Part shown: positions 1 through 64,000 of the stretch, in pieces | How positions within the stretch are numbered: position 1 is the stretch's first letter | How the letters are laid out: every line of letters begins with the position of its first letter | Assembly: GCF_000970685.1 (NCBI RefSeq) | Contig: NZ_LAJB01000003.1 | Span: 248,001-312,000 of the forward strand | Source of the DNA: Domibacillus indicus | GTDB taxonomy: Bacteria > Bacillota > Bacilli > Bacillales > Domibacillaceae | Length of the DNA: 64,000 nucleotides | Direction of reading: 5' to 3' | The notes under the pieces: generated by a model | Database searches by the model: none | The model's input: the letters and a program-made list of their open reading frames with translations, nothing else | Told to the model about the DNA's origin: nothing | Made by a program: the position numbers and the translations under genes

Positions 1-131
1 GCCCCCTGCTCATCATAAACGCGGGCAAGCTCGACCGGGTCCCCCGCATCACGCAGTTCGACAAATTGAATGCCTTTGACAACCCGTCCTTCTTTTACAT
101 CAAGGCACGGGATAATCCGTTTTGTCATCAT
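1..131 (-). CDS. hisF: HisF, imidazole glycerol phosphate synthase cyclase subunit (5' part only)
   Basis: Only the first 43 or so codons lie in the window; the gene runs off the left edge. The translation begins [12 protein letters not shown] and contains the conserved early HisF residues (catalytic Asp in PCLDV, then GRVVKG). HisF is the (beta-alpha)8 barrel that uses ammonia from HisH to convert PRFAR into imidazole glycerol phosphate and AICAR in the cytoplasm. A GGAGGTG ribosome binding site sits 8 bases before the ATG at 131, inside the end of hisA, and the two genes overlap by four bases (ATGA). It is the most distal his gene visible. Confidence 0.93.
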
Positions 132-859
132 TCGCCTGCCACCTCCAGCGCTTCTTTAACGGTAAAGCGGCCCGTGTAAATGGACTTCCCGCAGATCGCA
201 CCGGACAGTCCATCCTGCTTCCATTCAGCCAGCTCACGCAGATCATCCAGTGAACTGACACCGCCTGAAGCAATAACACTTTTGCCGGTTGCACGGGCAA
301 GTTCAGCTGTTGCTTCCGTATTTGGGCCTGACAGCATGCCGTCATTGGCAATATCAGTGAAAATAAATGTTTCTGCGCCAGCTTCAGCAAATTCCTTTGC
401 AAGGTCAACCGCTTTGACAGAAGAGGTTTCAAGCCAGCCATGGGTTGCTACATAGCCGTTTTTCGCATCAAGCCCAATGGCAATTTTACTTCCATATGTA
501 CGAAGCCAGCTCTTAACAAGTTCCGGCTCTTTCACTGCGAGACTGCCAATAATAACCCGGTCTACCCCATTATCCAAATAATGCTTCACGTCTTCCTCCG
601 TCCGGATACCGCCGCCGATCTGGACTTTTGCATCAAGCTCCCGGGCTGCCTGGATAACATACTGGTCATTTACACGCTGACCGTCCTTTGCACCGTCAAG
701 GTCCACCATATGAATCCACTCCGCACCCTGCTCTACGAACGATTTTGCCATATCAAACGGTGAATCCCCGTAGACCGTTTCCTGGTCATAATCTCCCTGC
801 ACAAGGCGGACGCATTTGCCGCCGCGCATGTCGATTGCCGGGTAAATTGTAAAACTCAT
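128..859 (-). CDS. hisA: HisA, phosphoribosylformimino-5-aminoimidazole carboxamide ribotide isomerase
   Basis: This 243-residue protein has the HisA half-barrel repeats. IYPAID near residue 10 carries the first catalytic Asp. GLDAKNG near residue 127 and FTDIANDGM near 165 supply the second acidic site and a phosphate-binding turn; IASGGVSS is the other phosphate loop. It isomerises ProFAR to PRFAR by an Amadori rearrangement, the step before HisHF. The start overlaps the hisH stop by four bases and has a GGAGG site 7 bases upstream. Length is normal for the family. Confidence 0.96.
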
Positions 860-1494
860 AGTATTTCCTCCGATCGTTCCATCGCTTTTGCAAAGTTTGT
901 TAACAGCTGCATTCCGGTTGCACTGCTTTTTTCCGGGTGGAACTGCATGCCGGATACGTTATCCTGCCCGACAACGGCCGGTACCGGCACCCCGTATTCC
1001 GCACTGGCGAGAAGAGCGCTGTCCTCCACTCCATCCGCATAGTACGAATGAACAAAATAAACATAGCCGTCTTCAATTCCTTCAAGTACAGGCGCATCCT
1101 GGTGAAAATGCAGCTTGTTCCAGCCCATATGCGGCACCTTCAGCCGGTCGCCACTTTGATCGCGGTCCGGAATACGGACAATGCGGCCTTTTAACAGTCC
1201 AAGGCCTTCAAACAAGCCGTTTTCTTCGCTTTCTTCAAATAAAAGCTGCATTCCGAGGCAAATGCCTAAAAGCGGACGGCCGCTTTCGACGTACTGATAA
1301 ATAAACTGGTCAAGCTCTTTTTCACGAAGGCGAGCCATTGCATCTTTAAATGCGCCGACGCCCGGCAGGATAACGCCTATTGTGCTGTTTAATTCTTCCG
1401 GTGATTCACTAATGATATAAGGGATGCCAATCCGCTCCAGCGCCTTGGACACGCTGAACAGATTGCCCATGCCATAATCGATAATGCCGATCAT
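856..1494 (-). CDS. hisH: HisH, glutamine amidotransferase subunit of imidazole glycerol phosphate synthase
   Basis: This is a 212-residue class I glutamine amidotransferase. The nucleophile is Cys79 in GICLGMQ, and the His-Glu pair is in QFHPEKS near the C-terminus. It hydrolyses glutamine and channels ammonia to HisF. It starts directly after the hisB stop codon, and its AAGGGG ribosome binding site lies in the last codons of hisB, which suggests translational coupling. Confidence 0.96.
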
Positions 1495-2088
1495 TTACAA
1501 CATCCCCTTCGTTGATGGTACACCCTTTACACGCGGGTCAATCGTGACCGCCTCATCAATCGCGCGGGCCATTGCTTTAAAGACCGCTTCAATCATGTGG
1601 TGCGTATTCGTCCCATAGTGAATGATCACATGCAGATTTATGCGGGCTTCCAGAGCAAATTTCCATAAAAATTCATGCACAAGCTCTGTGTCAAACGTGC
1701 CGACTTTTTGAGAAGGAAAGTCCGCTCCGCGAATTTCAAAATGCGGGCGGTTGCTTAAGTCCACCACTACCTGCGCCAGTGTATCATCCATTGGCACAAA
1801 GAAATTTCCATACCGTTTAATGCCTTTTTTATCCCCAAGTGCTTCTTTTAACGCCATGCCAAGCACAATGCCGATGTCTTCTGTTGTATGGTGATCGTCG
1901 ACCTCCACATCGCCGTCTGCTTTTACCGTTAAATCAAAGTGGCCGTGGCGCGTAAACAAATCGAGCATATGATCCATGAACGGCACGCCTGTTTTTATAT
2001 CAGACTTTCCTTCTCCATCTATTTCAAACGCAAGATCAATTTTTGTTTCGCCTGTATAACGCTGCAATTCTGCATTCCGGTTTCCCAT
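1495..2088 (-). CDS. hisB: HisB, imidazoleglycerol-phosphate dehydratase
   Basis: This 197-residue monofunctional IGPD lacks the phosphatase domain found in enteric HisB. The two metal-binding His motifs are visible: DHHTTED in the first half and HHMIEA in the second. The early MDHMLDLF segment is also typical. It dehydrates imidazole glycerol phosphate to imidazole acetol phosphate using Mn. It lies 19 bases after hisD in the his operon. Confidence 0.96.
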   Translation of the reverse strand: MGNRNAELQRYTGETKIDLAFEIDGEGKSDIKTGVPFMDHMLDLFTRHGHFDLTVKADGDVEVDDHHTTEDIGIVLGMALKEALGDKKGIKRYGNFFVPMDDTLAQVVVDLSNRPHFEIRGADFPSQKVGTFDTELVHEFLWKFALEARINLHVIIHYGTNTHHMIEAVFKAMARAIDEAVTIDPRVKGVPSTKGML

Positions 2089-2107
2089 TGTTCAGCTCTC
2101 TCCTCTT

Positions 2108-3376
2108 TTATTCTTTACGCGCTTCAATCGCGCGGGCGTGTGCCTCCAGCCCCTCAAGGCGGGCAAATGCAGCAATCTTGCCGCCGTGCCTGTCAAACGC
2201 TTCTTTGCTGTACATAATAATGCTCGATTTTTTCATAAAGTCATCAACAGTAAGCGGACTTGAAAAGCGGGCCGTGCCATTTGTCGGCAGTACGTGATTC
2301 GGGCCGGCAAAGTAGTCGCCGACCGGCTCGGATGAATAGCGTCCGACAAAAATAGCGCCGGCATGCTTAATGTCTTTCGCTCTTTCAAGCGCATTTTCTG
2401 TAATAATCTCCAGGTGTTCCGGGGCAATGCGGTTAATCGTCTGCACCGCTTCTTTCATTGTTGATGCAATATAAATAGCGCCGTGCTCTTCAATCGATGG
2501 CCGGGCAATGTTTTCACGCGGCAATGTAGAGAGCTGCCGTTCAATTTCAGCCGCCACTTCCAGGGCAAGCGTTTGTGACGTTGTCACTAATACGGCTGAC
2601 GCACGCGTGTCATGCTCTGCCTGAGAGAGCATATCAGCGGCTACTTCTCTGGCTGATGCTGTCTCATCCGCCAGTACGGCGATTTCGCTTGGGCCGGCAA
2701 TCATATCAATGTCTACATCTCCGAATACTTCCCGTTTGGCGAGCGCCACAAAAATATTGCCCGGGCCGGTAATTTTGTCGACCGGCTTAATGGATTCAGT
2801 TCCATAAGCAAGAGCCGCAACGGCCTGAGCTCCGCCAACTTTAAAAATGTCTTTCACTCCGGCGATATCAGCTGCGACAAGAACACCCGCCGGAATACGC
2901 CCGTCTTTTCCTGGCGGCGTAACCATCACAATCCGCTCGACACCGGCCGTTTTTGCCGGCATTACATTCATTAAAACAGAGGATGGATAAGCGGCTGTAC
3001 CGCCCGGCACGTAAACACCAGCTGAGTCAAGCGGCGTCAGTTTCTGGCCCAGGATGGAACCATCCGCATTCGTATAAAGCCATGTTTCCCGCTTTTGCTT
3101 TGCGTGAAAAGCGGCTATATTCTCCGCCGCTTCCTGAATAATTTTAATCATCTCGTCATCAAGCTCAGCGTATGCATCATTGATTTCATCCTGGTTTACT
3201 TTTAAGCTGTACAATTTGGCTCCGTCAAACTTTTCCGTATACGCAAAAAGCGCCTGATCTCCGTTTTCGCGCACATCCTGAATAATGTCACACACGATGC
3301 GCTGCTGTTCTTCTGTTCCAGCGTCAACAGACCGCTTAATGGAAAGCCCTTCTGTCACCTGTTCGATTTTGATCAT
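2108..3376 (-). CDS. hisD: HisD, histidinol dehydrogenase
   Basis: This 422-residue zinc enzyme oxidises L-histidinol to histidine with two NAD, the last step of the pathway. The family signature is seen as KITGPGNIFVALAKREV followed by DMIAGPSE near residue 230. HLEIITENA near residue 320 carries a catalytic His. The ATG lies four bases after the hisG stop, with a weak AAGG-type site inside hisG, so translational coupling is likely. Confidence 0.96.
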   Translation of the reverse strand: MIKIEQVTEGLSIKRSVDAGTEEQQRIVCDIIQDVRENGDQALFAYTEKFDGAKLYSLKVNQDEINDAYAELDDEMIKIIQEAAENIAAFHAKQKRETWLYTNADGSILGQKLTPLDSAGVYVPGGTAAYPSSVLMNVMPAKTAGVERIVMVTPPGKDGRIPAGVLVAADIAGVKDIFKVGGAQAVAALAYGTESIKPVDKITGPGNIFVALAKREVFGDVDIDMIAGPSEIAVLADETASAREVAADMLSQAEHDTRASAVLVTTSQTLALEVAAEIERQLSTLPRENIARPSIEEHGAIYIASTMKEAVQTINRIAPEHLEIITENALERAKDIKHAGAIFVGRYSSEPVGDYFAGPNHVLPTNGTARFSSPLTVDDFMKKSSIIMYSKEAFDRHGGKIAAFARLEGLEAHARAIEARKE

Positions 3377-3379
3377 CGA

Positions 3380-4018
3380 TTACTGCACCGCCTTTTCTTC
3401 GATTGTCTCCGTAAGCCGGCTGACAAGCGCTGAAATCTCCTCGTTTTTCATTCGGTAGCTGACCGGATTGACAATCAGCCGGGATGTGATGCCGACAATA
3501 GTTTCATATTCAACAAGCCCATTTTCGCGCAGGGTCTGGCCGGTGGAAACAATGTCTACAATCCGGTCAGATAAGCCGATTAAAGGCGCAAGCTCGATGG
3601 AACCATTCAATTTAATGATTTCTACCTGCTCGCCTTTTTCACGGAAATAAGCAGAGGCGACTGTTGGATATTTTGTGGCAATTCTAGGTGCCACTTCGTT
3701 GAGCGATGTATCAGGAAGCCCTGCCACGGCGAGGTAGCATGGGCTGATTTTCAAATCAAGCACCTCGTAGACATCGCGCTCTTCCTCCAGAAGGACATCT
3801 TTGCCGGCAATACCGATATCGGCTACACCGTGTTCAACATACGTGGCAACGTCCATCGGCTTTGCCAGGAAAAAGCGCATGTTTTCCTCCGGCACTTCAA
3901 TAATCAATTTGCGTGATTCATCCAGCTCTGGCGGAAGCTTATAGCCCGCTTCCTGCATAAGAGCTGCCGCTTCTTCAAATATCCGGCCTTTCGGCATCGC
4001 AATGGTTAACATCGACAT
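3380..4018 (-). CDS. hisG: HisG, ATP phosphoribosyltransferase, short form
   Basis: This 212-residue protein catalyses the first committed step, joining ATP and PRPP. The length marks the short HisG form, which lacks the C-terminal histidine-binding domain and needs HisZ as a regulatory partner; HisZ is encoded directly upstream. The N-terminus reads [13 protein letters not shown], and the PRPP loop near residue 150 is seen as [11 protein letters not shown] placed the start at 4018, where ATG overlaps the hisZ stop (TAATG) behind a run of G; a longer in-frame reading from 4069 lies wholly inside hisZ and is unlikely. Confidence 0.95.
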
Positions 4019-5199
4019 TACGCGTTCCCCCCTGTTGCTTTTCCAACAAAAAATGTGACGCTTTTGCACGTCTCAGTAAATTTATCAACATCTTTTACAC
4101 CTGCTACGTCCTGAAGCAGGACACACTCGCCCGCTGCACGGCGCTTTTGCGCTTCCTGTATCGCTTCAAGACGGCGTTCATTGCTGAACAGAACGCAGTG
4201 CACACCGGCTTCGTCTTCAAGCTGCTCCAGCGCCTCCAGCAGGAAGTCAACACGAAGGCCAAATCCAGTAGCGCCAGCCGGGCGGCCAAATTTCTCAAGC
4301 AAGTCGTCATAGCGGCCGCCGTTGCCAACTGGTGCTCCGACACCGTCTGCGTATACTTCAAATAAAAGGCCTGTATAATAGCTCATATGGCTGACCAGCG
4401 GCAGGTCAAATGTTACATACTGGTCAACGCCGTATTCCTGCAGGCGGCTGAATACCGTTTTAAGTTCATCCAGCGCCTCGGCTCCTGCACTTCCTTCTAC
4501 CAGCTTTGCCGCTTCGTCCAGGCAGTTTATACTTCCTGACAAGCTTAAAAATTGAAGAAGACGCTGTTTATCAATTGACGATAACGGCAGGTTTTTCACA
4601 TGCTCGCGGTAGCCAACATAATTTTTCTCATATAAAAACCGGCGCAGCTGCTCAGACCGTTCTTCGGTTCCTAGAATTTGGCGGAACAGTTCATCTGTAA
4701 ATCGGATATGGCCGAGAGAGATCTGAAATTTTTCGAGTCCTGCCTGCTTCATAACCGATACAAGCAGTGCAATCACTTCTGCATCTGCACTAATCGTGTC
4801 ATCACCGATCATTTCAACACCGATCTGCTCAAATTCAGCAGCCCGCCCGCCTTCGCGCTGCTGGGCACGGTAGACGTTTGCAGAGTAAGCCAGGCGGAGC
4901 GGCACGCGCTCTTTCAACAGCTTCGCCGCCGCCACACGTGCAATAGGCGCTGTCATGTCAGGACGCAGCACAAGCGTATTCCCCTGCTGGTCAAGAAGCT
5001 TAAACAGCTGGCGGTCCAAAATAGCCGATGCCTCCCCGACTGTTTCAGAATATTCAAGCGCCGGTGTCTCAATAAAGCGGTATCCCCAGCTTCTCATCGC
5101 ACCTTCAGCGGCCTCTTTTAATTTCCGCTTCGTTTCATAAATGTGCGGCAATGTATCCCGCATTCCAACTGGCTTTTCAAACATTAACAGCTTCGACAT
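4018..5199 (-). CDS. hisZ: HisZ, ATP phosphoribosyltransferase regulatory subunit
   Basis: This 393-residue protein is a HisRS-like class II synthetase fold that has lost tRNA charging. It pairs with short HisG to make an active, histidine-inhibited enzyme. Seen motifs are [13 protein letters not shown] near residue 78, [10 protein letters not shown] near 112 (a HisRS-type motif 2 relic), and GGRYDDL near 295. It is the first gene of the operon. A sigma-A-like promoter and an inverted repeat lie upstream. Confidence 0.95.
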
Positions 5200-5227
5200 C
5201 TTTTATCACCCGATCGTATATATTTTG

Positions 5228-5251
5228 CTTTAGTTCGCTAATGTACTAAAG
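5228..5251 (-). promoter_or_regulatory. Inverted repeat in the hisZ leader, candidate operator
   Basis: CTTTAGT and ACTAAAG are separated by 10 bases. Relative to the promoter at 5265-5293 this covers roughly +7 to +30, a position suited to repression. Bacillaceae his genes are thought to be controlled by the TrpR-like protein YerC/HisR; assigning this site to it is inference. Confidence 0.4.
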
Positions 5252-5264
5252 GTAAGTTATTTGT

Positions 5265-5293
5265 AGTTTAACGTTTCTGACAATTCGCGTCAA
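5265..5293 (-). promoter_or_regulatory. Sigma-A-like promoter of the his operon
   Basis: On the minus strand TTGACG, a 17-base spacer and TAAACT precede hisZ by about 65 bases. The -35 matches the consensus at five of six positions and the -10 at four. Confidence 0.6.
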
Positions 5294-5362
5294 GTAAGAA
5301 AAATGAAAGTATTCCGGCAGGCACCGTGTAAGCCTCTGCAGCCTTTATTGCTTTTATTACAT

Positions 5363-5386
5363 AAAAAAAACCGGGTATTCCCGGTT
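5363..5386 (-). terminator. Intrinsic terminator after the DUF4003 gene
   Basis: A seven-base-pair stem (AACCGGG/CCCGGTT) with a TATT loop is followed on the minus strand by a run of eight T. It begins right after the TGA stop at 5387. Confidence 0.85.
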
Positions 5387-6298
5387 TCAGCCGCTTGACG
5401 ACGAGGCCGTTACTGCTCCGGCCGTTGAAGCTGCCATTACTGCCTGCTGCGCTTGAATCATCGCTTGAACAGCTGCTGTTAAACCGGCTGATGATTCAAT
5501 CATCGCTTGAGAGGCAAAAATCGATGCAAGCGTGACAGCCATATCCTTTGACCATTTTAAAACAGGAGAGTTCCTTAATTCGATTGCTGCCCCGACACAC
5601 TCCTTTATATTTCCTGATAAAGCCGCGATGCCAAGAGCAGGATAATGCATTCCTTTTATTTTTAGTCCGCTGCTTTCAAATTCCCTTTTTGCATTCAAAA
5701 CAGCCTGTGCGGTATTTTCCTCATATAAGCCATTCATAACAAGCATATTCGCTAAAAACTGAAGATCGTTTCCTTTCCAAAAGCCATTTTCATTCAAAAA
5801 ACGGTAATAGCTTTCAGACGCATCGACAAGCTCCGTTACGCTTTCCGGACGGTTCGCCATAATAACAGAGGCCGGATAATCCTCATGAGAGGTTAAAAAC
5901 GCATGATACCGCCGCATTTCCGTGTAAATTTCCTTAATCCGTTCGGGCCGCGTGGATGGATTCAGCAAAAAAGCGGCAATGTACGTATACGGAGAAGAGC
6001 GGAGACCGGCTGAACGGAGCGTATCATACTTTCTCTGCAGTTCCGCAATCACCTCGTCCTGTTCCCTTTCTGCTGATAGAAGCAAGCCCGCCATTGGAAA
6101 ATGAATGGTCCGCAATGGAGAAAAAACGGAACCCGATTTTTTTAACCTGCTCGACATCTCGATAAATTCTTTTTCGTCAATCTCTTTCTGTCTGGCGGCA
6201 AACTGTGCTGCCGTTAATAAAACAAGACGCTTATCAATCCATTTTCCCGCTGTCCGGCGCAGCACATCCGTATTTTGCTCCAGCATCGTTATATTCAT
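5387..6298 (-). CDS. DUF4003 family protein
   Basis: This 303-residue soluble protein resembles the DUF4003 family of Bacillaceae, whose function is unknown. It is helix-rich, with no signal peptide or membrane segment. It ends in a small Ala/Thr/Ser-rich tail. The ATG at 6298 is chosen because it lies 7 bases from a GGGGG ribosome binding site; the in-frame ATG at 6304 is only one base from it. It is a single gene with its own terminator between his and a repeat element. The family name comes from recollection, not a search. Confidence 0.7.
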   Translation of the reverse strand: MNITMLEQNTDVLRRTAGKWIDKRLVLLTAAQFAARQKEIDEKEFIEMSSRLKKSGSVFSPLRTIHFPMAGLLLSAEREQDEVIAELQRKYDTLRSAGLRSSPYTYIAAFLLNPSTRPERIKEIYTEMRRYHAFLTSHEDYPASVIMANRPESVTELVDASESYYRFLNENGFWKGNDLQFLANMLVMNGLYEENTAQAVLNAKREFESSGLKIKGMHYPALGIAALSGNIKECVGAAIELRNSPVLKWSKDMAVTLASIFASQAMIESSAGLTAAVQAMIQAQQAVMAASTAGAVTASSSSG

Positions 6299-6487
6299 TG
6301 CCATTCCCCCGTTTTTGTTTCTTACTTTCTACGAATGAACCTGTAAAAAGTTTCAATAAGGATCGTCCTCCTAATAGGTGAAGGCAGTCTTCTCATTCTG
6401 TGAAGATCTCCAGGTTTAATCCGGCTGATCTTCTTTTGCGAATAAGAAAGGGAAGAACAAACATACTTTTCAATCCCGCTTTTTCAG

Positions 6488-6640
6488 AAAAACAACGGGC
6501 GAAGGGTGGCCGGTGGAGACTCCCATGGGACGAGCGGACAGGCTGAAACAGGCAGCGCGAAGCGATGGCTGGTTCAGCGTTCGCCCCATAGGAAAGCGGA
6601 ACCGGCCGCCCGTAGCCCCTGACCCTGCTTTTGAAAGAAA
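6488..6640. repeat. Dispersed palindromic intergenic repeat, copy A
   Basis: About 150 bases nearly the same as 49383-49533 (copy B), in the same orientation, and sharing its architecture with 12863-12948. Ends are inverted: GGCCGGT near 6507 and ACCGGCC near 6601. An inner pair CCCATGGGACGAGC / GTTCGCCCCATAGG is also inverted, so the whole could fold into one long hairpin. No open reading frame in it is convincing. It sits downstream of the SLC13 gene terminator. Confidence 0.8.
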
Positions 6641-6663
6641 ACAATTCTATTTTTCAAAACTGT

Positions 6664-6703
6664 AAAAAGACCGTCTTCCTGGCAGGTGGAAGACGGTCTT
6701 TTT
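6664..6703. terminator. Strong bidirectional terminator after the SLC13 transporter gene
   Basis: A perfect 16-base-pair stem (AAAAAGACCGTCTTCC and its complement) with an eight-base loop. T runs lie on both strands. It ends five bases from the minus-strand transporter stop codon at 6709. Confidence 0.9.
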
Positions 6704-6708
6704 AAAAC

Positions 6709-8358
6709 TTATTTAAAATCTGCCGGGAACACGGAAATATCTACTCCAAAGACAGCCGGCATAATCAAGTACATCGCACCGACAATCATGACAATGGCGA
6801 ACATGTTGATCCAAAAGCCCGCTTTTACCATTTCCGGAATGGTGATTTTGCCAGTCGCGAAAATAATCGCATTTGGCGGCGTGCCTACCGGAAGCATAAA
6901 AGCACAGTTCGCTGCCATAGCAGCCGGCATCATTAAAATGAATGGGTGAACGTTTAACGCAAGAGCAAGTGCAGCCAGTACAGGCATAATCATGGTTGCT
7001 GTTGCTGTATTTGATGTAATTTCGGTTAAGAATAAAACAAATGTTGTCACACAGACGACGACAAGGAACATCGATAAGCCATCAAGAACTGTTAATTGAT
7101 CTCCAATCCATTCTGCCAGTCCTGTTTCACCAAAACCAGATGCGATTGCAAGGCCGCCTCCGAATAAAAGGAGTACTCCCCATGGCAGATCGCGTGCAAT
7201 GGACCAGTCCAGCAGAGCGCCGCCTTTGTTTTTTGAAGGAAGAATAAACAGCAGAACCGCTGCTGTGATGGCAATCATAGCATCACTAATGCCAGGGATA
7301 GGAATAATATCTGTCCAGATAAATGTCCGGGTAATCCACATAAAAGCTGCGAAAATAAATACAGCAAGAACGAGTCCTTCTTCTGAGCTCATTTTTCCAA
7401 GCTTTTTCTTCTCAGAGCGAATTAGTTCCATTCCGCCCGGAAGCTCTTTAAACTTTATTGGGAATGCAATATTTACAAGGTACAGCCAGGAAACAATTAA
7501 CAAAATAAATACAACAGGTGCAGCTACAAACATCCAGTCAGCGAATCCAACTGTAACACCGTATAAGTTTTTCACTGCCGCCGCCATAATAATATTCGGC
7601 GGGGTACCAATCAATGTTCCAAGCCCGCCGATCGTGCCGGCAAAGCCGATTCCAAAAATAACCGTTTTTTCAAAGCTGTGAATATCAATTGACTTGTCCC
7701 CTGATTTTTTTACGATTTGAGCCGCCTGGTAAGTGATAGCAGTTCCAATCGGCACCATCATCATAACCGCTGCCGTATTTGATACCCACATCGATAAAAA
7801 TCCAGTAGCAATCATAAAACCAAGAACAATTCTTTTTGAGCCTGTACCGAGTACGGAAACAATATTCATGGCAATCCGTTTGTGAAGATCCCATTTTTCC
7901 ATCGCTATAGCGATCACAAAACCGCCAAGAAACAAGAAAATGATTGGATCTCCGTAAGCTGCAGTAACCGTATCACCATCAAGCGCACCTGTAAGCGGCA
8001 ATAAGATAATTGGCAAAAGCGATGTAACCGGAATCGGGATTGCTTCGGTAATCCACCAGGTTGCCACCCAGACTGTTACAGCCAGAACCGCCTTTGCTTC
8101 AGGGTTCAAGCCAGCCGGTGAGAAAAATAATAAAATAGCTAAAAACAATAAAGGACCAAGCAGGAATCCAACCCACTGTGCCGGCTTCATATATCGCTTT
8201 TTTGGATCGTTCGGCCCATTGGCGCCTGTTGCAGCGTCTTCATTCGTCTGTCCTAATTTTGAATCCGCTTTCTTCGGCAAAGCAAAAAACAAAAGCTGCT
8301 TTATTTTATCGTGTGCGTTCCAACACTCATTCCATACGTTTGCGGCAAATTGCTGCAT
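6709..8358 (-). CDS. SLC13/DASS-family sodium:dicarboxylate symporter
   Basis: This 549-residue membrane protein has about 11 hydrophobic segments after a polar N-terminal 55 residues. Both SNT substrate/sodium motifs of the DASS family are present: SNTAAVMMMVP in the first half and EITSNTATATMIMP near the C-terminus. It should import C4-dicarboxylates such as succinate, fumarate or malate with Na+. The gene follows a good GGGAGGG site. A cre-like CcpA site lies about 110 bases upstream, and a CitA/DcuS-type two-component system is encoded just upstream on the same strand, so substrate induction plus glucose repression is likely. Exact substrate cannot be read from sequence. Confidence 0.9.
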   Translation of the reverse strand: MQQFAANVWNECWNAHDKIKQLLFFALPKKADSKLGQTNEDAATGANGPNDPKKRYMKPAQWVGFLLGPLLFLAILLFFSPAGLNPEAKAVLAVTVWVATWWITEAIPIPVTSLLPIILLPLTGALDGDTVTAAYGDPIIFLFLGGFVIAIAMEKWDLHKRIAMNIVSVLGTGSKRIVLGFMIATGFLSMWVSNTAAVMMMVPIGTAITYQAAQIVKKSGDKSIDIHSFEKTVIFGIGFAGTIGGLGTLIGTPPNIIMAAAVKNLYGVTVGFADWMFVAAPVVFILLIVSWLYLVNIAFPIKFKELPGGMELIRSEKKKLGKMSSEEGLVLAVFIFAAFMWITRTFIWTDIIPIPGISDAMIAITAAVLLFILPSKNKGGALLDWSIARDLPWGVLLLFGGGLAIASGFGETGLAEWIGDQLTVLDGLSMFLVVVCVTTFVLFLTEITSNTATATMIMPVLAALALALNVHPFILMMPAAMAANCAFMLPVGTPPNAIIFATGKITIPEMVKAGFWINMFAIVMIVGAMYLIMPAVFGVDISVFPADFK

Positions 8359-8467
8359 TCAAAACCCTCCCTTTTCATTGTCACATTTTGTTCATAACTG
8401 AAGTGTAAACGATCAGCAAACGAGAAAGAGATTAAAAAAGAAAAGAAAGAGTTTTGTAAATAAAAAA

Positions 8468-8482
8468 AGCAAGCGCTTTCAA
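8468..8482 (-). promoter_or_regulatory. Catabolite-responsive element (cre) upstream of the transporter
   Basis: On the minus strand TTGAAAGCGCTTGCT fits the CcpA consensus WTGNAANCGNWNNCW at every fixed position. It lies about 110 bases before the SLC13 start. Confidence 0.65.
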
Positions 8483-8551
8483 CAAGAGAAATCGGCAAAC
8501 GAGTTCAGAATACAGCCATTTTGAAAGCAGGGTGCTTGCGTTTTCTTTTTA

Positions 8552-9262
8552 TCATATATACAGGAAAATCCGGTCTTTTTCCGATTCCTGAACCTGATAC
8601 CGGGATTGCGGACGTCCTACTGAGCCATATGAAACATCGGATGTCAGCAGGCCTGTTTCCTGCAAAAAAGATAAGTATTTCCGCACTGATACACGGGAAA
8701 CCCCCGTGGCAAATGCGATATCTTCTGCTGAGAAGTCCTCCTGCCCTGCTTCATTAATTGCTCCCCACACAATAGATAGTGTTTCCTTCGTCAGTCCTTT
8801 TGGCAGTTCACGCGGCGGCAGGGCTTGTTCTGTATGAAACAGCATTGCATCAATATCGCTTTGCTTCATATCCGCTGACTCATTGAAAAAGCGGCGCCGC
8901 TGCGCATAAGCAAGAAGCGCCTGCTGGAAGCGTTCAAAATGGAAAGGCTTGATTAAATAATCCACTGCTCCAAGCTGCATCGCTTTTTGTACGCTGTGCA
9001 TGTCGTTGGCGGCGCTGATCATAATCACATCCGCCCTGGAACCGGATGTCCGAAGTTTTTCAAGCACCTGTAAGCCAGTCATCCCCGGCATATAAATATC
9101 AAGCAAAATTAAATCCGGCTTATCGGCCAGCGCTTTAGCGAGCACTTCTTCCGGCATGCTTGCTGTGCCTGCCGGTTCAAATCCGGCAACTGATTCAACG
9201 TACCGGCGGTTTAATTCCGCCACCATTGGATCATCCTCTGCAATTAACACACGAATCATCAT
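8552..9262 (-). CDS. CitB/DcuR-type response regulator
   Basis: This 236-residue protein has a receiver domain (residues 1-120) with the acidic pocket EDD near residue 9, phospho-acceptor Asp55 in LLDIYMPG, and the conserved Lys in IKPF. The C-terminal third holds a helix-turn-helix (EDIAFATGVSRVSVRKYL), as in DcuR, DctR and CitT. It pairs with the kinase whose stop codon its leader overlaps. Its start at 9262 lies 6 bases after GAAAGGG; the track-like longer start is a TTG. The likely target is the SLC13 gene downstream. Confidence 0.88.
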   Translation of the reverse strand: MMIRVLIAEDDPMVAELNRRYVESVAGFEPAGTASMPEEVLAKALADKPDLILLDIYMPGMTGLQVLEKLRTSGSRADVIMISAANDMHSVQKAMQLGAVDYLIKPFHFERFQQALLAYAQRRRFFNESADMKQSDIDAMLFHTEQALPPRELPKGLTKETLSIVWGAINEAGQEDFSAEDIAFATGVSRVSVRKYLSFLQETGLLTSDVSYGSVGRPQSRYQVQESEKDRIFLYI

Positions 9263-9273
9263 CGTCAGCCCTT

Positions 9274-10842
9274 TCAATCAAGCGGTATCACCACTTCTAC
9301 AATTGTTCCTTTGTTTTTTTTCGACATAATTTGAATAGAACCATTCAGCTGCTTCACGCTTTCTTGAACAAGAAATAATCCATATCCCCGTCCGCTTCCT
9401 TTTTCGGAACGGCCTTTTTCAAAAATGCCATCTGTTGATTCCATTCCTTTTCCATGATCTTTTACTTCAATGATCATATTTTCCTCATCTGAATCAATTA
9501 AAACTGTTACCGGCCTCCCTTTTTGCTCCGTTGCTTCTAATGCATTATCAATTAAATTTCCTAATATCGTAATTAACTCATGTGCCATACGGCTGTTTTT
9601 CTGGTCCGGGAGAAAGGATTCTTCCGCCAGCACAACTTCCTTTCCCTGTTCAGCCGCAAAGCTCATTTTTGCCAGTAAAAACCCGGCAATGACCGGATCG
9701 GCAATTCGCTTAGACAAGTATCCGATACTATCCTGATAGCGAATGTTTATCTCCTGAATATAAGAAGGCAGTGCATCATACTGTTTAATATGCACCATTC
9801 CCAATATAACGTGCAGCCGGTTCATAAATTCATGAGTCTGGGCCCGCAGCGCCTCTGCGTACATTTCTGTCCCGCTTAAACGCTCTGCCAATTTTTTTAT
9901 TTCAGTGCGGTCTCTTATCGTAGTAACGGCTCCAATCACTTTTCCTTTTACAATTAACGGGGAACTGTTAATAAAAAAAAGGGTTCCATTAATTTCAAGC
10001 TCTTCATCTACTAAATGGCTGCCCTGCTCGAGCACATCATAAAAGGGAATCTTCGGCATAATAGTTCCTGCTTTTTTCCCTTCGAACGGCCCGGCCAAGC
10101 CTGTTTTTTGCAGAAGTGAAGCGGCTGCTTCGTTAAGCAGGGTAATCGTCTCATTTCGGTCTACAGCCAAAATTCCTTCATGAGTGGAGGCAAGCATTAC
10201 ACTTCGTTCCTCCAGCAGTCTGGCAATCTCTACCGGTTCAAGCCCAAACATAACCTTCCGAACACGCTGGCCTAAAAACAATGCTCCCGCCAGCCCGACA
10301 GTAAGACCGGCAGCCAGGCCCGCGTAAATCATCCGCCGGCTGTCCACTACTGCTTCATGAATCTTTTCCAGGGTAATTCCTGCCGCCACTGCCCCGACTT
10401 GTTTCCCTTCGGCTGAAAAAACAGGAGTGAAATAGCGGACAGATACTCCCAGCGACCCTTCTGCTGTTGAAAGATGCTCTTTTCCGTCAAGTGCCGGACC
10501 CTCATCTCCTCCCTGAAAGCGCTGGCCAATTAAATCAGGATTTGGATGGGACAGTCGAATTCCATTCTGGTCAAATACCGTAATATAGTCGACGCCGATT
10601 TGTTTTCTCGTTTTCTCGGCAAATTGTTGCACAGCGGCCCGGTCCCCGCCGGCCAGTCCATTTTGTATAATATAAGATTCCGCCATTAATTGTGATGCCG
10701 TCTGAACGGTTTTGGTTAATTCCGCTTTTTTTGACTCGGCTACATCATTGGCGATCAGCCAGTTTGTAACACCGAGTGCAAAGGTTACCACAATAATAAC
10801 CAGGAAAACAATTAACGCCTGAAGCGTAATTTTTCGAATCAT
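9274..10842 (-). CDS. CitA/DcuS-type sensor histidine kinase
   Basis: This 522-residue kinase has a membrane segment at about residues 8-30, an extracytoplasmic sensing domain to about 170 (YIIQNGLA... ISHPNP..G type, as in CitA/DcuS), a second membrane segment near 175-195 and a PAS domain near 210-315. The phosphorylation helix reads RAQTHEFMNRLHVILG. The ATPase has the N-box NLIDNALEA and G-boxes DHGKGM and GRGYGLFLV. This class senses extracellular di- or tricarboxylates. AGGAGGT precedes the ATG. It is the first gene of the kinase-regulator operon. Confidence 0.9.
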   Translation of the reverse strand: MIRKITLQALIVFLVIIVVTFALGVTNWLIANDVAESKKAELTKTVQTASQLMAESYIIQNGLAGGDRAAVQQFAEKTRKQIGVDYITVFDQNGIRLSHPNPDLIGQRFQGGDEGPALDGKEHLSTAEGSLGVSVRYFTPVFSAEGKQVGAVAAGITLEKIHEAVVDSRRMIYAGLAAGLTVGLAGALFLGQRVRKVMFGLEPVEIARLLEERSVMLASTHEGILAVDRNETITLLNEAAASLLQKTGLAGPFEGKKAGTIMPKIPFYDVLEQGSHLVDEELEINGTLFFINSSPLIVKGKVIGAVTTIRDRTEIKKLAERLSGTEMYAEALRAQTHEFMNRLHVILGMVHIKQYDALPSYIQEINIRYQDSIGYLSKRIADPVIAGFLLAKMSFAAEQGKEVVLAEESFLPDQKNSRMAHELITILGNLIDNALEATEQKGRPVTVLIDSDEENMIIEVKDHGKGMESTDGIFEKGRSEKGSGRGYGLFLVQESVKQLNGSIQIMSKKNKGTIVEVVIPLD

Positions 10843-10943
10843 CTTTTCGTACCTCCTGCTCTATTAAGCGTGGCAGATTTTCGATTTAGCCGCAAGAAAA
10901 ATTTAAAAGTATTGCAGTTTTCTGGACTGCTTATAAAAGCGAC

Positions 10944-10977
10944 AAAAAAGCATTCTGCGGATGCAGAATGCTTTTTT
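10944..10977 (-). terminator. Terminator after cstA
   Basis: A perfect 15-base stem (AAAAAAGCATTCTGC and complement) with a GGAT loop lies four bases past the cstA stop. T runs on both strands make it potentially bidirectional. Confidence 0.9.
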
Positions 10978-10980
10978 CAA

Positions 10981-12414
10981 TTAAGACGCTGAAACCGGCA
11001 GTTCAGTTTCCATTCGTTTATAACGCAGAATCTGTCTGATATACAAAGCAATCACAGCCGCGGCAAGCGTAAAGCCGATAGCCATTGATACTCCGTATGC
11101 CATTCCAAATCCCTCTGGCGCATAAAAAATATAGGTGCAGACCACGCCGGTCATAAACATTGCCGGTACTCCGGCGATCCAGTGATTTTTCCCTTCTTTC
11201 AGCAGGTAGGAGACCGCCGTCCAGAGCATCACAGTAGCTACCACCTGGTTTGTCCAGCCTACGTACCGCCAGAGAAACGAATAATCAATTGTTGATAAGT
11301 AGAACGCCGGCACGCTGACAACAATGGTCATTATAAAAACCATGCCTTTTCTTTCCATATTCATAAAACTGGAAAGCCAGTCTGATAAAATCATCCGCGA
11401 TGAACGAAGTGCTGTATCGCCTGTTGTAATCGGCAGGATGATAACCCCAAGAATGGCAAGGATGCCGCCAAACGAACCAAGCAGTGAAACAGAAATTTCA
11501 TTTACCACTCCTGCAGGCCCTCCCGCTGCCAGGGCTTCCTGAAGGCCTGCGGTGCTGCCAAAGAACGTCATGCCTGCCGCCGCCCAGATTAGGGCGATTA
11601 CTCCTTCGCCAACCATAGCTCCGTAAAATACTTTACGCCCTTCCGACTCCTTCTTCAGCGTCCGTGAAATAATCGGGCTTTGTGTACAGTGAAACCCGGA
11701 AATAGCGCCGCATGAAATAGTCACCATGATAAGAGGCCAGATCGGCAGCTCACCTGGATGAAGGTTGGCAAGTGTCAGCTCAGGAATCGGCTTGCCGCCA
11801 AATAGGAGAGCCACGCCGACAGCGGCAGCCATTACTACCAAAATAACTCCAAAAATCGGATAAATTTTTCCGATAATTTGATTGACCGGCAGCACAGCGG
11901 CCAATAAAAAGTAAGTAAAAACAACAATAAGAGCAGCCATAAAGCTAAGCGGTGTTAACTGCGTTAATAGCTGTGCCGGACCAGCTGTAAAAGCAGCCGC
12001 TACTAAAATCATCAAGATAAGAGAAAGAACATTAACCGCAGATTTTACCGTTTTTCCTAAATACTTTGAAACTAACGCTGGAAATTGGGCGCCCCCATGG
12101 CGTAATGAAAGCATGCCTGAAAAATAATCATGCACAGCGCCTGCAAAAATACATCCTGCTACAATCCAGATGAAAGCAGCCGGTCCATATAAAGCGCCTG
12201 ACACTGCCCCAAAAATCGGCCCGAGCCCGGCGATATTTAATAACTGAATAAACCAGCCCTTCCACCATGGCATCGGCACGTAATCAAGGCCATCTGTTTT
12301 TTCATAAGCCGGCGTTGGCTGTGCATCATTAATGACAAATACACGCTCAACAAATTTCGCATAAAAAAGATACCCGCATAAAAGAAGAAGAATAGCTGAT
12401 AAAAATGTAAACAT
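10981..12414 (-). CDS. cstA: CstA-family carbon starvation protein (peptide/pyruvate transporter type)
   Basis: This 477-residue polytopic membrane protein belongs to the CstA family. Seen are the N-terminal block NIAGLGPIFGA...GPAAFIWI, the HDYFSGMLSLRHGG segment near residue 105, and more than ten hydrophobic helices. The family imports peptides or pyruvate when carbon is limiting. It is the shorter form; B. subtilis CstA is nearer 600 residues. The ATG at 12414 lies 10 bases after AGGAGG; an upstream in-frame TTG at 12441 would put the ribosome binding site inside the coding region and is rejected. Confidence 0.88.
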   Translation of the reverse strand: MFTFLSAILLLLCGYLFYAKFVERVFVINDAQPTPAYEKTDGLDYVPMPWWKGWFIQLLNIAGLGPIFGAVSGALYGPAAFIWIVAGCIFAGAVHDYFSGMLSLRHGGAQFPALVSKYLGKTVKSAVNVLSLILMILVAAAFTAGPAQLLTQLTPLSFMAALIVVFTYFLLAAVLPVNQIIGKIYPIFGVILVVMAAAVGVALLFGGKPIPELTLANLHPGELPIWPLIMVTISCGAISGFHCTQSPIISRTLKKESEGRKVFYGAMVGEGVIALIWAAAGMTFFGSTAGLQEALAAGGPAGVVNEISVSLLGSFGGILAILGVIILPITTGDTALRSSRMILSDWLSSFMNMERKGMVFIMTIVVSVPAFYLSTIDYSFLWRYVGWTNQVVATVMLWTAVSYLLKEGKNHWIAGVPAMFMTGVVCTYIFYAPEGFGMAYGVSMAIGFTLAAAVIALYIRQILRYKRMETELPVSAS

Positions 12415-12563
12415 ATATGTATAACCTCCTGGTGTAACCAATTAGTGCTTTTTATTTTATATTCTGAAAAATTAAAATACAACCTATTTTTAAAAAAATC
12501 TGTTTATTTATCGCTTTTTTTATTTACGAAATTATTTTTGTATTTTATTTCACAATAGCAAAA

Positions 12564-12600
12564 CAAAAAAACCAGCATCCCCTTTTTGCTGATGCTGGTT
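12564..12600 (-). terminator. Hairpin duplicating the yvoF terminator
   Basis: ACCAGCATC/GATGCTGGT stem, followed on the minus strand by seven T. Its arm and loop are nearly the same as those of the yvoF terminator at 13107-13139, about 540 bases away, yet no gene ends here. It may be a second terminator for yvoF read-through or a leftover. Confidence 0.65.
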
Positions 12601-12862
12601 TTCATGGTCTTAAAAAAAAGACTGTCAATCGCAATAACGCCATAAAAGCACAGCTTTTCTTAGAACAACAGAATTGGACTAAGACTTTTCTTCCATTGTT
12701 TCCAATCATACAGCTATTTCTTTTAAAAAAGCAGCATAATGGCTGCGTGCTGGCGGCTTCGCCCGTTCCGTTTCAAAAAAAAACAGCTATGCATGAACAA
12801 TAGGACCCTTTTCCTTTTAACAGGAGAAGCAAAACAAATCCTGCTATTTTCCTCCCCATCAG

Positions 12863-12948
12863 GGCGGCAGGTGCGGGGCGTAGACTCCAATGGGACAAGC
12901 CGGGCTTATCGCCTGCCCCATGGAACGCGGAGCTCTGCGAATGCCGCC
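12863..12948. repeat. Dispersed palindromic repeat, divergent copy C
   Basis: Ends are perfect inverted repeats (GGCGGCA and TGCCGCC). Internal blocks GTAGACTCC, ATGGGAC and GCCCCAT occur in the same order as GGAGACTCC, ATGGGAC and GCCCCAT of copies A and B, but the arms have drifted apart. It lies between the two copies of the yvoF-type terminator. Confidence 0.6.
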
Positions 12949-13106
12949 GTGTCTTGCCTGGACCAAGCGCTGTTCTTCAACATTTTTTAAAGGGGTTAGT
13001 ACTATCGCTGGTTTCACTTAATAAATGACCGATTTATAAATTTTTTATCCAAAAATTCTTCAAAAATGAATGAAATGGCTCTTGGCAGGTTTGTTTTCAA
13101 CACTGT

Positions 13107-13139
13107 AAAAACCAGCATCAGCTTTTTGCTGATGCTGGT
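13107..13139 (-). terminator. yvoF terminator overlapping the stop codon
   Basis: A perfect 12-base-pair stem (ACCAGCATCAGC and complement) with a TTTTT loop, and T bases after it on the minus strand. The yvoF TGA at 13118-13120 lies inside the stem, so the last residues of YvoF are read from the hairpin arm. Confidence 0.85.
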
Positions 13140-13612
13140 TTAATCACCATCGGATTTCCGCCGGCAAATGCACCCGGCGGTACGTCTTTATTTACAAGTG
13201 TCATTGCCGAGACGATCGCGCCGCTGCCGATTTCAACACCGGGCAAAATCGTGCAGTTCGCGCCGATCATGACATTATCGCCGATTACCACCGGGCCAAT
13301 CCGGTATTCATCCGTTAAATATTCATGCGCCAGAATGGTTGTATTATAGCCGATGATTGTGTTTTTTCCGACTGAAATCTGTTCGGGAAACATAATATCC
13401 GGCACCACCTTATAAGCAAATGCCGTTCCTTCGCCGATCTCCATCCCCAGCAGGCGGCGGTACAGCGCATTTTTCCAGCGGACAAATGGAACAAACCGGC
13501 CGGCTTCAATGACTGCTGTGTTTTTAAACGTCTTCCAGAACGAAACGGTTTTATATATATGAAAAAGCGGGTTGGCTCCTCCTTTTAATGTATACCGTTT
13601 CGTCCTTCTCAT
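13118..13612 (-). CDS. yvoF: YvoF, hexapeptide-repeat acyltransferase
   Basis: This 164-residue protein of the left-handed beta-helix acyltransferase family matches B. subtilis YvoF in position and character. Hexapeptide repeats run through residues 75-155 ([31 protein letters not shown]). The catalytic His is likely the one in ILAHEYL. The acyl acceptor is unknown; related enzymes acetylate sugars. It overlaps ppaX by ATGA and is the last gene of the lgt-yvoD-ppaX-yvoF set. The C-terminal residues PASAKS are encoded by the terminator stem. Confidence 0.88.
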
Positions 13613-14265
13613 TTCTGACTTGTTCCCACTTGTAGAATGTCAAGCAGGTCTGCCATCGATTCGAGCATATAATCCGGGTTGAACGTATTCAAAAAGTCGC
13701 GCCCTTTTAAAGACCAGGCAACACCCGCTGTTTTTACACCGGCGTTTTGCCCTCCTTCAATGTCATGGTAGTTGTCGCCAATCATCATGGCTTCTTCCGG
13801 TGAAGCATTCAGAGCGGCGAGCGCTTTTTGAACCGGCTCCGGATGCGGCTTGGCATTTTCCACGTCATCCAGTCCAACAATCACATCAAAAAACGGATCG
13901 AGATTGGCCAGGTTTAATCCTTTTATAATCGTTTCTCGAATTTTTGTCGAAACAATCGCCATCTTAAAGCCGTTTTCATGCAGAGTCCGAATGGTTTCAT
14001 AAACCCCTTCAAACTCTGTTACAAGCGAGTCATGCTTTTCAAGATTAAACGCCCGGTAATGCGCAACCATTTCCTCGGTCCGTTCTTTATCAAGAGCTTC
14101 AAACGTGTCAATAAGCGGCGGCCCCATAAATGGATAAACATCTTCCCGCTCGTACTGTCCGGGAAAATAATGATTTAATGTGTGAAGGAACGACTCCACA
14201 ATTAAGTCATTTGTGTTAATTAACGTACCATCTAAATCAAACAGCAATGTTGTAATGTTATTCAT
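13609..14265 (-). CDS. ppaX: PpaX, HAD-family pyrophosphatase
   Basis: This 218-residue haloacid dehalogenase fold phosphatase has motif [14 protein letters not shown], motif II VSTK near residue 110, and motif [12 protein letters not shown] near 168. PpaX hydrolyses the pyrophosphate made when HprK/P dephosphorylates Ser-P-HPr by phosphorolysis, and hprK is encoded three genes upstream, as in B. subtilis. Start and stop overlap the neighbours by four bases each. Confidence 0.93.
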
Positions 14266-15203
14266 GAATGTACAGCTTCCTTTCTTCTTACCTGTTCAGG
14301 GCGCCCCCAGAGTCGTGCAACGACAATCGTCAAAACGACAGCCGTAACAACTCGAATCAGGAACAGCGGCCAAACAGAAATACCAAGTGGGATAAAAATA
14401 AGTGTATCTTCAATAACAGCATGGCAGGCAACAAGGAAAATAAACGCCAGTGTAACATCGCGTCTGCTTACCCCGTCTTCTTCTACAGCCTGAATCATCA
14501 CAGCCGATCCCATCGCAAGGCCGATCAGCAGGCCGGATGCCAGCGTCATGGATGTGTTTTCTTTCATTCCAAGAAAACGTGTAACAGGGGCAACGGCATT
14601 TGAAAAAGCATCAAGCCATTTTAAGTCTTTCGCAATTTGAATGATCACCATAAGCGGAATCACAATCATGGCCAGCTGCAAAACACCGAAAACGGCTTTT
14701 TGCAGGCCCAGCAGAACAATGGCTCCCCATGTTTCAGGCTCCGCCGCAGCTTCTGGAACCATTCCATACTGGGCGATGTCTCCGCCGCCCTGCCAGACAA
14801 GGTTAATCACAATACCTGCCGTAATGGCCAGCCCAATACGAACCGCCAGAATGATCCATATCTTCACGCCGACTTTCATCGCAACGGTCGATTCTACAAA
14901 TAGATTATGGGAAAACGACAGCATCATCGCCAGAATGAATACTTCTTTTACGGTTAAATCCAGTGATAAAATCGCTCCAATTGCGGCATACAGGTTCAAG
15001 ACATTTCCAATAACAAGCGGGATGGCCGCATCGCCGGATAATCCAAAAACACCCATAACCGGGCTGATTAATTGAATAATCCAGGGCAGTACAGGAGTGA
15101 ACTGTAAAATAGTTACAATCAACGTAATGGGAAAAATGACTTTTCCAAGTGTCCACGTTGTATGCAGGCCATTTTGCAGCCCTTTAAAAACAGTTTGCTT
15201 CAC
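14262..15203 (-). CDS. yvoD: YvoD, nucleoside-recognition (Gate) domain membrane protein
   Basis: This 313-residue protein has about eight hydrophobic helices in two similar halves, the arrangement of the nucleoside recognition/Gate domain family to which SpmA and SpmB belong. Its position between lgt and ppaX matches B. subtilis YvoD, whose role is unknown. The start is GTG at 15203, overlapping the lgt stop (GTGA), so translation is probably coupled. Confidence 0.85.
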
Positions 15204-16027
15204 GATGCGATCTTCCCTTCATTCGTCTGGTCTGCATAGCGTGGGAGCTTATACTTCATCCGGCGGTATAAAAGGATTGCTGCAGCGGCCACAATAAGCG
15301 ATAAAGACAGTACCTGGGCAATCCGCAGGAACTCACCCGGCAGCATTAAGCTGTCCGTACGCATTCCTTCGATAAAGAAGCGTCCAATTGAGTACCAGAT
15401 CACATATGACAAAAAGATCTCCCCGCGCTTCGGATTCACTCTCCGCATGAAAAGCAAAAGCGCAAGCCCGATAAAATTCCAGATGGATTCATACAAAAAT
15501 GTCGGGTGGTAATACACACCATCAATGTTCATTTGATTGATGATAAAGTCCGGAAGCTGCAGGTTTTCCAGAAAAGAACGAGCCACTTCTTCTCCATGTG
15601 CTTCCTGGTTCATAAAATTGCCCCAGCGGCCGATCGCCTGCCCTAAAATAATCGACGGCGCTGCTATATCGGCCAGCTTCCAAAAAGATATATTCCGCTT
15701 CCGAGTAAAAATAACCGCTGTGATAACAGAGCCGATAAGCGCACCATGAATGGCAATACCGCCATTCCAAATTTGAACAATCGCCCCTGGGTTTTGAGAA
15801 TAGTAATCCCATTCAAACAGCACATAATACGCCCGCGCCGAAATTAACGCGATTGGAATCGCCCATATGAGCAAATCAGAAAATGTTTCCTTGGGCATGC
15901 CAAGGCGGTCGCTTTCTTTTGACGCCAGGTAAAAGCCAAGCGCAATGCCGATTCCAATGATAATGCCATACCAGTGAACTTGAAAACTGCCAAGCTCAAA
16001 AGCGATTGGATTTAATGGATAGTCCAC
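15200..16027 (-). CDS. lgt: Lgt, prolipoprotein diacylglyceryl transferase
   Basis: This 275-residue membrane enzyme transfers diacylglycerol from phosphatidylglycerol to the lipobox Cys of prelipoproteins. The Lgt signature [17 protein letters not shown] (near residue 130) contains the essential Arg and Asn, and IAIHGALIG near 93 contains the conserved His. Seven hydrophobic helices are visible. It follows hprK by 14 bases. A substrate, the lipoprotein CccB, is encoded later in the window. Confidence 0.95.
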
Positions 16028-16041
16028 GTTTTTCCCACTCC

Positions 16042-16980
16042 TTATTGCTTTTCATCAATACCCGCCTCGTTAATGGCACCCGCCAGTTTATCCGTGAATT
16101 CCTGTGCGGCATTCACGCCCATCCGTTTTAACCGGAAATTCATGGCCGCTACCTCAATAATAACAGCCAGGTTTCGGCCAGGACGAACCGGCAGTGTGAT
16201 CTTGGTAATTTCCGAATCCAGAATTGGCAGCTTATCTTCTTCAATGCCGAGACGGTCATATTGCTTCTCCGGATCCCAGAGCTCAAGATTCACATTTAAC
16301 GTAATGATTTTATGCGAGCGAACCGCCCCCGCTCCAAACAGCGTCATGACATTAATAATGCCCAGTCCGCGGATTTCAAGCAAATGCTCAATTAATTCCG
16401 GCGAGTTTCCGACCAGGCGGCCGATGTCTTCCTGACGGATTTCTACACAGTCATCTGCTACAAGACGGTGGCCTCTTTTAACAAGCTCCAGGGCAGTTTC
16501 ACTTTTCCCGACCCCGCTCTGGCCTGTAATAAGCACACCAATGCCATAAATATCGACCAGGACACCATGAATCGCTGTGGTTGGCGCCAGCATCGACTCT
16601 AAATAGTTTGTCAGCTGGCTTGAAAATTTGGTAGTGGTCATTTTTGAACGCATAACCGGCACCGAATACGCTTCTGACGCTTCAATCAATTCAACAGGAA
16701 CACTCAAGTTGCGTGAGACAATAATGGCAGGCGTTTCATAATCGCACAGCTTATCCATCCGCTCTTTTTTTTCACTTGGGCTGAGCCGTTGAAAAAAAGA
16801 CAGCTCTGTCATCCCGATTAACTGCACGCGTTCAGCTGGATAATAATCAAAGAATCCGGCGATTTCCAAACCCGGCCGTGATAAATCACTTATTTTTATC
16901 GGGCGGTGAAGACCTTCTTCACCGCTGACAAGCTCTAAATCAAATTTTTCTAAAAGATCAACTGCACGCACTTTTGGCAT
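16042..16980 (-). CDS. hprK: HprK, HPr(Ser) kinase/phosphorylase
   Basis: This 312-residue enzyme phosphorylates HPr on Ser46 with ATP or PPi and reverses this by phosphorolysis, setting CcpA-dependent catabolite control. Walker A is GQSGVGKSE near residue 154, followed by [11 protein letters not shown]. The C-terminal family signature is seen as [18 protein letters not shown]. The start at 16980 follows AGGAGGT by six bases; a further 63 in-frame codons upstream overlap the divergent amidase gene and are not family-like. Confidence 0.95.
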
Positions 16981-17104
16981 TGTGCTACCTCCTCTTCTCG
17001 CTAAACGAATTGCCTCCATTGTACCATGTTTCCACACAAAACTGCTGCTTCGGTATCGATTTTCACAGACAGGCTGTACGTAATGAAAGAAAGGAGGAAA
17101 ACGA

Positions 17105-17635
17105 ATGAAAATAGCGATTGATGCGGGACATGGCTGGAATACGCCGGGAAAACAAACGCCGGAAGGCATGAAAGAATTTGAGTTTAACCGGGCAACCGCT
17201 CTTTTTCTGCGTGAACAGCTGACAGCAGAGGTTCTCTTTGTTCATCATGACCAAAGAGATGTGCCGTTAGCGGAACGCGTTCAAAAAGCAAACACATCCG
17301 GTATCGGCTTATACGTATCCATTCACGCGAATGCATTTGGCGAAGGATGGTCCGAACCGAATGGAATTGAAACATATGTGCATTCTTCCCGGCCGGCGAA
17401 AGCACTCGCCATTGCTTTAGCCGTCCAGCAGGAGCTGGTCCAAAAAACCGGCCGGCGCGACCGGGGTGTGAAAACAGCTGATTTCTATGTACTTCGTAAA
17501 ACAAACATGCCCGCTCTTTTAATTGAAGCCGGCTTTATGACGAACCGGGAAGAAGCCGCACTGCTGGCCACTGCTGCTTATCGGAAAACATGTGCAGCTG
17601 CGATCGCTTCCGCAATCCAAAAAACATGTTTGTAA
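17105..17635 (+). CDS. Amidase_3-family N-acetylmuramoyl-L-alanine amidase
   Basis: This 176-residue single-domain amidase has the zinc ligands His9 (IDAGHG), a Glu in MKEFEFN near residue 25, and a His in SIHANAFG near 76. The catalytic Glu is in [10 protein letters not shown] near 140. It would cleave the lactyl-L-Ala bond of peptidoglycan. No signal peptide, membrane anchor or wall-binding domain is seen, so it may act after lysis, in the mother cell, or be exported in another way. It is divergent from hprK with a strong GAAAGGAGG site. Confidence 0.85.
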
Positions 17636-17643
17636 TCATAAAA

Positions 17644-17673
17644 AAACAGGAAGCAATTCGATGCTTCCTGTTT
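17644..17673. terminator. Bidirectional terminator between the amidase and yvlD
   Basis: Perfect 11-base stem AAACAGGAAGC and complement with an eight-base loop. T runs occur on both strands, serving the plus-strand amidase and the minus-strand yvlD. Confidence 0.8.
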
Positions 17674-17739
17674 CAGGCTGTTAATAAACGCCCGCTTTCA
17701 ATCAGTCTGAGTTCTAGCTCTGTTCACACGCTCAAACAT

Positions 17740-18090
17740 TTACTTTCTCCGAATAATGGTCATCTGCAGAATCATATTAACCAGTGCCATAATAACCGCA
17801 ATGACCAGGGCGAGGCCAAAGCTTTCAATTTCGAAGGCGTAGCCCATAATGCTGTCGGTCATCAGCAGGGTAAGAGCATTAATGACAAATAAAAAGAGAC
17901 CGAGTGAGATCATGGTGATCGGCAGTGTTAAAACAACGAGCACCGGCCGGACAATCAAATTTAAAACCGATAGAACAAGGCTGGCAATAACAGCATAAAA
18001 GAAGCTGTCCACATGTAAACCTGGAAAATAGCCGGCCAGTGCAATAAACAACACTGCATTAATGAGCACGCCCAACATCCAGCCCATCAT
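17740..18090 (-). CDS. yvlD: YvlD, phage-holin-like four-helix membrane protein
   Basis: This 116-residue protein consists of four hydrophobic helices, as in the phage holin family IV/YvlD group. SLVLSVLNLIVRPVLVVLTLP is the conserved central block. In B. subtilis the yvlABCD genes belong to the sigma-W and envelope-stress group; here yvlB lies 22 bases upstream and yvlC (PspC type) is missing between them. MM at the start leaves a one-codon ambiguity. Confidence 0.85.
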   Translation of the reverse strand: MMGWMLGVLINAVLFIALAGYFPGLHVDSFFYAVIASLVLSVLNLIVRPVLVVLTLPITMISLGLFLFVINALTLLMTDSIMGYAFEIESFGLALVIAVIMALVNMILQMTIIRRK

Positions 18091-18112
18091 AAAAACTCCC
18101 TTGCTTCGTTAA

Positions 18113-19312
18113 TTACATTCCTGATTCAAATGAATCACCGGAATCGGAACCTGTCGCAGGCGGTTCCTGGCGTAAAGAGGACATCCGTAATGTAACAGAG
18201 CCTGTTTTCGTTTCTGCGTCGATGACAAGCTGGCGTCCCTCCGGCTGCCCGGCACTTTCAAATTTCAATGACTTTTGAATGCGCTCGTCTTTTTCCGTTA
18301 CGCTGGCCATCCCGGTCTCCGGAAGAGTTAAACGGCCTGCAGTTGTCCGCATTTCTCCTTTTACCGCCAGTTCGCCCGGCACATATAATTCAATATTTCC
18401 GGTCATGGATTCTGCACGAACCGCTTCTGCCTGATCCGCTTTTGCATCGTATAATAAATTTCCGTTAAACGTCTGCAAATCTGCGAAACGATACGTACCT
18501 ACCATATGAATAGCACCGTTAAACGTGTTGAGTTCAGCCCGTTCCCCTTCACAATCAATAATACGGATTGGACCATTTCCTGTTTCGGCGTCAATCGTTG
18601 TAATCTGGCTGTTTTTCAACTCAATTTTCCCGTTCCCGGACCGTACTTCACATTTTTCCGCTTTCACATCACGCATATCAAATGCACCGTTAAACAGCTT
18701 CACTGAAATATCATCTAATTGACGGGAAGGAATATAAAGCGTTACATCAGTTTTCATCAGTTTCAGACCGACCGAGAAAGACAGTTTATCTTCGCGTGCA
18801 TAAAAGATACTGTTTTTTAAGAAAGACTCTCTGGCTTCTTCTTCTGTCGCTGCACCAAAGACTTTGACCTGGCATTCCGCTTTTACTCCTTCGCCATCCC
18901 ATGGACGAATCGTCACTGCCCCGTTAGCTGTTTCAAGCTTCAGGCGGCCTGGCTGTACTTCCGGCTCATGAAATACATGCGTAAACTCTGCTCCTTTGCC
19001 GACAAACGGTACTTCCACATCTTTTAAACGCTGCACAGCTGACTGCATAAATTCAAACAATTTATCTTTTGACTGAGTGACGGTTTCTGCTTTCGGACGC
19101 TGGCCGGCCAGTTTCTGGCCGAATTTCTCAAGCTCTTCAAAAAGGCTGCCAAAGCCTTTTGAGCTTTCAGAGGATTTTGCTGACGAAGAGTGGGTATCTG
19201 CGTTTGAAGATGTACCGTTTTTCTCCAGTGCCTCAATCAATTTCACTGCTTCATCCGCTGAAATAATACCCGACTCCACCATTTTTAAAATTCGCAGTTT
19301 TTCTTCGCTCAT
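18113..19312 (-). CDS. yvlB: YvlB, DUF4097 beta-helix-like protein
   Basis: This 399-residue protein has an N-terminal SHOCT-like helical unit (RILKMVESGIISADEAVKLIEALEKNG) and a Ser-rich linker near residues 35-60. From about 110 there are repeated beta-strand units of the DUF4097 type (NGAVTI, NGKIEL, NGPIRI, NGAIHM, NGNLLY, TGNIEL). No signal peptide is seen. It probably acts with membrane partners in envelope stress, judged by its pairing with yvlD. GGAGGT precedes the ATG. It is a little longer than B. subtilis YvlB. Confidence 0.85.
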   Translation of the reverse strand: MSEEKLRILKMVESGIISADEAVKLIEALEKNGTSSNADTHSSSAKSSESSKGFGSLFEELEKFGQKLAGQRPKAETVTQSKDKLFEFMQSAVQRLKDVEVPFVGKGAEFTHVFHEPEVQPGRLKLETANGAVTIRPWDGEGVKAECQVKVFGAATEEEARESFLKNSIFYAREDKLSFSVGLKLMKTDVTLYIPSRQLDDISVKLFNGAFDMRDVKAEKCEVRSGNGKIELKNSQITTIDAETGNGPIRIIDCEGERAELNTFNGAIHMVGTYRFADLQTFNGNLLYDAKADQAEAVRAESMTGNIELYVPGELAVKGEMRTTAGRLTLPETGMASVTEKDERIQKSLKFESAGQPEGRQLVIDAETKTGSVTLRMSSLRQEPPATGSDSGDSFESGM

Positions 19313-19379
19313 GATCTTTGAACCTCCCGTTTTTACTTCCTGCCCAATTATACGGAACCGTCGTCAAAAGGTTTCATTT

Positions 19380-22232
19380 TTATTTTGCCTGGACAGCCAT
19401 TCGTTCCCGGTCACGCTCCAAAATTTTCTTTAAATAATGCCCGGTATGCGAGCCTTCCGTATTCGCAATATCTTCCGGTGTGCCGGATGCGACAATGGTG
19501 CCTCCCTTGTCTCCGCCTTCTGGCCCGAGATCTACAAGATAGTCGGCTGCTTTAATGACATCAAGGTTATGCTCAATCACAAGCACTGTATCGCCATTTT
19601 CCACAAGACGCTGCAATACGCCAAGCAGCCGGGCAATATCGTCTGTATGAAGACCGGTTGTCGGCTCATCCAAAATGTAAAACGAACGGCCGTTAGAGCG
19701 GCGGTGAAGTTCAGATGCAAGTTTTACCCGCTGGGCTTCTCCTCCTGACAGAGTCGTGGCCGGCTGTCCAAGTGTAATATACCCAAGCCCTACATCTGCA
19801 ATGGTTTGAAGCTTCCGGCTGATTTTCGGGATGTTTTCAAAGAACACAAGAGCATCGTCAACTGTCATTTCGAGTACATCCGAAATGTTTTGGCCCTTGT
19901 ATTTTACTTCAAGTGTTTCCCGGTTATACCGCTTGCCGTGGCATACTTCACAAGGTACGTACACATCCGGAAGAAAATGCATTTCGATTTTGATAATTCC
20001 GTCTCCCCGGCATGCTTCACAGCGGCCGCCTTTTACGTTAAAGCTGAAGCGGCCTTTTTTGTATCCACGTACTTTCGCTTCATTTGTCTGGGCAAACACA
20101 TCGCGAATATCGTCGAACACCCCTGTGTAGGTAGCCGGGTTGGAGCGCGGAGTCCGTCCAATTGGTGACTGGTCAATATCAATTACTTTCTCCAGCTGAT
20201 CGATTCCTTTGACTTCTTTATGGTTCCCCGGCCGCACTTTTGACCTGTTCAGCTTTTGTGCAAGCGTCTTATACAAAATTTCATTGACGAGTGTACTTTT
20301 GCCGGAGCCGGATACACCGGTAACAGCGGTAAACAGGCCAAGCGGAAATTTCGCTTTGACATTTTTTAAGTTATTTTCTTTCGCACCGATGACTTCAATC
20401 CATCGCCCATCCGGCTTACGCCGTTCTTCAGGCAGTGGAATGTATTTCTCTCCGGATAGATATTGTCCGGTCAAAGAATTTTTATCGTTCATTACTTCTT
20501 CCGGGGTGCCGGCTGCGATTACTTCGCCGCCGTGAACACCGGCCCCCGGCCCAATATCAATAAGATAATCCGCCGCAATCATCGTATCTTCGTCATGTTC
20601 GACTACAATGAGGGTATTGCCGATATCACGCATATTCTGCATCGTCCGGATTAAACGGTCATTGTCACGCTGATGAAGCCCAATCGACGGCTCATCCAGA
20701 ATATAGAGGACACCGGTCAGGCGCGAACCGATCTGGGTAGCGAGACGAATCCGCTGCGCTTCACCGCCGGAGAGCGTGCCGGCTGCCCGGCTTAATGTTA
20801 AATAATCCAGGCCAACATCGATTAAAAAGCCAAGCCGCTCGCAAATTTCCCGCAGGACAAGCCGGGCAATCTGCATTTCTTTTTCCGTCAGGATAATATT
20901 TTTAAAGAAATCAGCTGCTTCCTGAATAGAAAAGCCGGTTACTTCAGAGATATTCAGGCTGTCAATTTTCACAGCAAGGGTTTCCTTTTTTAAACGCTGG
21001 CCTTTACATGTCGGGCATTTCGATTCGCCCATGTATTTTTCCATCTGGTCACGGATGTAGTCAGAACTTGTTTCCTTGTAACGGCGCTCGACATTACTGA
21101 GCACTCCTTCAAAGTAAATATGATTTTCCCGAATCTGTCCAAAATCATTTTCGTACCGGAAATAAATTCTGTCTTTCCCTGAACCATTCAGTAATTTGTC
21201 TCTCTGGTCGGCCGGCAGTTCCTTCCAGGGAGTATCCATATCAATCCCGTAATGAGTGCAAACCGCTCTTAACAGCTGCGGATAATATTGAGAGCTGACC
21301 GGTTCCCACGGAGCAATCGCATGGTCGTTTAAAGACAAATCTTTATCTGGAACAACAAGATCTGCATCGACTTTTTTCTTCATGCCAAGGCCGTCGCATG
21401 TCGGGCAGGCACCGAACGGGCTGTTAAATGAAAACATGCGCGGCTCAAGCTCTCCAACTGAAAAGCCGCAGTACGGGCAGGCGTGATGTTCACTGAACAG
21501 CATCTCTTCCGCGCCGATCACATCAATAATCGCATTTCCTTCGCCCAGGCGAAGAGCTGTCTCAAGAGAATCCGCCAGACGTGCTTCAACGCCTTCTTTT
21601 ACGACAATCCGGTCAATAATGACTTCAATAGAATGCTTTTTATTTTTTTCAAGTTCAATCTCTTCTTCCAGGTCACGCATCTCGCCATTTACCCGAACCC
21701 GCACATATCCCTGCCGCTTTACATCTTCAAACACTTTGGCATGGGTGCCTTTCCGGCCTGAGACAATCGGGGCCAGCACCTGGATTTTTGTGCGCTCCTC
21801 GAGCTCCATCACACGGTCAACCATCTGGCCGATTGTCTGGGAGGTAATCTCAATTCCGTGAATCGGGCAGACGGGGCGGCCGACCCGTGCATATAAAAGC
21901 CGCAAGTAATCATAAATTTCTGTTACAGTCCCGACGGTTGAACGCGGGTTGCGGCTTGTCGTTTTCTGGTCGATCGAGATCGCCGGCGACAGCCCTTCAA
22001 TAGAATCAACGTCCGGCTTATCCATTTGCCCCAGGAACTGGCGGGCATAAGCAGACAGCGATTCCACATAGCGGCGCTGTCCTTCTGCGTAAATTGTGTC
22101 AAATGCAAGTGATGATTTCCCAGACCCGGACAGCCCGGTTAACACAACAAGCTGGTCACGCGGAATGGTAATATCTATATTCTTCAGGTTATGGGCACGT
22201 GCCCCTTTTACTGATATATGATCAATAGCCAT
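19380..22232 (-). CDS. uvrA: UvrA, excinuclease ABC subunit A
   Basis: This 950-residue protein is the damage-recognition ATPase of nucleotide excision repair. There are two ABC modules: Walker [14 protein letters not shown] near residue 32 and [11 protein letters not shown] near 640, each with LSGGEAQR and a LDEPS/LDEPT Walker B. Zinc modules are CPYCGF with its partner near 255, and the CEACRGDG ... CEVCHGKRY pair near 740-765. The ATG at 22232 follows AGAGGTG by five bases; the longer reading from 22274 overlaps uvrB and is rejected. It is cotranscribed with uvrB, ten bases away. Confidence 0.97.
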
Positions 22233-22242
22233 ATAAACACCT

Positions 22243-24222
22243 CTATTCTGATTTAAGCTCAAACAGCGCATCACGAAGCTCGGCAGCCCGTTCGAAGTCG
22301 AGTGCTTTGGCTGCTTCCTTCATCTCCGCTTCGAGATTCGCAATAAGTTTTTGTTTTTCCTGCTTCGGCAATTTCCTGCCGGCTGCTTTTGATCCATACG
22401 TTTCGACTTCCTCGGCCGCCTGTGTAGCCCGGATAACATCACGAATATCTTTTTGAATCGTGATTGGCGTTACACCATGCTTTTCGTTATAAGCTTCTTG
22501 AATTTCGCGGCGGCGTTTCGTTTCACTGAGTGCTTTTTCCATCGAATCGGTTATCTTATCTGCGTACATAATTACTTTTCCTTCTGAATTCCGTGCAGCG
22601 CGCCCGATTGTTTGAATTAGGGAACGCTCGGAACGAAGGAATCCTTCTTTATCCGCATCTAAAATAGCTACTAAAGAGACTTCTGGAATATCAAGCCCTT
22701 CCCGGAGCAGGTTAATGCCGACAAGTACGTCATATTTGCCAAGCCGCAGGTCTCGGATAATCTCAATCCGTTCAAGCGTTTTAATTTCCGAGTGCAGATA
22801 CTGTACTTTAACGCCGAGTTCTTTTAAATAATCCGTGAGGTCCTCGGACATTTTTTTGGTTAGCGTGGTAACGAGAACGCGCTCATTTTTTTCGATCCGC
22901 TCGTTAATTTCCCCAAGTAAATCATCAATCTGCCCTTCAATCGGCCGAACATCAATTGTTGGATCAAGCAGGCCGGTCGGACGGATAATCTGCTGGGTCA
23001 TTTCCGGTGTATGTTCAAGTTCATACGGTCCTGGCGTGGCTGATACATAAATAATCTGGTTAATATGTTCCTCAAACTCGGTGAACGTGAGCGGCCGGTT
23101 GTCCTTGGCCGATGGCAGACGAAAACCATGGTCAACCAGTACCTGTTTGCGCGCCTGGTCACCATTATACATTCCCCGTACCTGCGGCAGAGTGACGTGC
23201 GATTCATCGATGATCATTAAAAAGTCATCCGGAAAATAATCAAGCAGTGTATACGGTGTTGAACCGGGAGGACGAAGAGTTAAATGACGTGAGTAGTTTT
23301 CAATTCCTGAACAAAAGCCCATTTCTCTCATCATTTCCAGATCATACCGTGTCCGCTGCTCCAGGCGCTGCGCTTCAAGCAGCTTTTCTTCGGCGCGCAG
23401 CTCGGCAAGCCGCTCCTCAAGCTCTTTTTCAATGTTCCCGATCGCAATGTTCATCTTTTCTTCCCTGGTAACGAAGTGGCTTGCCGGGAAAATCGCTACA
23501 TGGTCACGGTCACCTAAAATTTCTCCCGTAAGCGCGTCAACTTCGCGGATGCGGTCAATATCGTCGCCAAAAAACTCAACACGAATGCAATGCTCATCGC
23601 GTGACGCCGGAAAGATTTCCACTACATCGCCGCGTACGCGGAATGTGCCCCGCTTAAAATCAATATCATTGCGTTCATACTGGATATCTACAAGGCGCCG
23701 CAGCAAATCATTGCGGGCAATCTCCATTCCATTTCGAAGGGAGATAACCATTTCTTTGTATTCCTCCGGTGAACCGAGGCCATAAATACATGAGACGGAT
23801 GCAATAATAATCACATCATCGCGTTCAAACAAAGCCGATGTCGCCGAGTGGCGGAGCTTATCAATTTCATCGTTGATGCTGGCGTCTTTTTCAATGAAGG
23901 TATCTGTCTGCGGCACATATGCCTCCGGCTGATAATAGTCGTAATAGCTGACAAAATACTCGACCGCATTATTTGGAAAAAATTCTTTAAATTCACTGTA
24001 AAGCTGTCCGGCTAGCGTCTTATTATGAGCAATCACCAGTGTCGGCTTTTTCACTTCCTGTATGACATTTGAAACGGTAAAGGTTTTTCCCGTTCCTGTT
24101 GCACCGAGCAGCGTCTGGTGTTTTTTGCCGCTTTGAATCCCTTTTACAAGCTCCGCAATTGCAGCCGGCTGATCGCCCTCTGGTTTATATTTAGAAACTA
24201 AGTTAAATTCCTGCGCCAACAC
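22243..24222 (-). CDS. uvrB: UvrB, excinuclease ABC subunit B
   Basis: This 659-residue helicase-like subunit receives DNA from UvrA and positions UvrC. Seen are Walker [14 protein letters not shown] near residue 40, the beta-hairpin region [12 protein letters not shown] near 92, helicase motif [10 protein letters not shown] near 338, motif [11 protein letters not shown] near 540, and the C-terminal UVR domain ([16 protein letters not shown]). The start is probably GTG at 24222, five bases after AGGAGG; TTG at 24219 has better spacing and is a close alternative. A degenerate LexA-type box lies upstream. Confidence 0.95.
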
Positions 24223-24306
24223 ATAGGCCTCCTGTCTCGTATCCGTTCTTCTTTCTTTTATACTTCCCATTTTATCACGATCAAAACAAAAAAAGCCAGC
24301 AAAAAG

Positions 24307-24320
24307 CACACACCTGTTCG
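24307..24320 (-). promoter_or_regulatory. Candidate LexA/DinR box upstream of uvrBA
   Basis: CGAACAGGTGTGTG on the minus strand matches the left half of the Bacillus SOS consensus CGAAC-N4-GTTCG exactly and three of five bases of the right half. It lies about 85 bases before uvrB, where a box is expected. Confidence 0.4.
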
Positions 24321-24393
24321 GACCGTGCGATATGTCAGACTTTCTTTACATTCAGCATCGGTAAATAAACGATTCCCTTTTTTAAAGCAGCAC

Positions 24394-24421
24394 AAAAAAA
24401 CACCGAATTTTATTTCGGTGT
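24394..24421 (-). terminator. Terminator after csbA
   Basis: Stem ACACCGAA/TTCGGTGT followed on the minus strand by seven T. It touches the csbA stop codon. Confidence 0.8.
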
Positions 24422-24657
24422 TAATTAAGCTTTACTTTCAGCCGCTTCATCATCCGGTTTGATAACCAGAGGCCGACTGTCAGCGAAAAAGCATCAATAA
24501 TAATGATATTCCATGTATGGGTGTATCCCTTATAGGCGGATGCGGCAATAAGTGCGACCGTTAAAATAAGACCGAGAAACTGGTTGTATGTTACGCGGGA
24601 AAAAAGCAGCACAAGCAAAGCAGGCATAAACAGCGCCAGAATCATCTTATCAACCAT
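24421..24657 (-). CDS. csbA: CsbA, small membrane protein (DUF2198)
   Basis: This 78-residue protein has two or three hydrophobic helices and ends in a basic tail. CsbA sits just upstream of uvrBA in B. subtilis, where it is a sigma-B-controlled general stress gene of unknown function. The second of two adjacent ATGs (24657) lies six bases after AGGAGG and aligns with the B. subtilis start. A terminator separates it from uvrB here. Confidence 0.82.
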   Translation of the reverse strand: MVDKMILALFMPALLVLLFSRVTYNQFLGLILTVALIAASAYKGYTHTWNIIIIDAFSLTVGLWLSNRMMKRLKVKLN

Positions 24658-24721
24658 CATCTTCCTCCTAATTGTTTTCTTTTATCATACTGGATTTTCT
24701 TTTATTCGAAAAGGCTGCATT

Positions 24722-25360
24722 TTATTCTGAACGGCTGATAATCCGCTCGGTTAAATCCCGCAGCTCGCTGTGCGGCATGAATTTTTCTGCCAGCATATCC
24801 GGCATAATATGATTAATAAAGTATTGTACACAATGCAATTGCTGGAATTTTAAAATGGTGTTTAATGCTTCTTCATAAATTTCGAAGAAAAGCGGATCAG
24901 GATTGCGCTTTAGAATTTCGCCGTATGCCTCGTATAATAAATCTACTTTGTCTGCCACAGATAAAATTCTGCCTTCAAGCGTACTGTCTTTCCCTTCCTT
25001 TAAACGGCGGAAGTATGCTTCATGAAATTCCGGCGGGAACTCTGCTTCAATAAAGCGGCGGGCCATTTTTTCCTCCACCTGTGAAAAAAGCTCTTTTAAT
25101 TCAACTGTCGCATACTTGACCGGCGTTTTAATATCACCCGTAAATAATTCTGCATAGTCGTGATTAAGTGCTTTTTCATACAGCGCACGCCAGTTTACTT
25201 TTTCACCGTTCATTTCCTCGACTGTTCCCAGGAATTGAGCAATTTTCGTTACCTTGAATGAATGAGCTGCAACATTGTGGGACTGGAATTTAAACTTCCC
25301 CGGCAGCCGGTATAAATGTTCAAGATCTGACAATGTTTTAAAATATGTATGAACCCCCAT
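24722..25360 (-). CDS. HD-domain hydrolase, YfbR-like
   Basis: This 212-residue cytoplasmic protein has the HD metal site: SHNVAAHSF near residue 28, NHDYAELF near 68, and a later Asp in SVADKVDLLYEAYG near 135. That pattern fits the YfbR/5'-deoxynucleotidase group of HD phosphohydrolases, so hydrolysis of deoxynucleoside monophosphates is the best guess. It is a single gene with AAGGAGTG before the ATG. Substrate is not proven by sequence. Confidence 0.7.
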   Translation of the reverse strand: MGVHTYFKTLSDLEHLYRLPGKFKFQSHNVAAHSFKVTKIAQFLGTVEEMNGEKVNWRALYEKALNHDYAELFTGDIKTPVKYATVELKELFSQVEEKMARRFIEAEFPPEFHEAYFRRLKEGKDSTLEGRILSVADKVDLLYEAYGEILKRNPDPLFFEIYEEALNTILKFQQLHCVQYFINHIMPDMLAEKFMPHSELRDLTERIISRSE

Positions 25361-25485
25361 ATCTTCACTCCTTCTTGTTTAATGATCATCTTCCAGAACA
25401 TGCGCCTCCTATGCTTGTCTTTTCTTTCACAAGAAACATACCCGCATCATTGAAGATTATTGTATAAGCTATTGTATCGACAAAT

Positions 25486-25539
25486 TAGCAGAAAAAAAAG
25501 AAAAATCCGCTCTGTTGTAGGACAAACAGACGGATTTTT
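25486..25539 (-). terminator. Terminator after yhfH
   Basis: AAAAATCCG/CGGATTTTT stem with an inner partly paired CTGTT/AACAG region, followed on the minus strand by a T-rich run. It lies 32 bases after the YhfH stop. Confidence 0.75.
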
Positions 25540-25571
25540 CAGATAAGTTCGGCTATATCATTCAATTTCAG

Positions 25572-25700
25572 TTACTCCTCTACTTTGCTTAAGCAGCGTT
25601 CACACTCGCTGTGATAGGATTCATGCTGCTCCGTTATTTGCGCACCGCACTGCGAGCACTCTTTCTTAGGGATATTGCGATAAAATTCTAAAGGCATCAT
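25572..25700 (-). CDS. yhfH: YhfH-family zinc-ribbon microprotein
   Basis: This 42-residue protein starts MMPLEFYRNIPKKEC and has two Cys pairs, CSQC and CERC, separated by an acidic, His-containing segment (EQHESYHSECE). That spacing fits a small zinc ribbon, and the whole resembles the YhfH family of Bacillaceae, whose function is unknown. AAAGGAGG lies eight bases before the first ATG, and a terminator follows, so this is a complete transcription unit too short to be caught by most gene finders. Confidence 0.75.
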   Translation of the reverse strand: MMPLEFYRNIPKKECSQCGAQITEQHESYHSECERCLSKVEE

Positions 25701-25848
25701 TGTTATTTCCTCCTTTAATTTTTTATTATCCTGCTGGTGAATTCATTGTATTATAACAGATTTAATAAGTCAACATCTGTTATATAATATTTTTAAAAAA
25801 TCTTATTAAAGAATATACCCGGCTCCGGCTGGCACAGAATGATATTGA

Positions 25849-25862
25849 GGGTTACATAACCC
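25849..25862 (+). promoter_or_regulatory. Perfect 14-base palindrome upstream of the STAS gene
   Basis: GGGTTACATAACCC ends three bases before the expected -35 position of a promoter whose TATAAT is at 25888-25893. A site here would suit an activator. The binding protein is unknown. Confidence 0.45.
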
Positions 25863-25928
25863 GACTGAATTTTCAAAAATTATCCTGTATAATAAAATGA
25901 TTATTTTACTAAAAGAGGAGAAACGAGA

Positions 25929-26945
25929 ATGATAAAACAAACAGACATCACCGTTGGCGGGATAGAATTAAAATGGGATCTAGACACAGGAAACGTTCTA
26001 TTTGAAGGAGGAGACGTTGTCTTTTTTTGGATTTCTGCCATGAAAACCTTTTTTAATACCATTAAAGAAATTTCAGGGCTGGAAGCGGCAAATCTTGTTC
26101 TTGAAACAACGGGTTACCGCCAGGGAATAATCGTTGGTGAAGGATTTCGGGAAATGAAAAACATCGACACTTCAAATGTTGCTGAATGGCTCTACAGCAC
26201 TTACGCAGCTGCCGGCTGGGGCAAAGTCCAAATTAAAGAAATGGATAAAGAAAAAAATTCGTTTGTTTTGCGCATTCAAGATGACTGGGAATACAAAATG
26301 AACCAGCTGGATGGCCAGAAAACAGAAGGGGTTTTTGTGCCTTCCCACTATGCAGGAGTGTTTAATGGCTTATTTGGCCAAAACTATTGGTATAAGATGA
26401 TCCAGAACCAGAGCAAAGAAAATCCATACAGCATCGTTGAATACTTTCCAGCGGCTGTGACTATCCAGCAAAATATTCACAAACTGGCCCGCAAGCAGGA
26501 AGCGGAACAAATTCAGCGGCTTGAAATCTTAGTAGAAGAAAAAACAAAGATATTACAGGAGCTGGTTAAAGAACTTTCTTCACCGTTGATTCCTGTTCTT
26601 GATGGCATTGTGGTTCTTCCCTTAATTGGGAAATACGATATGGAACGAACAGGGGATTTGCTTGCCAATACACTAAGCAGGCTGCCGAAATATCAAGCGA
26701 ATTATCTTTTATTGGATTTAACCGGGCTGAATAAAGACCTTTCTGAACATACGGCCGACTTAATTGACAAATTAGGGGCGAGTGCCAGCCTGTTTGGTAC
26801 AGAAGTGATTTTAGTGGGAATTTCAGCGGAACTGGCAGTAATTATTACTCAAACACTGCCTAATTTAAGAAGATTCGAATGCCTGCAAACGCTTCAGCAT
26901 GGCATTTACTATGCATTAGGAAAAAGCGGAAAGAGGATTGTGTAG
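25929..26945 (+). CDS. STAS-domain protein with N-terminal sensory domain, RsbR-like
   Basis: This 338-residue protein ends in a STAS domain like the RsbR/RsbS stressosome family (PVLDGIVVLPLIGKYD near residue 222, LLLDLTGL near 258, GTEVILVGIS near 285). The N-terminal 150 residues (GLEAANLVLETTGYRQG and what follows) look to me like an XylR_N/V4R ligand-binding domain, joined by a coiled coil near 185-215 (QEAEQIQRLEILVEEKTK). One RsbR phospho-threonine appears kept (DLTG); the other region reads GKYDMER, lacking the usual Thr. It is a single gene with a strong GAGGAG site. Role as a sensor for sigma-B or a related pathway is inference. Confidence 0.65.
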   Translation: MIKQTDITVGGIELKWDLDTGNVLFEGGDVVFFWISAMKTFFNTIKEISGLEAANLVLETTGYRQGIIVGEGFREMKNIDTSNVAEWLYSTYAAAGWGKVQIKEMDKEKNSFVLRIQDDWEYKMNQLDGQKTEGVFVPSHYAGVFNGLFGQNYWYKMIQNQSKENPYSIVEYFPAAVTIQQNIHKLARKQEAEQIQRLEILVEEKTKILQELVKELSSPLIPVLDGIVVLPLIGKYDMERTGDLLANTLSRLPKYQANYLLLDLTGLNKDLSEHTADLIDKLGASASLFGTEVILVGISAELAVIITQTLPNLRRFECLQTLQHGIYYALGKSGKRIV

Positions 26946-26973
26946 CCGTTGATCAGAAATATCTCTTATTGAG

Positions 26974-27003
26974 CAAAAAAGCCGGATCTTGCTCCGGCTT
27001 TTT
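26974..27003 (+). terminator. Terminator after the STAS gene
   Basis: Stem AAAAGCCGGA/TCCGGCTTTT with a six-base loop, ending in T on the plus strand. A matching A run gives it activity on the minus strand too. Confidence 0.85.
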
Positions 27004-27018
27004 CAAATGAGCGTAAGC

Positions 27019-27051
27019 AAAAAAAAAAACACTCTCTTTAAAGAGAATGTT
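27019..27051 (-). terminator. Terminator after minJ
   Basis: Imperfect stem ACACTCTC/GAGAATGT around TTTAAA, followed on the minus strand by a run of eleven T. It lies about 25 bases past the minJ stop. Confidence 0.75.
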
Positions 27052-27074
27052 TCATAGTTTTACAAATCGAACCG

Positions 27075-28268
27075 TCAGTCGGAAAACACGGAGTCATCTA
27101 AATACTCTTTTTCTTCAGGTGCAAACAATAGGCCGAGTTCGTGGTGTTCATTTTCATAGATTGAACCCTGTGTAAAACGCAGCTGGCCGTTTGTGCCTAT
27201 TACTTCAAGCTTGCAGTATGCCGCGTTTTTCTGCAGCGCTTTATAAAATTCAGATTCTGTCTGCACCGGTATCCCGTTTACCTTCGTGACAATTTCGCCA
27301 ATTTCAAGCCCCATTTTCCGGGCAGGAGCTCCGGGCAGTACGCCTACGATCATAACCCCTTTGGACTGCGTAGTGAAGAAATAGGGGCGGTGTATTTCGT
27401 AGCTGTAATGGCGGCGGATAATAGCAACTCGAGCAACAGCGGCAAAACCGACGGCAGCAGCTGACAGCTGCCACATCCAATAAGAGCCGGCAGCAATGGC
27501 CAGCGTAAGCATTCCTGCCCAAATAACACTTTTTCCCGTTGCCTGTACCGCAAGCGACGGCAGCGTACTGCGGACGACCATGGAGAATCCTATTAAAAAA
27601 GGAAACCAAATAAGAGAATAGCCTTCTGCTCCAAGAGGAATAACAGGCCACCAATCCGCAAATGCCGTAAGAGGACCATCTGCCGGCACCGGTAAAAATA
27701 CAGGAATGAGCCAGAGGCGCCGGGCAAGATGCACGGCCGTTTTCAGCCCCCGCTTGCTTGTTTCGATACGCGGGGATGTTCCCTGATAGCCGCGCTTTCG
27801 GATAAGGATGCCTTCCGCTATCACAAGGAGTGCGGTTAGAACAGCCAAAATCGTCAAGATGGCATTTCTGTTCATAGATTCATATGATATAAACGAATAA
27901 CCGAGCTGCTCCGACAGCAAAAATACACCGTAGGATGCCGCGAGTGTCCAGGCCGGTGACAGAAGAAAAAAGCCCCCGATACTGAAAATAATAAGCAGAG
28001 CCGCAATAAAACTCAGCAGGTCAGCCGGAATCGCCAGTCCCAGCAGCAGGGCAATGACTGACAGAACTAACCCGACCGCCAGGCTGGATGGCAGAATAAA
28101 TCGAATTTCTTGATATATATCATATACACGCGTACCAAAATCCTTGCGTTCACGCGTGACGCGAAACATGCCCACCACAAAAGCCAAGACAAATGAAAAA
28201 TAAAAGATCGGATGAAGAAATAATTTCCCTGCAGCAATTGCGAGCTGCGTTAACCAGTCCAAAGCCAT
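27075..28268 (-). CDS. minJ: MinJ, PDZ-domain topological determinant of cell division
   Basis: This 397-residue membrane protein matches B. subtilis MinJ in length and architecture. Seven or eight hydrophobic helices fill residues 10-290, and a C-terminal PDZ domain follows (GVMIVGVLPGAPARKMGLEIGE, shown here only as its core GAPARKMGL, then ITKVNG-like IVTKVNGIPV). MinJ bridges DivIVA and MinCD at division sites and poles. The ATG at 28268 follows GGAGGG by six bases; 21 further in-frame residues upstream lack a site. Confidence 0.85.
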   Translation of the reverse strand: MALDWLTQLAIAAGKLFLHPIFYFSFVLAFVVGMFRVTRERKDFGTRVYDIYQEIRFILPSSLAVGLVLSVIALLLGLAIPADLLSFIAALLIIFSIGGFFLLSPAWTLAASYGVFLLSEQLGYSFISYESMNRNAILTILAVLTALLVIAEGILIRKRGYQGTSPRIETSKRGLKTAVHLARRLWLIPVFLPVPADGPLTAFADWWPVIPLGAEGYSLIWFPFLIGFSMVVRSTLPSLAVQATGKSVIWAGMLTLAIAAGSYWMWQLSAAAVGFAAVARVAIIRRHYSYEIHRPYFFTTQSKGVMIVGVLPGAPARKMGLEIGEIVTKVNGIPVQTESEFYKALQKNAAYCKLEVIGTNGQLRFTQGSIYENEHHELGLLFAPEEKEYLDDSVFSD

Positions 28269-28359
28269 AAAAGTCCCTCCAGAGCATTGCACAAAAGTCT
28301 TTCTCTTTATTGTATCAGAAAGCCTGCGCAATCGTTAACAGACTTACGGCTCTTTTTCG

Positions 28360-29490
28360 TTACGCTTTGGCGAGCGCTTTTTCAAGCTCCCCAATAATAT
28401 CGTCAGCTTCCTCGATCCCAATGGAAATGCGGACCGTTTTTTCAGAAACGCCAACTGCTGCTTTTTCTTCAGCGTTCAGAGAACGATGTGATGTACCGAA
28501 AGGCCAGGAAACCGTTGTTTCAACACCCGCCAGTGAAGGAACAATTTGAATCCAGCCAAGTGAGCGGAAAAAAGCCGCTTCATCTGTATGATCCGCCAGA
28601 TGAATTGTTACAATGGCGCCGTTGCCTTTTTCAGAAACGCCTTTTGGATAAAAGACATCCTTCACCTTTGGCTGCATGCGGAGCCATTCTGAAACCTTTT
28701 GTGCATTTGCAGACTGGCGCTCCATCCGCAGCCCGAGCGTTTTTGCGCCCCGGCAGGCAAGCCATGATTCAAACGGGCTTAAATTTAAGCCAATATTGAC
28801 TACGCGGCTGCGCGCGGCAGCTATGTATTCCTTCTTTCCAACGACTACTCCCGCTGAAACATCGCTGTGCCCGCCGATATATTTTGTCGCGGAATGAACG
28901 ACCATATCAGCACCAAATTCATAAGGCTTAACTAGAAACGGCGTGGCAAAGGTATTATCTACAATAAAAACCAATTTCTTTTGCTTTGCCAGATCAGCCA
29001 TTTTTTCAAGATTTTCCACACGCAAAAATGGATTTGTAATGGATTCCGTGTATAAAATCACTGTTTCCGGGCGGATAGCTGCTTCAACAGCTTCTTGATC
29101 TTCAAAGTCAACAAAAGACGTTTCAATGCCCATACGCGCCAATTCTTCCTTCAGCATATAAAACGTGCCCCCGTACACGTCCCGGGCAGCCAGAATATGA
29201 TCTCCATTTTTTGCAACAGCAAGCACGGCAGCCATAATGGCACCGAGCCCTGAAGATGCTGCAACGCCAGCCGGCGCCCCTTCAAGACGGGAGGTTACAT
29301 TCGCCAGTTCATCCGAGTTCGGGTTGCCCGTACGCGTATATAAGTATGGGGACTCACCGTTATAGTAGCCCTCCATTTCTTCTAAACTGTCAAATGAAAA
29401 CACCGAGGTTTGATAAATCGGCGTTACTTTGCTTTGAATAAATTTCGGCAGCTTCTCGCCATGTACTGCTTTTGTATTAAATGAATCCAT
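28360..29490 (-). CDS. PLP-dependent cystathionine gamma-synthase/beta-lyase family enzyme
   Basis: This 376-residue Cys/Met metabolism enzyme has the PLP-binding Lys in HSATKYIGGHSD near residue 200. The phosphate-binding SSGLGAI lies near 79 and the Asp contacting the pyridine N in FIVDNTFATP near 175. The set includes cystathionine gamma-synthase, beta-lyase and gamma-lyase, and also methionine gamma-lyase, which cannot be separated by eye; transsulfuration is the safe reading. It stands alone with an AAGGAGTG site; no S-box or T-box leader was found upstream. Confidence 0.85.
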   Translation of the reverse strand: MDSFNTKAVHGEKLPKFIQSKVTPIYQTSVFSFDSLEEMEGYYNGESPYLYTRTGNPNSDELANVTSRLEGAPAGVAASSGLGAIMAAVLAVAKNGDHILAARDVYGGTFYMLKEELARMGIETSFVDFEDQEAVEAAIRPETVILYTESITNPFLRVENLEKMADLAKQKKLVFIVDNTFATPFLVKPYEFGADMVVHSATKYIGGHSDVSAGVVVGKKEYIAAARSRVVNIGLNLSPFESWLACRGAKTLGLRMERQSANAQKVSEWLRMQPKVKDVFYPKGVSEKGNGAIVTIHLADHTDEAAFFRSLGWIQIVPSLAGVETTVSWPFGTSHRSLNAEEKAAVGVSEKTVRISIGIEEADDIIGELEKALAKA

Positions 29491-29535
29491 CGTTCTTCAC
29501 TCCTTTTCACATGTTCATTATATTCCGAAAATTGA

Positions 29536-29567
29536 CCAAAAACAAATCCGCCTGTTGGGAGGCGGAT
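29536..29567 (-). terminator. Terminator after the ResA-like gene
   Basis: Stem ATCCGCC/GGCGGAT with an eight-base loop and T-rich minus-strand tail. It overlaps the last base of the stop codon. Confidence 0.75.
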
Positions 29568-30106
29568 TACTTGATCAGATCCTTCATCATCTTCTCATCC
29601 ATTGGCCCAACGATTTTTTGATACACTGTTCCATCTTCATTCAGCACATAAGTCGTCGGCATGGTGTAGATTTCATATTTTTCCGCCACTTCCCCGTTTT
29701 TGTCCATTAAAACAGGAAAAGTTAAATGATATTGATCCGCAAAATCTTTTGCTTTCGTCTTGCTTTCCTCTAAATTGACCGCTAAAATTTCAGCCTTCCC
29801 TTCATTCTCTTCATAAAAGGACTGCATATGCGGCATTTCCTGCTTACACGGCGGACACCAGGTTGCCCAGAAGTTTAAAAATACTTTTTTCCCTTTGTAA
29901 TCGGACAACCTCACTTCTTTTCCATCCATTCTTTGCACCAAGAAGTCCGGTGCCTGGCTGCCGACTGCGATTCCATTTTGGTCATCATTCACTGCTATGC
30001 CCGTTTCGCCAATATCTATGACCTCTTTACGGTCATCGTACAAATTAAAGCCGGCGATTCCAATCAACAAAGCAAGCAGCAAGATGCCAAACCACTTTTT
30101 GCCCAT
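29567..30106 (-). CDS. ResA/TlpA-like membrane-anchored thiol-disulfide oxidoreductase
   Basis: This 179-residue protein has an N-terminal membrane anchor (residues 4-22) and an extracytoplasmic thioredoxin fold. The redox motif is WCPPC near residue 79 in NFWATWCPPCKQE, and the cis-Pro is in YTMPTTYVL. ResA-type proteins reduce apocytochrome c or spore-coat thiols outside the membrane. The ATG at 30106 follows GAGG by ten bases. It stands alone, so the partner is unclear; the cytochrome c CccB encoded downstream is one candidate client. Confidence 0.85.
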   Translation of the reverse strand: MGKKWFGILLLALLIGIAGFNLYDDRKEVIDIGETGIAVNDDQNGIAVGSQAPDFLVQRMDGKEVRLSDYKGKKVFLNFWATWCPPCKQEMPHMQSFYEENEGKAEILAVNLEESKTKAKDFADQYHLTFPVLMDKNGEVAEKYEIYTMPTTYVLNEDGTVYQKIVGPMDEKMMKDLIK

Positions 30107-30263
30107 ATATTTTTTTCCTCCAAATGACCAAGATAAGCTGCTGCCGGCCCAGACTGCCTGTCTCTGCAAAGCTCAAATATCGGCATGCTTTCCCTTTACT
30201 TTTTCTTTTCTATCATAGCATATGATTGCCTTCTGTTCATTATATACATAGCCGGGTATAAAA

Positions 30264-30293
30264 CAAAAAAAGCCGCTTATACAGCGGCTTTTC
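30264..30293 (-). terminator. Terminator after the yjcZ-type gene
   Basis: Stem AAAAGCCGC/GCGGCTTTT with a seven-base loop and a T run on the minus strand, six bases past the stop. Confidence 0.85.
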
Positions 30294-30298
30294 TTTCA

Positions 30299-30409
30299 TT
30301 AATAGCCCCAGCCGATATAAGCGGCGCCTACGATGATAAGCAAAATGAACAATACGACTACCAACGCGAAGCCGCTGCCGTAGCCACCGTTACCTTTGTA
30401 TTCGCTCAT
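30299..30409 (-). CDS. yjcZ: YjcZ-family sporulation microprotein
   Basis: This 36-residue protein has a Gly/Tyr-rich polar start ([13 protein letters not shown]) and a single hydrophobic helix ending GAAYIGWGY. This is the YjcZ family found in spore-formers, with many paralogues and no clear function. A strong AAGGAGGTGG site lies eight bases before the ATG, and a terminator follows. It is below the usual length cut-off of gene finders. Confidence 0.82.
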
Positions 30410-30488
30410 GCTAATCCACCTCCTTGCTCGTTACACTTACAGCGTATGCAGGAAGAAAAAAGACGGAAGAGCATGCCGCCTATACAAA

Positions 30489-30530
30489 GAAAAAAGTGTC
30501 TGCCCATGGAAACAGTGGACAGACACTTCT
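30489..30530 (-). terminator. Terminator after the M23 hydrolase gene
   Basis: Stem AAGTGTCTG/CAGACACTT with a 17-base loop and T run on the minus strand, four bases past the stop. Confidence 0.8.
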
Positions 30531-30533
30531 CAT

Positions 30534-31940
30534 TTAAAAGCTAATATAGCTGGCCGGGTCTACGGCATTTTCTTTTCCAAGCGTCCACGGGCCTTCATGA
30601 ATTTCAAAATGAAGATGCTGGCCATACGAGCGGCCTGTATTGCCCATGTAGCCGATTGTCTGGCCTTTCGATACACTTCCGCCATTTACAAGACGCTCTG
30701 ACATATGAGCATATACGGTTGTATAAACTTTCCCGTTAATCGAGTGGGAAATAAAAATCGCATTTCCGTACGTGTCCGAATAATAAGAACGGCTGACTAC
30801 CCCATCTGCCGCCGCCACAATCGGCACACTTGCACTATTGGCAATATCGACTCCTTTATGGTCCCCCAATGAGCGCTGGCCAAATCCCGAAGTAAATGTT
30901 CCCTGTGCCGGCCGCATGAACATACCGCCTGAATCAGACGGTGCTGCCGTTGAATGGACAGCCGGCTCTGAGTTTGAAGACTGTGAGTCAGTCGCTTCTT
31001 CTTGAACAGCCGGTGCTGCCGCTTTTGATTCGCTTGGCTGTTTTGCTGCTTTTTCGGCTTCAGCTTTTGCTGCAGCGGCGGCTGCTTTTGCCGCGGCTTC
31101 CTGCTCGGCTTTTCTTTTCGCTGCTTCAGCCGCCAGGCGCTCCTGCTCGGCTATGCGCTCTTTCTCTGCCTGAATGGCCGCTTGAATGGCTGCTTCCTGT
31201 GAAGCGAGCAGGCTTTGCTCTTCTTCAAGGCTCAGCTTGTGGTCGTGAGCTTCCTCTTCATCAGCCACAAGGCCTTTCATTACCTCATTTTTGGCCGTGC
31301 GCTGCTGCTCAAGCTCTGCTTTTATTTCTTCTAACTCTGCAAGCATCTCTTCCAAACTCGCAAGCTTTTCTTTTACTTCCTGTTCGTTTGCTTCAAGCTG
31401 CTTTTTGTCGTTTTCCTGCTCCTGCAAAATCTCTTTATCTGCATTGACGATTGTTGTTACAGCTGTAGCGCGGTTAATAAAATCGCTAAAGCTTTCTGCG
31501 CCAAGCAACACATCAAGATAGCTCGCCGAGCCGCCGCTTTGCTGAATCGAACGGGCACGGTCTTCTAATACAACGGTACGCTCTTCGATTCGAATCTTCA
31601 ATTCTTCGATTTCCGCTTGAAGCCTTTCAATCTCTGCTTTTGTTTCGGCAATCTCGTTTTCTTTTTTTCTAATTTTCGCTTCCGATTCCGTAATCGCGCC
31701 GTCAAGCTTGCGGATTTCAGCTGTTACGCTGTCCTGCTGCTTCTGAAGGTCAGTAATCGTTTGTTCTTTCTCAGTAATGTCCGTTTCTAACCCGGACTTT
31801 TGCGATTGAATTTCCTGCTGGCGCTTTTGAAGGTCAGATAAGCTCTCTGCGGAAGCCCCCCCTGTAAAACTAAATCCAAGTGACGCTGCTACTGCAAGCG
31901 CCATATAAGAACGTTTTTTCAACTGATCCATCCCTCTCAT
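30534..31940 (-). CDS. Coiled-coil M23 (LytM) murein hydrolase, FtsEX-linked
   Basis: This 468-residue secreted protein has a signal peptide cleaved near residue 31 (TGGASA), long coiled coils at about 35-255, and an Ala/Glu/Lys-rich linker. An M23 peptidase domain fills residues 340-468. Zinc ligands are intact: HKGVDIA near 362 and HLHFEIHEG near 447. The coiled coil followed by a hydrolase is the PcsB/CwlO plan, and the gene lies 18 bases after ftsX, so it is probably the FtsEX-activated wall hydrolase. B. subtilis CwlO has an NlpC/P60 domain instead. Start choice between 31940 and 31931 is uncertain. Confidence 0.85.
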   Translation of the reverse strand: MRGMDQLKKRSYMALAVAASLGFSFTGGASAESLSDLQKRQQEIQSQKSGLETDITEKEQTITDLQKQQDSVTAEIRKLDGAITESEAKIRKKENEIAETKAEIERLQAEIEELKIRIEERTVVLEDRARSIQQSGGSASYLDVLLGAESFSDFINRATAVTTIVNADKEILQEQENDKKQLEANEQEVKEKLASLEEMLAELEEIKAELEQQRTAKNEVMKGLVADEEEAHDHKLSLEEEQSLLASQEAAIQAAIQAEKERIAEQERLAAEAAKRKAEQEAAAKAAAAAAKAEAEKAAKQPSESKAAAPAVQEEATDSQSSNSEPAVHSTAAPSDSGGMFMRPAQGTFTSGFGQRSLGDHKGVDIANSASVPIVAAADGVVSRSYYSDTYGNAIFISHSINGKVYTTVYAHMSERLVNGGSVSKGQTIGYMGNTGRSYGQHLHFEIHEGPWTLGKENAVDPASYISF

Positions 31941-31958
31941 CCCTGTATCTATTTTCCT

Positions 31959-32843
31959 TTATACATTCAAAAAGCGTCTGACTGAAATAAAGCTGCCCCA
32001 AATGCCAATAAAAACAGCAATAACAAGCATAAGAAGCGTCACTGGCACTATCAGTGGAATGTAGCCGATAAAGTCAATAAAATGAGAAGCAAACCTCTCT
32101 GAAGCTTCCTGCTCCGCATAGTAATAGCCGACTGCAATGGCGGCAATCGGGATAATAGAGCCAAGCAATCCGATCCACAATCCTTCCAGTAAAAACGGCC
32201 AGCGAATAAACCAGTTTGTTGCACCGACGAGCTTCATAATTTCAATTTCTTTCCGGCGGGCAAAAATAGTGATTTTAATTGTATTCGAGATTAAAAACAT
32301 AGCTGTAAATAAAAGGCCGGCTACCAGAATCATTCCGATATTGCGGGCTGTTTTCATAAAGCTGAATAAATTTTCGACTTTTCCTTCTCCATACACCGCT
32401 TTTTCTGTCTGGGAAAACTGCTCAATTTTCCGGGCCGCATCCGGTGTATCCTGAGGGCGAGCTGTTTTCACAATAAACACATCGTACAGCGGATTGCTTT
32501 GTTCAAACAAAGTATAGTCGCTGCCCATATCGTTGATCAGATTTTGCAGCTCCTGTTCCTTGGAGGAATATTCGACGCCTTCTACCTCGGGGAGGTTTTC
32601 AATTTGGGCCTTCAGCTGATCCTTCTCCGCTTCTGTCGTCTCCAGCTTCACATGAACACGCACTTCTACATCATTTTCAATATCGGTGCCGATTTTATTT
32701 AAATTAAGCATGATAACAAGGAAAATACCTGTTAACATAAGCGTCACTGTAACAGCAGATACGGATGCAAAGGTCATCCAGCCGTTGCGGCGGAGATTTT
32801 TAAAGCTCTCTCTGAAATGGCGGCGCAGCGTTCTAGGCTTCAT
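31959..32843 (-). CDS. ftsX: FtsX, cell-division ABC transporter-like membrane subunit
   Basis: This 294-residue protein begins MKPRTLRRHFRESFKNLRRNG, with membrane segments near residues 25-48, 170-195, 220-245 and 265-288. The extracellular domain (about 50-165) contacts the wall hydrolase. With FtsE it turns ATP hydrolysis into hydrolase activation. The ATG at 32843 lies within the end of ftsE (11-base overlap) behind GGGGTGAG, which implies coupled translation; the longer reading from 32897 is rejected. Confidence 0.93.
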   Translation of the reverse strand: MKPRTLRRHFRESFKNLRRNGWMTFASVSAVTVTLMLTGIFLVIMLNLNKIGTDIENDVEVRVHVKLETTEAEKDQLKAQIENLPEVEGVEYSSKEQELQNLINDMGSDYTLFEQSNPLYDVFIVKTARPQDTPDAARKIEQFSQTEKAVYGEGKVENLFSFMKTARNIGMILVAGLLFTAMFLISNTIKITIFARRKEIEIMKLVGATNWFIRWPFLLEGLWIGLLGSIIPIAAIAVGYYYAEQEASERFASHFIDFIGYIPLIVPVTLLMLVIAVFIGIWGSFISVRRFLNV

Positions 32844-33519
32844 ATCCGTACTCACCCCGCAGTTCATCGCGGACAATCCGCCCATTTTCAATGGCAATCA
32901 CCCGGCGGCGAATCGTATTGACAATATCTTTATTGTGGGTCGCCATGACAATGGTGGTTCCCCGCTCATTAATTGTCTCAAACAGCCGCATAATATCCCA
33001 CGATGTATCCGGATCCAAATTGCCGGTTGGCTCATCCGCAATTACCACTTTCGGGTTATTGACAATGGACCGGGCAATGGCAATACGCTGCTGTTCACCG
33101 CCGGATAACTCTGTCGGCAGCATGCGCGCTTTATGCTTTAACCCTACTAAATCGAGTACTTCCATGACTCGTTTACGGATAACAGCCGGGTCTTCTTCAA
33201 TTACTTCAAGCGCAAAAGCCACATTCTCGTAAATATTCAAAAGCGGCAGAAGCTTAAAATCCTGAAACACGACCCCTACTTTGCGTCGCAGCGCTGGAAC
33301 CAGCCGCTGCTTAAGAGAAGCGGTATTGATCCCGCCTACCATAACAGTACCGCTGGACGGTTTTTCTTCACGATAAATTAATTTAATAAATGTTGATTTG
33401 CCGGCGCCGCTTGGACCGACAATATACACGAACTCACCCTGTTTTATCGTGACATTCACGCCTGACAGCGCTGTGACCCCGTTTGGGTATTTTTTTGTCA
33501 CGCCTTGCATATCTATCAT
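32833..33519 (-). CDS. ftsE: FtsE, cell-division ABC ATPase
   Basis: This 228-residue ABC ATPase has Walker A GPSGAGKST near residue 36, signature LSGGEQQR near 138, Walker B VVIADEPTG near 158 and the switch His in ATHNKDI. It is the cytoplasmic partner of FtsX and controls peptidoglycan hydrolysis during elongation and division. It heads the ftsE-ftsX-M23 hydrolase operon, downstream of cccB as in B. subtilis. Confidence 0.95.
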   Translation of the reverse strand: MIDMQGVTKKYPNGVTALSGVNVTIKQGEFVYIVGPSGAGKSTFIKLIYREEKPSSGTVMVGGINTASLKQRLVPALRRKVGVVFQDFKLLPLLNIYENVAFALEVIEEDPAVIRKRVMEVLDLVGLKHKARMLPTELSGGEQQRIAIARSIVNNPKVVIADEPTGNLDPDTSWDIMRLFETINERGTTIVMATHNKDIVNTIRRRVIAIENGRIVRDELRGEYGYEA

Positions 33520-33763
33520 TGCATCACCTTGTTTCTTCCAATTCAGGCGTCTTATTTACCCGATTTTATTGCACAGAAAACATTATAGCATTCTTTGTTT
33601 TGTCACAATGAAAAAAATGTGTTACAGAATCATGTCAGGGCGTAACATATTCGTGACATTTTTAAACCCGTTTTGCCAGCTTCTTTAGCTGCTGTACCGT
33701 CCTTCATAATAAACCAATATGTTCAGTTTATGTAAAAAAAGTGAAAAAGAACAGGTTTTATAC

Positions 33764-33796
33764 AAAAAAAAGCAGGCAAGCATGCCCGCTTTTTTT
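33764..33796 (-). terminator. Terminator after cccB
   Basis: Stem AAAAGC(A/G)GGC around AAGCAT with T runs on both strands, seven bases past the stop. Confidence 0.8.
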
Positions 33797-33802
33797 ACAA
33801 GA

Positions 33803-34153
33803 TTATTTTTTTTCTGCCAGCCAGGCGGCAACAGCCTGCGCGTCTTCGCCTTCCACTATGTTTGGCGGCATTTGCCCCTGTCCGTTTTCAATAACGCTTA
33901 AAATTCCTTCTTCACTGAGTTCAGATCCAATTTTATCAAGTGCCGGCCCAAATGAGCCTTCAAGATTGCCGCCATGGCAGCTTAAGCAGTTTTGCTGATA
34001 TACTTCTTCACCGGCGGAAGCGGCTGTTTCTTCTGTGCCCTCATCAGAAGCCGGTGCATCATTCGCTGCATTTTCTTCTTCCCCGCCGCCGCATGCTGCC
34101 AGTGCGACTGACGAGCCAAGCAAGAGTGCCAGCAATGACTTTTTCCATTCCAT
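33803..34153 (-). CDS. cccB: CccB, cytochrome c-551 lipoprotein
   Basis: This 116-residue lipoprotein has a signal peptide ending in the lipobox LAAC (Cys21), a Glu/Ala-rich acidic linker, and a small class I cytochrome c domain. Haem attachment is CLSCH near residue 56, and the Met ligand is in GQMPPN near 94. It carries electrons on the outer face of the membrane, probably to a terminal oxidase. A GAGGGGG site precedes it. Order cccB-ftsE matches B. subtilis. Confidence 0.92.
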
Positions 34154-34230
34154 CTGGTGGTCCCCCTCTTTAGCTGAATGAAATCTACCATTAGTATATC
34201 AGATTTTGTCCGTTGAAAAAAAACGCCGGA

Positions 34231-35091
34231 CTAGCTTTTTAAAAAAGGAGTAACCTGCTCAATCGTTTTTTTCAGCTTTTCACTGTTTTTTGCGTACATT
34301 GCTTTTGCTTCTTCCGCTTCTGTTGCGAGGGCAAATAATTCTAAATCCGCCTGGCATTTTTTCATTGCCGCCAGCAGCATCGGTTTTTCCTGAGGTGGAG
34401 GAACCTGAAGCTTATCGTTAAATAAGTCAACCGTCAGCTGCCCTGATGAATCCACCTGTCCGAGAAACACATTTTCAATAGTCACACCGATTTTATCAAG
34501 TTCGCCTTTCAGCCACCCACGGTTCAGGTTCATCGAAGCAAGCGGCTCATCCAGCACCTTTCCATCCATAATGACTGTCTGCGGCTCCTTAACCGGAGCA
34601 ACAGTTACACCAAGCATATTCGGGGTTAACGGCTGATGTTCTTTTTTCAGCATTACACTTAAATCACCCGTTGCCTCTAGCACCGCAAATTCCACATCGG
34701 CCACCCGGAATACATCTTTTTTCCGAAGAAGCTCCAGCAATTCATCCGTTGAATACCGTTCTTTCTTTAAATTATCTTCCAGGACTTTTCCGTTTTGAAT
34801 GAAAGGAACCCCTTCTCCTTCAACCAGCGTACGGAACTTTTTGCTTTTCATTGATAACACGGCAACCAGGAATGGAACCAGCGTAAAGACGATGATGCCG
34901 ACCACCCCATGAAAAATATTACGGTCGAGGCCCGTTACGACTTCTGCTCCAATGCTTCCGATTGTAATGCCCGCTACATATTCAAAAAAAGACAGCTGAG
35001 ACAGCTGCTTTTTTCCGAGAATTTTTGTCATAATAAATAATACACCTAAAAACAGCAATCCGCGCAGCGCTACTTCAAACCACTCTGGCAC
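34231..35091 (-). CDS. YetF-like DUF421 membrane protein of the spoVA2-type operon
   Basis: This 286-residue protein has three N-terminal membrane helices (DUF421/YetF block, ILGKKQLSQLSFFEYVAGITIGS in part), then a soluble region from about 85 (LVEGEGVPFIQNGKVL). A long C-terminal extension from about 220 is helical and charged (KMYAKNSEKLKKT type). DUF421 proteins of this length accompany DUF1657 and SpoVAC/D/Eb in spoVA2-type operons that affect spore heat resistance and germination. It is the last gene of the set, 18 bases after a DUF1657 gene. Confidence 0.82.
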   Translation of the reverse strand: MPEWFEVALRGLLFLGVLFIMTKILGKKQLSQLSFFEYVAGITIGSIGAEVVTGLDRNIFHGVVGIIVFTLVPFLVAVLSMKSKKFRTLVEGEGVPFIQNGKVLEDNLKKERYSTDELLELLRKKDVFRVADVEFAVLEATGDLSVMLKKEHQPLTPNMLGVTVAPVKEPQTVIMDGKVLDEPLASMNLNRGWLKGELDKIGVTIENVFLGQVDSSGQLTVDLFNDKLQVPPPQEKPMLLAAMKKCQADLELFALATEAEEAKAMYAKNSEKLKKTIEQVTPFLKS

Positions 35092-35109
35092 GGCGCCACC
35101 TCCTGCCGG

Positions 35110-35316
35110 TTAATATCTTTGATACTGTGCTTCTTCCCGTTCCAGTTCCCCGGCCCGTTTTTGCACATCCGCTGCTGTTTCACTGACCGTCATCATCGCT
35201 TCATGAATTGTCTGGCGTGCTTTGTCATCCTGTGACAGAATGGCAAGCGACGAAAGACTCGCTTCAATACTCCTCAAGCTGGCAAGACACTGTTTCACTT
35301 CTGCTGCAACTGTCAT
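35110..35316 (-). CDS. DUF1657 protein (second copy in the operon)
   Basis: This 68-residue helical protein begins MTVAAEVKQCLASLRSIEASL and resembles the protein encoded at 36827-37030 in length, start and helical pattern, the mark of DUF1657. Function is unknown; the family is tied to spoVA2-type operons. Its ATG overlaps the spoVAD stop by four bases. Confidence 0.8.
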   Translation of the reverse strand: MTVAAEVKQCLASLRSIEASLSSLAILSQDDKARQTIHEAMMTVSETAADVQKRAGELEREEAQYQRY

Positions 35317-36332
35317 GCTGATTCCTCTCCTTCTGCTTCAATGGATACAGCGTGGGCAATACAAGGAATGCTTTCTTTCTGCTGATACGTAAGCGGCGAT
35401 AAAAGAGCGCCCGTGGCGACCACAAGCATCCGTTTTATTTCCCCTTTTTGCATTTGATTTAATAAATGTCCATATGCTACAACGGCTGAACAGCCTGCAC
35501 CACTTCCGCCCGAGAAAACCGGCTGGCCTTTTCGGTAAATCATAACTCCGCAGTCTTTATATTCAGTGTTCTGGATAGGGGTATTGTTTTTTTCAAACAA
35601 GTCGAGTGAAATATTATGCCCGATTTCACCCAGATCCCCGGTAACAATCAAATCATAGTAAGACGGATCAATATTTCGATCTGTCAAATGAGCTTCAATT
35701 GTGTCTACGGCCGCCGGCGCCATCGCCCCGCCCATGTTGAAGGGATCCGTTAAGCCCAGGTCGATGACGCGCCCGATTGTAGCGGAAGTTACACGCGGCC
35801 CGCTTCCTTCACTGCTTAACAGTGCCGCTCCTGCCCCGGTTATGGTCCACTGCGATGTCGGCGGCTTTTGCCCGCCATACTCAGTCGGATACCGGAACTG
35901 CTTTTCAACAGCCGCATTATGGCTTGATGCGCCGGTCAGCACATACTTCGCTCCCTGCCCGTTAATGATCATGGCAGCAAGGGCAAGCCCCTCCATAGAT
36001 GTCGAGCAGGCGCCGAACAAGCCAAGATACGGAGCGCCGATTGTCCGGCAGGCAAGGCTCGTCGGGGTAATCTGGTTAATAAGGTCGCCCCCTAGAATAA
36101 ACTGCACCTGCTCTTTTTGAAGCCCGCCTTTTTCGATTGCTTTGGTGCATGCTTCCTCAAATAAAAGCCGGTGCGCTTTTTCATACGAGTCCTGTCCAAT
36201 CCATAAATCCTCATGAAGAATATCAAAATCGTCCGACAGCATGCCCGCTGCTTCAAAGGGCCCTCCGACTGTTCCTGCTGCCAGTATGACTGGTTTGCGG
36301 TCAAATTCCCATGTACGATGTCCAGCCAGCAT
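35313..36332 (-). CDS. spoVAD: SpoVAD, stage V sporulation protein AD
   Basis: This 339-residue thiolase-fold protein binds dipicolinic acid for uptake into the forespore. Conserved blocks are seen: LFGACSTSMEG near residue 106, SSHNAAVEKQFRYPTEYGGQKP near 143 (quoted here as FRYPTEYGGQ), MAPAAVDTI near 205 and ATGALLSP near 310. The ATG at 36332 overlaps the spoVAC stop by one base (TAATG) behind GGGGTGG. Here spoVAC-spoVAD is followed by DUF1657, with no spoVAEb. Confidence 0.93.
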   Translation of the reverse strand: MLAGHRTWEFDRKPVILAAGTVGGPFEAAGMLSDDFDILHEDLWIGQDSYEKAHRLLFEEACTKAIEKGGLQKEQVQFILGGDLINQITPTSLACRTIGAPYLGLFGACSTSMEGLALAAMIINGQGAKYVLTGASSHNAAVEKQFRYPTEYGGQKPPTSQWTITGAGAALLSSEGSGPRVTSATIGRVIDLGLTDPFNMGGAMAPAAVDTIEAHLTDRNIDPSYYDLIVTGDLGEIGHNISLDLFEKNNTPIQNTEYKDCGVMIYRKGQPVFSGGSGAGCSAVVAYGHLLNQMQKGEIKRMLVVATGALLSPLTYQQKESIPCIAHAVSIEAEGEESA

Positions 36333-36811
36333 TAAAAGCCACCCCACTGCGTCAATAATGTTTTAATGGTTGCCACGATAAAAGCAGAGAATACTCCAAA
36401 TAAAATAACTGAACCGGCCAGTTTAAACATATTGCCGCCAACACCCAGGACAAATCCTTCGGTCCGGTGCTCAATAGCAGCTGAAATAACAGCATTGCCG
36501 AATCCGGTCAGCGGGACAGCAGAGCCCGCACCCGCAAACTGGGCAATGCGGTCATATACACCGAACCCGGTCAGCAGCATCGCAATAAAAATCATGGTGC
36601 CGGCTGTGGGATTGCCGGCTGTCTGCTCGGTAAAGTTAAAAAAGTAAATAAAAAAGTACTGCACCGCCTGGCCCACTGCACAAATCAAGCCGCCAATAAG
36701 AAAAGCTTTTATACAGTTTTGAAGCACCGGCCGCTTCGTTTCACGCTTTTTTTGCAATGCCTGGTATTCCTGCTGGGCGGAAGACTGGTTCTTTTTTTTA
36801 TTGTTCGCCAT
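36332..36811 (-). CDS. spoVAC: SpoVAC, stage V sporulation protein AC
   Basis: This 159-residue membrane protein forms the mechanosensitive dipicolinic acid channel with other SpoVA proteins. A basic N-terminal 30 residues precede four helices; typical blocks are FTEQTAGNPTAGT, GFGVYDRIAQFAGAGSAVP and LGVGGNMFKLAGSVI (each under 20 residues). It lies 15 bases after a DUF1657 gene and overlaps spoVAD. Confidence 0.93.
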   Translation of the reverse strand: MANNKKKNQSSAQQEYQALQKKRETKRPVLQNCIKAFLIGGLICAVGQAVQYFFIYFFNFTEQTAGNPTAGTMIFIAMLLTGFGVYDRIAQFAGAGSAVPLTGFGNAVISAAIEHRTEGFVLGVGGNMFKLAGSVILFGVFSAFIVATIKTLLTQWGGF

Positions 36812-36826
36812 ATTGTCTCATCCTTG

Positions 36827-37030
36827 TCATTGTTGATATTGCGGCTCTTCCTGCATCATTTGTTCAATACGCGGGCCCAATTGGTCAATAATCATCTGTG
36901 TCTGCCTGGCCGCGTCCTCGTATAGCTTTTTTGCCTGCTGGTTTTTTGTACTGAGGGAAAAAGTTTCAAAACTGGCCTGTACGGTTTTAAGGCTGGCCAT
37001 TGTTTTCTTCACATCGCTAATAACCGTCAT
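36827..37030 (-). CDS. DUF1657 protein, first gene of the spoVA2-type operon
   Basis: This 67-residue helical, Gln-rich protein (start MTVISDVKKTMASLKTVQASF) is similar to the one at 35110-35316. It heads the operon behind AAGGAGG and a sigma-G-like promoter 30 to 60 bases upstream. Function is unknown. Confidence 0.8.
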   Translation of the reverse strand: MTVISDVKKTMASLKTVQASFETFSLSTKNQQAKKLYEDAARQTQMIIDQLGPRIEQMMQEEPQYQQ

Positions 37031-37060
37031 GGCTTCTTCCTCCTTTTCTTTAAACAGTTG

Positions 37061-37091
37061 TAGCGTGGCAGAAAAAAGCCATATTTATTCA
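37061..37091 (-). promoter_or_regulatory. Sigma-G-like promoter of the spoVA2-type operon
   Basis: On the minus strand TGAATA, an 18-base spacer, then CACGCTA. The -35 fits the sigma-G consensus fully and the -10 fits CATACTA at five of seven positions. Forespore expression is what spoVA genes need. Confidence 0.6.
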
Positions 37092-37163
37092 TCCAGCAAG
37101 TAACAGGAAAGGTTTATATCGAGATGGGTACGATAAAGGAAGTAAAAGAACGGAGGGGTGTAA

Positions 37164-38141
37164 ATGTCCAAGTGGAGCCGGCTGCCAGTGGCATGCCTCA
37201 TCCTTTATTTTTTCAGTGCAGTGCACGTTTCAGCAGAACAGCAGCTGAATGAACGGATGGCTTATTATGAAAAAAATGAACGAATGACTACGCTGCCGTG
37301 GTACTATCTGGCGGCTGTCGACCAATACGAGCGAAACATCCAGGCTGTGCGTGACGATATTCCGGATAAAGACGGGCCAGCCGCCATTCACTTTTCACGG
37401 TCGTTTTGGGCCGGCAAGCTGAATCCGGCGAAAAAAACAACAAGACCCGCCCTTATTTCTTTTTTTGGCGGCCAGGGCCAGGATGGAGACGGTGATGGAA
37501 AAGCAGATCCGAACGATCCGGATGATGTTTTTTATACGATGGCACATGTATTAACGAAAAACGGCTACACAGAAAAAGATATTAAGAAGTCATTGAAAAG
37601 CTATTATAAGAAAGACGAAACCGTTAACCAGGTTATGACCATTGCGGCCCTTTACCACCGTTTTGACACAATCGAGCTTGATGATCATGCTTTCCCGCTG
37701 CCGCTTGGACATGATTTCAGCTACCGAAGCACCTGGGGCGATAAGCGCGGCTGGGGCGGACGGCGCATGCATGAAGGAACCGATTTGTTTGCTTCCTATG
37801 GTGTCCCCGTCCGGGCAACCACATACGGGATCATTGAAATAAAGGGCTGGAATGAATACGGCGGCTGGCGGGTCGGCATTCGGGATATTCACAATGTATA
37901 CCACTACTTTGCCCACCTGTCGGGCTTTGAAAAAGGAATCGAAGAAGGCATGATTGTGAAACCCGGCACTGTTGTCGGCTACGTCGGCAGCTCGGGCTAT
38001 GGGAAAGCCGGAACATCGGGCAAGTTTCCGCCTCATCTTCACTACGGCATGTATAAATACAATGGCCGTCATGAATGGGCGTTTGATCCTTATCCGTCTC
38101 TTTCCCACTGGGAGCAGGCGGAACGGCAGAAAGAGAATTAA
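37164..38141 (+). CDS. lytH: LytH, sporulation L-Ala-D-Glu endopeptidase (M23 family)
   Basis: This 325-residue protein has a signal peptide or anchor (residues 8-24) and an M23 domain from about 190. Zinc ligands are HEGTDLF near 202 and HLHYGMY near 292. The N-terminal half includes a Gly/Asp-rich GQDGDGDGKADPNDPDD stretch. Length and plan match B. subtilis LytH (YunA), which trims peptide side chains of the spore cortex to single L-alanine. It diverges from the spoVA operon with an ACGGAGGGG site. Confidence 0.85.
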   Translation: MSKWSRLPVACLILYFFSAVHVSAEQQLNERMAYYEKNERMTTLPWYYLAAVDQYERNIQAVRDDIPDKDGPAAIHFSRSFWAGKLNPAKKTTRPALISFFGGQGQDGDGDGKADPNDPDDVFYTMAHVLTKNGYTEKDIKKSLKSYYKKDETVNQVMTIAALYHRFDTIELDDHAFPLPLGHDFSYRSTWGDKRGWGGRRMHEGTDLFASYGVPVRATTYGIIEIKGWNEYGGWRVGIRDIHNVYHYFAHLSGFEKGIEEGMIVKPGTVVGYVGSSGYGKAGTSGKFPPHLHYGMYKYNGRHEWAFDPYPSLSHWEQAERQKEN

Positions 38142-38192
38142 ATCCATGCTTTTCGTTATCTGCTGCGGTTTTTCCGCCCTTATAAATCAACA

Positions 38193-38223
38193 AAAACGCT
38201 GCCTCGGCTGAGACAGCGTTTTT
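38193..38223. terminator. Bidirectional terminator between lytH and prfB
   Basis: Stem AAAACGCTG/CAGCGTTTT with an inner CTC/GAG pair. T runs on both strands serve the two converging genes. Confidence 0.85.
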
Positions 38224-38226
38224 TAT

Positions 38227-39325
38227 TTACAGGCGGGAACGAAGATACGCGTTAATAAAGGCGTCCAGGTCGCCGTCCATCACCGCTTGAATGTTTCCGG
38301 TTTCTTCATTCGTACGGTGATCTTTCACCATAGAATATGGATGGAAAACGTATGAACGAATCTGGCTTCCCCAGCCGATTTCTTTTTGTTCGCCGCGAAT
38401 TTCAGCAAGCTCTGCTTCCTGCTCCTCGAGACGGCGCTGGTAAAGCTTCCCTTTCAGCATTTTCATCGCGTGTTCGCGGTTTTTAATCTGTGAACGCTCC
38501 GTCTGGCATGTGACAACCACACCTGTCGGGATATGGGTAATCCGGACAGCCGAGTCGGTCGTATTAATGTGCTGGCCGCCGGCGCCGCTTGCCCGGTACG
38601 TATCAATTTTCAAATCTTCGGTGCGGATGTCGATTTCAATTTCTTCATTGAATTCCGGCATTACTTCACACGATACAAAAGACGTATGGCGGCGTCCTGA
38701 TGAATCAAACGGTGAAATTCGCACAAGGCGGTGAACACCTTTTTCCGCTTTTAAGTAGCCGTATGCATTATGGCCTTTAATCAGCAGTGTGACACTCTTG
38801 ACACCTGCTTCATCACCCGGCAGGTAATCGATCGTTTCCACTTTAAAGCCGCGCTTTTCCGCCCAGCGTGTATACATGCGAAGCAGCAGGGATGCCCAGT
38901 CCTGCGACTCGGTGCCGCCGGCGCCCGGATGCAGTTCAAGAATGGCATTGTTTTTATCGTGCTGCTCACTCAGCAGCAGCTGCAGCTCAAAGTCTCCAAG
39001 GCGCTTCATAAATTCTTTCGTTTCGCCCGACAGCTCTTCATGCAGATCAGCGTCATGTTCTTCTTTTAACAGCTCATGCGTCATTTCCAGGTTTTCCTGT
39101 GTTTCAACAAGATCTTTATATTCATTCACCAGTTCCTTCAGCGCATTTGACTCATTAATAACCGTCTGTGCGCCCTGCTGGTCATTCCAGAAATCAGGGT
39201 CAAGCATGCGGTCTTCAAGTTCCGCCATTCGTGCCTCTTTGTTTTCTAAGTCAAAGAGACCCCCTGAAGTCCGCCAATTTCTCGGCTGAATTGTCAAGCG
39301 TGTTGCGAATTTCAAATAGTTCCAT
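38227..39325 (-). CDS. prfB: PrfB, peptide chain release factor 2, with programmed +1 frameshift
   Basis: RF2 reads UGA and UAA stops. The true start is ATG at 39325 ([10 protein letters not shown]); 24 codons later an in-frame TGA at 39251-39253 follows CTT, and the chain continues in the +1 frame from GAC at 39252. An internal Shine-Dalgarno AGGGGG lies three bases before the CTT, the classical frameshift stimulator. The full product is 365 residues. The anticodon-like SPF is in RISPFDSSG, and the catalytic GGQ is in [13 protein letters not shown] pipeline without frameshift handling would give a truncated protein starting near 39315. Confidence 0.96.
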
Positions 39326-39378
39326 CTGATCCACCTCGGGTTAATTTTATAAAAGAGCAGGGCCTTTTAATTGCCCTT

Positions 39379-41886
39379 TTACTCTTGAAGTCCGTGACAG
39401 TTTTTATACTTTTTGCCGCTTCCGCACGGGCAGGGCTCATTGCGGCCGATTTCCGGTGCTTTGCGAAGCGGTTTTTTCTTTTTCGGCGCTTCTTCTTTTG
39501 GATTGACCGCCTGGCCTTTTGCGACTTCCTGGCGTTCCAGGTTGCTGCGGATTTCCGCTTTCATCACATATTTGGACGCTTCTTCGTTTATCGCCGCAAC
39601 CATTTGCTCAAACATCGCAAAGCCTTCATTTTGATACTCGCGAAGCGGATCAATTTGTCCGTATGCACGCAAATGAATACCCTGGCGAAGCTGGTCCATT
39701 GCATCGATATGGTTAATCCATTTCGAATCAACCGCACGAAGCAGTACAACTTTTTCAAATTCACGCATTTGCTCTTCACCGAGCTGTTCTTCACGCTCAT
39801 TGTAGCGCTCTGTTACTTTTTCCATAATCAAGCCGCTGATTGCATCCAGATTCTGGCCGCGAAGCTCATCCGCTGAAACGGCACCCTCTTCAAGCAGATT
39901 GGCATTCACGGATTCGGCAATGCCGTCCGCGTTAAACGGCTGGGCTGCATCTTCATCATTGGCATGTGCTGCAATAATACCCGCAACCGACTTTGTGACC
40001 ATATCTTCTAAAATACCGCGCAGGTTTTCTGATTCAAGCACTTCATCACGCTGCTTGTAAATAATCTCACGCTGCTGGCGCAGTACATCATCATATTCAA
40101 GGAGCCGCTTCCGTGCGTCAAAGTTATTTCCTTCTACGCGTTTCTGTGCGGATTCTACTGCACGGGAAACCATTTTGCTTTGAATAGGCTGTGAATCATC
40201 CATGCCGAGCTTCGACATCATCGACTTCATATTATCCGAGCCGAAACGGCGCATTAATTCATCTTCCATTGACAAATAAAACTGTGTTACGCCCGGGTCG
40301 CCCTGGCGCCCGGAACGTCCGCGAAGCTGGTTGTCAATCCGGCGTGATTCATGGCGCTCTGTGCCGATAACGGCTAAACCGCCCAATTCCTTGACACCCT
40401 CGCCGAGTTTAATATCCGTTCCGCGGCCGGCCATGTTTGTAGCGATTGTCACCGCGCCCGGCTGTCCGGCATTTTGAATAATTTCCGCTTCGCGCTCATG
40501 GTTTTTCGCATTCAATACGTTATGCGGAACGCCTCTTTTTGTTAAATGAGCAGAAATCAGCTCAGACGTTTCAATTGCAACGGTCCCGACCAGAACCGGC
40601 TGTTTTTTCTGATGGCGCTCGTGAATATCTTCTACAACAGCCATAAACTTGCCGTTCATCGACGCATAAATTAAATCCGGGCGGTCATCACGGGCAATAG
40701 GGCGGTTCGTCGGAATCGCAATAACCCGCATATTGTAAATGTTGCGGAATTCTTCTTCCTCCGTTTTCGCTGTACCCGTCATCCCTGACAGCTTTTCATA
40801 CATCCGGAAATAGTTCTGAAAGGTGATTGTGGCCATCGTCATGCTTTCATTTTGAATCTGAACGCCTTCTTTTGCTTCGATTGCCTGGTGAAGCCCGTCC
40901 GAATAGCGGCGCCCTTTCATTAACCGGCCGGTAAACTGATCAACAATAACCACTTCGCCGTCCTGCACCACATAATCCACATCACGGTGCATCGTGACGC
41001 GCGCCTTTAATGCCTGCGTAATATGGTGATTCAGTCCAACATGCTTTAAGTCAAACAGGTTTTCAATGCCGAATGCTTTTTCCGCTTTCGTCATCCCTTC
41101 TTCTGTTAAAAGCACGTTTTTCGTTTTAATATCAACCGTAAAATCTTCTTCCTCTTTTAAGGTGCGTACAAACGCAAAAGCATGAATGTACAGCTGCGTG
41201 GATTTGGCCGCCTGGCCGGAAATAATAAGCGGCGTGCGCGCTTCATCGACCAAAATAGAATCGACTTCATCAATAACCGCATAGTGAAGCGGCCGCTGCA
41301 CTTTATGTTCTTTGTACAGCACCATGTTGTCGCGCAGGTAATCGAAGCCGAACTCATTATTTGTTCCGTACGTAATATCTGCTTCATAGGCTTCTTTTTT
41401 CTGCTCTTTGGACAGGCTGTTTAAATTCAGCCCAACCGTCAGGCCGAGAAATTCATAAAGCCGGCCCATTTCTTCCGCATCGCGGGATGCCAGGTATTCA
41501 TTGACCGTGATAACATGAACCCCTTTGCCGGAAAGCGCGTTTAAATAAACCGGCATGGTTGCCGTCAGCGTTTTCCCTTCACCGGTTTTCATTTCGGAAA
41601 TGTTGCCGTCATGAAGGGCAATCCCCCCCATAAGCTGCACCTGGTACGGATAAAGACCAAGCACGCGCTTTGCCGCTTCCCGTACAACCGCGAATGCTTC
41701 CGTCAGCAAATCATCCAGCGACTCGCCTTTTTGGTACCGCTGCTTAAACTCTTCCGTTTTATCTTTTAACGCCGCATCAGAAAGCGCCGCTGTTTCATCA
41801 GCCAGCGCTTCTACTTTTGCAGCCATTTTTTCAAGCTTTTTTACTTCTTTTTTATTTGCATCAAATACTTTATTTAATAAACCCAT
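39379..41886 (-). CDS. secA: SecA, preprotein translocase ATPase
   Basis: This 835-residue motor drives proteins through SecYEG. Seen are Walker [10 protein letters not shown] near residue 100, [15 protein letters not shown] near 208, the second motor motif [12 protein letters not shown] near 490 and [11 protein letters not shown] near 520. A C-terminal SEC-C zinc tail ([14 protein letters not shown]) ends the protein. It lies upstream of prfB as in B. subtilis, with an AAGGAG site. Confidence 0.97.
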
Positions 41887-41981
41887 TTAAAACGCTCCTT
41901 TTCAGGTTCAACAGGGCGAAACCTTCGCATTTTTCCTATTTAATAGTACCATTTCTAAGGAAGCGCGTATACTCATACGGT

Positions 41982-43031
41982 TTATTTTTGAGCGCCGTCA
42001 GCCGCCTGCAGCTTTTCCTCAAGCACCGCTTCCATTTCTTTCTGGCGCTTGGACAGCGTTGCAGCCGAAATCGCATACCGTCCGGCAATCGCCGCTTTTG
42101 ATTCTTTTCTTTCGATCAAGCCGTGCGCCTGCAAAAGCCCGATTAAAGAAGCGGTAAACACTTCCGGCTTCCGGACTGCCGGATCTTCTTTTGTACAGTA
42201 ATAATTCCAGAGCAGTACAGCCATTTGTGTAATGGGCTGCCCAAGCTGCTCCTGTTCAAAAGAAGCCTCAATATGCTCCGCTGTTTCCCGGTGTGCGTCT
42301 TTTGTCCAGACTAATGACGTTAAATCAACCGCTGCATGCCCTTTTTCATAAACGGCAAACAGCGTATCCATCACCGCCGCAAAATCATGCGTAAAGAAGG
42401 CCTGCGGATCCTCGAACGGTGAATCGCCAAACATCTCCTGAACCGCCCTGGCCATCGCCTGTGCATGCTCTGCTTCAAAATGGAAATCCGTCATAAAGAA
42501 GGTATAGTCGGATTCATGCGGCAAAAGAGCACCGATCACAAACGCTCCAACAAGATCAACGCTTCGTAAAGCGCGGACAGAGTACATTTCATTTGTTAAA
42601 ATGTCGCGCACCTCATAAACCGGTCCGTCGCAGGATTCAATCACGCCCGCCATAAAATGATAATCAACCCAGGACGCCACAATTTCTGCCGTGCGCTGGC
42701 GTGAAATAGAAGGCACACGCTTTTTCACAAACTCTGTTAAGATTGTTTCATTTTCTTTAATCGTACGGGTTAAAATCGCCCAAATTTCAAAGGTTACTAA
42801 GAATACCTGCTCATTCTGGCGCAACGTTTCGTTCGATTTTAAAAGCGGCTGGAATTCTTTTTTCAGCATAGCCGAGTGGCGTTCCATCGCATAATCAATC
42901 AATTCCCGCTGAATCGTACTGGATTCTTCAACGAGCACCGCTGTAATCGCGGCTCCTTCTCTTTTTCCGCAGCATTTTTTATATTTTTTTCCGCTGCCGC
43001 ATAGGCACGGATCATTTCGTCCAATTGACAT
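41982..43031 (-). CDS. SEC-C motif protein of unknown function
   Basis: This 349-residue protein starts with a SEC-C zinc motif ([14 protein letters not shown], residues 9-22) almost the same as the SecA C-terminal tail encoded next door, but here at the N-terminus. The rest is helix-rich and Ala/Glu-rich, with no membrane segment or enzyme motif I recognise. SKAAIAGRYAISAATLSKRQKE near 315 looks like a helix-turn-helix. The gene has a good GGAGG site and lies between hpf and secA. SEC-C domains bind ribosomes or SecB-like partners in some proteins; a link to secretion is only suggested by context. Confidence 0.6.
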   Translation of the reverse strand: MSIGRNDPCLCGSGKKYKKCCGKREGAAITAVLVEESSTIQRELIDYAMERHSAMLKKEFQPLLKSNETLRQNEQVFLVTFEIWAILTRTIKENETILTEFVKKRVPSISRQRTAEIVASWVDYHFMAGVIESCDGPVYEVRDILTNEMYSVRALRSVDLVGAFVIGALLPHESDYTFFMTDFHFEAEHAQAMARAVQEMFGDSPFEDPQAFFTHDFAAVMDTLFAVYEKGHAAVDLTSLVWTKDAHRETAEHIEASFEQEQLGQPITQMAVLLWNYYCTKEDPAVRKPEVFTASLIGLLQAHGLIERKESKAAIAGRYAISAATLSKRQKEMEAVLEEKLQAADGAQK

Positions 43032-43089
43032 GTATTATTTCCTCCTCGTGCAAAATCACGCTCTCTATCATATCATGAAACGCGGACAC

Positions 43090-43120
43090 AAAAAAGAAGC
43101 CTGCGTTTTCTGCAGGCTTC
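43090..43120 (-). terminator. Terminator after hpf
   Basis: Perfect nine-base stem GAAGCCTGC and complement, seven-base loop, and a T run on the minus strand. Confidence 0.85.
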
Positions 43121-43132
43121 CAGTGCATTTAT

Positions 43133-43684
43133 TTATGTTGTTTCAATTAAGCCGTATTTTCCATCGCTTCGTTTATACACAATATTTGTTCCGTCTGTTT
43201 CGGCATCTGTGTAAATAAAGAAATCGTGGCCCAGCAGATTCATTTGAAGAATTGCTTCCTCGGAATCCATTGGTTTTAAATCGAACTGCTTGGTACGCAC
43301 CACTTGCAGCTCTTCGTTTTCATCATCCGCTGCCCCGTTGTCAGCCTGCACCGCAAAATAATCCTGCGGCTCGCCTTTTTCACGGAATTTGCGGTTTACT
43401 TTTGTTTTATGCTTGCGGATCTGGCGCTCCAATTTATCTGTAATCAAGTCGACAGCTGCGTATAAGTCTGGATTGCGTTCCTCAGCGCGGAGCACGAGAT
43501 TTTTCATTGGAATCGTTACTTCCACTTTTGCATTTGTGTTATTGTACGTTTTTAAATTAACATGCACATTCGCATTAGGAGTTTCGGTGAAATAACGCTC
43601 CAGCTTGCTAATCTTCTTTTCAACGTGCTCACGGATTGCTGGAGTAACTTCAATGTTTTCACCACGAATGTTATAATTCATCAT
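43133..43684 (-). CDS. hpf: Hpf, long-form ribosome hibernation promoting factor (YvyD)
   Basis: This 183-residue protein has an N-terminal S30AE domain (residues 2-100, [19 protein letters not shown] in part) and a C-terminal dimerisation domain ([20 protein letters not shown] near 130, quoted in part). Long Hpf joins two 70S ribosomes into inactive 100S dimers in stationary phase. The first of two adjacent ATGs (43684) lies six bases from GGAGGAG. Overlapping sigma-B and sigma-H type promoters precede it. Confidence 0.95.
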
Positions 43685-43722
43685 GCGGAACTCCTCCTTC
43701 AACTAATTGCTATAATCTTAAT

Positions 43723-43756
43723 ATTCTTTACATACCCTTCATAATCCTTCTTAATC
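43723..43756 (-). promoter_or_regulatory. Overlapping sigma-H-like and sigma-B-like promoters of hpf
   Basis: Minus strand. Sigma-H type: AGGATTA (43742-43748), 12 bases, AAAGAAT (43723-43729). Sigma-B type: GATTAA (43751-43756), 13 bases, GGGTAT (43732-43737). B. subtilis yvyD is known to use both factors. Confidence 0.65.
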
Positions 43757-43787
43757 TCGAAAAAAATTTGTCGAATTTTCAAAAAAA

Positions 43788-44144
43788 TTATTTTAATATG
43801 CTTTCTTTCCATGCATATAACAATTCGTGTAAAAGCAATAACGCCTCTTCACAACTTTGTTCATTTTTTTCAATGTTTGCTTCAATCAAGAGGTTGTTTA
43901 CATGCAAATAAGCATGCACGGCTGCCTCCCCTTCTTTTATTTCTTGATTAATAAAAGGAATGATTTCCAGCAAATATTGCTGCGCTTTTTGAAAGAAGTC
44001 ATTTCTTTCAAAATGGCCTCTGGCTGCCTTTGCTTTTTTCAGGGAAAGAATACTCTCCTGAAGCAGCATAATTTCAATCTCAGCAGGAGAGGCAGTTGAA
44101 ATGAACTGCTTTCTGTATTCTCGCTTCGCTTCATTTACATTCAT
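43788..44144 (-). CDS. FliS-like paralogue, probable flagellin chaperone
   Basis: This 118-residue all-helical protein has the FliS entry motif STASPAEIEIMLLQESI, parallel to TTASPGELTLMLYNGCI in the FliS encoded at 45414-45818. Overall it is diverged and lacks the classical N-terminal Tyr-rich stretch. FliS caps the C-terminal helix of flagellin until export. Its gene is divergent from a flagellin paralogue only 97 bases away, so the two are probably dedicated partners. The start at 44144 has AAGGAAGTGGAG upstream. Confidence 0.65.
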   Translation of the reverse strand: MNVNEAKREYRKQFISTASPAEIEIMLLQESILSLKKAKAARGHFERNDFFQKAQQYLLEIIPFINQEIKEGEAAVHAYLHVNNLLIEANIEKNEQSCEEALLLLHELLYAWKESILK

Positions 44145-44176
44145 ATACTCCACTTCCTTTTTATACCGTCCATATA

Positions 44177-44203
44177 TTAACATTAAGCAAATGAAACCGA
44201 TAT
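44177..44203 (+). promoter_or_regulatory. Sigma-D-like promoter of the flagellin paralogue
   Basis: TTAA, 15 bases, ACCGATAT; consensus is TAAA-N15-GCCGATAT. The same boxes and spacing precede flaG at 48084-48110. Confidence 0.7.
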
Positions 44204-44241
44204 AACAATAGACTATACATAACGATAGAGGGTGAATAAGA

Positions 44242-45039
44242 GTGAGATTACAAAGCTTTAGTTATTCAATGGCACGGTATGATCAAAACAATCTAAAAGC
44301 AAAAAAATCAATGGAAAAAATTTCAACAGGCTCCCAGATCAGCAGAGCAAGCCAAAATCCGGCAAATGTTGCTATTTCAGAAACAATTCGTGCACAGGTC
44401 AGGGGACTGGAACGCGGACAGCGCAATTTACAGGATGGCCTGTCTCTTTTGAGTGCCGCAGATGAAGGATTAAATCATGTAACCAAACAGCTTCACCGCG
44501 GATACGAATTAGCTGTTATGAGTGCAAATGACACGCTGACAGATGGAGACCGGAAAAGCGCTCAAAAAGAATTAGATGAAATAATGGACTCCATTAACGA
44601 CACGGCTGAATATTTGGAGTTTAACACGATCAATCTATTTGGTAATGACAAAGTGCTTCATCTGGCGGGAAGTGCTTCTGGAAAATCACTTTCCATTGAT
44701 CTTGAAAAGCTGAATGTTGATGCACTTGGTTTAACAGGCGCAAGTATTGAGACATCTGATGATGCGCGTGCTCTTTTTCCAAAGATCCAGGATGCCGTCT
44801 TGCAAACAACTCATCAGCTCACAAAAATAGGTTCATATTATGAGACGATTGAGCATGAAATGGAAAGAAATTCTGTTCTAGGAGAAAACCTGACCAAAGG
44901 TCTTTCAAAGATTGAAGATACACAAGTCGGCAGAGAAGTCATTGAATTGGCCATTGCCGGTATCCGCCAGCAGGCAGACCATCTTTTCATTCATGATACA
45001 AATGAATTGGCTAAAGGTGTTTTAGCGATTTTTAAATAA
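44242..45039 (+). CDS. Flagellin paralogue
   Basis: This 265-residue protein has both conserved flagellin ends. N-terminal helices read AKKSMEKISTGSQISRASQNPA near residue 22 (quoted in part) and RGLERGQRNLQDGLSLLSAADE near 54. The C-terminal helix ends LAKGVLAIFK, like VLQLLR-type flagellin ends. A short central region (about 110-190) replaces the surface D2/D3 domains. It starts with GTG behind GAGGGTG and has a sigma-D-like promoter. Housekeeping hag usually lies beyond flaG in Bacillus; this copy lies between hpf and fliT, the area of the yvzB remnant in B. subtilis. It may be a minor or alternative filament subunit. Confidence 0.8.
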   Translation: MRLQSFSYSMARYDQNNLKAKKSMEKISTGSQISRASQNPANVAISETIRAQVRGLERGQRNLQDGLSLLSAADEGLNHVTKQLHRGYELAVMSANDTLTDGDRKSAQKELDEIMDSINDTAEYLEFNTINLFGNDKVLHLAGSASGKSLSIDLEKLNVDALGLTGASIETSDDARALFPKIQDAVLQTTHQLTKIGSYYETIEHEMERNSVLGENLTKGLSKIEDTQVGREVIELAIAGIRQQADHLFIHDTNELAKGVLAIFK

Positions 45040-45041
45040 GC

Positions 45042-45070
45042 AAAAATCCGGTTTGAAAACCGGATTTTTT
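45042..45070. terminator. Bidirectional terminator between the flagellin paralogue and fliT
   Basis: Perfect 13-base stem AAAAATCCGGTTT and complement with a very small loop; the end touches the fliT stop codon. Confidence 0.85.
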
Positions 45071-45414
45071 TAATTTCGTTTATCATAAAATACGCCATCG
45101 GTTTGAAGCGATTCATATGGATTCGAATATTTGTCCATTGACTGCTTCTTTACATTGATTTCACGTAAATCTTCCTTAACCGACTGGCTCAGCTTCTGAA
45201 GACGGGTTTCAATTTCCTGGTTCATTAAGTTGATTTCACGGCCAAGCTGCTGCTCTTCTTCTGTAAAAGGAGGCTGGATACGCGGCAGAATTTCCCCGCG
45301 CTCATCCAGCAGCTTCTCTGCCTGCTCAATTTGACTGTCACGATCCTGATTGGCTGCTTCAAGCAAATCCAGCAGCCTTTTTGTCATCCTGTGACAGTCA
45401 TAAACCGGCGCCAT
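45070..45414 (-). CDS. fliT: FliT, flagellar protein
   Basis: This 114-residue, charged, helical protein lies directly after fliS (TAATG overlap), the usual place of FliT in Bacillus. FliT is the export chaperone for the filament cap FliD. Sequence conservation is low and the ribosome binding site is weak, which fits translational coupling with fliS. The call rests mainly on position, size and helix content. Confidence 0.75.
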   Translation of the reverse strand: MAPVYDCHRMTKRLLDLLEAANQDRDSQIEQAEKLLDERGEILPRIQPPFTEEEQQLGREINLMNQEIETRLQKLSQSVKEDLREINVKKQSMDKYSNPYESLQTDGVFYDKRN

Positions 45415-45818
45415 TATACCCGGCCGCCGGCACCGACTTGCTGAATGCGGCGGTTTTCCTGAATAACCTGTTTCCATGTATCCCGGAACTCTGTGACAAA
45501 TCCCTCTACTTCTTTTAAAATAGCGGGGTCATTTTTAATATTTGCCTCAACGAGCCGCTCATGAAGAAATTCATAAAGAGCCAGCATGTTCTTCGCCAGA
45601 TCTGTATCAGTTTTTAACGTAATGCTCAGCTCGCGAATAATCGCCTGTGCTTTTTGGACATTGATGTTTTTCTGCTCAATATTATTATCTGCCATCGCCC
45701 GTTCAGCCAGACGGATGAATTTAATGCATCCGTTATAAAGCATTAAGGTTAATTCTCCTGGAGACGCTGTTGTGACAGAGTTGTTTGCATATGCCTGCTG
45801 TGGATTATTAATTGCCAC
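45414..45818 (-). CDS. fliS: FliS, flagellin export chaperone
   Basis: This 134-residue protein begins MAINNPQQAYANNSVTTASPGELTLMLYNG in the classical FliS manner (Tyr near residue 10, then the ASPGEL motif). It binds the C-terminal disordered helix of flagellin in the cytoplasm. The start is GTG at 45818 behind AAGGAGTG. It lies in the flaG-fliD-fliS-fliT operon. Confidence 0.94.
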   Translation of the reverse strand: MAINNPQQAYANNSVTTASPGELTLMLYNGCIKFIRLAERAMADNNIEQKNINVQKAQAIIRELSITLKTDTDLAKNMLALYEFLHERLVEANIKNDPAILKEVEGFVTEFRDTWKQVIQENRRIQQVGAGGRV

Positions 45819-45847
45819 TAAAAGAACACTCCTTTTTAAATATATAA

Positions 45848-47683
45848 TTACATGCTGAATTGCTGCATCAAATAAGCAGACTGTGAGTTGGCCTGCTGCA
45901 TTGCTTTTTCCATCGCGGTAAACTGCTTCCAGTAGCGGTCTTCTACTTGAAGCAACCGGTCTTCAAAACGGCTGATACTGCTGTCGATATCTGTAAGCTG
46001 ACGGCCGATCGCAAATTTTTGATTCGTATATCCGGCACTTCCAGCACGCTCTTTTAACTGATCCATTGTTTTGCCAACAGTGTCATATAACCGGTGAATA
46101 ATTCCCTGTTCACTAACAGATGTTGAATCACCGCCGCCAATGAACAGGGCTTCAACTGCTTCTGGATTTTCAGCCAGGGCTTTTTTCAGCTTCGTTTCAT
46201 CAATTTCAAGCTTACCGCCTTCAAGATAGTTCTTTGAGGTGGTAATTCCGATTTCCGCCAGCTGGTTATAAGCGGCGTTGGTACTGCTGTTTATAACTGC
46301 CTGAGAAAAGTTGCTTCTCATTGAAGTAAGTACACCGGATAGTACTGTATCCCGACGCAGTAAGCCGCTTTTCGCTTTTTCTTCCCACTGTTCCTGCTGC
46401 TTATCGGACAATTGTTCACGCTGATCATCCGTTAACGGTGTATATGAACGGTAACGCTCTTCGGACGTTTTTTTACTGATTGCCGCAATTAACGTATTGT
46501 ATTTCTCAACGAAGTCTTTAATATTGTTATACACTTGGTCGGTGTCTTTTGTAACGTTTAAGGATGCTGTTTCCGTAGTACTTTCCTTTTTCAACGTGAA
46601 GGTTACACCGTTCATCTCAAATGTATTAGATTTACGGGTTGTAGTTAATCCATTTATTGTAACGGAAGCATCTGTTCCTTGAATAAGTTTTGGTTTATCA
46701 GGATCTGCAGGATCTGCATTTGTCACATCAAGCTTTAAGACACTAGTAGCAAAAAGCCCGGTAACTGAAATGTTTCCCCCGCCTGATGGATTATGACTCC
46801 CCGTCTCTTTTTGCGTCATAGACATTTTTCCAGTTACGGAATCATAAAACAAAGTTACGCCTGCTTTAGAGACATTAACTTTGCTAATAACACTATTTAA
46901 GCTATCTGTTGAACTTACTAAAAAGTTTTCAATATTTTCCCCTGTTGAAGAAAAGGTATTAATAGAAAAATTAGTGTACTTTTCTGTTGAGGAGTTAGTA
47001 ATGTAATCGACTTTAATAGAAGCATCTGCCGCTACAGGAGTTTTGAAAATTAAATCTCCCGTGCTAGTAATTTGAACTTGATCATCTTCAGCCGGTGCTT
47101 CGCTCACTACCTTATACGTTACGCCATTTACCTTTACAGACATGTCTGCTGCTGCATCTATTTTAATATCGGTTGCTCCAACATTTAATCCAGTGGTACT
47201 GCCGTTACCTTTTAAGGTTACACTGCCAACCTTCCCGTTTTTTACATTTACATTATCAACGGTATCCCAAAAAGCCCCATCAAATGCATTGCTTGAATCT
47301 GTAAAGGACTTTGAAGCATCGAGGCCTCCACCAGCTTTTAAAGAAGCAGTTACCCACGTCTCAGCTTTTGCTAATGTTACATTAGAGATGTTATATGAAC
47401 CTGGCGTAGCCGCTGTAGATGCAGTTGCTGTAACAAGCCCCTCATTTGAAGAAGCTGCCGCACTCGCCCGATAATTTTGTGTTCGTTTCATTCCCGTTGA
47501 TGACACTAAACTTCTGAAATCCTGCAACAGGATATTCATTTCCCGGTACTGGTCCCGCTGCCATTCTAATGTTTGTTTCTTTTGTTTTAATTTATCAAGC
47601 GGCATCCGTTCCGCTTTCATTAAATCTTTAATAATGGACTCGGTGTCCATTCCACTTGCCATTCCGCCTACGCGAAGCACCAT
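45848..47683 (-). CDS. fliD: FliD, flagellar filament cap (HAP2)
   Basis: This 611-residue protein forms the cap under which flagellin assembles. The N-terminal coiled region starts VGGMASGMDTESIIKDLM, and the C-terminal helices end SQSAYLMQQFSM. The middle (about residues 90-450) is Ser/Thr-rich beta structure, and its codon use is more AT-rich than the flanks, as is common for the exposed variable domains of flagellar proteins. GGGAGGAC precedes the ATG. Confidence 0.94.
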   Translation of the reverse strand: MVLRVGGMASGMDTESIIKDLMKAERMPLDKLKQKKQTLEWQRDQYREMNILLQDFRSLVSSTGMKRTQNYRASAAASSNEGLVTATASTAATPGSYNISNVTLAKAETWVTASLKAGGGLDASKSFTDSSNAFDGAFWDTVDNVNVKNGKVGSVTLKGNGSTTGLNVGATDIKIDAAADMSVKVNGVTYKVVSEAPAEDDQVQITSTGDLIFKTPVAADASIKVDYITNSSTEKYTNFSINTFSSTGENIENFLVSSTDSLNSVISKVNVSKAGVTLFYDSVTGKMSMTQKETGSHNPSGGGNISVTGLFATSVLKLDVTNADPADPDKPKLIQGTDASVTINGLTTTRKSNTFEMNGVTFTLKKESTTETASLNVTKDTDQVYNNIKDFVEKYNTLIAAISKKTSEERYRSYTPLTDDQREQLSDKQQEQWEEKAKSGLLRRDTVLSGVLTSMRSNFSQAVINSSTNAAYNQLAEIGITTSKNYLEGGKLEIDETKLKKALAENPEAVEALFIGGGDSTSVSEQGIIHRLYDTVGKTMDQLKERAGSAGYTNQKFAIGRQLTDIDSSISRFEDRLLQVEDRYWKQFTAMEKAMQQANSQSAYLMQQFSM

Positions 47684-47697
47684 AGTCTTTGTCCTCC

Positions 47698-48048
47698 CTA
47701 CGCCTTTTTATCAAAAAAGAACCCGATAAATTCGGTCATTGCCGCATACATATCGAGGATTTTTTTTGATGGGATTTCTTTAATAATTTCTTCCGAGTTA
47801 TTGTCTACGATGACTGCATAATATTCCTGCAAATCTTCATGGTATTCAAATTGAATGTGTGTCTGGGTCGGCTGCAAAAACGTGTTGACCTGGTCGGTGA
47901 ATTTCTGCAGCTCCTCTTCTTGTAGTGGAATACCCTGCTCGGCCGTTTCTACGGCTGGCTTTTGTTCTGCTTCCATTGTTTTTGCTTCTGTTGCTTCAAG
48001 CGGTTTGGTGATTGCTGGCACTGCACTTTCTCCTATACGATCAATCAT
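47698..48048 (-). CDS. flaG: FlaG, flagellar protein (YvyC)
   Basis: This 116-residue protein has a Glu/Thr-rich N-terminal half and a conserved C-terminal half typical of FlaG (HIQFEYHEDLQEYYAVIVD, then EEIIKEIPSKKILDMYAAM). It affects filament length in some species. It is the first gene of the fliDST operon, 14 bases before fliD. The ATG at 48048 follows GGGGGC; a sigma-D-like promoter lies just upstream. Confidence 0.9.
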   Translation of the reverse strand: MIDRIGESAVPAITKPLEATEAKTMEAEQKPAVETAEQGIPLQEEELQKFTDQVNTFLQPTQTHIQFEYHEDLQEYYAVIVDNNSEEIIKEIPSKKILDMYAAMTEFIGFFFDKKA

Positions 48049-48083
48049 CGTTTTGCCCCCTTCGCACACTTTTTTCTTCATTT

Positions 48084-48110
48084 ATATCGGTCCGTTCTTT
48101 TGTTTGTTAA
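48084..48110 (-). promoter_or_regulatory. Sigma-D-like promoter of flaG-fliD-fliS-fliT
   Basis: Minus strand TTAA, 15 bases, ACCGATAT. It lies 36 bases before the flaG start and is the same in both boxes as the promoter of the flagellin paralogue. Confidence 0.7.
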
Positions 48111-48176
48111 GCAAAATTTGGGCAATTCGCATGATTTTACAAAAAATTATAAGTTCGAGTGGAACTAGTATTATAC

Positions 48177-48219
48177 GAAAAAACCGCTCTCCAGCTTTTG
48201 AAAAAGAAGAGAGCGGTTT
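48177..48219 (-). terminator. Terminator after the ring-cleaving dioxygenase gene
   Basis: Perfect 12-base stem AAAACCGCTCTC and complement with a 17-base loop and T run on the minus strand. Confidence 0.85.
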
Positions 48220-48242
48220 TGGTATCTGCTTAAAGTATTTAG

Positions 48243-49214
48243 TTAAAATCTTGTCGGCAGCGGTTTTAAGCGGGCTTCAATCTCCGCTCGCTGCGGCTCC
48301 AAAAAAGGCGGCAGGGCGAGTGATTCGCCAAGGTGCTCCAGCTCTTCATCGGTATCAAAGCCCGGGCCGTCTGTTGCCACTTCAAACAGGATGCGGTTTG
48401 CTTCGCGGAAATATAACGATTTGAAATAAAACCGATCAACGAAGCCGGAACTTGCGATTCTCTTTTCCTGAAGACGGGCAATCCATTTGTGCAGTTCCTT
48501 CTCATTTTCCACACGGAAGGCGACGTGATGGACACTGCCGCGTCCCGGCCGCTCCGGCGGAAGATCACTTCGTTCTTCTACATGCACTTCCGCTCCCGTG
48601 CCTCCCTCACCCGTTTCAAACACAATCACATCCGGCTGCCCTGCTGTCGGCGACGGATAGCGGTTTGCTTCGCGGAAGCCCATTACTTCTGTTAAAACAG
48701 CGGCGGTCAGACCGGCATCCGGCACTGTTAAATGAACGGGTCCAAGTCCAATAATGCCTGCTTCAGCGGGAACCGGGCTTTTTGACCACGGCGTGCCGCC
48801 TTTTACACCAGTATCTTTTTCATCAGAAACAAGGAAAAAGCGCTGCCCTTCAAAATCCTGAAACGGCAGCACTTTTCGTCCGCCCTGGTTGATCATATCT
48901 TGACATGATACACCGAATTCTTGAAAACGATTTTTCCAATAATCAAGCGCCGCATCGTTCGGCACGCGGAGTGAAAGACCTGAGATTGAATTGTTTCCTG
49001 GGCGGTTGCGGGCAGCCCTCTGAATTTCAAAAAACGTCAATTCCGTGCCTGGATTGCCTTTTTCATCGCCGTAAAACAGGTGGTACATGGATGTTTCATC
49101 CTGATTGACCGTTTTTTTGATCAGCCGCATACCCATTATTTCCGTATAAAATTTCACATTTTCAGCTGCATTGGCCGTAATAGCCGATACGTGGTGTATC
49201 CCTTTGAAGTCCAT
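48243..49214 (-). CDS. MhqO/MhqA-type ring-cleaving dioxygenase (glyoxalase fold)
   Basis: This 323-residue protein has two vicinal-oxygen-chelate halves. Metal ligands are visible as IHHVSAI near residue 6, HHVAFRV near 215 and a Glu in ILFEVATDGPGF near 265. It resembles the MhqA/MhqO/LinE-like family that opens hydroquinones and is induced by quinone and electrophile stress in Bacillus. The ATG at 49214 follows GGAGG by eight bases; the long in-frame extension upstream is rejected. It stands alone between flaG and tspO. Confidence 0.85.
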   Translation of the reverse strand: MDFKGIHHVSAITANAAENVKFYTEIMGMRLIKKTVNQDETSMYHLFYGDEKGNPGTELTFFEIQRAARNRPGNNSISGLSLRVPNDAALDYWKNRFQEFGVSCQDMINQGGRKVLPFQDFEGQRFFLVSDEKDTGVKGGTPWSKSPVPAEAGIIGLGPVHLTVPDAGLTAAVLTEVMGFREANRYPSPTAGQPDVIVFETGEGGTGAEVHVEERSDLPPERPGRGSVHHVAFRVENEKELHKWIARLQEKRIASSGFVDRFYFKSLYFREANRILFEVATDGPGFDTDEELEHLGESLALPPFLEPQRAEIEARLKPLPTRF

Positions 49215-49286
49215 TTCCGTTTCCTCCTTCTTCCTGCAGGTATGATAATGCTGTGAGTGTAATAGCAAATGAATAAGAAGGCAAAG

Positions 49287-49318
49287 AAAAAGCCTGCTGT
49301 TTTTCAAGAGCAGGCTTT
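49287..49318 (-). terminator. Terminator-like hairpin downstream of tspO and repeat copy B
   Basis: Stem AAAGCCTGCT/AGCAGGCTTT with a ten-base loop and a T-rich minus-strand tail. The nearest minus-strand gene ending toward it is tspO, with repeat copy B between. Confidence 0.7.
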
Positions 49319-49382
49319 CATTCTGTTTATTAATGGAAATAAAAAAAGACAAATATGTTTTCATGCTTGCTTTTTTAGAAAC

Positions 49383-49533
49383 ATAACAGGCGGAGGGCGG
49401 CCGGTGGAGACTCCCATGGGACGAGCGGACAGGTGAAACAGACAGCGCGAAGCGATGGCTGGTTCACCGTTCGCCCCATAGGAAAGCGGAACCGGCCGAC
49501 CGCAGCACCTGACCCTGTCTTTGAAAGAAAACA
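49383..49533. repeat. Dispersed palindromic intergenic repeat, copy B
   Basis: About 150 bases nearly the same as copy A (6488-6640); by eye roughly a dozen differences. It begins near GGGCGGCCGGT and ends near ACCGGCC with a conserved tail CTTTGAAAGAAAACA. It lies downstream of tspO, between it and a terminator. No gene is seen in the whole 49215-49590 interval. Confidence 0.8.
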
Positions 49534-49590
49534 GCACATTTCCGGCTGCTAAAAAAGATCATTTAACCTGCTCTCTTGATCGCTTGCTTT

Positions 49591-50061
49591 TCAAGAACGG
49601 GCTTTGTTCAATGACCAAATGGAATAGTTCAAGCCAAGCGCAAAAGCGACCCAGGCGGCGTAAGGCAGCATTAAGGTACCGGCTGCTGCATCGGCCTGGT
49701 AAAATTCATATGTCGTCCATGTAATCATGCCGAGCAGCACGGCGATCTCGACAAAAGCGGTGCCGCGAAGGTTCCATTTGAAAAACAAAAAAGACCACAG
49801 AAAGTTCAGACCAAGCTGAATATTGTAAGGAACGGCGGTTTCGGGCTTTTTTATCGAAGCCCGGTATTTGGCCGCGCCCATTGCGGTGTAAAGACTCGTC
49901 CATACCACTGGAAATACCCAGCCCGGCGGGGAAAAGAACGGCTTTTTCAGCCCCCTGTATTCTTCACGCGAGCCTTTATTGGCAATCGCTCCGATAACCG
50001 AGCCGCCAACGACCGGCACAAGAAGGCTTGTTGCCAGCTTTTTTCTGTTTAAGACGTTCAT
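49591..50061 (-). CDS. tspO: TspO/MBR-family membrane protein
   Basis: This 156-residue protein has five helices and the TspO signature: KKPFFSPPGWVFPVVWT near residue 40, AMGAAKYRA near 60, and NIQLGLNFLWSFLFF near 80. TspO proteins bind porphyrins and are linked to tetrapyrrole and oxidative stress. AAAGGAG precedes the ATG. It is a single gene. Confidence 0.92.
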   Translation of the reverse strand: MNVLNRKKLATSLLVPVVGGSVIGAIANKGSREEYRGLKKPFFSPPGWVFPVVWTSLYTAMGAAKYRASIKKPETAVPYNIQLGLNFLWSFLFFKWNLRGTAFVEIAVLLGMITWTTYEFYQADAAAGTLMLPYAAWVAFALGLNYSIWSLNKARS

Positions 50062-50133
50062 CGAAAAACTCCTTTCTTCATTTATTTGTTATTTTTCCAC
50101 CCTTCTTCCTTTTAAAACAAAAAGGGCACCGCC

Positions 50134-51069
50134 CTAAGACGATACCCGGCAAATCTCTTTATAATTACATGCCTCACAGCGGCGTTCGTGTTCCGTTTTT
50201 GGAAAGTCCTCCAGCTCAACCGGCTCATTCGAAATGATATCAAGCTGGTAGCGGCGCATGATGTGAATGCTTTGCTTCATTTTTTGAAGCATCAACTGAA
50301 TGTCTGCTTCTTCGAGCTGATAAGATTTTTGCACGCCTGTTAAAACGTATTCGTTGCGAATCTCAATTTCTTCGACGCGCGCTCCGTATTTTTGCATAAG
50401 GTAGTAGGCGTACAATGCCAGCTGACTCCGGTCATCCTCTGCTTCTTTCCCTGTTTTCCAGTCGACAATGATCCACTTGTCCGCTTTTAAATCGCGGTAC
50501 AGCAAATCCATCACCACAAAAATTTTCACGCCGTCCACAGCCATAAACCGGAATTCCTCGGCCTGCTGGAACTGCATTGTCTGCGGGCGCTCAGTAATAT
50601 CACGAAAAGACCCGCTCTTCAGCAGATTCTTAAAAACGATTTGCAGGCGCCGTTTGTATTCTTCCGCCTCCATCCGATTAAGCTCGCCTTCATAATACAT
50701 ATCATAAAGCATTTTAAAACGGGCCGGCTTCTGCATCCACTGCGGCTTGCGGTCACGCGAATCGGTATACGCCCGGTTCAGCATTTCCCGTGCCTGCCCG
50801 ATTAATTCCGTTTCGCTCATCACATAACCGTGGCCGAGAAAAAGCCGGACCGCTTTTTCGGCCAGCTCGTGCACAATTTTCCCGAAGGCAACCGGCAGGT
50901 TAGACAGCTTTTTCAGACGGTACACATGCTTCACCGATTCATCGGCATCATACAGCCAGCCGTTATGTCCGGCATAATAATCATATCCATATTTTCGCGC
51001 ACACGTCATTAAGGTTTTGTGGCGCGAGAACGACCAGGAAAACTCGGGAAATTGTTTTGCCTCAAACAT
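50134..51069 (-). CDS. PD-(D/E)XK nuclease with a probable Fe-S cluster
   Basis: This 311-residue protein of the RecB/AddB/Cas4 nuclease type has a His in GKIVHELAEKAV near residue 67, an Asp in VVMDLLYRD near 185, DWKTGKE near 199 (D-x-K) and a later Gln/Tyr motif QLALYAYYL. One Cys near residue 23 (TCARKY) and three near the end (CEACNYKEIC) have the spacing of the 4Fe-4S site in AddB and Cas4. It overlaps the recQ end by eight bases and should be co-translated, suggesting joint action of helicase and nuclease on DNA ends. The protein has no helicase domain of its own. Confidence 0.78.
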   Translation of the reverse strand: MFEAKQFPEFSWSFSRHKTLMTCARKYGYDYYAGHNGWLYDADESVKHVYRLKKLSNLPVAFGKIVHELAEKAVRLFLGHGYVMSETELIGQAREMLNRAYTDSRDRKPQWMQKPARFKMLYDMYYEGELNRMEAEEYKRRLQIVFKNLLKSGSFRDITERPQTMQFQQAEEFRFMAVDGVKIFVVMDLLYRDLKADKWIIVDWKTGKEAEDDRSQLALYAYYLMQKYGARVEEIEIRNEYVLTGVQKSYQLEEADIQLMLQKMKQSIHIMRRYQLDIISNEPVELEDFPKTEHERRCEACNYKEICRVSS

Positions 51070-53188
51070 GATTCCGTCTCCGCATCTCTAAAAATACTTT
51101 AATCATCCCGTAGGTGACTTCTTCCGGCACCCGTTCCTTGATCGGCTTCAGCCGGTCTGCTCCCGCTGCTTCTACTGCCTGTTCCAGTACTTCTCTGTAC
51201 TGCTCCGGCACAAGCCGCTCAAGATTCACTTCCAGCCCCTCTTCCATGCACTGAGTCAGATGGTTTTCGACGGTGCTGGCTGTCAGCTCCCGCTCAGCCG
51301 CGATAGCGTCTATACTCAGGCCTTTTTGATGCAGCTCCAGGGTATCCAAATACGAATTCACCGACTTTTTCTTCGGGGCAGCTGCGGCCGGTTCAGCCGC
51401 CAGATTCTTTTGCCGGTCCGGGTTTGCTTCTCTATAAGCTTGAATTTCCTTTAAAAAGGCATCTCCATATTTTTTCAGTTTGCTCTGGCCTACGCCGCTC
51501 ACTGCCAAGAAATCCTCTTCATCCTCCGGGAGCTTCGCACACATATCATGAAGTGTCGTATCAGAAAAAATAACAAACGGCGGCACACCCGCTTCTTCAG
51601 CAATTTCTTTTCGCAGCGCCCGCAGAATATCAAATAATGGATCATCTGCAGCAATGCTTTTCGTCCGGACCGCTTCCTTGCGCATAACCGTATGGCTGCC
51701 AAGCAACACGTCCCGCCCCTGTTCCGTCACAAAAATCGTCGGGTACTGTTTTTGCTCCACTCCGAGCAGCTCCTGTGAAATTAAAAATTCAATAAAGTTT
51801 GTTACCTCTTTGACGCTTTGTTTTTTTAAAATGCCATAGGTGGACAATTCATGAAAGCCGAATTCCATCAGCTTTTTATTGCGCGATCCCGTCAGTACCT
51901 GCGCTGTCATGGCTTTGCCAAACCGCTGGCCCATCCGGATCACACAGGAAAGAACCATCTGTGCTTCTTTTGTGACATCAACGCTGTCGCGTGAATCGGT
52001 GCAGTTGCCGCAGCGCCCGCACGGCTTTGAATTCTTTTCGCCAAAGTACGAAACGATAAACTGCTGCAGGCACCTTTCCGTATGGCAGTAATCCACCATC
52101 CCCTGCAGCTTCTCAAGCTCCTGCGGAATGCGGTCACGCTCCAGTGACTGGTCAATTAAAAAGCGCTGCGTCTGCACATCCTGCGAGGAATACAAAACAA
52201 TACATTCACTGTCAAGCCCATCCCGCCCCGCACGGCCGGCCTCCTGGTAATAGCTTTCCATGTTTTTCGGCAGCTGATAGTGAATCACATAACGGATATT
52301 GGACTTATCAATCCCCATTCCAAAGGCATTCGTCGCCACCATTACCGTCGCTTCATCGGTTAAAAACCGGTCCTGCTCACGAACCCGGTCAGCATCCCCC
52401 ATGCCTCCGTGATAGCGTGCTGCAGAAATGCCGGCTTTTTGCAGACGTTCATATAACTGATCGACCGTTTTGCGGGTGGCGGCATAAATAATGCCGGATT
52501 CTTTTTGATTTTTCTTCAAGTATTCCTTTAAAAAGCTCTGGCGGTCCTGACCCTGAATAACAGAGAAAGATAAATTTTTCCGTTCAAATCCGGTAATAAT
52601 CGTATTTTTTTCATCAATGGAAAGAAGGCGGCAAATGTCTTCGCGTACGTGCGGGGTAGCGGTTGCGGTTAAAGCCAGTATGGCCGGGCTTCCCGGAAAC
52701 AGCTCCGTCATGCGCTGAATATGGCGGTAGCTCGGCCGGAAATCATGTCCCCACTGGGAAATGCAGTGAGCCTCATCAACAGCAATAAGCGGCACGGACA
52801 GCTGCTTCAGCTGCTCGACAAATGAATACGATTCAAGTCGCTCCGGCGCAATATACAGCAGCTTAAACTCGCCATTCCGCGCTGATCTCATCGTTTCATA
52901 CATTTCTGCTCCGCTCAGTGAGCTGTTAATGTAGGCCGCTGGAATTCCCGCTTCAAGCAATGTATCAACCTGGTCTTTCATCAAAGAAATAAGCGGTGAA
53001 ACCACGATCGTTGTTCCTTCTAAAACAAGCGCCGGAATTTGATAACAAATCGACTTTCCGCCGCCTGTCGGCATGACACAAATCGTGTTTTCGCCGCTGA
53101 GTACCTGCGAAATTGCCTGCTCCTGGCCCGTCCGGAATGAATCATAGCCGAAATGCGACTGCAAAAAGCCGCGTGCCTGATCCAGCAT
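51062..53188 (-). CDS. recQ: RecQ, ATP-dependent DNA helicase
   Basis: This 708-residue helicase has motif I MPTGGGKSICYQ near residue 43, motif II VDEAHCISQWGHDFRP near 130 and motif VI QEAGRAGRDG near 320. A RecQ-Ct zinc site (CHTERCLQQF ... CGRCGNC, 370-400) and an HRDC domain (near 515-590) follow. The C-terminal 100 residues hold an extra helix-turn-helix (GLSIDAIAAERELTASTVENH). The ATG at 53188 follows AGAGGTG; a 142-codon in-frame extension overlaps the divergent putB promoter and is not real. Confidence 0.93.
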   Translation of the reverse strand: MLDQARGFLQSHFGYDSFRTGQEQAISQVLSGENTICVMPTGGGKSICYQIPALVLEGTTIVVSPLISLMKDQVDTLLEAGIPAAYINSSLSGAEMYETMRSARNGEFKLLYIAPERLESYSFVEQLKQLSVPLIAVDEAHCISQWGHDFRPSYRHIQRMTELFPGSPAILALTATATPHVREDICRLLSIDEKNTIITGFERKNLSFSVIQGQDRQSFLKEYLKKNQKESGIIYAATRKTVDQLYERLQKAGISAARYHGGMGDADRVREQDRFLTDEATVMVATNAFGMGIDKSNIRYVIHYQLPKNMESYYQEAGRAGRDGLDSECIVLYSSQDVQTQRFLIDQSLERDRIPQELEKLQGMVDYCHTERCLQQFIVSYFGEKNSKPCGRCGNCTDSRDSVDVTKEAQMVLSCVIRMGQRFGKAMTAQVLTGSRNKKLMEFGFHELSTYGILKKQSVKEVTNFIEFLISQELLGVEQKQYPTIFVTEQGRDVLLGSHTVMRKEAVRTKSIAADDPLFDILRALRKEIAEEAGVPPFVIFSDTTLHDMCAKLPEDEEDFLAVSGVGQSKLKKYGDAFLKEIQAYREANPDRQKNLAAEPAAAAPKKKSVNSYLDTLELHQKGLSIDAIAAERELTASTVENHLTQCMEEGLEVNLERLVPEQYREVLEQAVEAAGADRLKPIKERVPEEVTYGMIKVFLEMRRRNHV

Positions 53189-53276
53189 GCAAACACCTCT
53201 CTGTTTTTTTCTTTCATTGTAGCACATATGATCGAAAAACGAAGAAGCCAATCCAAGGTATTGTTGCTCACCATAA

Positions 53277-53291
53277 ATAAAACGCTTACAT
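53277..53291 (+). promoter_or_regulatory. Cre-like site upstream of putB
   Basis: Read on the minus strand, ATGTAAGCGTTTTAT fits the CcpA consensus WTGNAANCGNWNNCW with one mismatch. It lies about 20 bases upstream of the putB -35. Confidence 0.35.
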
Positions 53292-53309
53292 TTTCGGTTT
53301 TTGGAGACA

Positions 53310-53338
53310 TTGTGAATAAAAGGCGGCCGGCATACACT
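53310..53338 (+). promoter_or_regulatory. Candidate sigma-A promoter of putB
   Basis: TTGTGA, 17 bases, TACACT, 38 bases before the putB ATG. Each box fits the consensus at four of six positions. Confidence 0.4.
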
Positions 53339-53375
53339 ATGAATAAGATAATCATTGCATTGGGAGGGACAGTTT

Positions 53376-54293
53376 ATGGAAGCGATTACAAAAGGTTTCT
53401 TTTTGTTTCTTTCTAACAGCAGGCGATTGAACCAGCTGGCCAGAACCAGGGGCAGCGGCTTTGCGGCCGGCAAAATTATTGGCGGTATGGATTTCCGCAG
53501 TTCGATTGCCTGTATCAAAGCATTAAATGCGCAGGGCCTGTCTGTTACGGTCGACCACCTCGGTGAATTTGTTGACTCTCCCGCGATCGCAGCCGAACGG
53601 ACCGAGGAATGCATCGAAACAATTAAAACAATTCACGATGAAGGGCTCGATTCACATGTTTCACTAAAGCTGACGTCACTCGGACTTGATATTGACCGGG
53701 AGCTCGTCGTTGAAAACATGACGCGGATTCTCGAGAAAGCCGACCAGTACGGCATTATGGTTACGATTGATATGGAAGACTTCACCCGTTGCCAGGCAAC
53801 ACTTGAGCTGTTCAAGCAGTTTAAGGAACAATTCGAACATGTCAGTACCGTGCTTCAGGCTTATTTATACCGGACAGAGCAGGATCTCGCCCGGCTGAGC
53901 AAAATGAAGCCGTTTCTCCGGCTTGTTAAAGGGGCTTACAAGGAAAGCGCCAGGCATGCATTCCACAATAAAGCAGACGTGGATACCAATTACATGAAGC
54001 TGATTGAACAAAGCCTGCTGGCCGGCAATTATACCGGCATTGCCACCCATGATGAAAATATTATTGAATTTGCCAAAGCGGTCCAGCGAAAGCATCTTAT
54101 TTCCATGAACCAATTTGAATTTCAAATGCTCTACGGAATGCGCACCAATTTGCAGCAGGAACTCGTCAAGCAGGGCTACCGGGTCCGTGTATATGTTCCT
54201 TACGGCCGGGACTGGTACGGTTACTTTATGAGGCGGCTCGCAGAACGGCCGGCGAATATTTCCTTTGCGTTCAAAGGCTTCACCCAAAAATAA
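53376..54293 (+). CDS. putB: PutB, proline dehydrogenase
   Basis: This 305-residue FAD enzyme oxidises proline to pyrroline-5-carboxylate. Conserved segments are [13 protein letters not shown] near residue 90, TIDMEDFTR near 132, [10 protein letters not shown] near 186 and the C-terminal substrate motif [20 protein letters not shown] (quoted as YVPYG and RRLAERP). The ATG at 53376 follows GGGAGGG by seven bases. It heads a putB-putC-putP set, making this a full proline catabolic and uptake locus. Confidence 0.95.
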
Positions 54294-54313
54294 CAAAACG
54301 AGGAGTGTTTTTC

Positions 54314-55855
54314 ATGATCCCATACAAGCATGAACCTTTTACTGACTTTTCGAAAGAAGCCAATCAGGCCGCTTATCAAAAAGCCCTAAAAAAAGTGGAA
54401 AGCGGGCTTGGCGGGCATTATCCGCTTGTTATTGGCGGTGAACGCATTTCAACGGAAGAAAAAATCATTTCTTATAACCCGGCGGATAAGCAGCAGGTGA
54501 TCGGCTCTGTTTCAAAAGCGGACCGGGTGCTGGCCGAAAAAGCGATGCAGGCTGCACTCGAAGCCTTTCAAACATGGAAAAAAGTATCGCCGGACATTCG
54601 CGCCGATGTGCTGTTTAAAGCAGCTGCCATTGTCCGCAGGCGCCGCCATGAATTTTCCGCCCTGCTGACAAAGGAAGCCGGCAAGCCGTGGCGGGAAGCG
54701 GATATTGATACAGCAGAAGCGATTGACTTTATGGAGTATTACGCACGGCAAATGCTCGAATTAAAAAAAGGCGCACCGTTACTGAGCCGCCCGGGCGAAT
54801 TTAACCGGTACAGCTACATTCCGCTCGGTGTCGGCATCGTGATTTCACCATGGAACTTCCCGTTTGCGATTATGGCCGGCACAACAGTAGCTTCCATTGT
54901 GACCGGCAATACCGTTTTATTGAAGCCGGCTTCTACAACGCCGGTTGTCGCGGCACGCTTTGTCGGGGTACTGGAAGAAGCGGGCCTTCCGCCAGGGGTT
55001 GTGAATTTTATTCCGGGCAGCGGCGCGGAAGTCGGCGACTACCTGGTGGACCATCCGCAAACACGCTTTATCACCTTTACCGGCTCGCGCGATGTCGGCC
55101 TGCGTATTTTTGAACGGGCATCAAAAGTTCACGTTGGCCAGAAATGGATGAAGCGGCTGATCGCAGAAATGGGCGGCAAGGATACGATTGTTGTGGATAA
55201 AGAAGCGGATTTGGATCTCGCTGCCGAGTCGATCGTTCAGTCCGCCTTTGGTTTTGCCGGCCAAAAATGCTCGGCCTGCTCACGTGCGGTCATTGTGGAA
55301 GATGTGTATGACCGGGTACTTGAAAAAGCCATTGCTTTAACGAAGAATGTAACGGTGGGCAACCCGGCTGACAACCACTTCGTCGGCCCCGTTATTGATG
55401 AAGCAGCGTATCAAAAAATCATGAATTATGTTAAAATCGGAGAGGAAGAAGGACGCATTGTGACTGGAGGAACGGGCGACAGCACAACCGGCTATTTTAT
55501 TCAGCCGACCATCGTTGCTGATGTTGCGCCGGATGCCCGTTTGATGCAGGAAGAAATTTTCGGTCCGGTTGTTGCCTTTTCAAAAGCGAAGGATTTCGAG
55601 GAAGCGATTGAGATTGCCAACAACACCGATTACGGCTTAACCGGCGCTGTCATTACAACGAACCGGTTTAACATGGAAAAAGCGCGTGAGGATTTCCATG
55701 TCGGCAACCTGTACTTTAACCGCGGCTGCACCGGCGCCATTGTCGGCTACCAGCCATTTGGCGGCTTTAATATGTCCGGTACCGATTCAAAAGCCGGCGG
55801 TCCCGATTACCTTCAGCTTCACATGCAGGCAAAAACAACATCAGAAATGCTTTAA
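54314..55855 (+). CDS. putC: PutC, 1-pyrroline-5-carboxylate dehydrogenase
   Basis: This 513-residue aldehyde dehydrogenase converts glutamate semialdehyde to glutamate with NAD. The catalytic Cys is in [10 protein letters not shown] near residue 320 and the Glu in AEMGGKD near 286. [12 protein letters not shown] near 180 and FTGSRDVG near 258 shape the NAD site. The ATG at 54314 lies eight bases after AGGAG; the GTG at 54305 is too close. Twenty bases separate it from putB. Confidence 0.95.
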
Positions 55856-55858
55856 AAG

Positions 55859-55902
55859 GAGGCGGTCCTTTAAGCCGAATCACCCGGCTTAAAGGGCGCC
55901 TC
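55859..55902 (+). terminator. Extended hairpin after putC, probable terminator
   Basis: GAGGCG-CCTTTAAGCCG pairs with CGGCTTAAAGG-CGCCTC, nearly 18 base pairs with a bulge, followed by CTTGTTTAAAT. The downstream T run is short. Confidence 0.6.
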
Positions 55903-55957
55903 TTGTTTAAATGGACGGCGCGTTTTTATATAAAAGCGGCGCGATTTCCTGCATTTC

Positions 55958-56024
55958 GGCGTGTTTTCCAGCCGCTATGGCGCGATAAAGTCCAAATCGC
56001 GCCATTCCGGCCGGAAAACGCGCC
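55958..56024. repeat. Long imperfect hairpin between putC and putP
   Basis: Two 29-base arms (55958-55986 and 55996-56024) pair at 25 positions around a nine-base loop AAAGTCCAA. Arms begin GGCGTGTTTTCC and end GGAAAACGCGCC. GGCGCG and GCGGCGCG blocks just upstream repeat parts of the arm. It ends 66 bases before putP. Confidence 0.75.
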
Positions 56025-56089
56025 ACTTTTGTTGATTATTGCAACATTATTCGCTTTTTTACTATTACCATTTGAAAGAAGGGATTTAT

Positions 56090-57562
56090 TTGGTCGACAC
56101 TTCCTTAATTGTCTCTATTGTTATCTACATGACCGGTATGCTTTTGATCGGCTGGTATGCATACAAACGAACATCGAATTTATCTGATTATATGCTCGGA
56201 GGACGCGGACTCGGCCCTGCGGTTACAGCCCTTTCTGCCGGCGCTTCTGACATGAGCGGCTGGCTGATGATGGGACTGCCTGGTGCCATGTACGTAAGCG
56301 GGTTCAGCGCTTCGTGGATTGCGATCGGTTTAACGCTCGGCGCCTGGGCAAACTGGCTGTACGTGGCACCCCGCCTGCGCATGTACACGGAAATTGCTGA
56401 AGACTCTATTACGATTCCATCATATCTTGAAAACCGGTTTCAAGACCGTTCTAGAGTTATCCGTCTTGTTTCCAGTCTTGTGATTATCATCTTTTTCACG
56501 TTTTACATTTCATCAGGTATGGTGTCCGGCGGCGTTTTATTCGAGAGCACTTTCGGCCTTGATTACCATATCGGCCTGTGGATTGTTGCCGGTGTTGTCA
56601 TTGCTTACACACTGTTCGGCGGATTTTTAGCGGTGAGCTGGACCGACTTTGTACAGGGGATTATTATGGTGCTGGCACTTGTACTCGTTCCGATTGTAAC
56701 CATTATGCATGTCGGCGGGATCGGCCCGTCTCTTGACACGGTTCGTTCGGTGGACCCGGCTCTTTTAAACATTTTTACAGGGACAAGCTTTATCGGCATC
56801 ATATCTCTTTTTGCCTGGGGGCTTGGCTACTTCGGCCAGCCGCACATTATCGTCCGCTTTATGGCGATTACATCAGTGAAAGAAATTAAAAAAGCACGCC
56901 GCATCGGCATGAGCTGGATGATATTCTCCGTTGTCGGCGCTATGGTAACCGGTTTTGTAGGACTCGCTTATTATACAAGCAACAATATGAAAATTGGCGA
57001 TCCGGAAACAATTTTCATTGAACTGGGTGATATTTTGTTTCACCCGATCATTACCGGCTTCCTGATTTCCGCTATTTTGGCCGCGATCATGAGTACGATT
57101 TCGTCACAGCTGCTTGTTACGTCAAGTTCGCTGACAGAAGATTTATATAAAACGTTTTTCCGCCGCGACGCTTCGGACCGCGAGCTTGTATTCTTAGGAC
57201 GCCTGGCTGTTTTAATTGTCTCAATTGTCGCCCTGCTCCTGTCATGGGAACAAAACAAGACCATTCTGGCGCTCGTCGGCTATGCATGGGCAGGATTTGG
57301 ATCTTCATTCGGCCCGACGATTCTGCTCAGCCTGTACTGGAAACGGATGACACACTGGGGAGCGCTTGCCGGCATGATCGCCGGCGCCGTCACGGTGATC
57401 GTTTGGACGAAAACCCCTTGGGCGGATACAGTTTACGAAATGATTCCTGGTTTTGCCGCAAGCTTACTCGCGATTGTTGTGGTCAGCCTGCTGACAAAAC
57501 CGTCTGAAGGAACAGCTCAGCGCTTTGATGAATTTGAACGCACGTTAAACGAATCAAAATAA
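56090..57562 (+). CDS. putP: PutP, sodium/proline symporter
   Basis: This 490-residue SSS-family transporter has 12-13 helices. Conserved blocks are YMLGGRGLGPAVTALSAGASDMSGW near residue 34 (quoted in part as SAGASDMSGW, sodium site), LFAWGLGYFGQPHIIVRFMA near 247 in part, and AAIMSTISSQLL near 340. The start is TTG at 56090, five bases after GAAGGGA; upstream TTG at 56039 has no site and would sit next to the long hairpin. It takes up proline for the PutBC pathway or osmoprotection. Confidence 0.92.
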   Translation: MVDTSLIVSIVIYMTGMLLIGWYAYKRTSNLSDYMLGGRGLGPAVTALSAGASDMSGWLMMGLPGAMYVSGFSASWIAIGLTLGAWANWLYVAPRLRMYTEIAEDSITIPSYLENRFQDRSRVIRLVSSLVIIIFFTFYISSGMVSGGVLFESTFGLDYHIGLWIVAGVVIAYTLFGGFLAVSWTDFVQGIIMVLALVLVPIVTIMHVGGIGPSLDTVRSVDPALLNIFTGTSFIGIISLFAWGLGYFGQPHIIVRFMAITSVKEIKKARRIGMSWMIFSVVGAMVTGFVGLAYYTSNNMKIGDPETIFIELGDILFHPIITGFLISAILAAIMSTISSQLLVTSSSLTEDLYKTFFRRDASDRELVFLGRLAVLIVSIVALLLSWEQNKTILALVGYAWAGFGSSFGPTILLSLYWKRMTHWGALAGMIAGAVTVIVWTKTPWADTVYEMIPGFAASLLAIVVVSLLTKPSEGTAQRFDEFERTLNESK

Positions 57563-57682
57563 GGAAGTCCATCATGGATTTAACCCGGCCGCTTGAAAAA
57601 ACCCTCTCGTTAGTGTGATTTTCATGCACGCTGCCAGCTTTATATTGATTTGCAGCTTATGAAAAGGAACTGGCATTGATGC

Positions 57683-57688
57683 TATAAT
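57683..57688 (+). promoter_or_regulatory. Extended -10 promoter of the tyrosine phosphatase gene
   Basis: TGCTATAAT, an extended -10 with a full consensus hexamer, 24 bases before the ATG. Confidence 0.5.
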
Positions 57689-57711
57689 GAGGGTCGAAAG
57701 GAGATGAAAAG

Positions 57712-58182
57712 ATGATTCACGTTTTATTTGTCTGCCTCGGCAATATTTGCCGGTCACCTATGGCCGAAGCCATGTTCCGTGATTTAATCGAAAAAGAAAG
57801 CCTGATCGGCCACATCGAGGTGGATTCCGCCGCTACAAGCTCCTGGCATATCGGCTCGCCGCCGCATAAAGGCACACTGGCTAAACTGAAGGAATATAAT
57901 ATTTCTTCCGAAGGGCTGTCAGGGCGCCAGCTGGACGGGGCCGACTTTGAAAAGTTTGATTATATTATTGGCATGGACCGAAGCAATATCGCCAATATCC
58001 GTGAGATGCTCGGCCAGCCCGACCATTCAAAAATTATGCGTTTTCTTGACCTGACGCCTCATCAAAAAGACGTACCGGACCCTTATTACACAGGTGATTT
58101 CCAGGAAACTTACGATCTGGTGAAAGACGGCTGCGAAGCGCTGCTCGAAAGAATCCGCGCTGACCATTCAATTGGCTCATAA
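57712..58182 (+). CDS. Low-molecular-weight protein tyrosine phosphatase
   Basis: This 156-residue phosphatase has the P-loop CLGNICRSP (Cys9) and the acid Asp in DVPDPYYTGDF near residue 120. It resembles B. subtilis YfkJ. Such enzymes remove phosphate from tyrosine and sometimes arginine residues. A GGAGATG site precedes the ATG. It is a single gene with a strong terminator. Confidence 0.92.
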   Translation: MIHVLFVCLGNICRSPMAEAMFRDLIEKESLIGHIEVDSAATSSWHIGSPPHKGTLAKLKEYNISSEGLSGRQLDGADFEKFDYIIGMDRSNIANIREMLGQPDHSKIMRFLDLTPHQKDVPDPYYTGDFQETYDLVKDGCEALLERIRADHSIGS

Positions 58183-58198
58183 AACAGGAATTGAATAC

Positions 58199-58234
58199 AA
58201 AAAGGCTGCCCTCACACAGATGGCAGCCTTTTTT
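58199..58234 (+). terminator. Terminator after the tyrosine phosphatase gene
   Basis: Perfect 12-base stem AAAAAGGCTGCC and complement, eleven-base loop, then T6. Confidence 0.9.
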
Positions 58235-58245
58235 GTGTTATAAGC

Positions 58246-58482
58246 GAAAGCGGTCAACGGCTTCCTGCAGGATTCAGGAAACAAAGCGCGAAACCGCAAA
58301 GCCAGTGATCGTGTACCCAAACCTCGGCTGCCGAAACGAAAGCATGGTCCGGCGCGCCCGATATGGAGGCGTACAGCCGGCATACCCGCTACTGGCACGA
58401 ATGCGGCGCCCGGCTGATTGGCGGCTGCTGCCGCACGAAGCCATCAGATATCCAGACGATTGCTGAATGGGCGAGAGCTTAA
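58246..58482 (+). pseudogene. mmuM: Remnant of homocysteine S-methyltransferase (mmuM)
   Basis: Two frames carry pieces of the C-terminal part of this enzyme. One reads RIQETKRETAKPVIVYPNLG; about 58335 the homology passes to another frame reading TKAWSGAPDMEAYS, then HECGARLIGGCCRTK and EWARA before TAA at 58480-58482. The zinc Cys pair GGCC is present. No start codon, ribosome binding site or N-terminal part exists, and the two-thirds upstream are gone. It is a decayed gene of methionine recycling. Confidence 0.8.
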
Positions 58483-58527
58483 TAGAAAAGCGTTCAGGGA
58501 AGCTGTTTCCTTGAACGCTTTTCTATT
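58481..58527. terminator. Long-stem terminator between the mmuM remnant and the histidine phosphatase gene
   Basis: Perfect 16-base stem AATAGAAAAGCGTTCA and complement, with more pairing (GGAA/TTCC) inside. It serves the minus-strand phosphatase and perhaps once ended mmuM. Confidence 0.75.
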
Positions 58528-58542
58528 ACATATGGCAGCCTT

Positions 58543-59160
58543 TTATCCTTCAAACGTATCTTTTATATTTTGTAAATGCGGCGTTTCGTTGATAGACACG
58601 ATCGTCAGTTTGTCTCCATCCCACGCTAAACGGGTAATCGACGTGTTGTCGATTTTTCCGTTTCCTGTGCCAGCCTGGCCGTTCGACAGTTTATGGAGTA
58701 GCGCATTTACAGCCCCGCCGTGTGTGACTACCAGTGCCGGTGCCCCGTTTGTTTCCTTAGAGATCGACGTAAGCACTTTAACCATCCGCTCCTGCATTTC
58801 TTCAAGAGATTCCATTCCATGCGTCATCGTCAAACCAAAATTTTCTGCATAATTCGGCACGTTCTGGATAATTTCCGCCAGCAGCTGTCCCTGCAGCTCG
58901 CCGTAAAACCGTTCACGGAGCAGCCGGCTTGCGGTAATTGTTTCCACCGGCATCCAGGCAGTCGCACGCTTGGCGGTTTGAAAGGCTCGGTCCAGGTCAC
59001 TGGAAAAAACATAGTCAAAAGAAATGCCCTGCTTTTCAAAATACGCCCCAAGCAATGCTGCCTGCTTGCGCCCTTCCTCGCTCAGCCCGATATCCATCTG
59101 GCCCTGGAGGCGTCCGAGCGCATTCCATTCCGATTCTCCGTGCCGGACAAGGTAAATCAT
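58543..59160 (-). CDS. Histidine phosphatase family protein (phosphoglycerate mutase-like)
   Basis: This 205-residue protein has the catalytic His in LVRHGESEWN (residue 7), an Arg in SSDLDRAFQTA near 57, a Glu in LRERFYGELQG near 83 and the second His in VVTHGGAVN near 147. It is of the PhoE/GpmB/CobC-like class of broad phosphatases; the substrate is not evident. An AAGGAG site precedes the ATG. Confidence 0.88.
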   Translation of the reverse strand: MIYLVRHGESEWNALGRLQGQMDIGLSEEGRKQAALLGAYFEKQGISFDYVFSSDLDRAFQTAKRATAWMPVETITASRLLRERFYGELQGQLLAEIIQNVPNYAENFGLTMTHGMESLEEMQERMVKVLTSISKETNGAPALVVTHGGAVNALLHKLSNGQAGTGNGKIDNTSITRLAWDGDKLTIVSINETPHLQNIKDTFEG

Positions 59161-59205
59161 ATTGAAAAACTCCTTTTTTCAAAAAGCATACCATATGATG
59201 CCTCA

Positions 59206-60576
59206 CTAAATCACCGGAGGACTGACATTTTCGGATAGCCACTTTCCGCTCTGGCCTTCAACCGGTCCCGCTTCTTTCGTAAACACTTCTTTTCCGCGAA
59301 CATATACAGCCTGGACGGAAGCTGGAAAGCTCTCGTCCATATACACACTGACCGGATGCTTCGCATAGAAATTTTCCGGTGTTACCCTATGAGGCTGATT
59401 CAGTGATAAAATCGCCAGATCGGCATCCATTCCCGGCTCAATCCGCCCTTTCCGGTGCGCCAGTCCGAACCGCTCCGCCGGCTTTTCCGCAGTCCATTTT
59501 ACGGCTTCGGTCAGCGGAATTTCTTCTTCCTGCGCAAAGCGAAGCGCCGCCAGAAGGGTCATCCCCCCGCCGCTGATTCCGCCCCACGCATCCAAAACGT
59601 TCCCTTTTTTCATTTCTTTCAGGTCGGGTGTGCAGGGTGAATGGTCCGAGGCCAAAAAGTCAATTCTGCCCAGTTCCATGGCTTTCCGGAGCTTTTCCTG
59701 ATCCGGCTTTTCCCGGAGCGGCGGGGCACATTTTGCCACTGCCCCTTTTTCTTTTAATGTTTCATGTGAAAACAATAAATAATGCGGGCATGTCTCAAGC
59801 GTCACGTTGATCCCGGCGGCACGCGCGTCTTGAATCACCGCCACAGCTTCCGCACTGCTGATATGAACAAAATGAAGCGGGCAGCCGGTCAGCGCCGCAT
59901 AATAAAGCGCCCGTTCCACCGCTTCCACTTCCACCGAAACCGGCCGGGTCGACAGATAGTCGTCTGCTCCTACACGTCCGGCAAGCCGCTTTTGTTCTGC
60001 CAGGAAGGTTGTCACCGGGCCGCTTTCCGCATGCAGCGCCAGCACCTTGCCCGTTTCCGCAATCCGCTTCATCCCTTCCAGCAGATCCAAATCACCGACC
60101 GCTTCAAATTCCGGATTGCCGGACGGCGACATAAACGCTTTAAACGCCATGGCACCCGCTTTCGCCAGGCTGTCAAGCTCCCGCAAGTTCCCGGGCACAA
60201 GCCCGCCCCAGAGCGCAAAGTCAACAATGGATTTTCCCTCGCCAACCCTCGCTTTTTGAAGAAGTGCTGCTTCATCTACCGTTGATGGAATTCCATTGAG
60301 CGGCATATCCGCAAACGTGGTAATACCGCCTGATGCAAGCATTCGTGAACCGGTCCGGAACCCCTCCCACTCCGCACGGCCCGGCTCGCTGAAATGAACA
60401 TGGATATCCACCGCACCTGGAAACACGTGCAGTCCCGATGCATCGATCTCTTTTTCCGCACTTACTCCGATAGATGCCGATACTTCTTTTATCACACCGT
60501 TCCGCACACCAATATCGGCTTTTCGTTCTGCATGGGAAGTAACAACCGTGCCATTTCGAATAATGAAATCATACAT
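59206..60576 (-). CDS. allB: AllB/PucH-type allantoinase
   Basis: This 456-residue cyclic amidohydrolase has the metal motif DIHVHFSEPG near residue 60, a Lys likely carboxylated in AFKAFMSPSG near 145, His in LHAESG near 183 and HFVHISS near 240, and Asp in ASDHSPCTPD near 313. The pattern fits allantoinase, which opens allantoin to allantoate, better than dihydroorotase or hydantoinase. No other purine-degradation gene is adjacent. The ATG at 60576 lies seven bases after GGAGG; two earlier ATGs are too close. Confidence 0.85.
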   Translation of the reverse strand: MYDFIIRNGTVVTSHAERKADIGVRNGVIKEVSASIGVSAEKEIDASGLHVFPGAVDIHVHFSEPGRAEWEGFRTGSRMLASGGITTFADMPLNGIPSTVDEAALLQKARVGEGKSIVDFALWGGLVPGNLRELDSLAKAGAMAFKAFMSPSGNPEFEAVGDLDLLEGMKRIAETGKVLALHAESGPVTTFLAEQKRLAGRVGADDYLSTRPVSVEVEAVERALYYAALTGCPLHFVHISSAEAVAVIQDARAAGINVTLETCPHYLLFSHETLKEKGAVAKCAPPLREKPDQEKLRKAMELGRIDFLASDHSPCTPDLKEMKKGNVLDAWGGISGGGMTLLAALRFAQEEEIPLTEAVKWTAEKPAERFGLAHRKGRIEPGMDADLAILSLNQPHRVTPENFYAKHPVSVYMDESFPASVQAVYVRGKEVFTKEAGPVEGQSGKWLSENVSPPVI

Positions 60577-60627
60577 GTCCATTCCTCCATCCACTTATGT
60601 AACTATTCATTACATTCAATTAAAAGA

Positions 60628-60656
60628 AGTATAATCGGTAAATAAAGGAATGTCAT
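60628..60656 (-). promoter_or_regulatory. Sigma-A-like promoter of allB
   Basis: Minus strand ATGACA, 17 bases, TATACT: five of six matches in each box. It lies about 50 bases before allB. Confidence 0.65.
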
Positions 60657-60682
60657 TGTGTATAATCACTAAAAATGCAATA

Positions 60683-60711
60683 GAAAAAGAGCCCTGAACG
60701 GACTCTTTTCT
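60683..60711 (-). terminator. Weak terminator after the DoxX gene
   Basis: AAAAGAG/CTCTTTT stem with a partly paired GGCC-type interior and T tail on the minus strand, two bases past the stop. Confidence 0.6.
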
Positions 60712-60713
60712 CA

Positions 60714-61214
60714 TTAAGCACTTTTCGGTATGTGCTTACGTGGATGATTGTTCTTCCACTCGTTCATTTTTTTCGCCAGCACCGGAAGTAAGAACCGGTC
60801 TCCGCCGTAATACATCGCTCCTTTAGCCGCAAACAGCAGAACTACCGCTGCTAGAAGCAATGTCGGGTTTGTGCTGACTGTGCCGGCCCATAAGAAGTTC
60901 AGGTTCATAAACGCTCCGGCGATAAGTGCCGGCACTGTGAATACCCCGGCGATCAGCGCAATTCCGACAAGCAATTCACCCCACGGAACAAGGACATTAA
61001 TGATACTTACATTTGGCAGCGCCGCATTTTCCAAAAAGCCTGCATACCACCCGCTGACCGCCGGCATATCGCCGGATGCTTTTTCAATCGCTCCGTATAA
61101 GAAGCCTGATGCATCAAACCCGTCCGCCACCTTATGCCAGCCCGCCTGAATCCATTGAACACCGAGCCATACCCGAAGCACAGTCCATACCGCCGCCATC
61201 ATTTTGCTGTTCAT
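60714..61214 (-). CDS. DoxX-family membrane protein
   Basis: This 166-residue protein has four helices (about 8-28, 62-82, 88-108, 115-135) and the DoxX block LRVWLGVQWIQAGWHKV near residue 14. VPWGELLVGIALIAG is also typical. Relatives act in thiosulfate oxidation or as quinone-linked oxidoreductase subunits. The ATG at 61214 follows AAAGGAGTG. Two Rex-type operators upstream suggest control by the NADH/NAD ratio. Confidence 0.8.
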   Translation of the reverse strand: MNSKMMAAVWTVLRVWLGVQWIQAGWHKVADGFDASGFLYGAIEKASGDMPAVSGWYAGFLENAALPNVSIINVLVPWGELLVGIALIAGVFTVPALIAGAFMNLNFLWAGTVSTNPTLLLAAVVLLFAAKGAMYYGGDRFLLPVLAKKMNEWKNNHPRKHIPKSA

Positions 61215-61234
61215 TTCGAACACTCCTTTGATTT

Positions 61235-61252
61235 TTGTGAACCACTTCACTT
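61235..61252 (-). promoter_or_regulatory. Rex-type operator 1 upstream of the DoxX gene
   Basis: TTGTGAA-CCAC-TTCACTT matches the Rex consensus TTGTGAA-N4-TTCACAA except the last two bases. It lies just before the ribosome binding site. Confidence 0.55.
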
Positions 61253-61274
61253 CAAATCATTTACTGAACTCCAT

Positions 61275-61292
61275 TTGTGAAATAATTCACAT
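61275..61292 (-). promoter_or_regulatory. Rex-type operator 2, overlapping the DoxX start of transcription
   Basis: TTGTGAA-ATAA-TTCACAT matches the Rex consensus at all but the last base. It lies about 16 bases downstream of the -10 box at 61308-61313, so it probably covers the transcription start. Confidence 0.7.
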
Positions 61293-61307
61293 TTAATTTA
61301 TACTCTT

Positions 61308-61336
61308 ATCATACACTGATTTCTTCGAATTGACTA
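61308..61336 (-). promoter_or_regulatory. Sigma-A-like promoter of the DoxX gene
   Basis: Minus strand TAGTCA, 17 bases, TATGAT (five of six -10 matches). Confidence 0.5.
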
Positions 61337-61420
61337 CACTTTGCTCAACATTTCACAAATAGTTCAAAAATGAATAAATAGGGTAAGGGTAAAGGAAAGA
61401 AACGAATGAAAGGAGCCATC

Positions 61421-62080
61421 ATGGATACCATTCTTTTTAGCTTATTTGCTCTCGCTTATTTTGTTTTATTTATACTTGCCATTCGGCTATTCCAAAATCA
61501 GCGCATCCCGAGTGCCTTATTCCTGCTTCCGGTAATCGCGGGGTTAGTTTACGATAACAGCATCCTGGCAGCCGGCCGTTTTATCGGAGAAGGTCCGCTT
61601 TTAGAAAACCTTAATTATGCCCGCTTCTGGCTGCATACTTTGTTCACGCCGCTCCTTGTGTTATATGCCTGGGTGACATTAAAGCAGGCCCGTGTTCACT
61701 GGGCGCAGCAGTCATGGTGTCACCTGACTGCTTTCCTGCTTACACTCGCTCTTATTCTGCTGGAGCTTTTCACTGAAGTTTTCGGTCTGACACTTGAGCC
61801 AGAACGGGAATATGGCGTGCTGAGCTACAGCAGTGCCGAGCCTCAAAGCGGGCCTCCGATCATGGTATTGGTTGTTTCCGCTGTGCTGCTTGCTGCGTCG
61901 GTTGTGATCTGGCGGAAGCAGAAATGGATCTGGTTTTTTGTTGGCTCGCTTGTGATGATTATAGGAAGTGCGGTGCAGCTTCCTGTGGAGAGCGGAGCGG
62001 TGACAAATCTTTTTGAACTGTTTTTGCTTGTTTCATTGCTAGTGACAGCTGTATTTCAAGGAACAAGAGTGAAAAAATAA
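61421..62080 (+). CDS. Uncharacterised seven-helix membrane protein
   Basis: This 219-residue protein is almost wholly membrane: helices near 2-24, 30-52, 68-90, 104-124, 146-166, 172-192 and 196-216. A conserved-looking segment NYARFWLHTLFTPLL lies in the third helix. An acidic/polar loop (EPEREYGVLSYSSAEPQSG) follows the fourth. I do not recognise the family. The ATG at 61421 lies five bases after AAAGGAG; the ATG at 61406 is an alternative. It is a single gene, divergent from the Rex-site DoxX gene. Confidence 0.75.
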   Translation: MDTILFSLFALAYFVLFILAIRLFQNQRIPSALFLLPVIAGLVYDNSILAAGRFIGEGPLLENLNYARFWLHTLFTPLLVLYAWVTLKQARVHWAQQSWCHLTAFLLTLALILLELFTEVFGLTLEPEREYGVLSYSSAEPQSGPPIMVLVVSAVLLAASVVIWRKQKWIWFFVGSLVMIIGSAVQLPVESGAVTNLFELFLLVSLLVTAVFQGTRVKK

Positions 62081-62120
62081 AAGGACAAGACCACTTCAAA
62101 CAAATAGCGGTCTTGTCCTT
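62081..62120. terminator. Strong bidirectional terminator
   Basis: Perfect 12-base stem AAGGACAAGACC and complement, 16-base loop. The minus-strand tail TTTTATTTTTTC suits the flagellin remnant that ends 16 bases away. Confidence 0.85.
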
Positions 62121-62135
62121 ATTCAGCCAGTTAAT

Positions 62136-62400
62136 TTACGTTTGCAATAATTTTAATACCTGCTCTCTTGACTGCCTGCCCTATAATGCCATTGCCTGCT
62201 GCGCTTGAGTAAGAATTTGCAGACGCGTCATATTCATAACTTCCTTGGCCATATCCACACAACCCTCGCATACTGGTCAAAGTAATGCATGATAAACTTG
62301 ACGGTCCCCCGTTTCCCAACTGTCGGGCACATGTCCAGCAGCACTGGCTGAGAGCGGAGAGTGAAATGGACAGATTGGTGTAAGTAATTGCGATAAACCG
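62136..62400 (-). pseudogene. hag: C-terminal remnant of a flagellin (hag) gene
   Basis: On the minus strand from 62255, one frame reads DMAKEVMNMTRLQILTQA then QQAMAL, a clear flagellin C-terminal helix. A TAG at 62181-62183 interrupts it where Gln is expected. The same frame goes on as GRQSREQVLKLLQT to TAA at 62136-62138, the usual flagellin end. Upstream of 62255 homology fades and frames are broken, so the 5' limit is a guess. A strong terminator follows. The 90-residue open frame over this stretch is an artefact in another frame. Confidence 0.75.
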
Positions 62401-62591
62401 CATGAACTGGAGCGTAAATTTAAGCTTTCCCTCTCAGCAAACAACGAAAAAAGCGCATGAAGTATTCGGAATTCTTAGCCAGCATTTTTATAACTTCCAT
62501 ACTAAATTTCAACTTTGACCTTAAAACGAAGATTTTAGCATTGTGTCTCTTATATGCTCAGCCTATTATTAAGACTTTTATGCTATATACA

Positions 62592-63278
62592 TTAGTTTCT
62601 GTTTATCATAAACTCACAGAGCAAAAAATCTTCATCTGTGTCAATATCAAAAGAACGCTGCTTCGGCATGAGATATGCTGTTGTCTCATCAGTTAAAAAA
62701 GATTTTGTTTTGATTAACCAGTCTGTTTCCGCTACATAGACAGCTCCGTTTAAGACATAAACAGCCGACAAGTCTTGTCTTCTTACAGCCGGATTTTCTT
62801 GCGGAATCAGCGGCCTCATTTGATTATCGTCTGTCGTGGTATACATCCAGAAAGGAGACTTATCCGGCTCCGTTACACTAACACAAACTGATGCTTCATT
62901 TATGATCATCGTTTCAATACAACGGTCGATATCTTCTGTTGTCCGGAGCGGGGATGTCGGCTGTAGCAGCATAACGATGTCATAGCCTGCTAATTCAGAC
63001 AGCGCGTGAAGAATCGGTTCAATACCCGGCGTATCATCTTGTGCTAAAGCAGCGGGACGTACAAACGGTACTTCACACTCATATTGCCTTGCAATCTCGA
63101 TAATTTCTTCATCATCTGAAGATATGATACAGCGGTCGATATAGACTGACTGTTTCGCTGCTTCTATTGTCCATGCAATCAGCGGCTTGCCAGCCAACTC
63201 ACGGATATTTTTGCGTGGGACTCCTTTAGAGCCTCCACGTGCCGGAATGATTGCCAGTATCTTTTTGTTTTCAATCAT
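62592..63278 (-). CDS. Acylneuraminate (nonulosonic acid) cytidylyltransferase
   Basis: This 228-residue CMP-sugar synthetase has the family start IIPARGGSKGVPRKN, LLQPTSPLRT near residue 103 and the C-terminal DIDTDEDF motif. It activates a nonulosonic acid with CTP: legionaminic, pseudaminic or sialic acid. The preceding gene is a PtmE-like nucleotidyltransferase, which favours CMP-legionaminic acid (PtmB/LegF). The start overlaps that gene by ATGA with GGAG seven bases upstream. It is the last gene of the sugar locus. Confidence 0.88.
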   Translation of the reverse strand: MIENKKILAIIPARGGSKGVPRKNIRELAGKPLIAWTIEAAKQSVYIDRCIISSDDEEIIEIARQYECEVPFVRPAALAQDDTPGIEPILHALSELAGYDIVMLLQPTSPLRTTEDIDRCIETMIINEASVCVSVTEPDKSPFWMYTTTDDNQMRPLIPQENPAVRRQDLSAVYVLNGAVYVAETDWLIKTKSFLTDETTAYLMPKQRSFDIDTDEDFLLCEFMINRN

Positions 63279-64000
63279 AAAAATACTCCTCTAAAATCAC
63301 CATTCGCTTTTTCATAATCGGCTATACGACCAATATCAAGCCAATACTCTCTCAAAGGAAACGCAGCTGCTTTTTCTGTTTCCATTACTTTTTTGAACAA
63401 ATCCGGCATATCAAAAAATTCACCTGCCGGCACATGATTTAGCGTATCTGGATTTAGCATATAAATGCCCGCATTGACAAAACTTTTGTGAACTGGTTTT
63501 TCGACAATAGAAAGCAGCTTGCGATGATCTGTTTCAATAACCCCATATGGAATTTGGTATTCGTATTCTCTCACGCACATTGTTGCCTGAGCGTTCGATT
63601 CAAGATGAAAATCAAGCAGCTGTTCAAAATTAATTTTCGTCAAAAGGTCGCCGTTCATCACAAAAAAAGGTACTTTCGGTTTCTCTTTCAATAGTGAAAG
63701 AGCACCTGCTGTACCAAGACGTTTCGTCTCTTCCACATATGTAATGTTAACTCCTAGAGCTGTACCCTCTTGAAAATAATCTTGAATCAATTCTTTCTTA
63801 TAATTGACACATAAAATAAAGTTAGAAAAACCGAAGTTTTTGAAGCTTTCAATAATCGTTTCCAAAATCGGCTTGTCACCGACTTTTAACATTGGTTTTG
63901 GAATATTATCCGTTAACGGACGTAGTCTGGTTCCAAGCCCGCCTGCCATTAAGATGACAACATTTTCTTTCTGTAGTGCCTGATCAACATCATCACTAAA
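63275..64000 (-). CDS. PtmE/LegG-like sugar-1-phosphate nucleotidyltransferase (cut by window edge)
   Basis: The visible 241 residues hold a nucleotidyltransferase domain: LMAGGLGTRLRPLT with the glycine-rich loop, KPMLKVGDKPILE, VMNGDLLT (metal Asp) and the late DIGRIADYEKAN. The frame stays open upstream of the internal ATG at 63949 through SDDVDQALQKEN to the end of the window, so the real gene is longer. PtmE of Campylobacter has two CBS domains there and makes GDP-glucosamine for legionaminic acid. That identity is inference from domain order and the next gene. Confidence 0.8.
   Translation of the reverse strand, partial: FSDDVDQALQKENVVILMAGGLGTRLRPLTDNIPKPMLKVGDKPILETIIESFKNFGFSNFILCVNYKKELIQDYFQEGTALGVNITYVEETKRLGTAGALSLLKEKPKVPFFVMNGDLLTKINFEQLLDFHLESNAQATMCVREYEYQIPYGVIETDHRKLLSIVEKPVHKSFVNAGIYMLNPDTLNHVPAGEFFDMPDLFKKVMETEKAAAFPLREYWLDIGRIADYEKANGDFRGVFL

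Follow-up and report, generated by a model that had tools for sequence, protein, structure and literature searches.

The locus lies in a 64,000 nt stretch (the window) of contig C23 of a Domibacillus genome, whose nearest named relatives are D. epiphyticus, D. aminovorans and D. robiginosus. The slot between fliT and hpf holds two genes arranged head to head. FLN (44242–45039, plus strand) has a GTG start behind the ribosome-binding site GAGGGTGA (44228–44235, plus strand) and encodes a divergent flagellin paralogue of 265 aa made up of D0 and D1 only. FliS2 (43788–44144, minus strand) encodes a FliS-family chaperone of 118 aa; its reading frame is open up to 44183, and the likely start is the ATG at 44144, which is preceded by AAGGAAGTGGAG. 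One edge of the slot is formed by hpf (43133–43702, minus strand). At the other edge lie fliT (45070–45477, minus strand) and the resident fliS (45414–45818, minus strand; Pfam FliS E = 3e-40, TIGR00208 E = 4e-42), in a gene order that is kept in relatives. The fliT product gave no match of its own in a Pfam search. A bidirectional intrinsic terminator fills the gap between FLN and fliT (45042–45069; hairpin of −13.9/−14.4 kcal/mol with a T-run on both strands), and an Rfam search of positions 36000–64000 gave no match. Thus, the head-to-head pair between hpf and fliT, close to the normal fliS, which had been described in an earlier note on this DNA, is borne out by the coordinates.

FLN is preceded by the sigma-D-like promoter TTAA-N15-ACCGATAT (44177–44203, plus strand; p = 0.005 relative to shuffled sequences). 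The promoter of flaG-fliD-fliS-fliT (48084–48110, minus strand) has the same layout, TTAA-N15-ACCGATAT, as the earlier note had claimed. The distance to the start codon is nearly fixed in relatives: the −10 element is found 36–43 nt from the FLN start codon in 11 of the 12 loci of family f1, with p values of at most 0.008 in ten of them. A FliA/SigD gene is present in the genome (256 bits, over the cut-off). The same note had assigned the promoter to the module as a whole, which holds for the flagellin but not here for the FliS-like gene, as we looked for a sigma-D-like promoter of FliS2 in this genome and found none (p = 0.85). In the related genus g3, back-to-back sigma-D-like promoters are seen for both FLN and FliS2 (loci L108 to L111, p = 0.002–0.008). 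A further sigma-D-like site at 32707 (minus strand) was dropped as a flagellar promoter; it lies inside an ftsX-like gene. Inspection of the FLN leader revealed no GGA (CsrA-type) motif, and FLN may therefore be outside the FliW-CsrA circuit. The leader of an ordinary flagellin gene of the same genome (L009:11175, minus strand) contains TAAA-N14-GACGATAA and, as CTGTTCACACGGATGTGAACAG, a hairpin of the CsrA type whose loop carries GGA.

The FLN protein passes the cut-off of Pfam Flagellin_N (97.7 bits, cut-off 26.6, E = 8e-28) and stays below that of Flagellin_C (17.6 bits, cut-off 23.0, E = 0.0048). Its AlphaFold2 model (pLDDT 75) predicts the D0/D1 helical flagellin fold, with the D0 parts modeled at low confidence, and the best matches of the model are filament flagellins of Roseburia and Kurthia (TM about 0.8, E = 2e-10 to 1e-9). 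The flagellin-like nature of the 265-residue frame is thereby confirmed. The very short middle that had been singled out as a special trait is not, as the three ordinary flagellins of the genome have 270, 270 and 271 aa and all its flagellins thus fall within 265–271 aa. The ends had been described as complete, which is true of D1, which is conserved, but not of D0, both ends of which have diverged. In this FLN the N-terminal end has lost 3 residues that the other FLN proteins possess. At the C-terminal end the QAMLAQANQxPQ motif is lost, and D0-C is more charged and has fewer alanines than in ordinary flagellins. Because this C-terminal filament-packing motif is changed, assembly of FLN into a filament is not assured. 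The equivalent of Hag R57, R54 in FLN, is kept in 19 of 19 FLN proteins. Sites fixed on both sides distinguish FLN from ordinary flagellins, e.g., K51→T48, R199→L193, Q206-N207→Y200-E201 and L248→R242 (the first number refers to the ordinary flagellin of the genome and the second to FLN). Across four species FLN shows a dN of 0.11–0.25 with dS mostly saturated and is under purifying selection; the same values leave a pseudogene unsupported. An identity as FlgL/HAP3 was also discarded: FlgL reaches no more than 37–39 bits with the FLN profile and branches outside FLN in the tree.

FliS2 is a diverged member of its family, as first proposed. It passes the Pfam FliS profile (44.0 bits, cut-off 26.7, E = 3e-11) and misses the NCBIfam fliS equivalog TIGR00208 (31.2 bits, cut-off 53.75). 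The AlphaFold2 model (pLDDT 90) predicts the FliS helical-bundle fold, and its best PDB match is B. subtilis FliS 5maw_E (TM 0.83/0.87), the FliS of a flagellin-FliS crystal. The FlhA-docking Tyr10 is kept in 15 of 15 FliS2 proteins. In B. subtilis, Tyr10 together with Tyr7 is needed for recognition of FlhA by FliS, and the Y7A,Y10A variant phenocopies a deletion (PMC6070490). The FliS motif, GELTLMLYNGCLKF plus FRD, has been remodeled: G21, Y28, F34, F111 and D113, which do not vary among 47 ordinary FliS proteins, are kept in none of the 15 FliS2. The replacements are consistent, with Y28 changed to L or I in all 15 and F111 to L in 14. The GELTLMLYNGCLKF/FRD residues may form the client groove. 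FliS2 evolves fast and under looser constraint, with a dN of 0.31–0.55 and a dN/dS of about 0.24–0.26 where measurable.

Profile searches covered 24 genomes of the family, 397 sampled from the order, 41 of family f13 and 398 sampled from the class. FLN-type proteins scored 369–482 bits (one f49 member 308), and every other flagellin scored at most 250. They form a clade with 100/100 support (19 proteins tested, f49 members left out). FLN is thus an old flagellin lineage of single origin that evolves separately and stands well away from the ordinary ones. The 22 FLN loci (12 in f1, 6 in f13, 1 in f47 and 3 in f49) span four families and two orders, f49 belonging to the other order. FliS2 stands head to head with FLN at 12 of 12 loci in f1 and 3 of 3 in f49, and no FliS2 was found away from FLN (0 of 15 loci). 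The survey of relatives that the earlier note had suggested therefore shows the pair to co-occur, FLN being present at 15 of 15 FliS2 loci. The head-to-head order recurs at several chromosomal places: by fliT-hpf, by flaG, by another flagellin and near comF-flg genes. At the seven FLN loci that have no FliS2 (six in f13 and one in f47), FLN adjoins and diverges from flaG-fliD-fliS-fliT(-hpf). The six f13 genomes with FLN carry exactly one FliS each, and FLN is absent from all 27 f13 genomes that have two FliS. Next to fliD, L107:1939–3618 (G013) encodes a flagellin of 559 aa of the flagellinolysin type, into which a metallopeptidase-like HEMVH motif is inserted.

In a tree of FliS proteins, FliS2 (14 used) and the seven FliS of the FLN loci without FliS2 form one clade (100/94). 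Constraining FliS2 with the native f1 FliS was rejected (AU p = 0.02), as was a single clade of all f13 FliS (AU p = 0.012); these p values are soft, since the groups were named after earlier trees, the branches are long and the columns number 136. At the same AU p = 0.02 (post hoc groups) we reject the resident FliS as a recent source of FliS2. We also reject an identity with the fliS beside hag in the same genome, which falls in a separate clade. Taken together, every FLN found adjoins a FliS of one lineage (22 loci). A mirror-tree comparison of FLN with its FliS partner gave a partial r of 0.74 given Hpf (n = 16), a value that linkage and co-transfer would also yield and on which we therefore do not build.

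Four f13 congener pairs with and without FLN were compared. Hpf and SecA are 85–98% and 95–99% identical within the pairs, whereas FliD is 46–51%, FliS 60–65%, FlaG 38–47% and FliT 24–30% identical. Between FLN-carrying genomes of different genera, FliD reaches 74–90% and FliS 78–92%. For example, G423 (with FLN) and G422 (without), both of one genus, share 99% in SecA and 96% in Hpf and 51% in FliD, 61% in FliS, 47% in FlaG and 30% in FliT; G423 and G035, of different genera and both with FLN, share 90% in FliD, 92% in FliS and 86% in Hpf. The f47 genome G069 compared with G429 gave 85% for FliD, 83% for FliS and 72% for Hpf, a comparison that includes no FLN-less f47 congener. For the four pairs, the comparison shows a pattern in which f13 congeners appear to exchange flaG-fliD-fliS-fliT as a block together with FLN. 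Between the f13 loci L144, L145, L146 and L151–L154 on the one hand and L191–L194 on the other, flaG-fliD-fliS-fliT is replaced blockwise, with FLN marking one allele.

Four Domibacillus genomes have the pair in the same slot and order, with 67–77% identity to FLN and 38–47% to FliS2 of the window; in seven Domibacillus genomes the fliT-hpf slot is empty. In G008 a deletion of ∼0.9 kb took most of FLN and the N-terminal half of FliS2, and scraps of both remain. Mapped on a tree of six neighboring proteins from 15 taxa, the presence pattern of FLN and FliS2 takes a minimum of five changes, and a loss-only reading has five joint losses of the two genes in Domibacillus. The pair had been taken to be inserted between hpf and fliT. 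Because the slot and order are common to four Domibacillus genomes and to other genera, and because of the scraps in G008, insertion in this genome is less likely than retention, and genes retained here and lost in congeners are the better reading. Within Domibacillus, the FLN tree joins FLN of the window to that of D. epiphyticus and FLN of D. aminovorans to that of D. robiginosus, which differs from the neighboring proteins; this discord would reflect either recombination or weak signal.

We propose, as the probable reading of these sequences, that FLN is an auxiliary flagellin driven by sigma-D, that FliS2 is its dedicated export chaperone acting via FlhA, and that FLN is a minor or conditional subunit of the filament. 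Transcription of FLN by sigma-D would come late in flagellum assembly. In the cytoplasm, FliS2 would grip FLN at the C-terminal D0 segment, and its own conserved N-terminal tyrosine would make the contact with FlhA. After export, FLN would become a minor or conditional part of the flagellar filament, while the resident FliS would serve the ordinary flagellins alongside. Gene identity, folds, the FLN promoter, purifying selection, the constant company of one FliS lineage, joint loss, the kept Tyr10 and the remodeled FliS motif come out of the computations; binding of FLN to FliS2, export, assembly and a place in the filament are the steps that we infer. The proposal is further favored by the kept R54 of FLN, by the sigma-D gene of the genome and by changes in FLN D0-C that parallel those in the FliS2 motif. 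It is weakened by the fast evolution of FliS2, by the altered packing motif of FLN and by the negative search for a sigma-D-like promoter of FliS2 in this genome. A dedicated partner for export is pointed to because FLN appears to be inherited with a FliS of one lineage in two orders. The idea of a dedicated subunit and chaperone had already been raised in the earlier note; it is now strongly, if indirectly, supported by FliS2 occurring with FLN at 15 of 15 loci, by the one FliS lineage at 22 loci and by joint loss, and no longer draws on a short middle or an insertion. If FLN works in f13 and f47, it would not depend strictly on the specialized FliS2, because there it pairs with a FliS of canonical motif.

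Other readings of the pair have to be weighed against an auxiliary flagellin with its chaperone. FLN could be a regulator and no part of the filament, one that remains in the cytoplasm or, as a decoy, diverts FliW, FliS or the CsrA circuit, with FliS2 as a cap that blocks polymerization. The more charged, alanine-poorer D0-C agrees with this, as does a leader without the CsrA-type GGA hairpin that the flagellin at L009:11175 has, and so do the consistent changes at D1-C sites (R199→L, Q206-N207→Y-E) near the FliW-protected region as known from PMC6070490. A pure cap, however, would make the FlhA-docking tyrosine kept in FliS2 superfluous, and the co-exchange in f13 with the cap gene fliD and export chaperone genes fits a filament role; we consider a regulatory FLN unlikely. 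We are as reluctant to assume that FLN is exported via the flagellum and then released in soluble form, for which the available parts of PMC5466977 provide a precedent in the non-structural FlaC of Campylobacter. The export features are kept (R54 and the FliS Tyr10) and the D0 core packing motif is changed, as this reading would have it, yet conservation extends over D1 and the D0 framework, the predicted structure resembles filament subunits, and FLN is linked in f13 to flaG-fliD-fliT.

The bond between the two proteins could itself be doubted, since co-occurrence and correlated divergence can be explained by physical linkage and co-transfer without any direct interaction. FliS2 might then have another client or modulate the resident FliS, its adjacency to FLN being mere linkage. 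That FLN of f13 and f47 manages without FliS2 speaks for this, and linkage alone could account for the joint loss and the correlated trees. The head-to-head order is nevertheless kept at several different chromosomal places, and FliS2 groups with the FliS of FLN cassettes and not with the resident FliS of its own family, so that a different client for FliS2 seems improbable. Least probable by far is a decaying pair of paralogues with no present function. Repeated losses within the genus and the fast evolution of FliS2 might suggest decay; it is largely excluded for FLN by the 67–77% identity across species and the dN of 0.11–0.25 with mostly saturated dS, and the dN/dS of FliS2 (about 0.24–0.26) and the conserved promoter and start context argue against it as well.

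The joint exchange of FLN and flaG-fliD-fliS-fliT points to sets in which the flagellin is matched to its cap and chaperones. More tentatively, and as a possibility that we would not yet call probable, FLN may mark a “filament set” that moves horizontally, a class of flagellin accompanied by a FliS of its own and, in one family, by FlaG, FliT and the cap protein FliD as well. Where the resident set stays, as in Domibacillus, FLN would keep only its FliS, which would re-specialize to form a second channel for flagellin export that chooses its clients separately. If this were true, a bacterium could acquire a filament or filament segment of different chemistry, either in exchange or in addition. 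How one export gate picks among several flagellins is an open question, and the FLN/FliS2 pair touches on it: by sequence, an extra flagellin and its own FliS share a cell with ordinary flagellins and an ordinary FliS, and relatives would run FLN on a standard-looking FliS.

Minor or specialized flagellins beside the main ones occur in Shewanella, Vibrio, Caulobacter and Campylobacter (FlaC). Like FLN they are extra D0/D1 flagellins, and filament structures of several of them are among the matches of the FLN model. We know of no minor flagellin with its own FliS lineage. The literature that could be consulted, which is incomplete in its coverage, held no clear case of a minor flagellin with its own FliS outside Geobacillus, and that on B. 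subtilis YvzB offered no useful parallel to FLN. For Azospirillum, a cluster with FliS and FliC2 appears in the available parts of PMC12826043. Compared with Hag and FliS of B. subtilis (5MAW/6GOW, PMC6070490), FLN and FliS2 are predicted to share the folds and keep the equivalents of Hag R57 and FliS Tyr10, but D0-C of FLN and the GELTLMLYNGCLKF/FRD residues of FliS2 are changed and FliS2 misses the TIGR00208 cut-off.

The closest parallels are found in Geobacillus. As far as the accessible parts of De Maayer and Cowan (2016; PMC5109656) describe it, FlaA3 is a third flagellin of 262–269 aa with a patchy distribution (six strains) in the region of the flagellin glycosylation island. The f13 FLN has 269 aa, lies by flaG and sugar-biosynthesis genes and occurs in 6 of 41 genomes. 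Its length, position and distribution make it probably FlaA3, which we set beside FLN from its description. Those parts of the paper tie no chaperone to FlaA3, unlike what we see for FLN, and report no change of flaG-fliD-fliS-fliT with it. In our genome, a likely flagellin glycosylation island lies by the ordinary flagellins (L009:297–9778), with genes for sugar biosynthesis and for a Maf-like protein of 560 aa that has an MptE-like domain. The ordinary flagellins and a third FliS lie about 10–18 kb past the right edge of the window.

The same parts of PMC5109656 describe a second fliS that adjoins flaA1 and is missing where flaA1 is missing. The genome analyzed here likewise has a fliS-flagellin pair outside the window (L009:17750–18196 and 16931–17746), but on the same strand and not head to head. 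This third FliS, of 148 aa, is encoded directly upstream of another flagellin (L009:16931–18196, about 329–330 kb on C23), after FlhB C-terminal-like and FliK-like genes; at 18234 (minus strand) it has the sigma-D-like site TTAAAACCTGGCACATTCTGCCGATAC. Similar pairs are seen in most Domibacillus, in G229 and in G349. FliS2 and this FliS3 fall in separate clades (99/99 and 100/100) of a tree that leaves the f13 flaA1-linked FliS outside, and the f13 genomes that carry FLN lack a second FliS, which also sets FLN apart from flaA1. We conclude that, according to the accessible parts of PMC5109656, a third flagellin, FlaA3 (probably of the FLN lineage), and a flaA1-linked second fliS have already been described in Geobacillus; new, as far as the literature shows, are the FLN/FliS2 pair in two orders, the single FliS lineage that accompanies FLN, and the apparent exchange of flaG-fliD-fliS-fliT.
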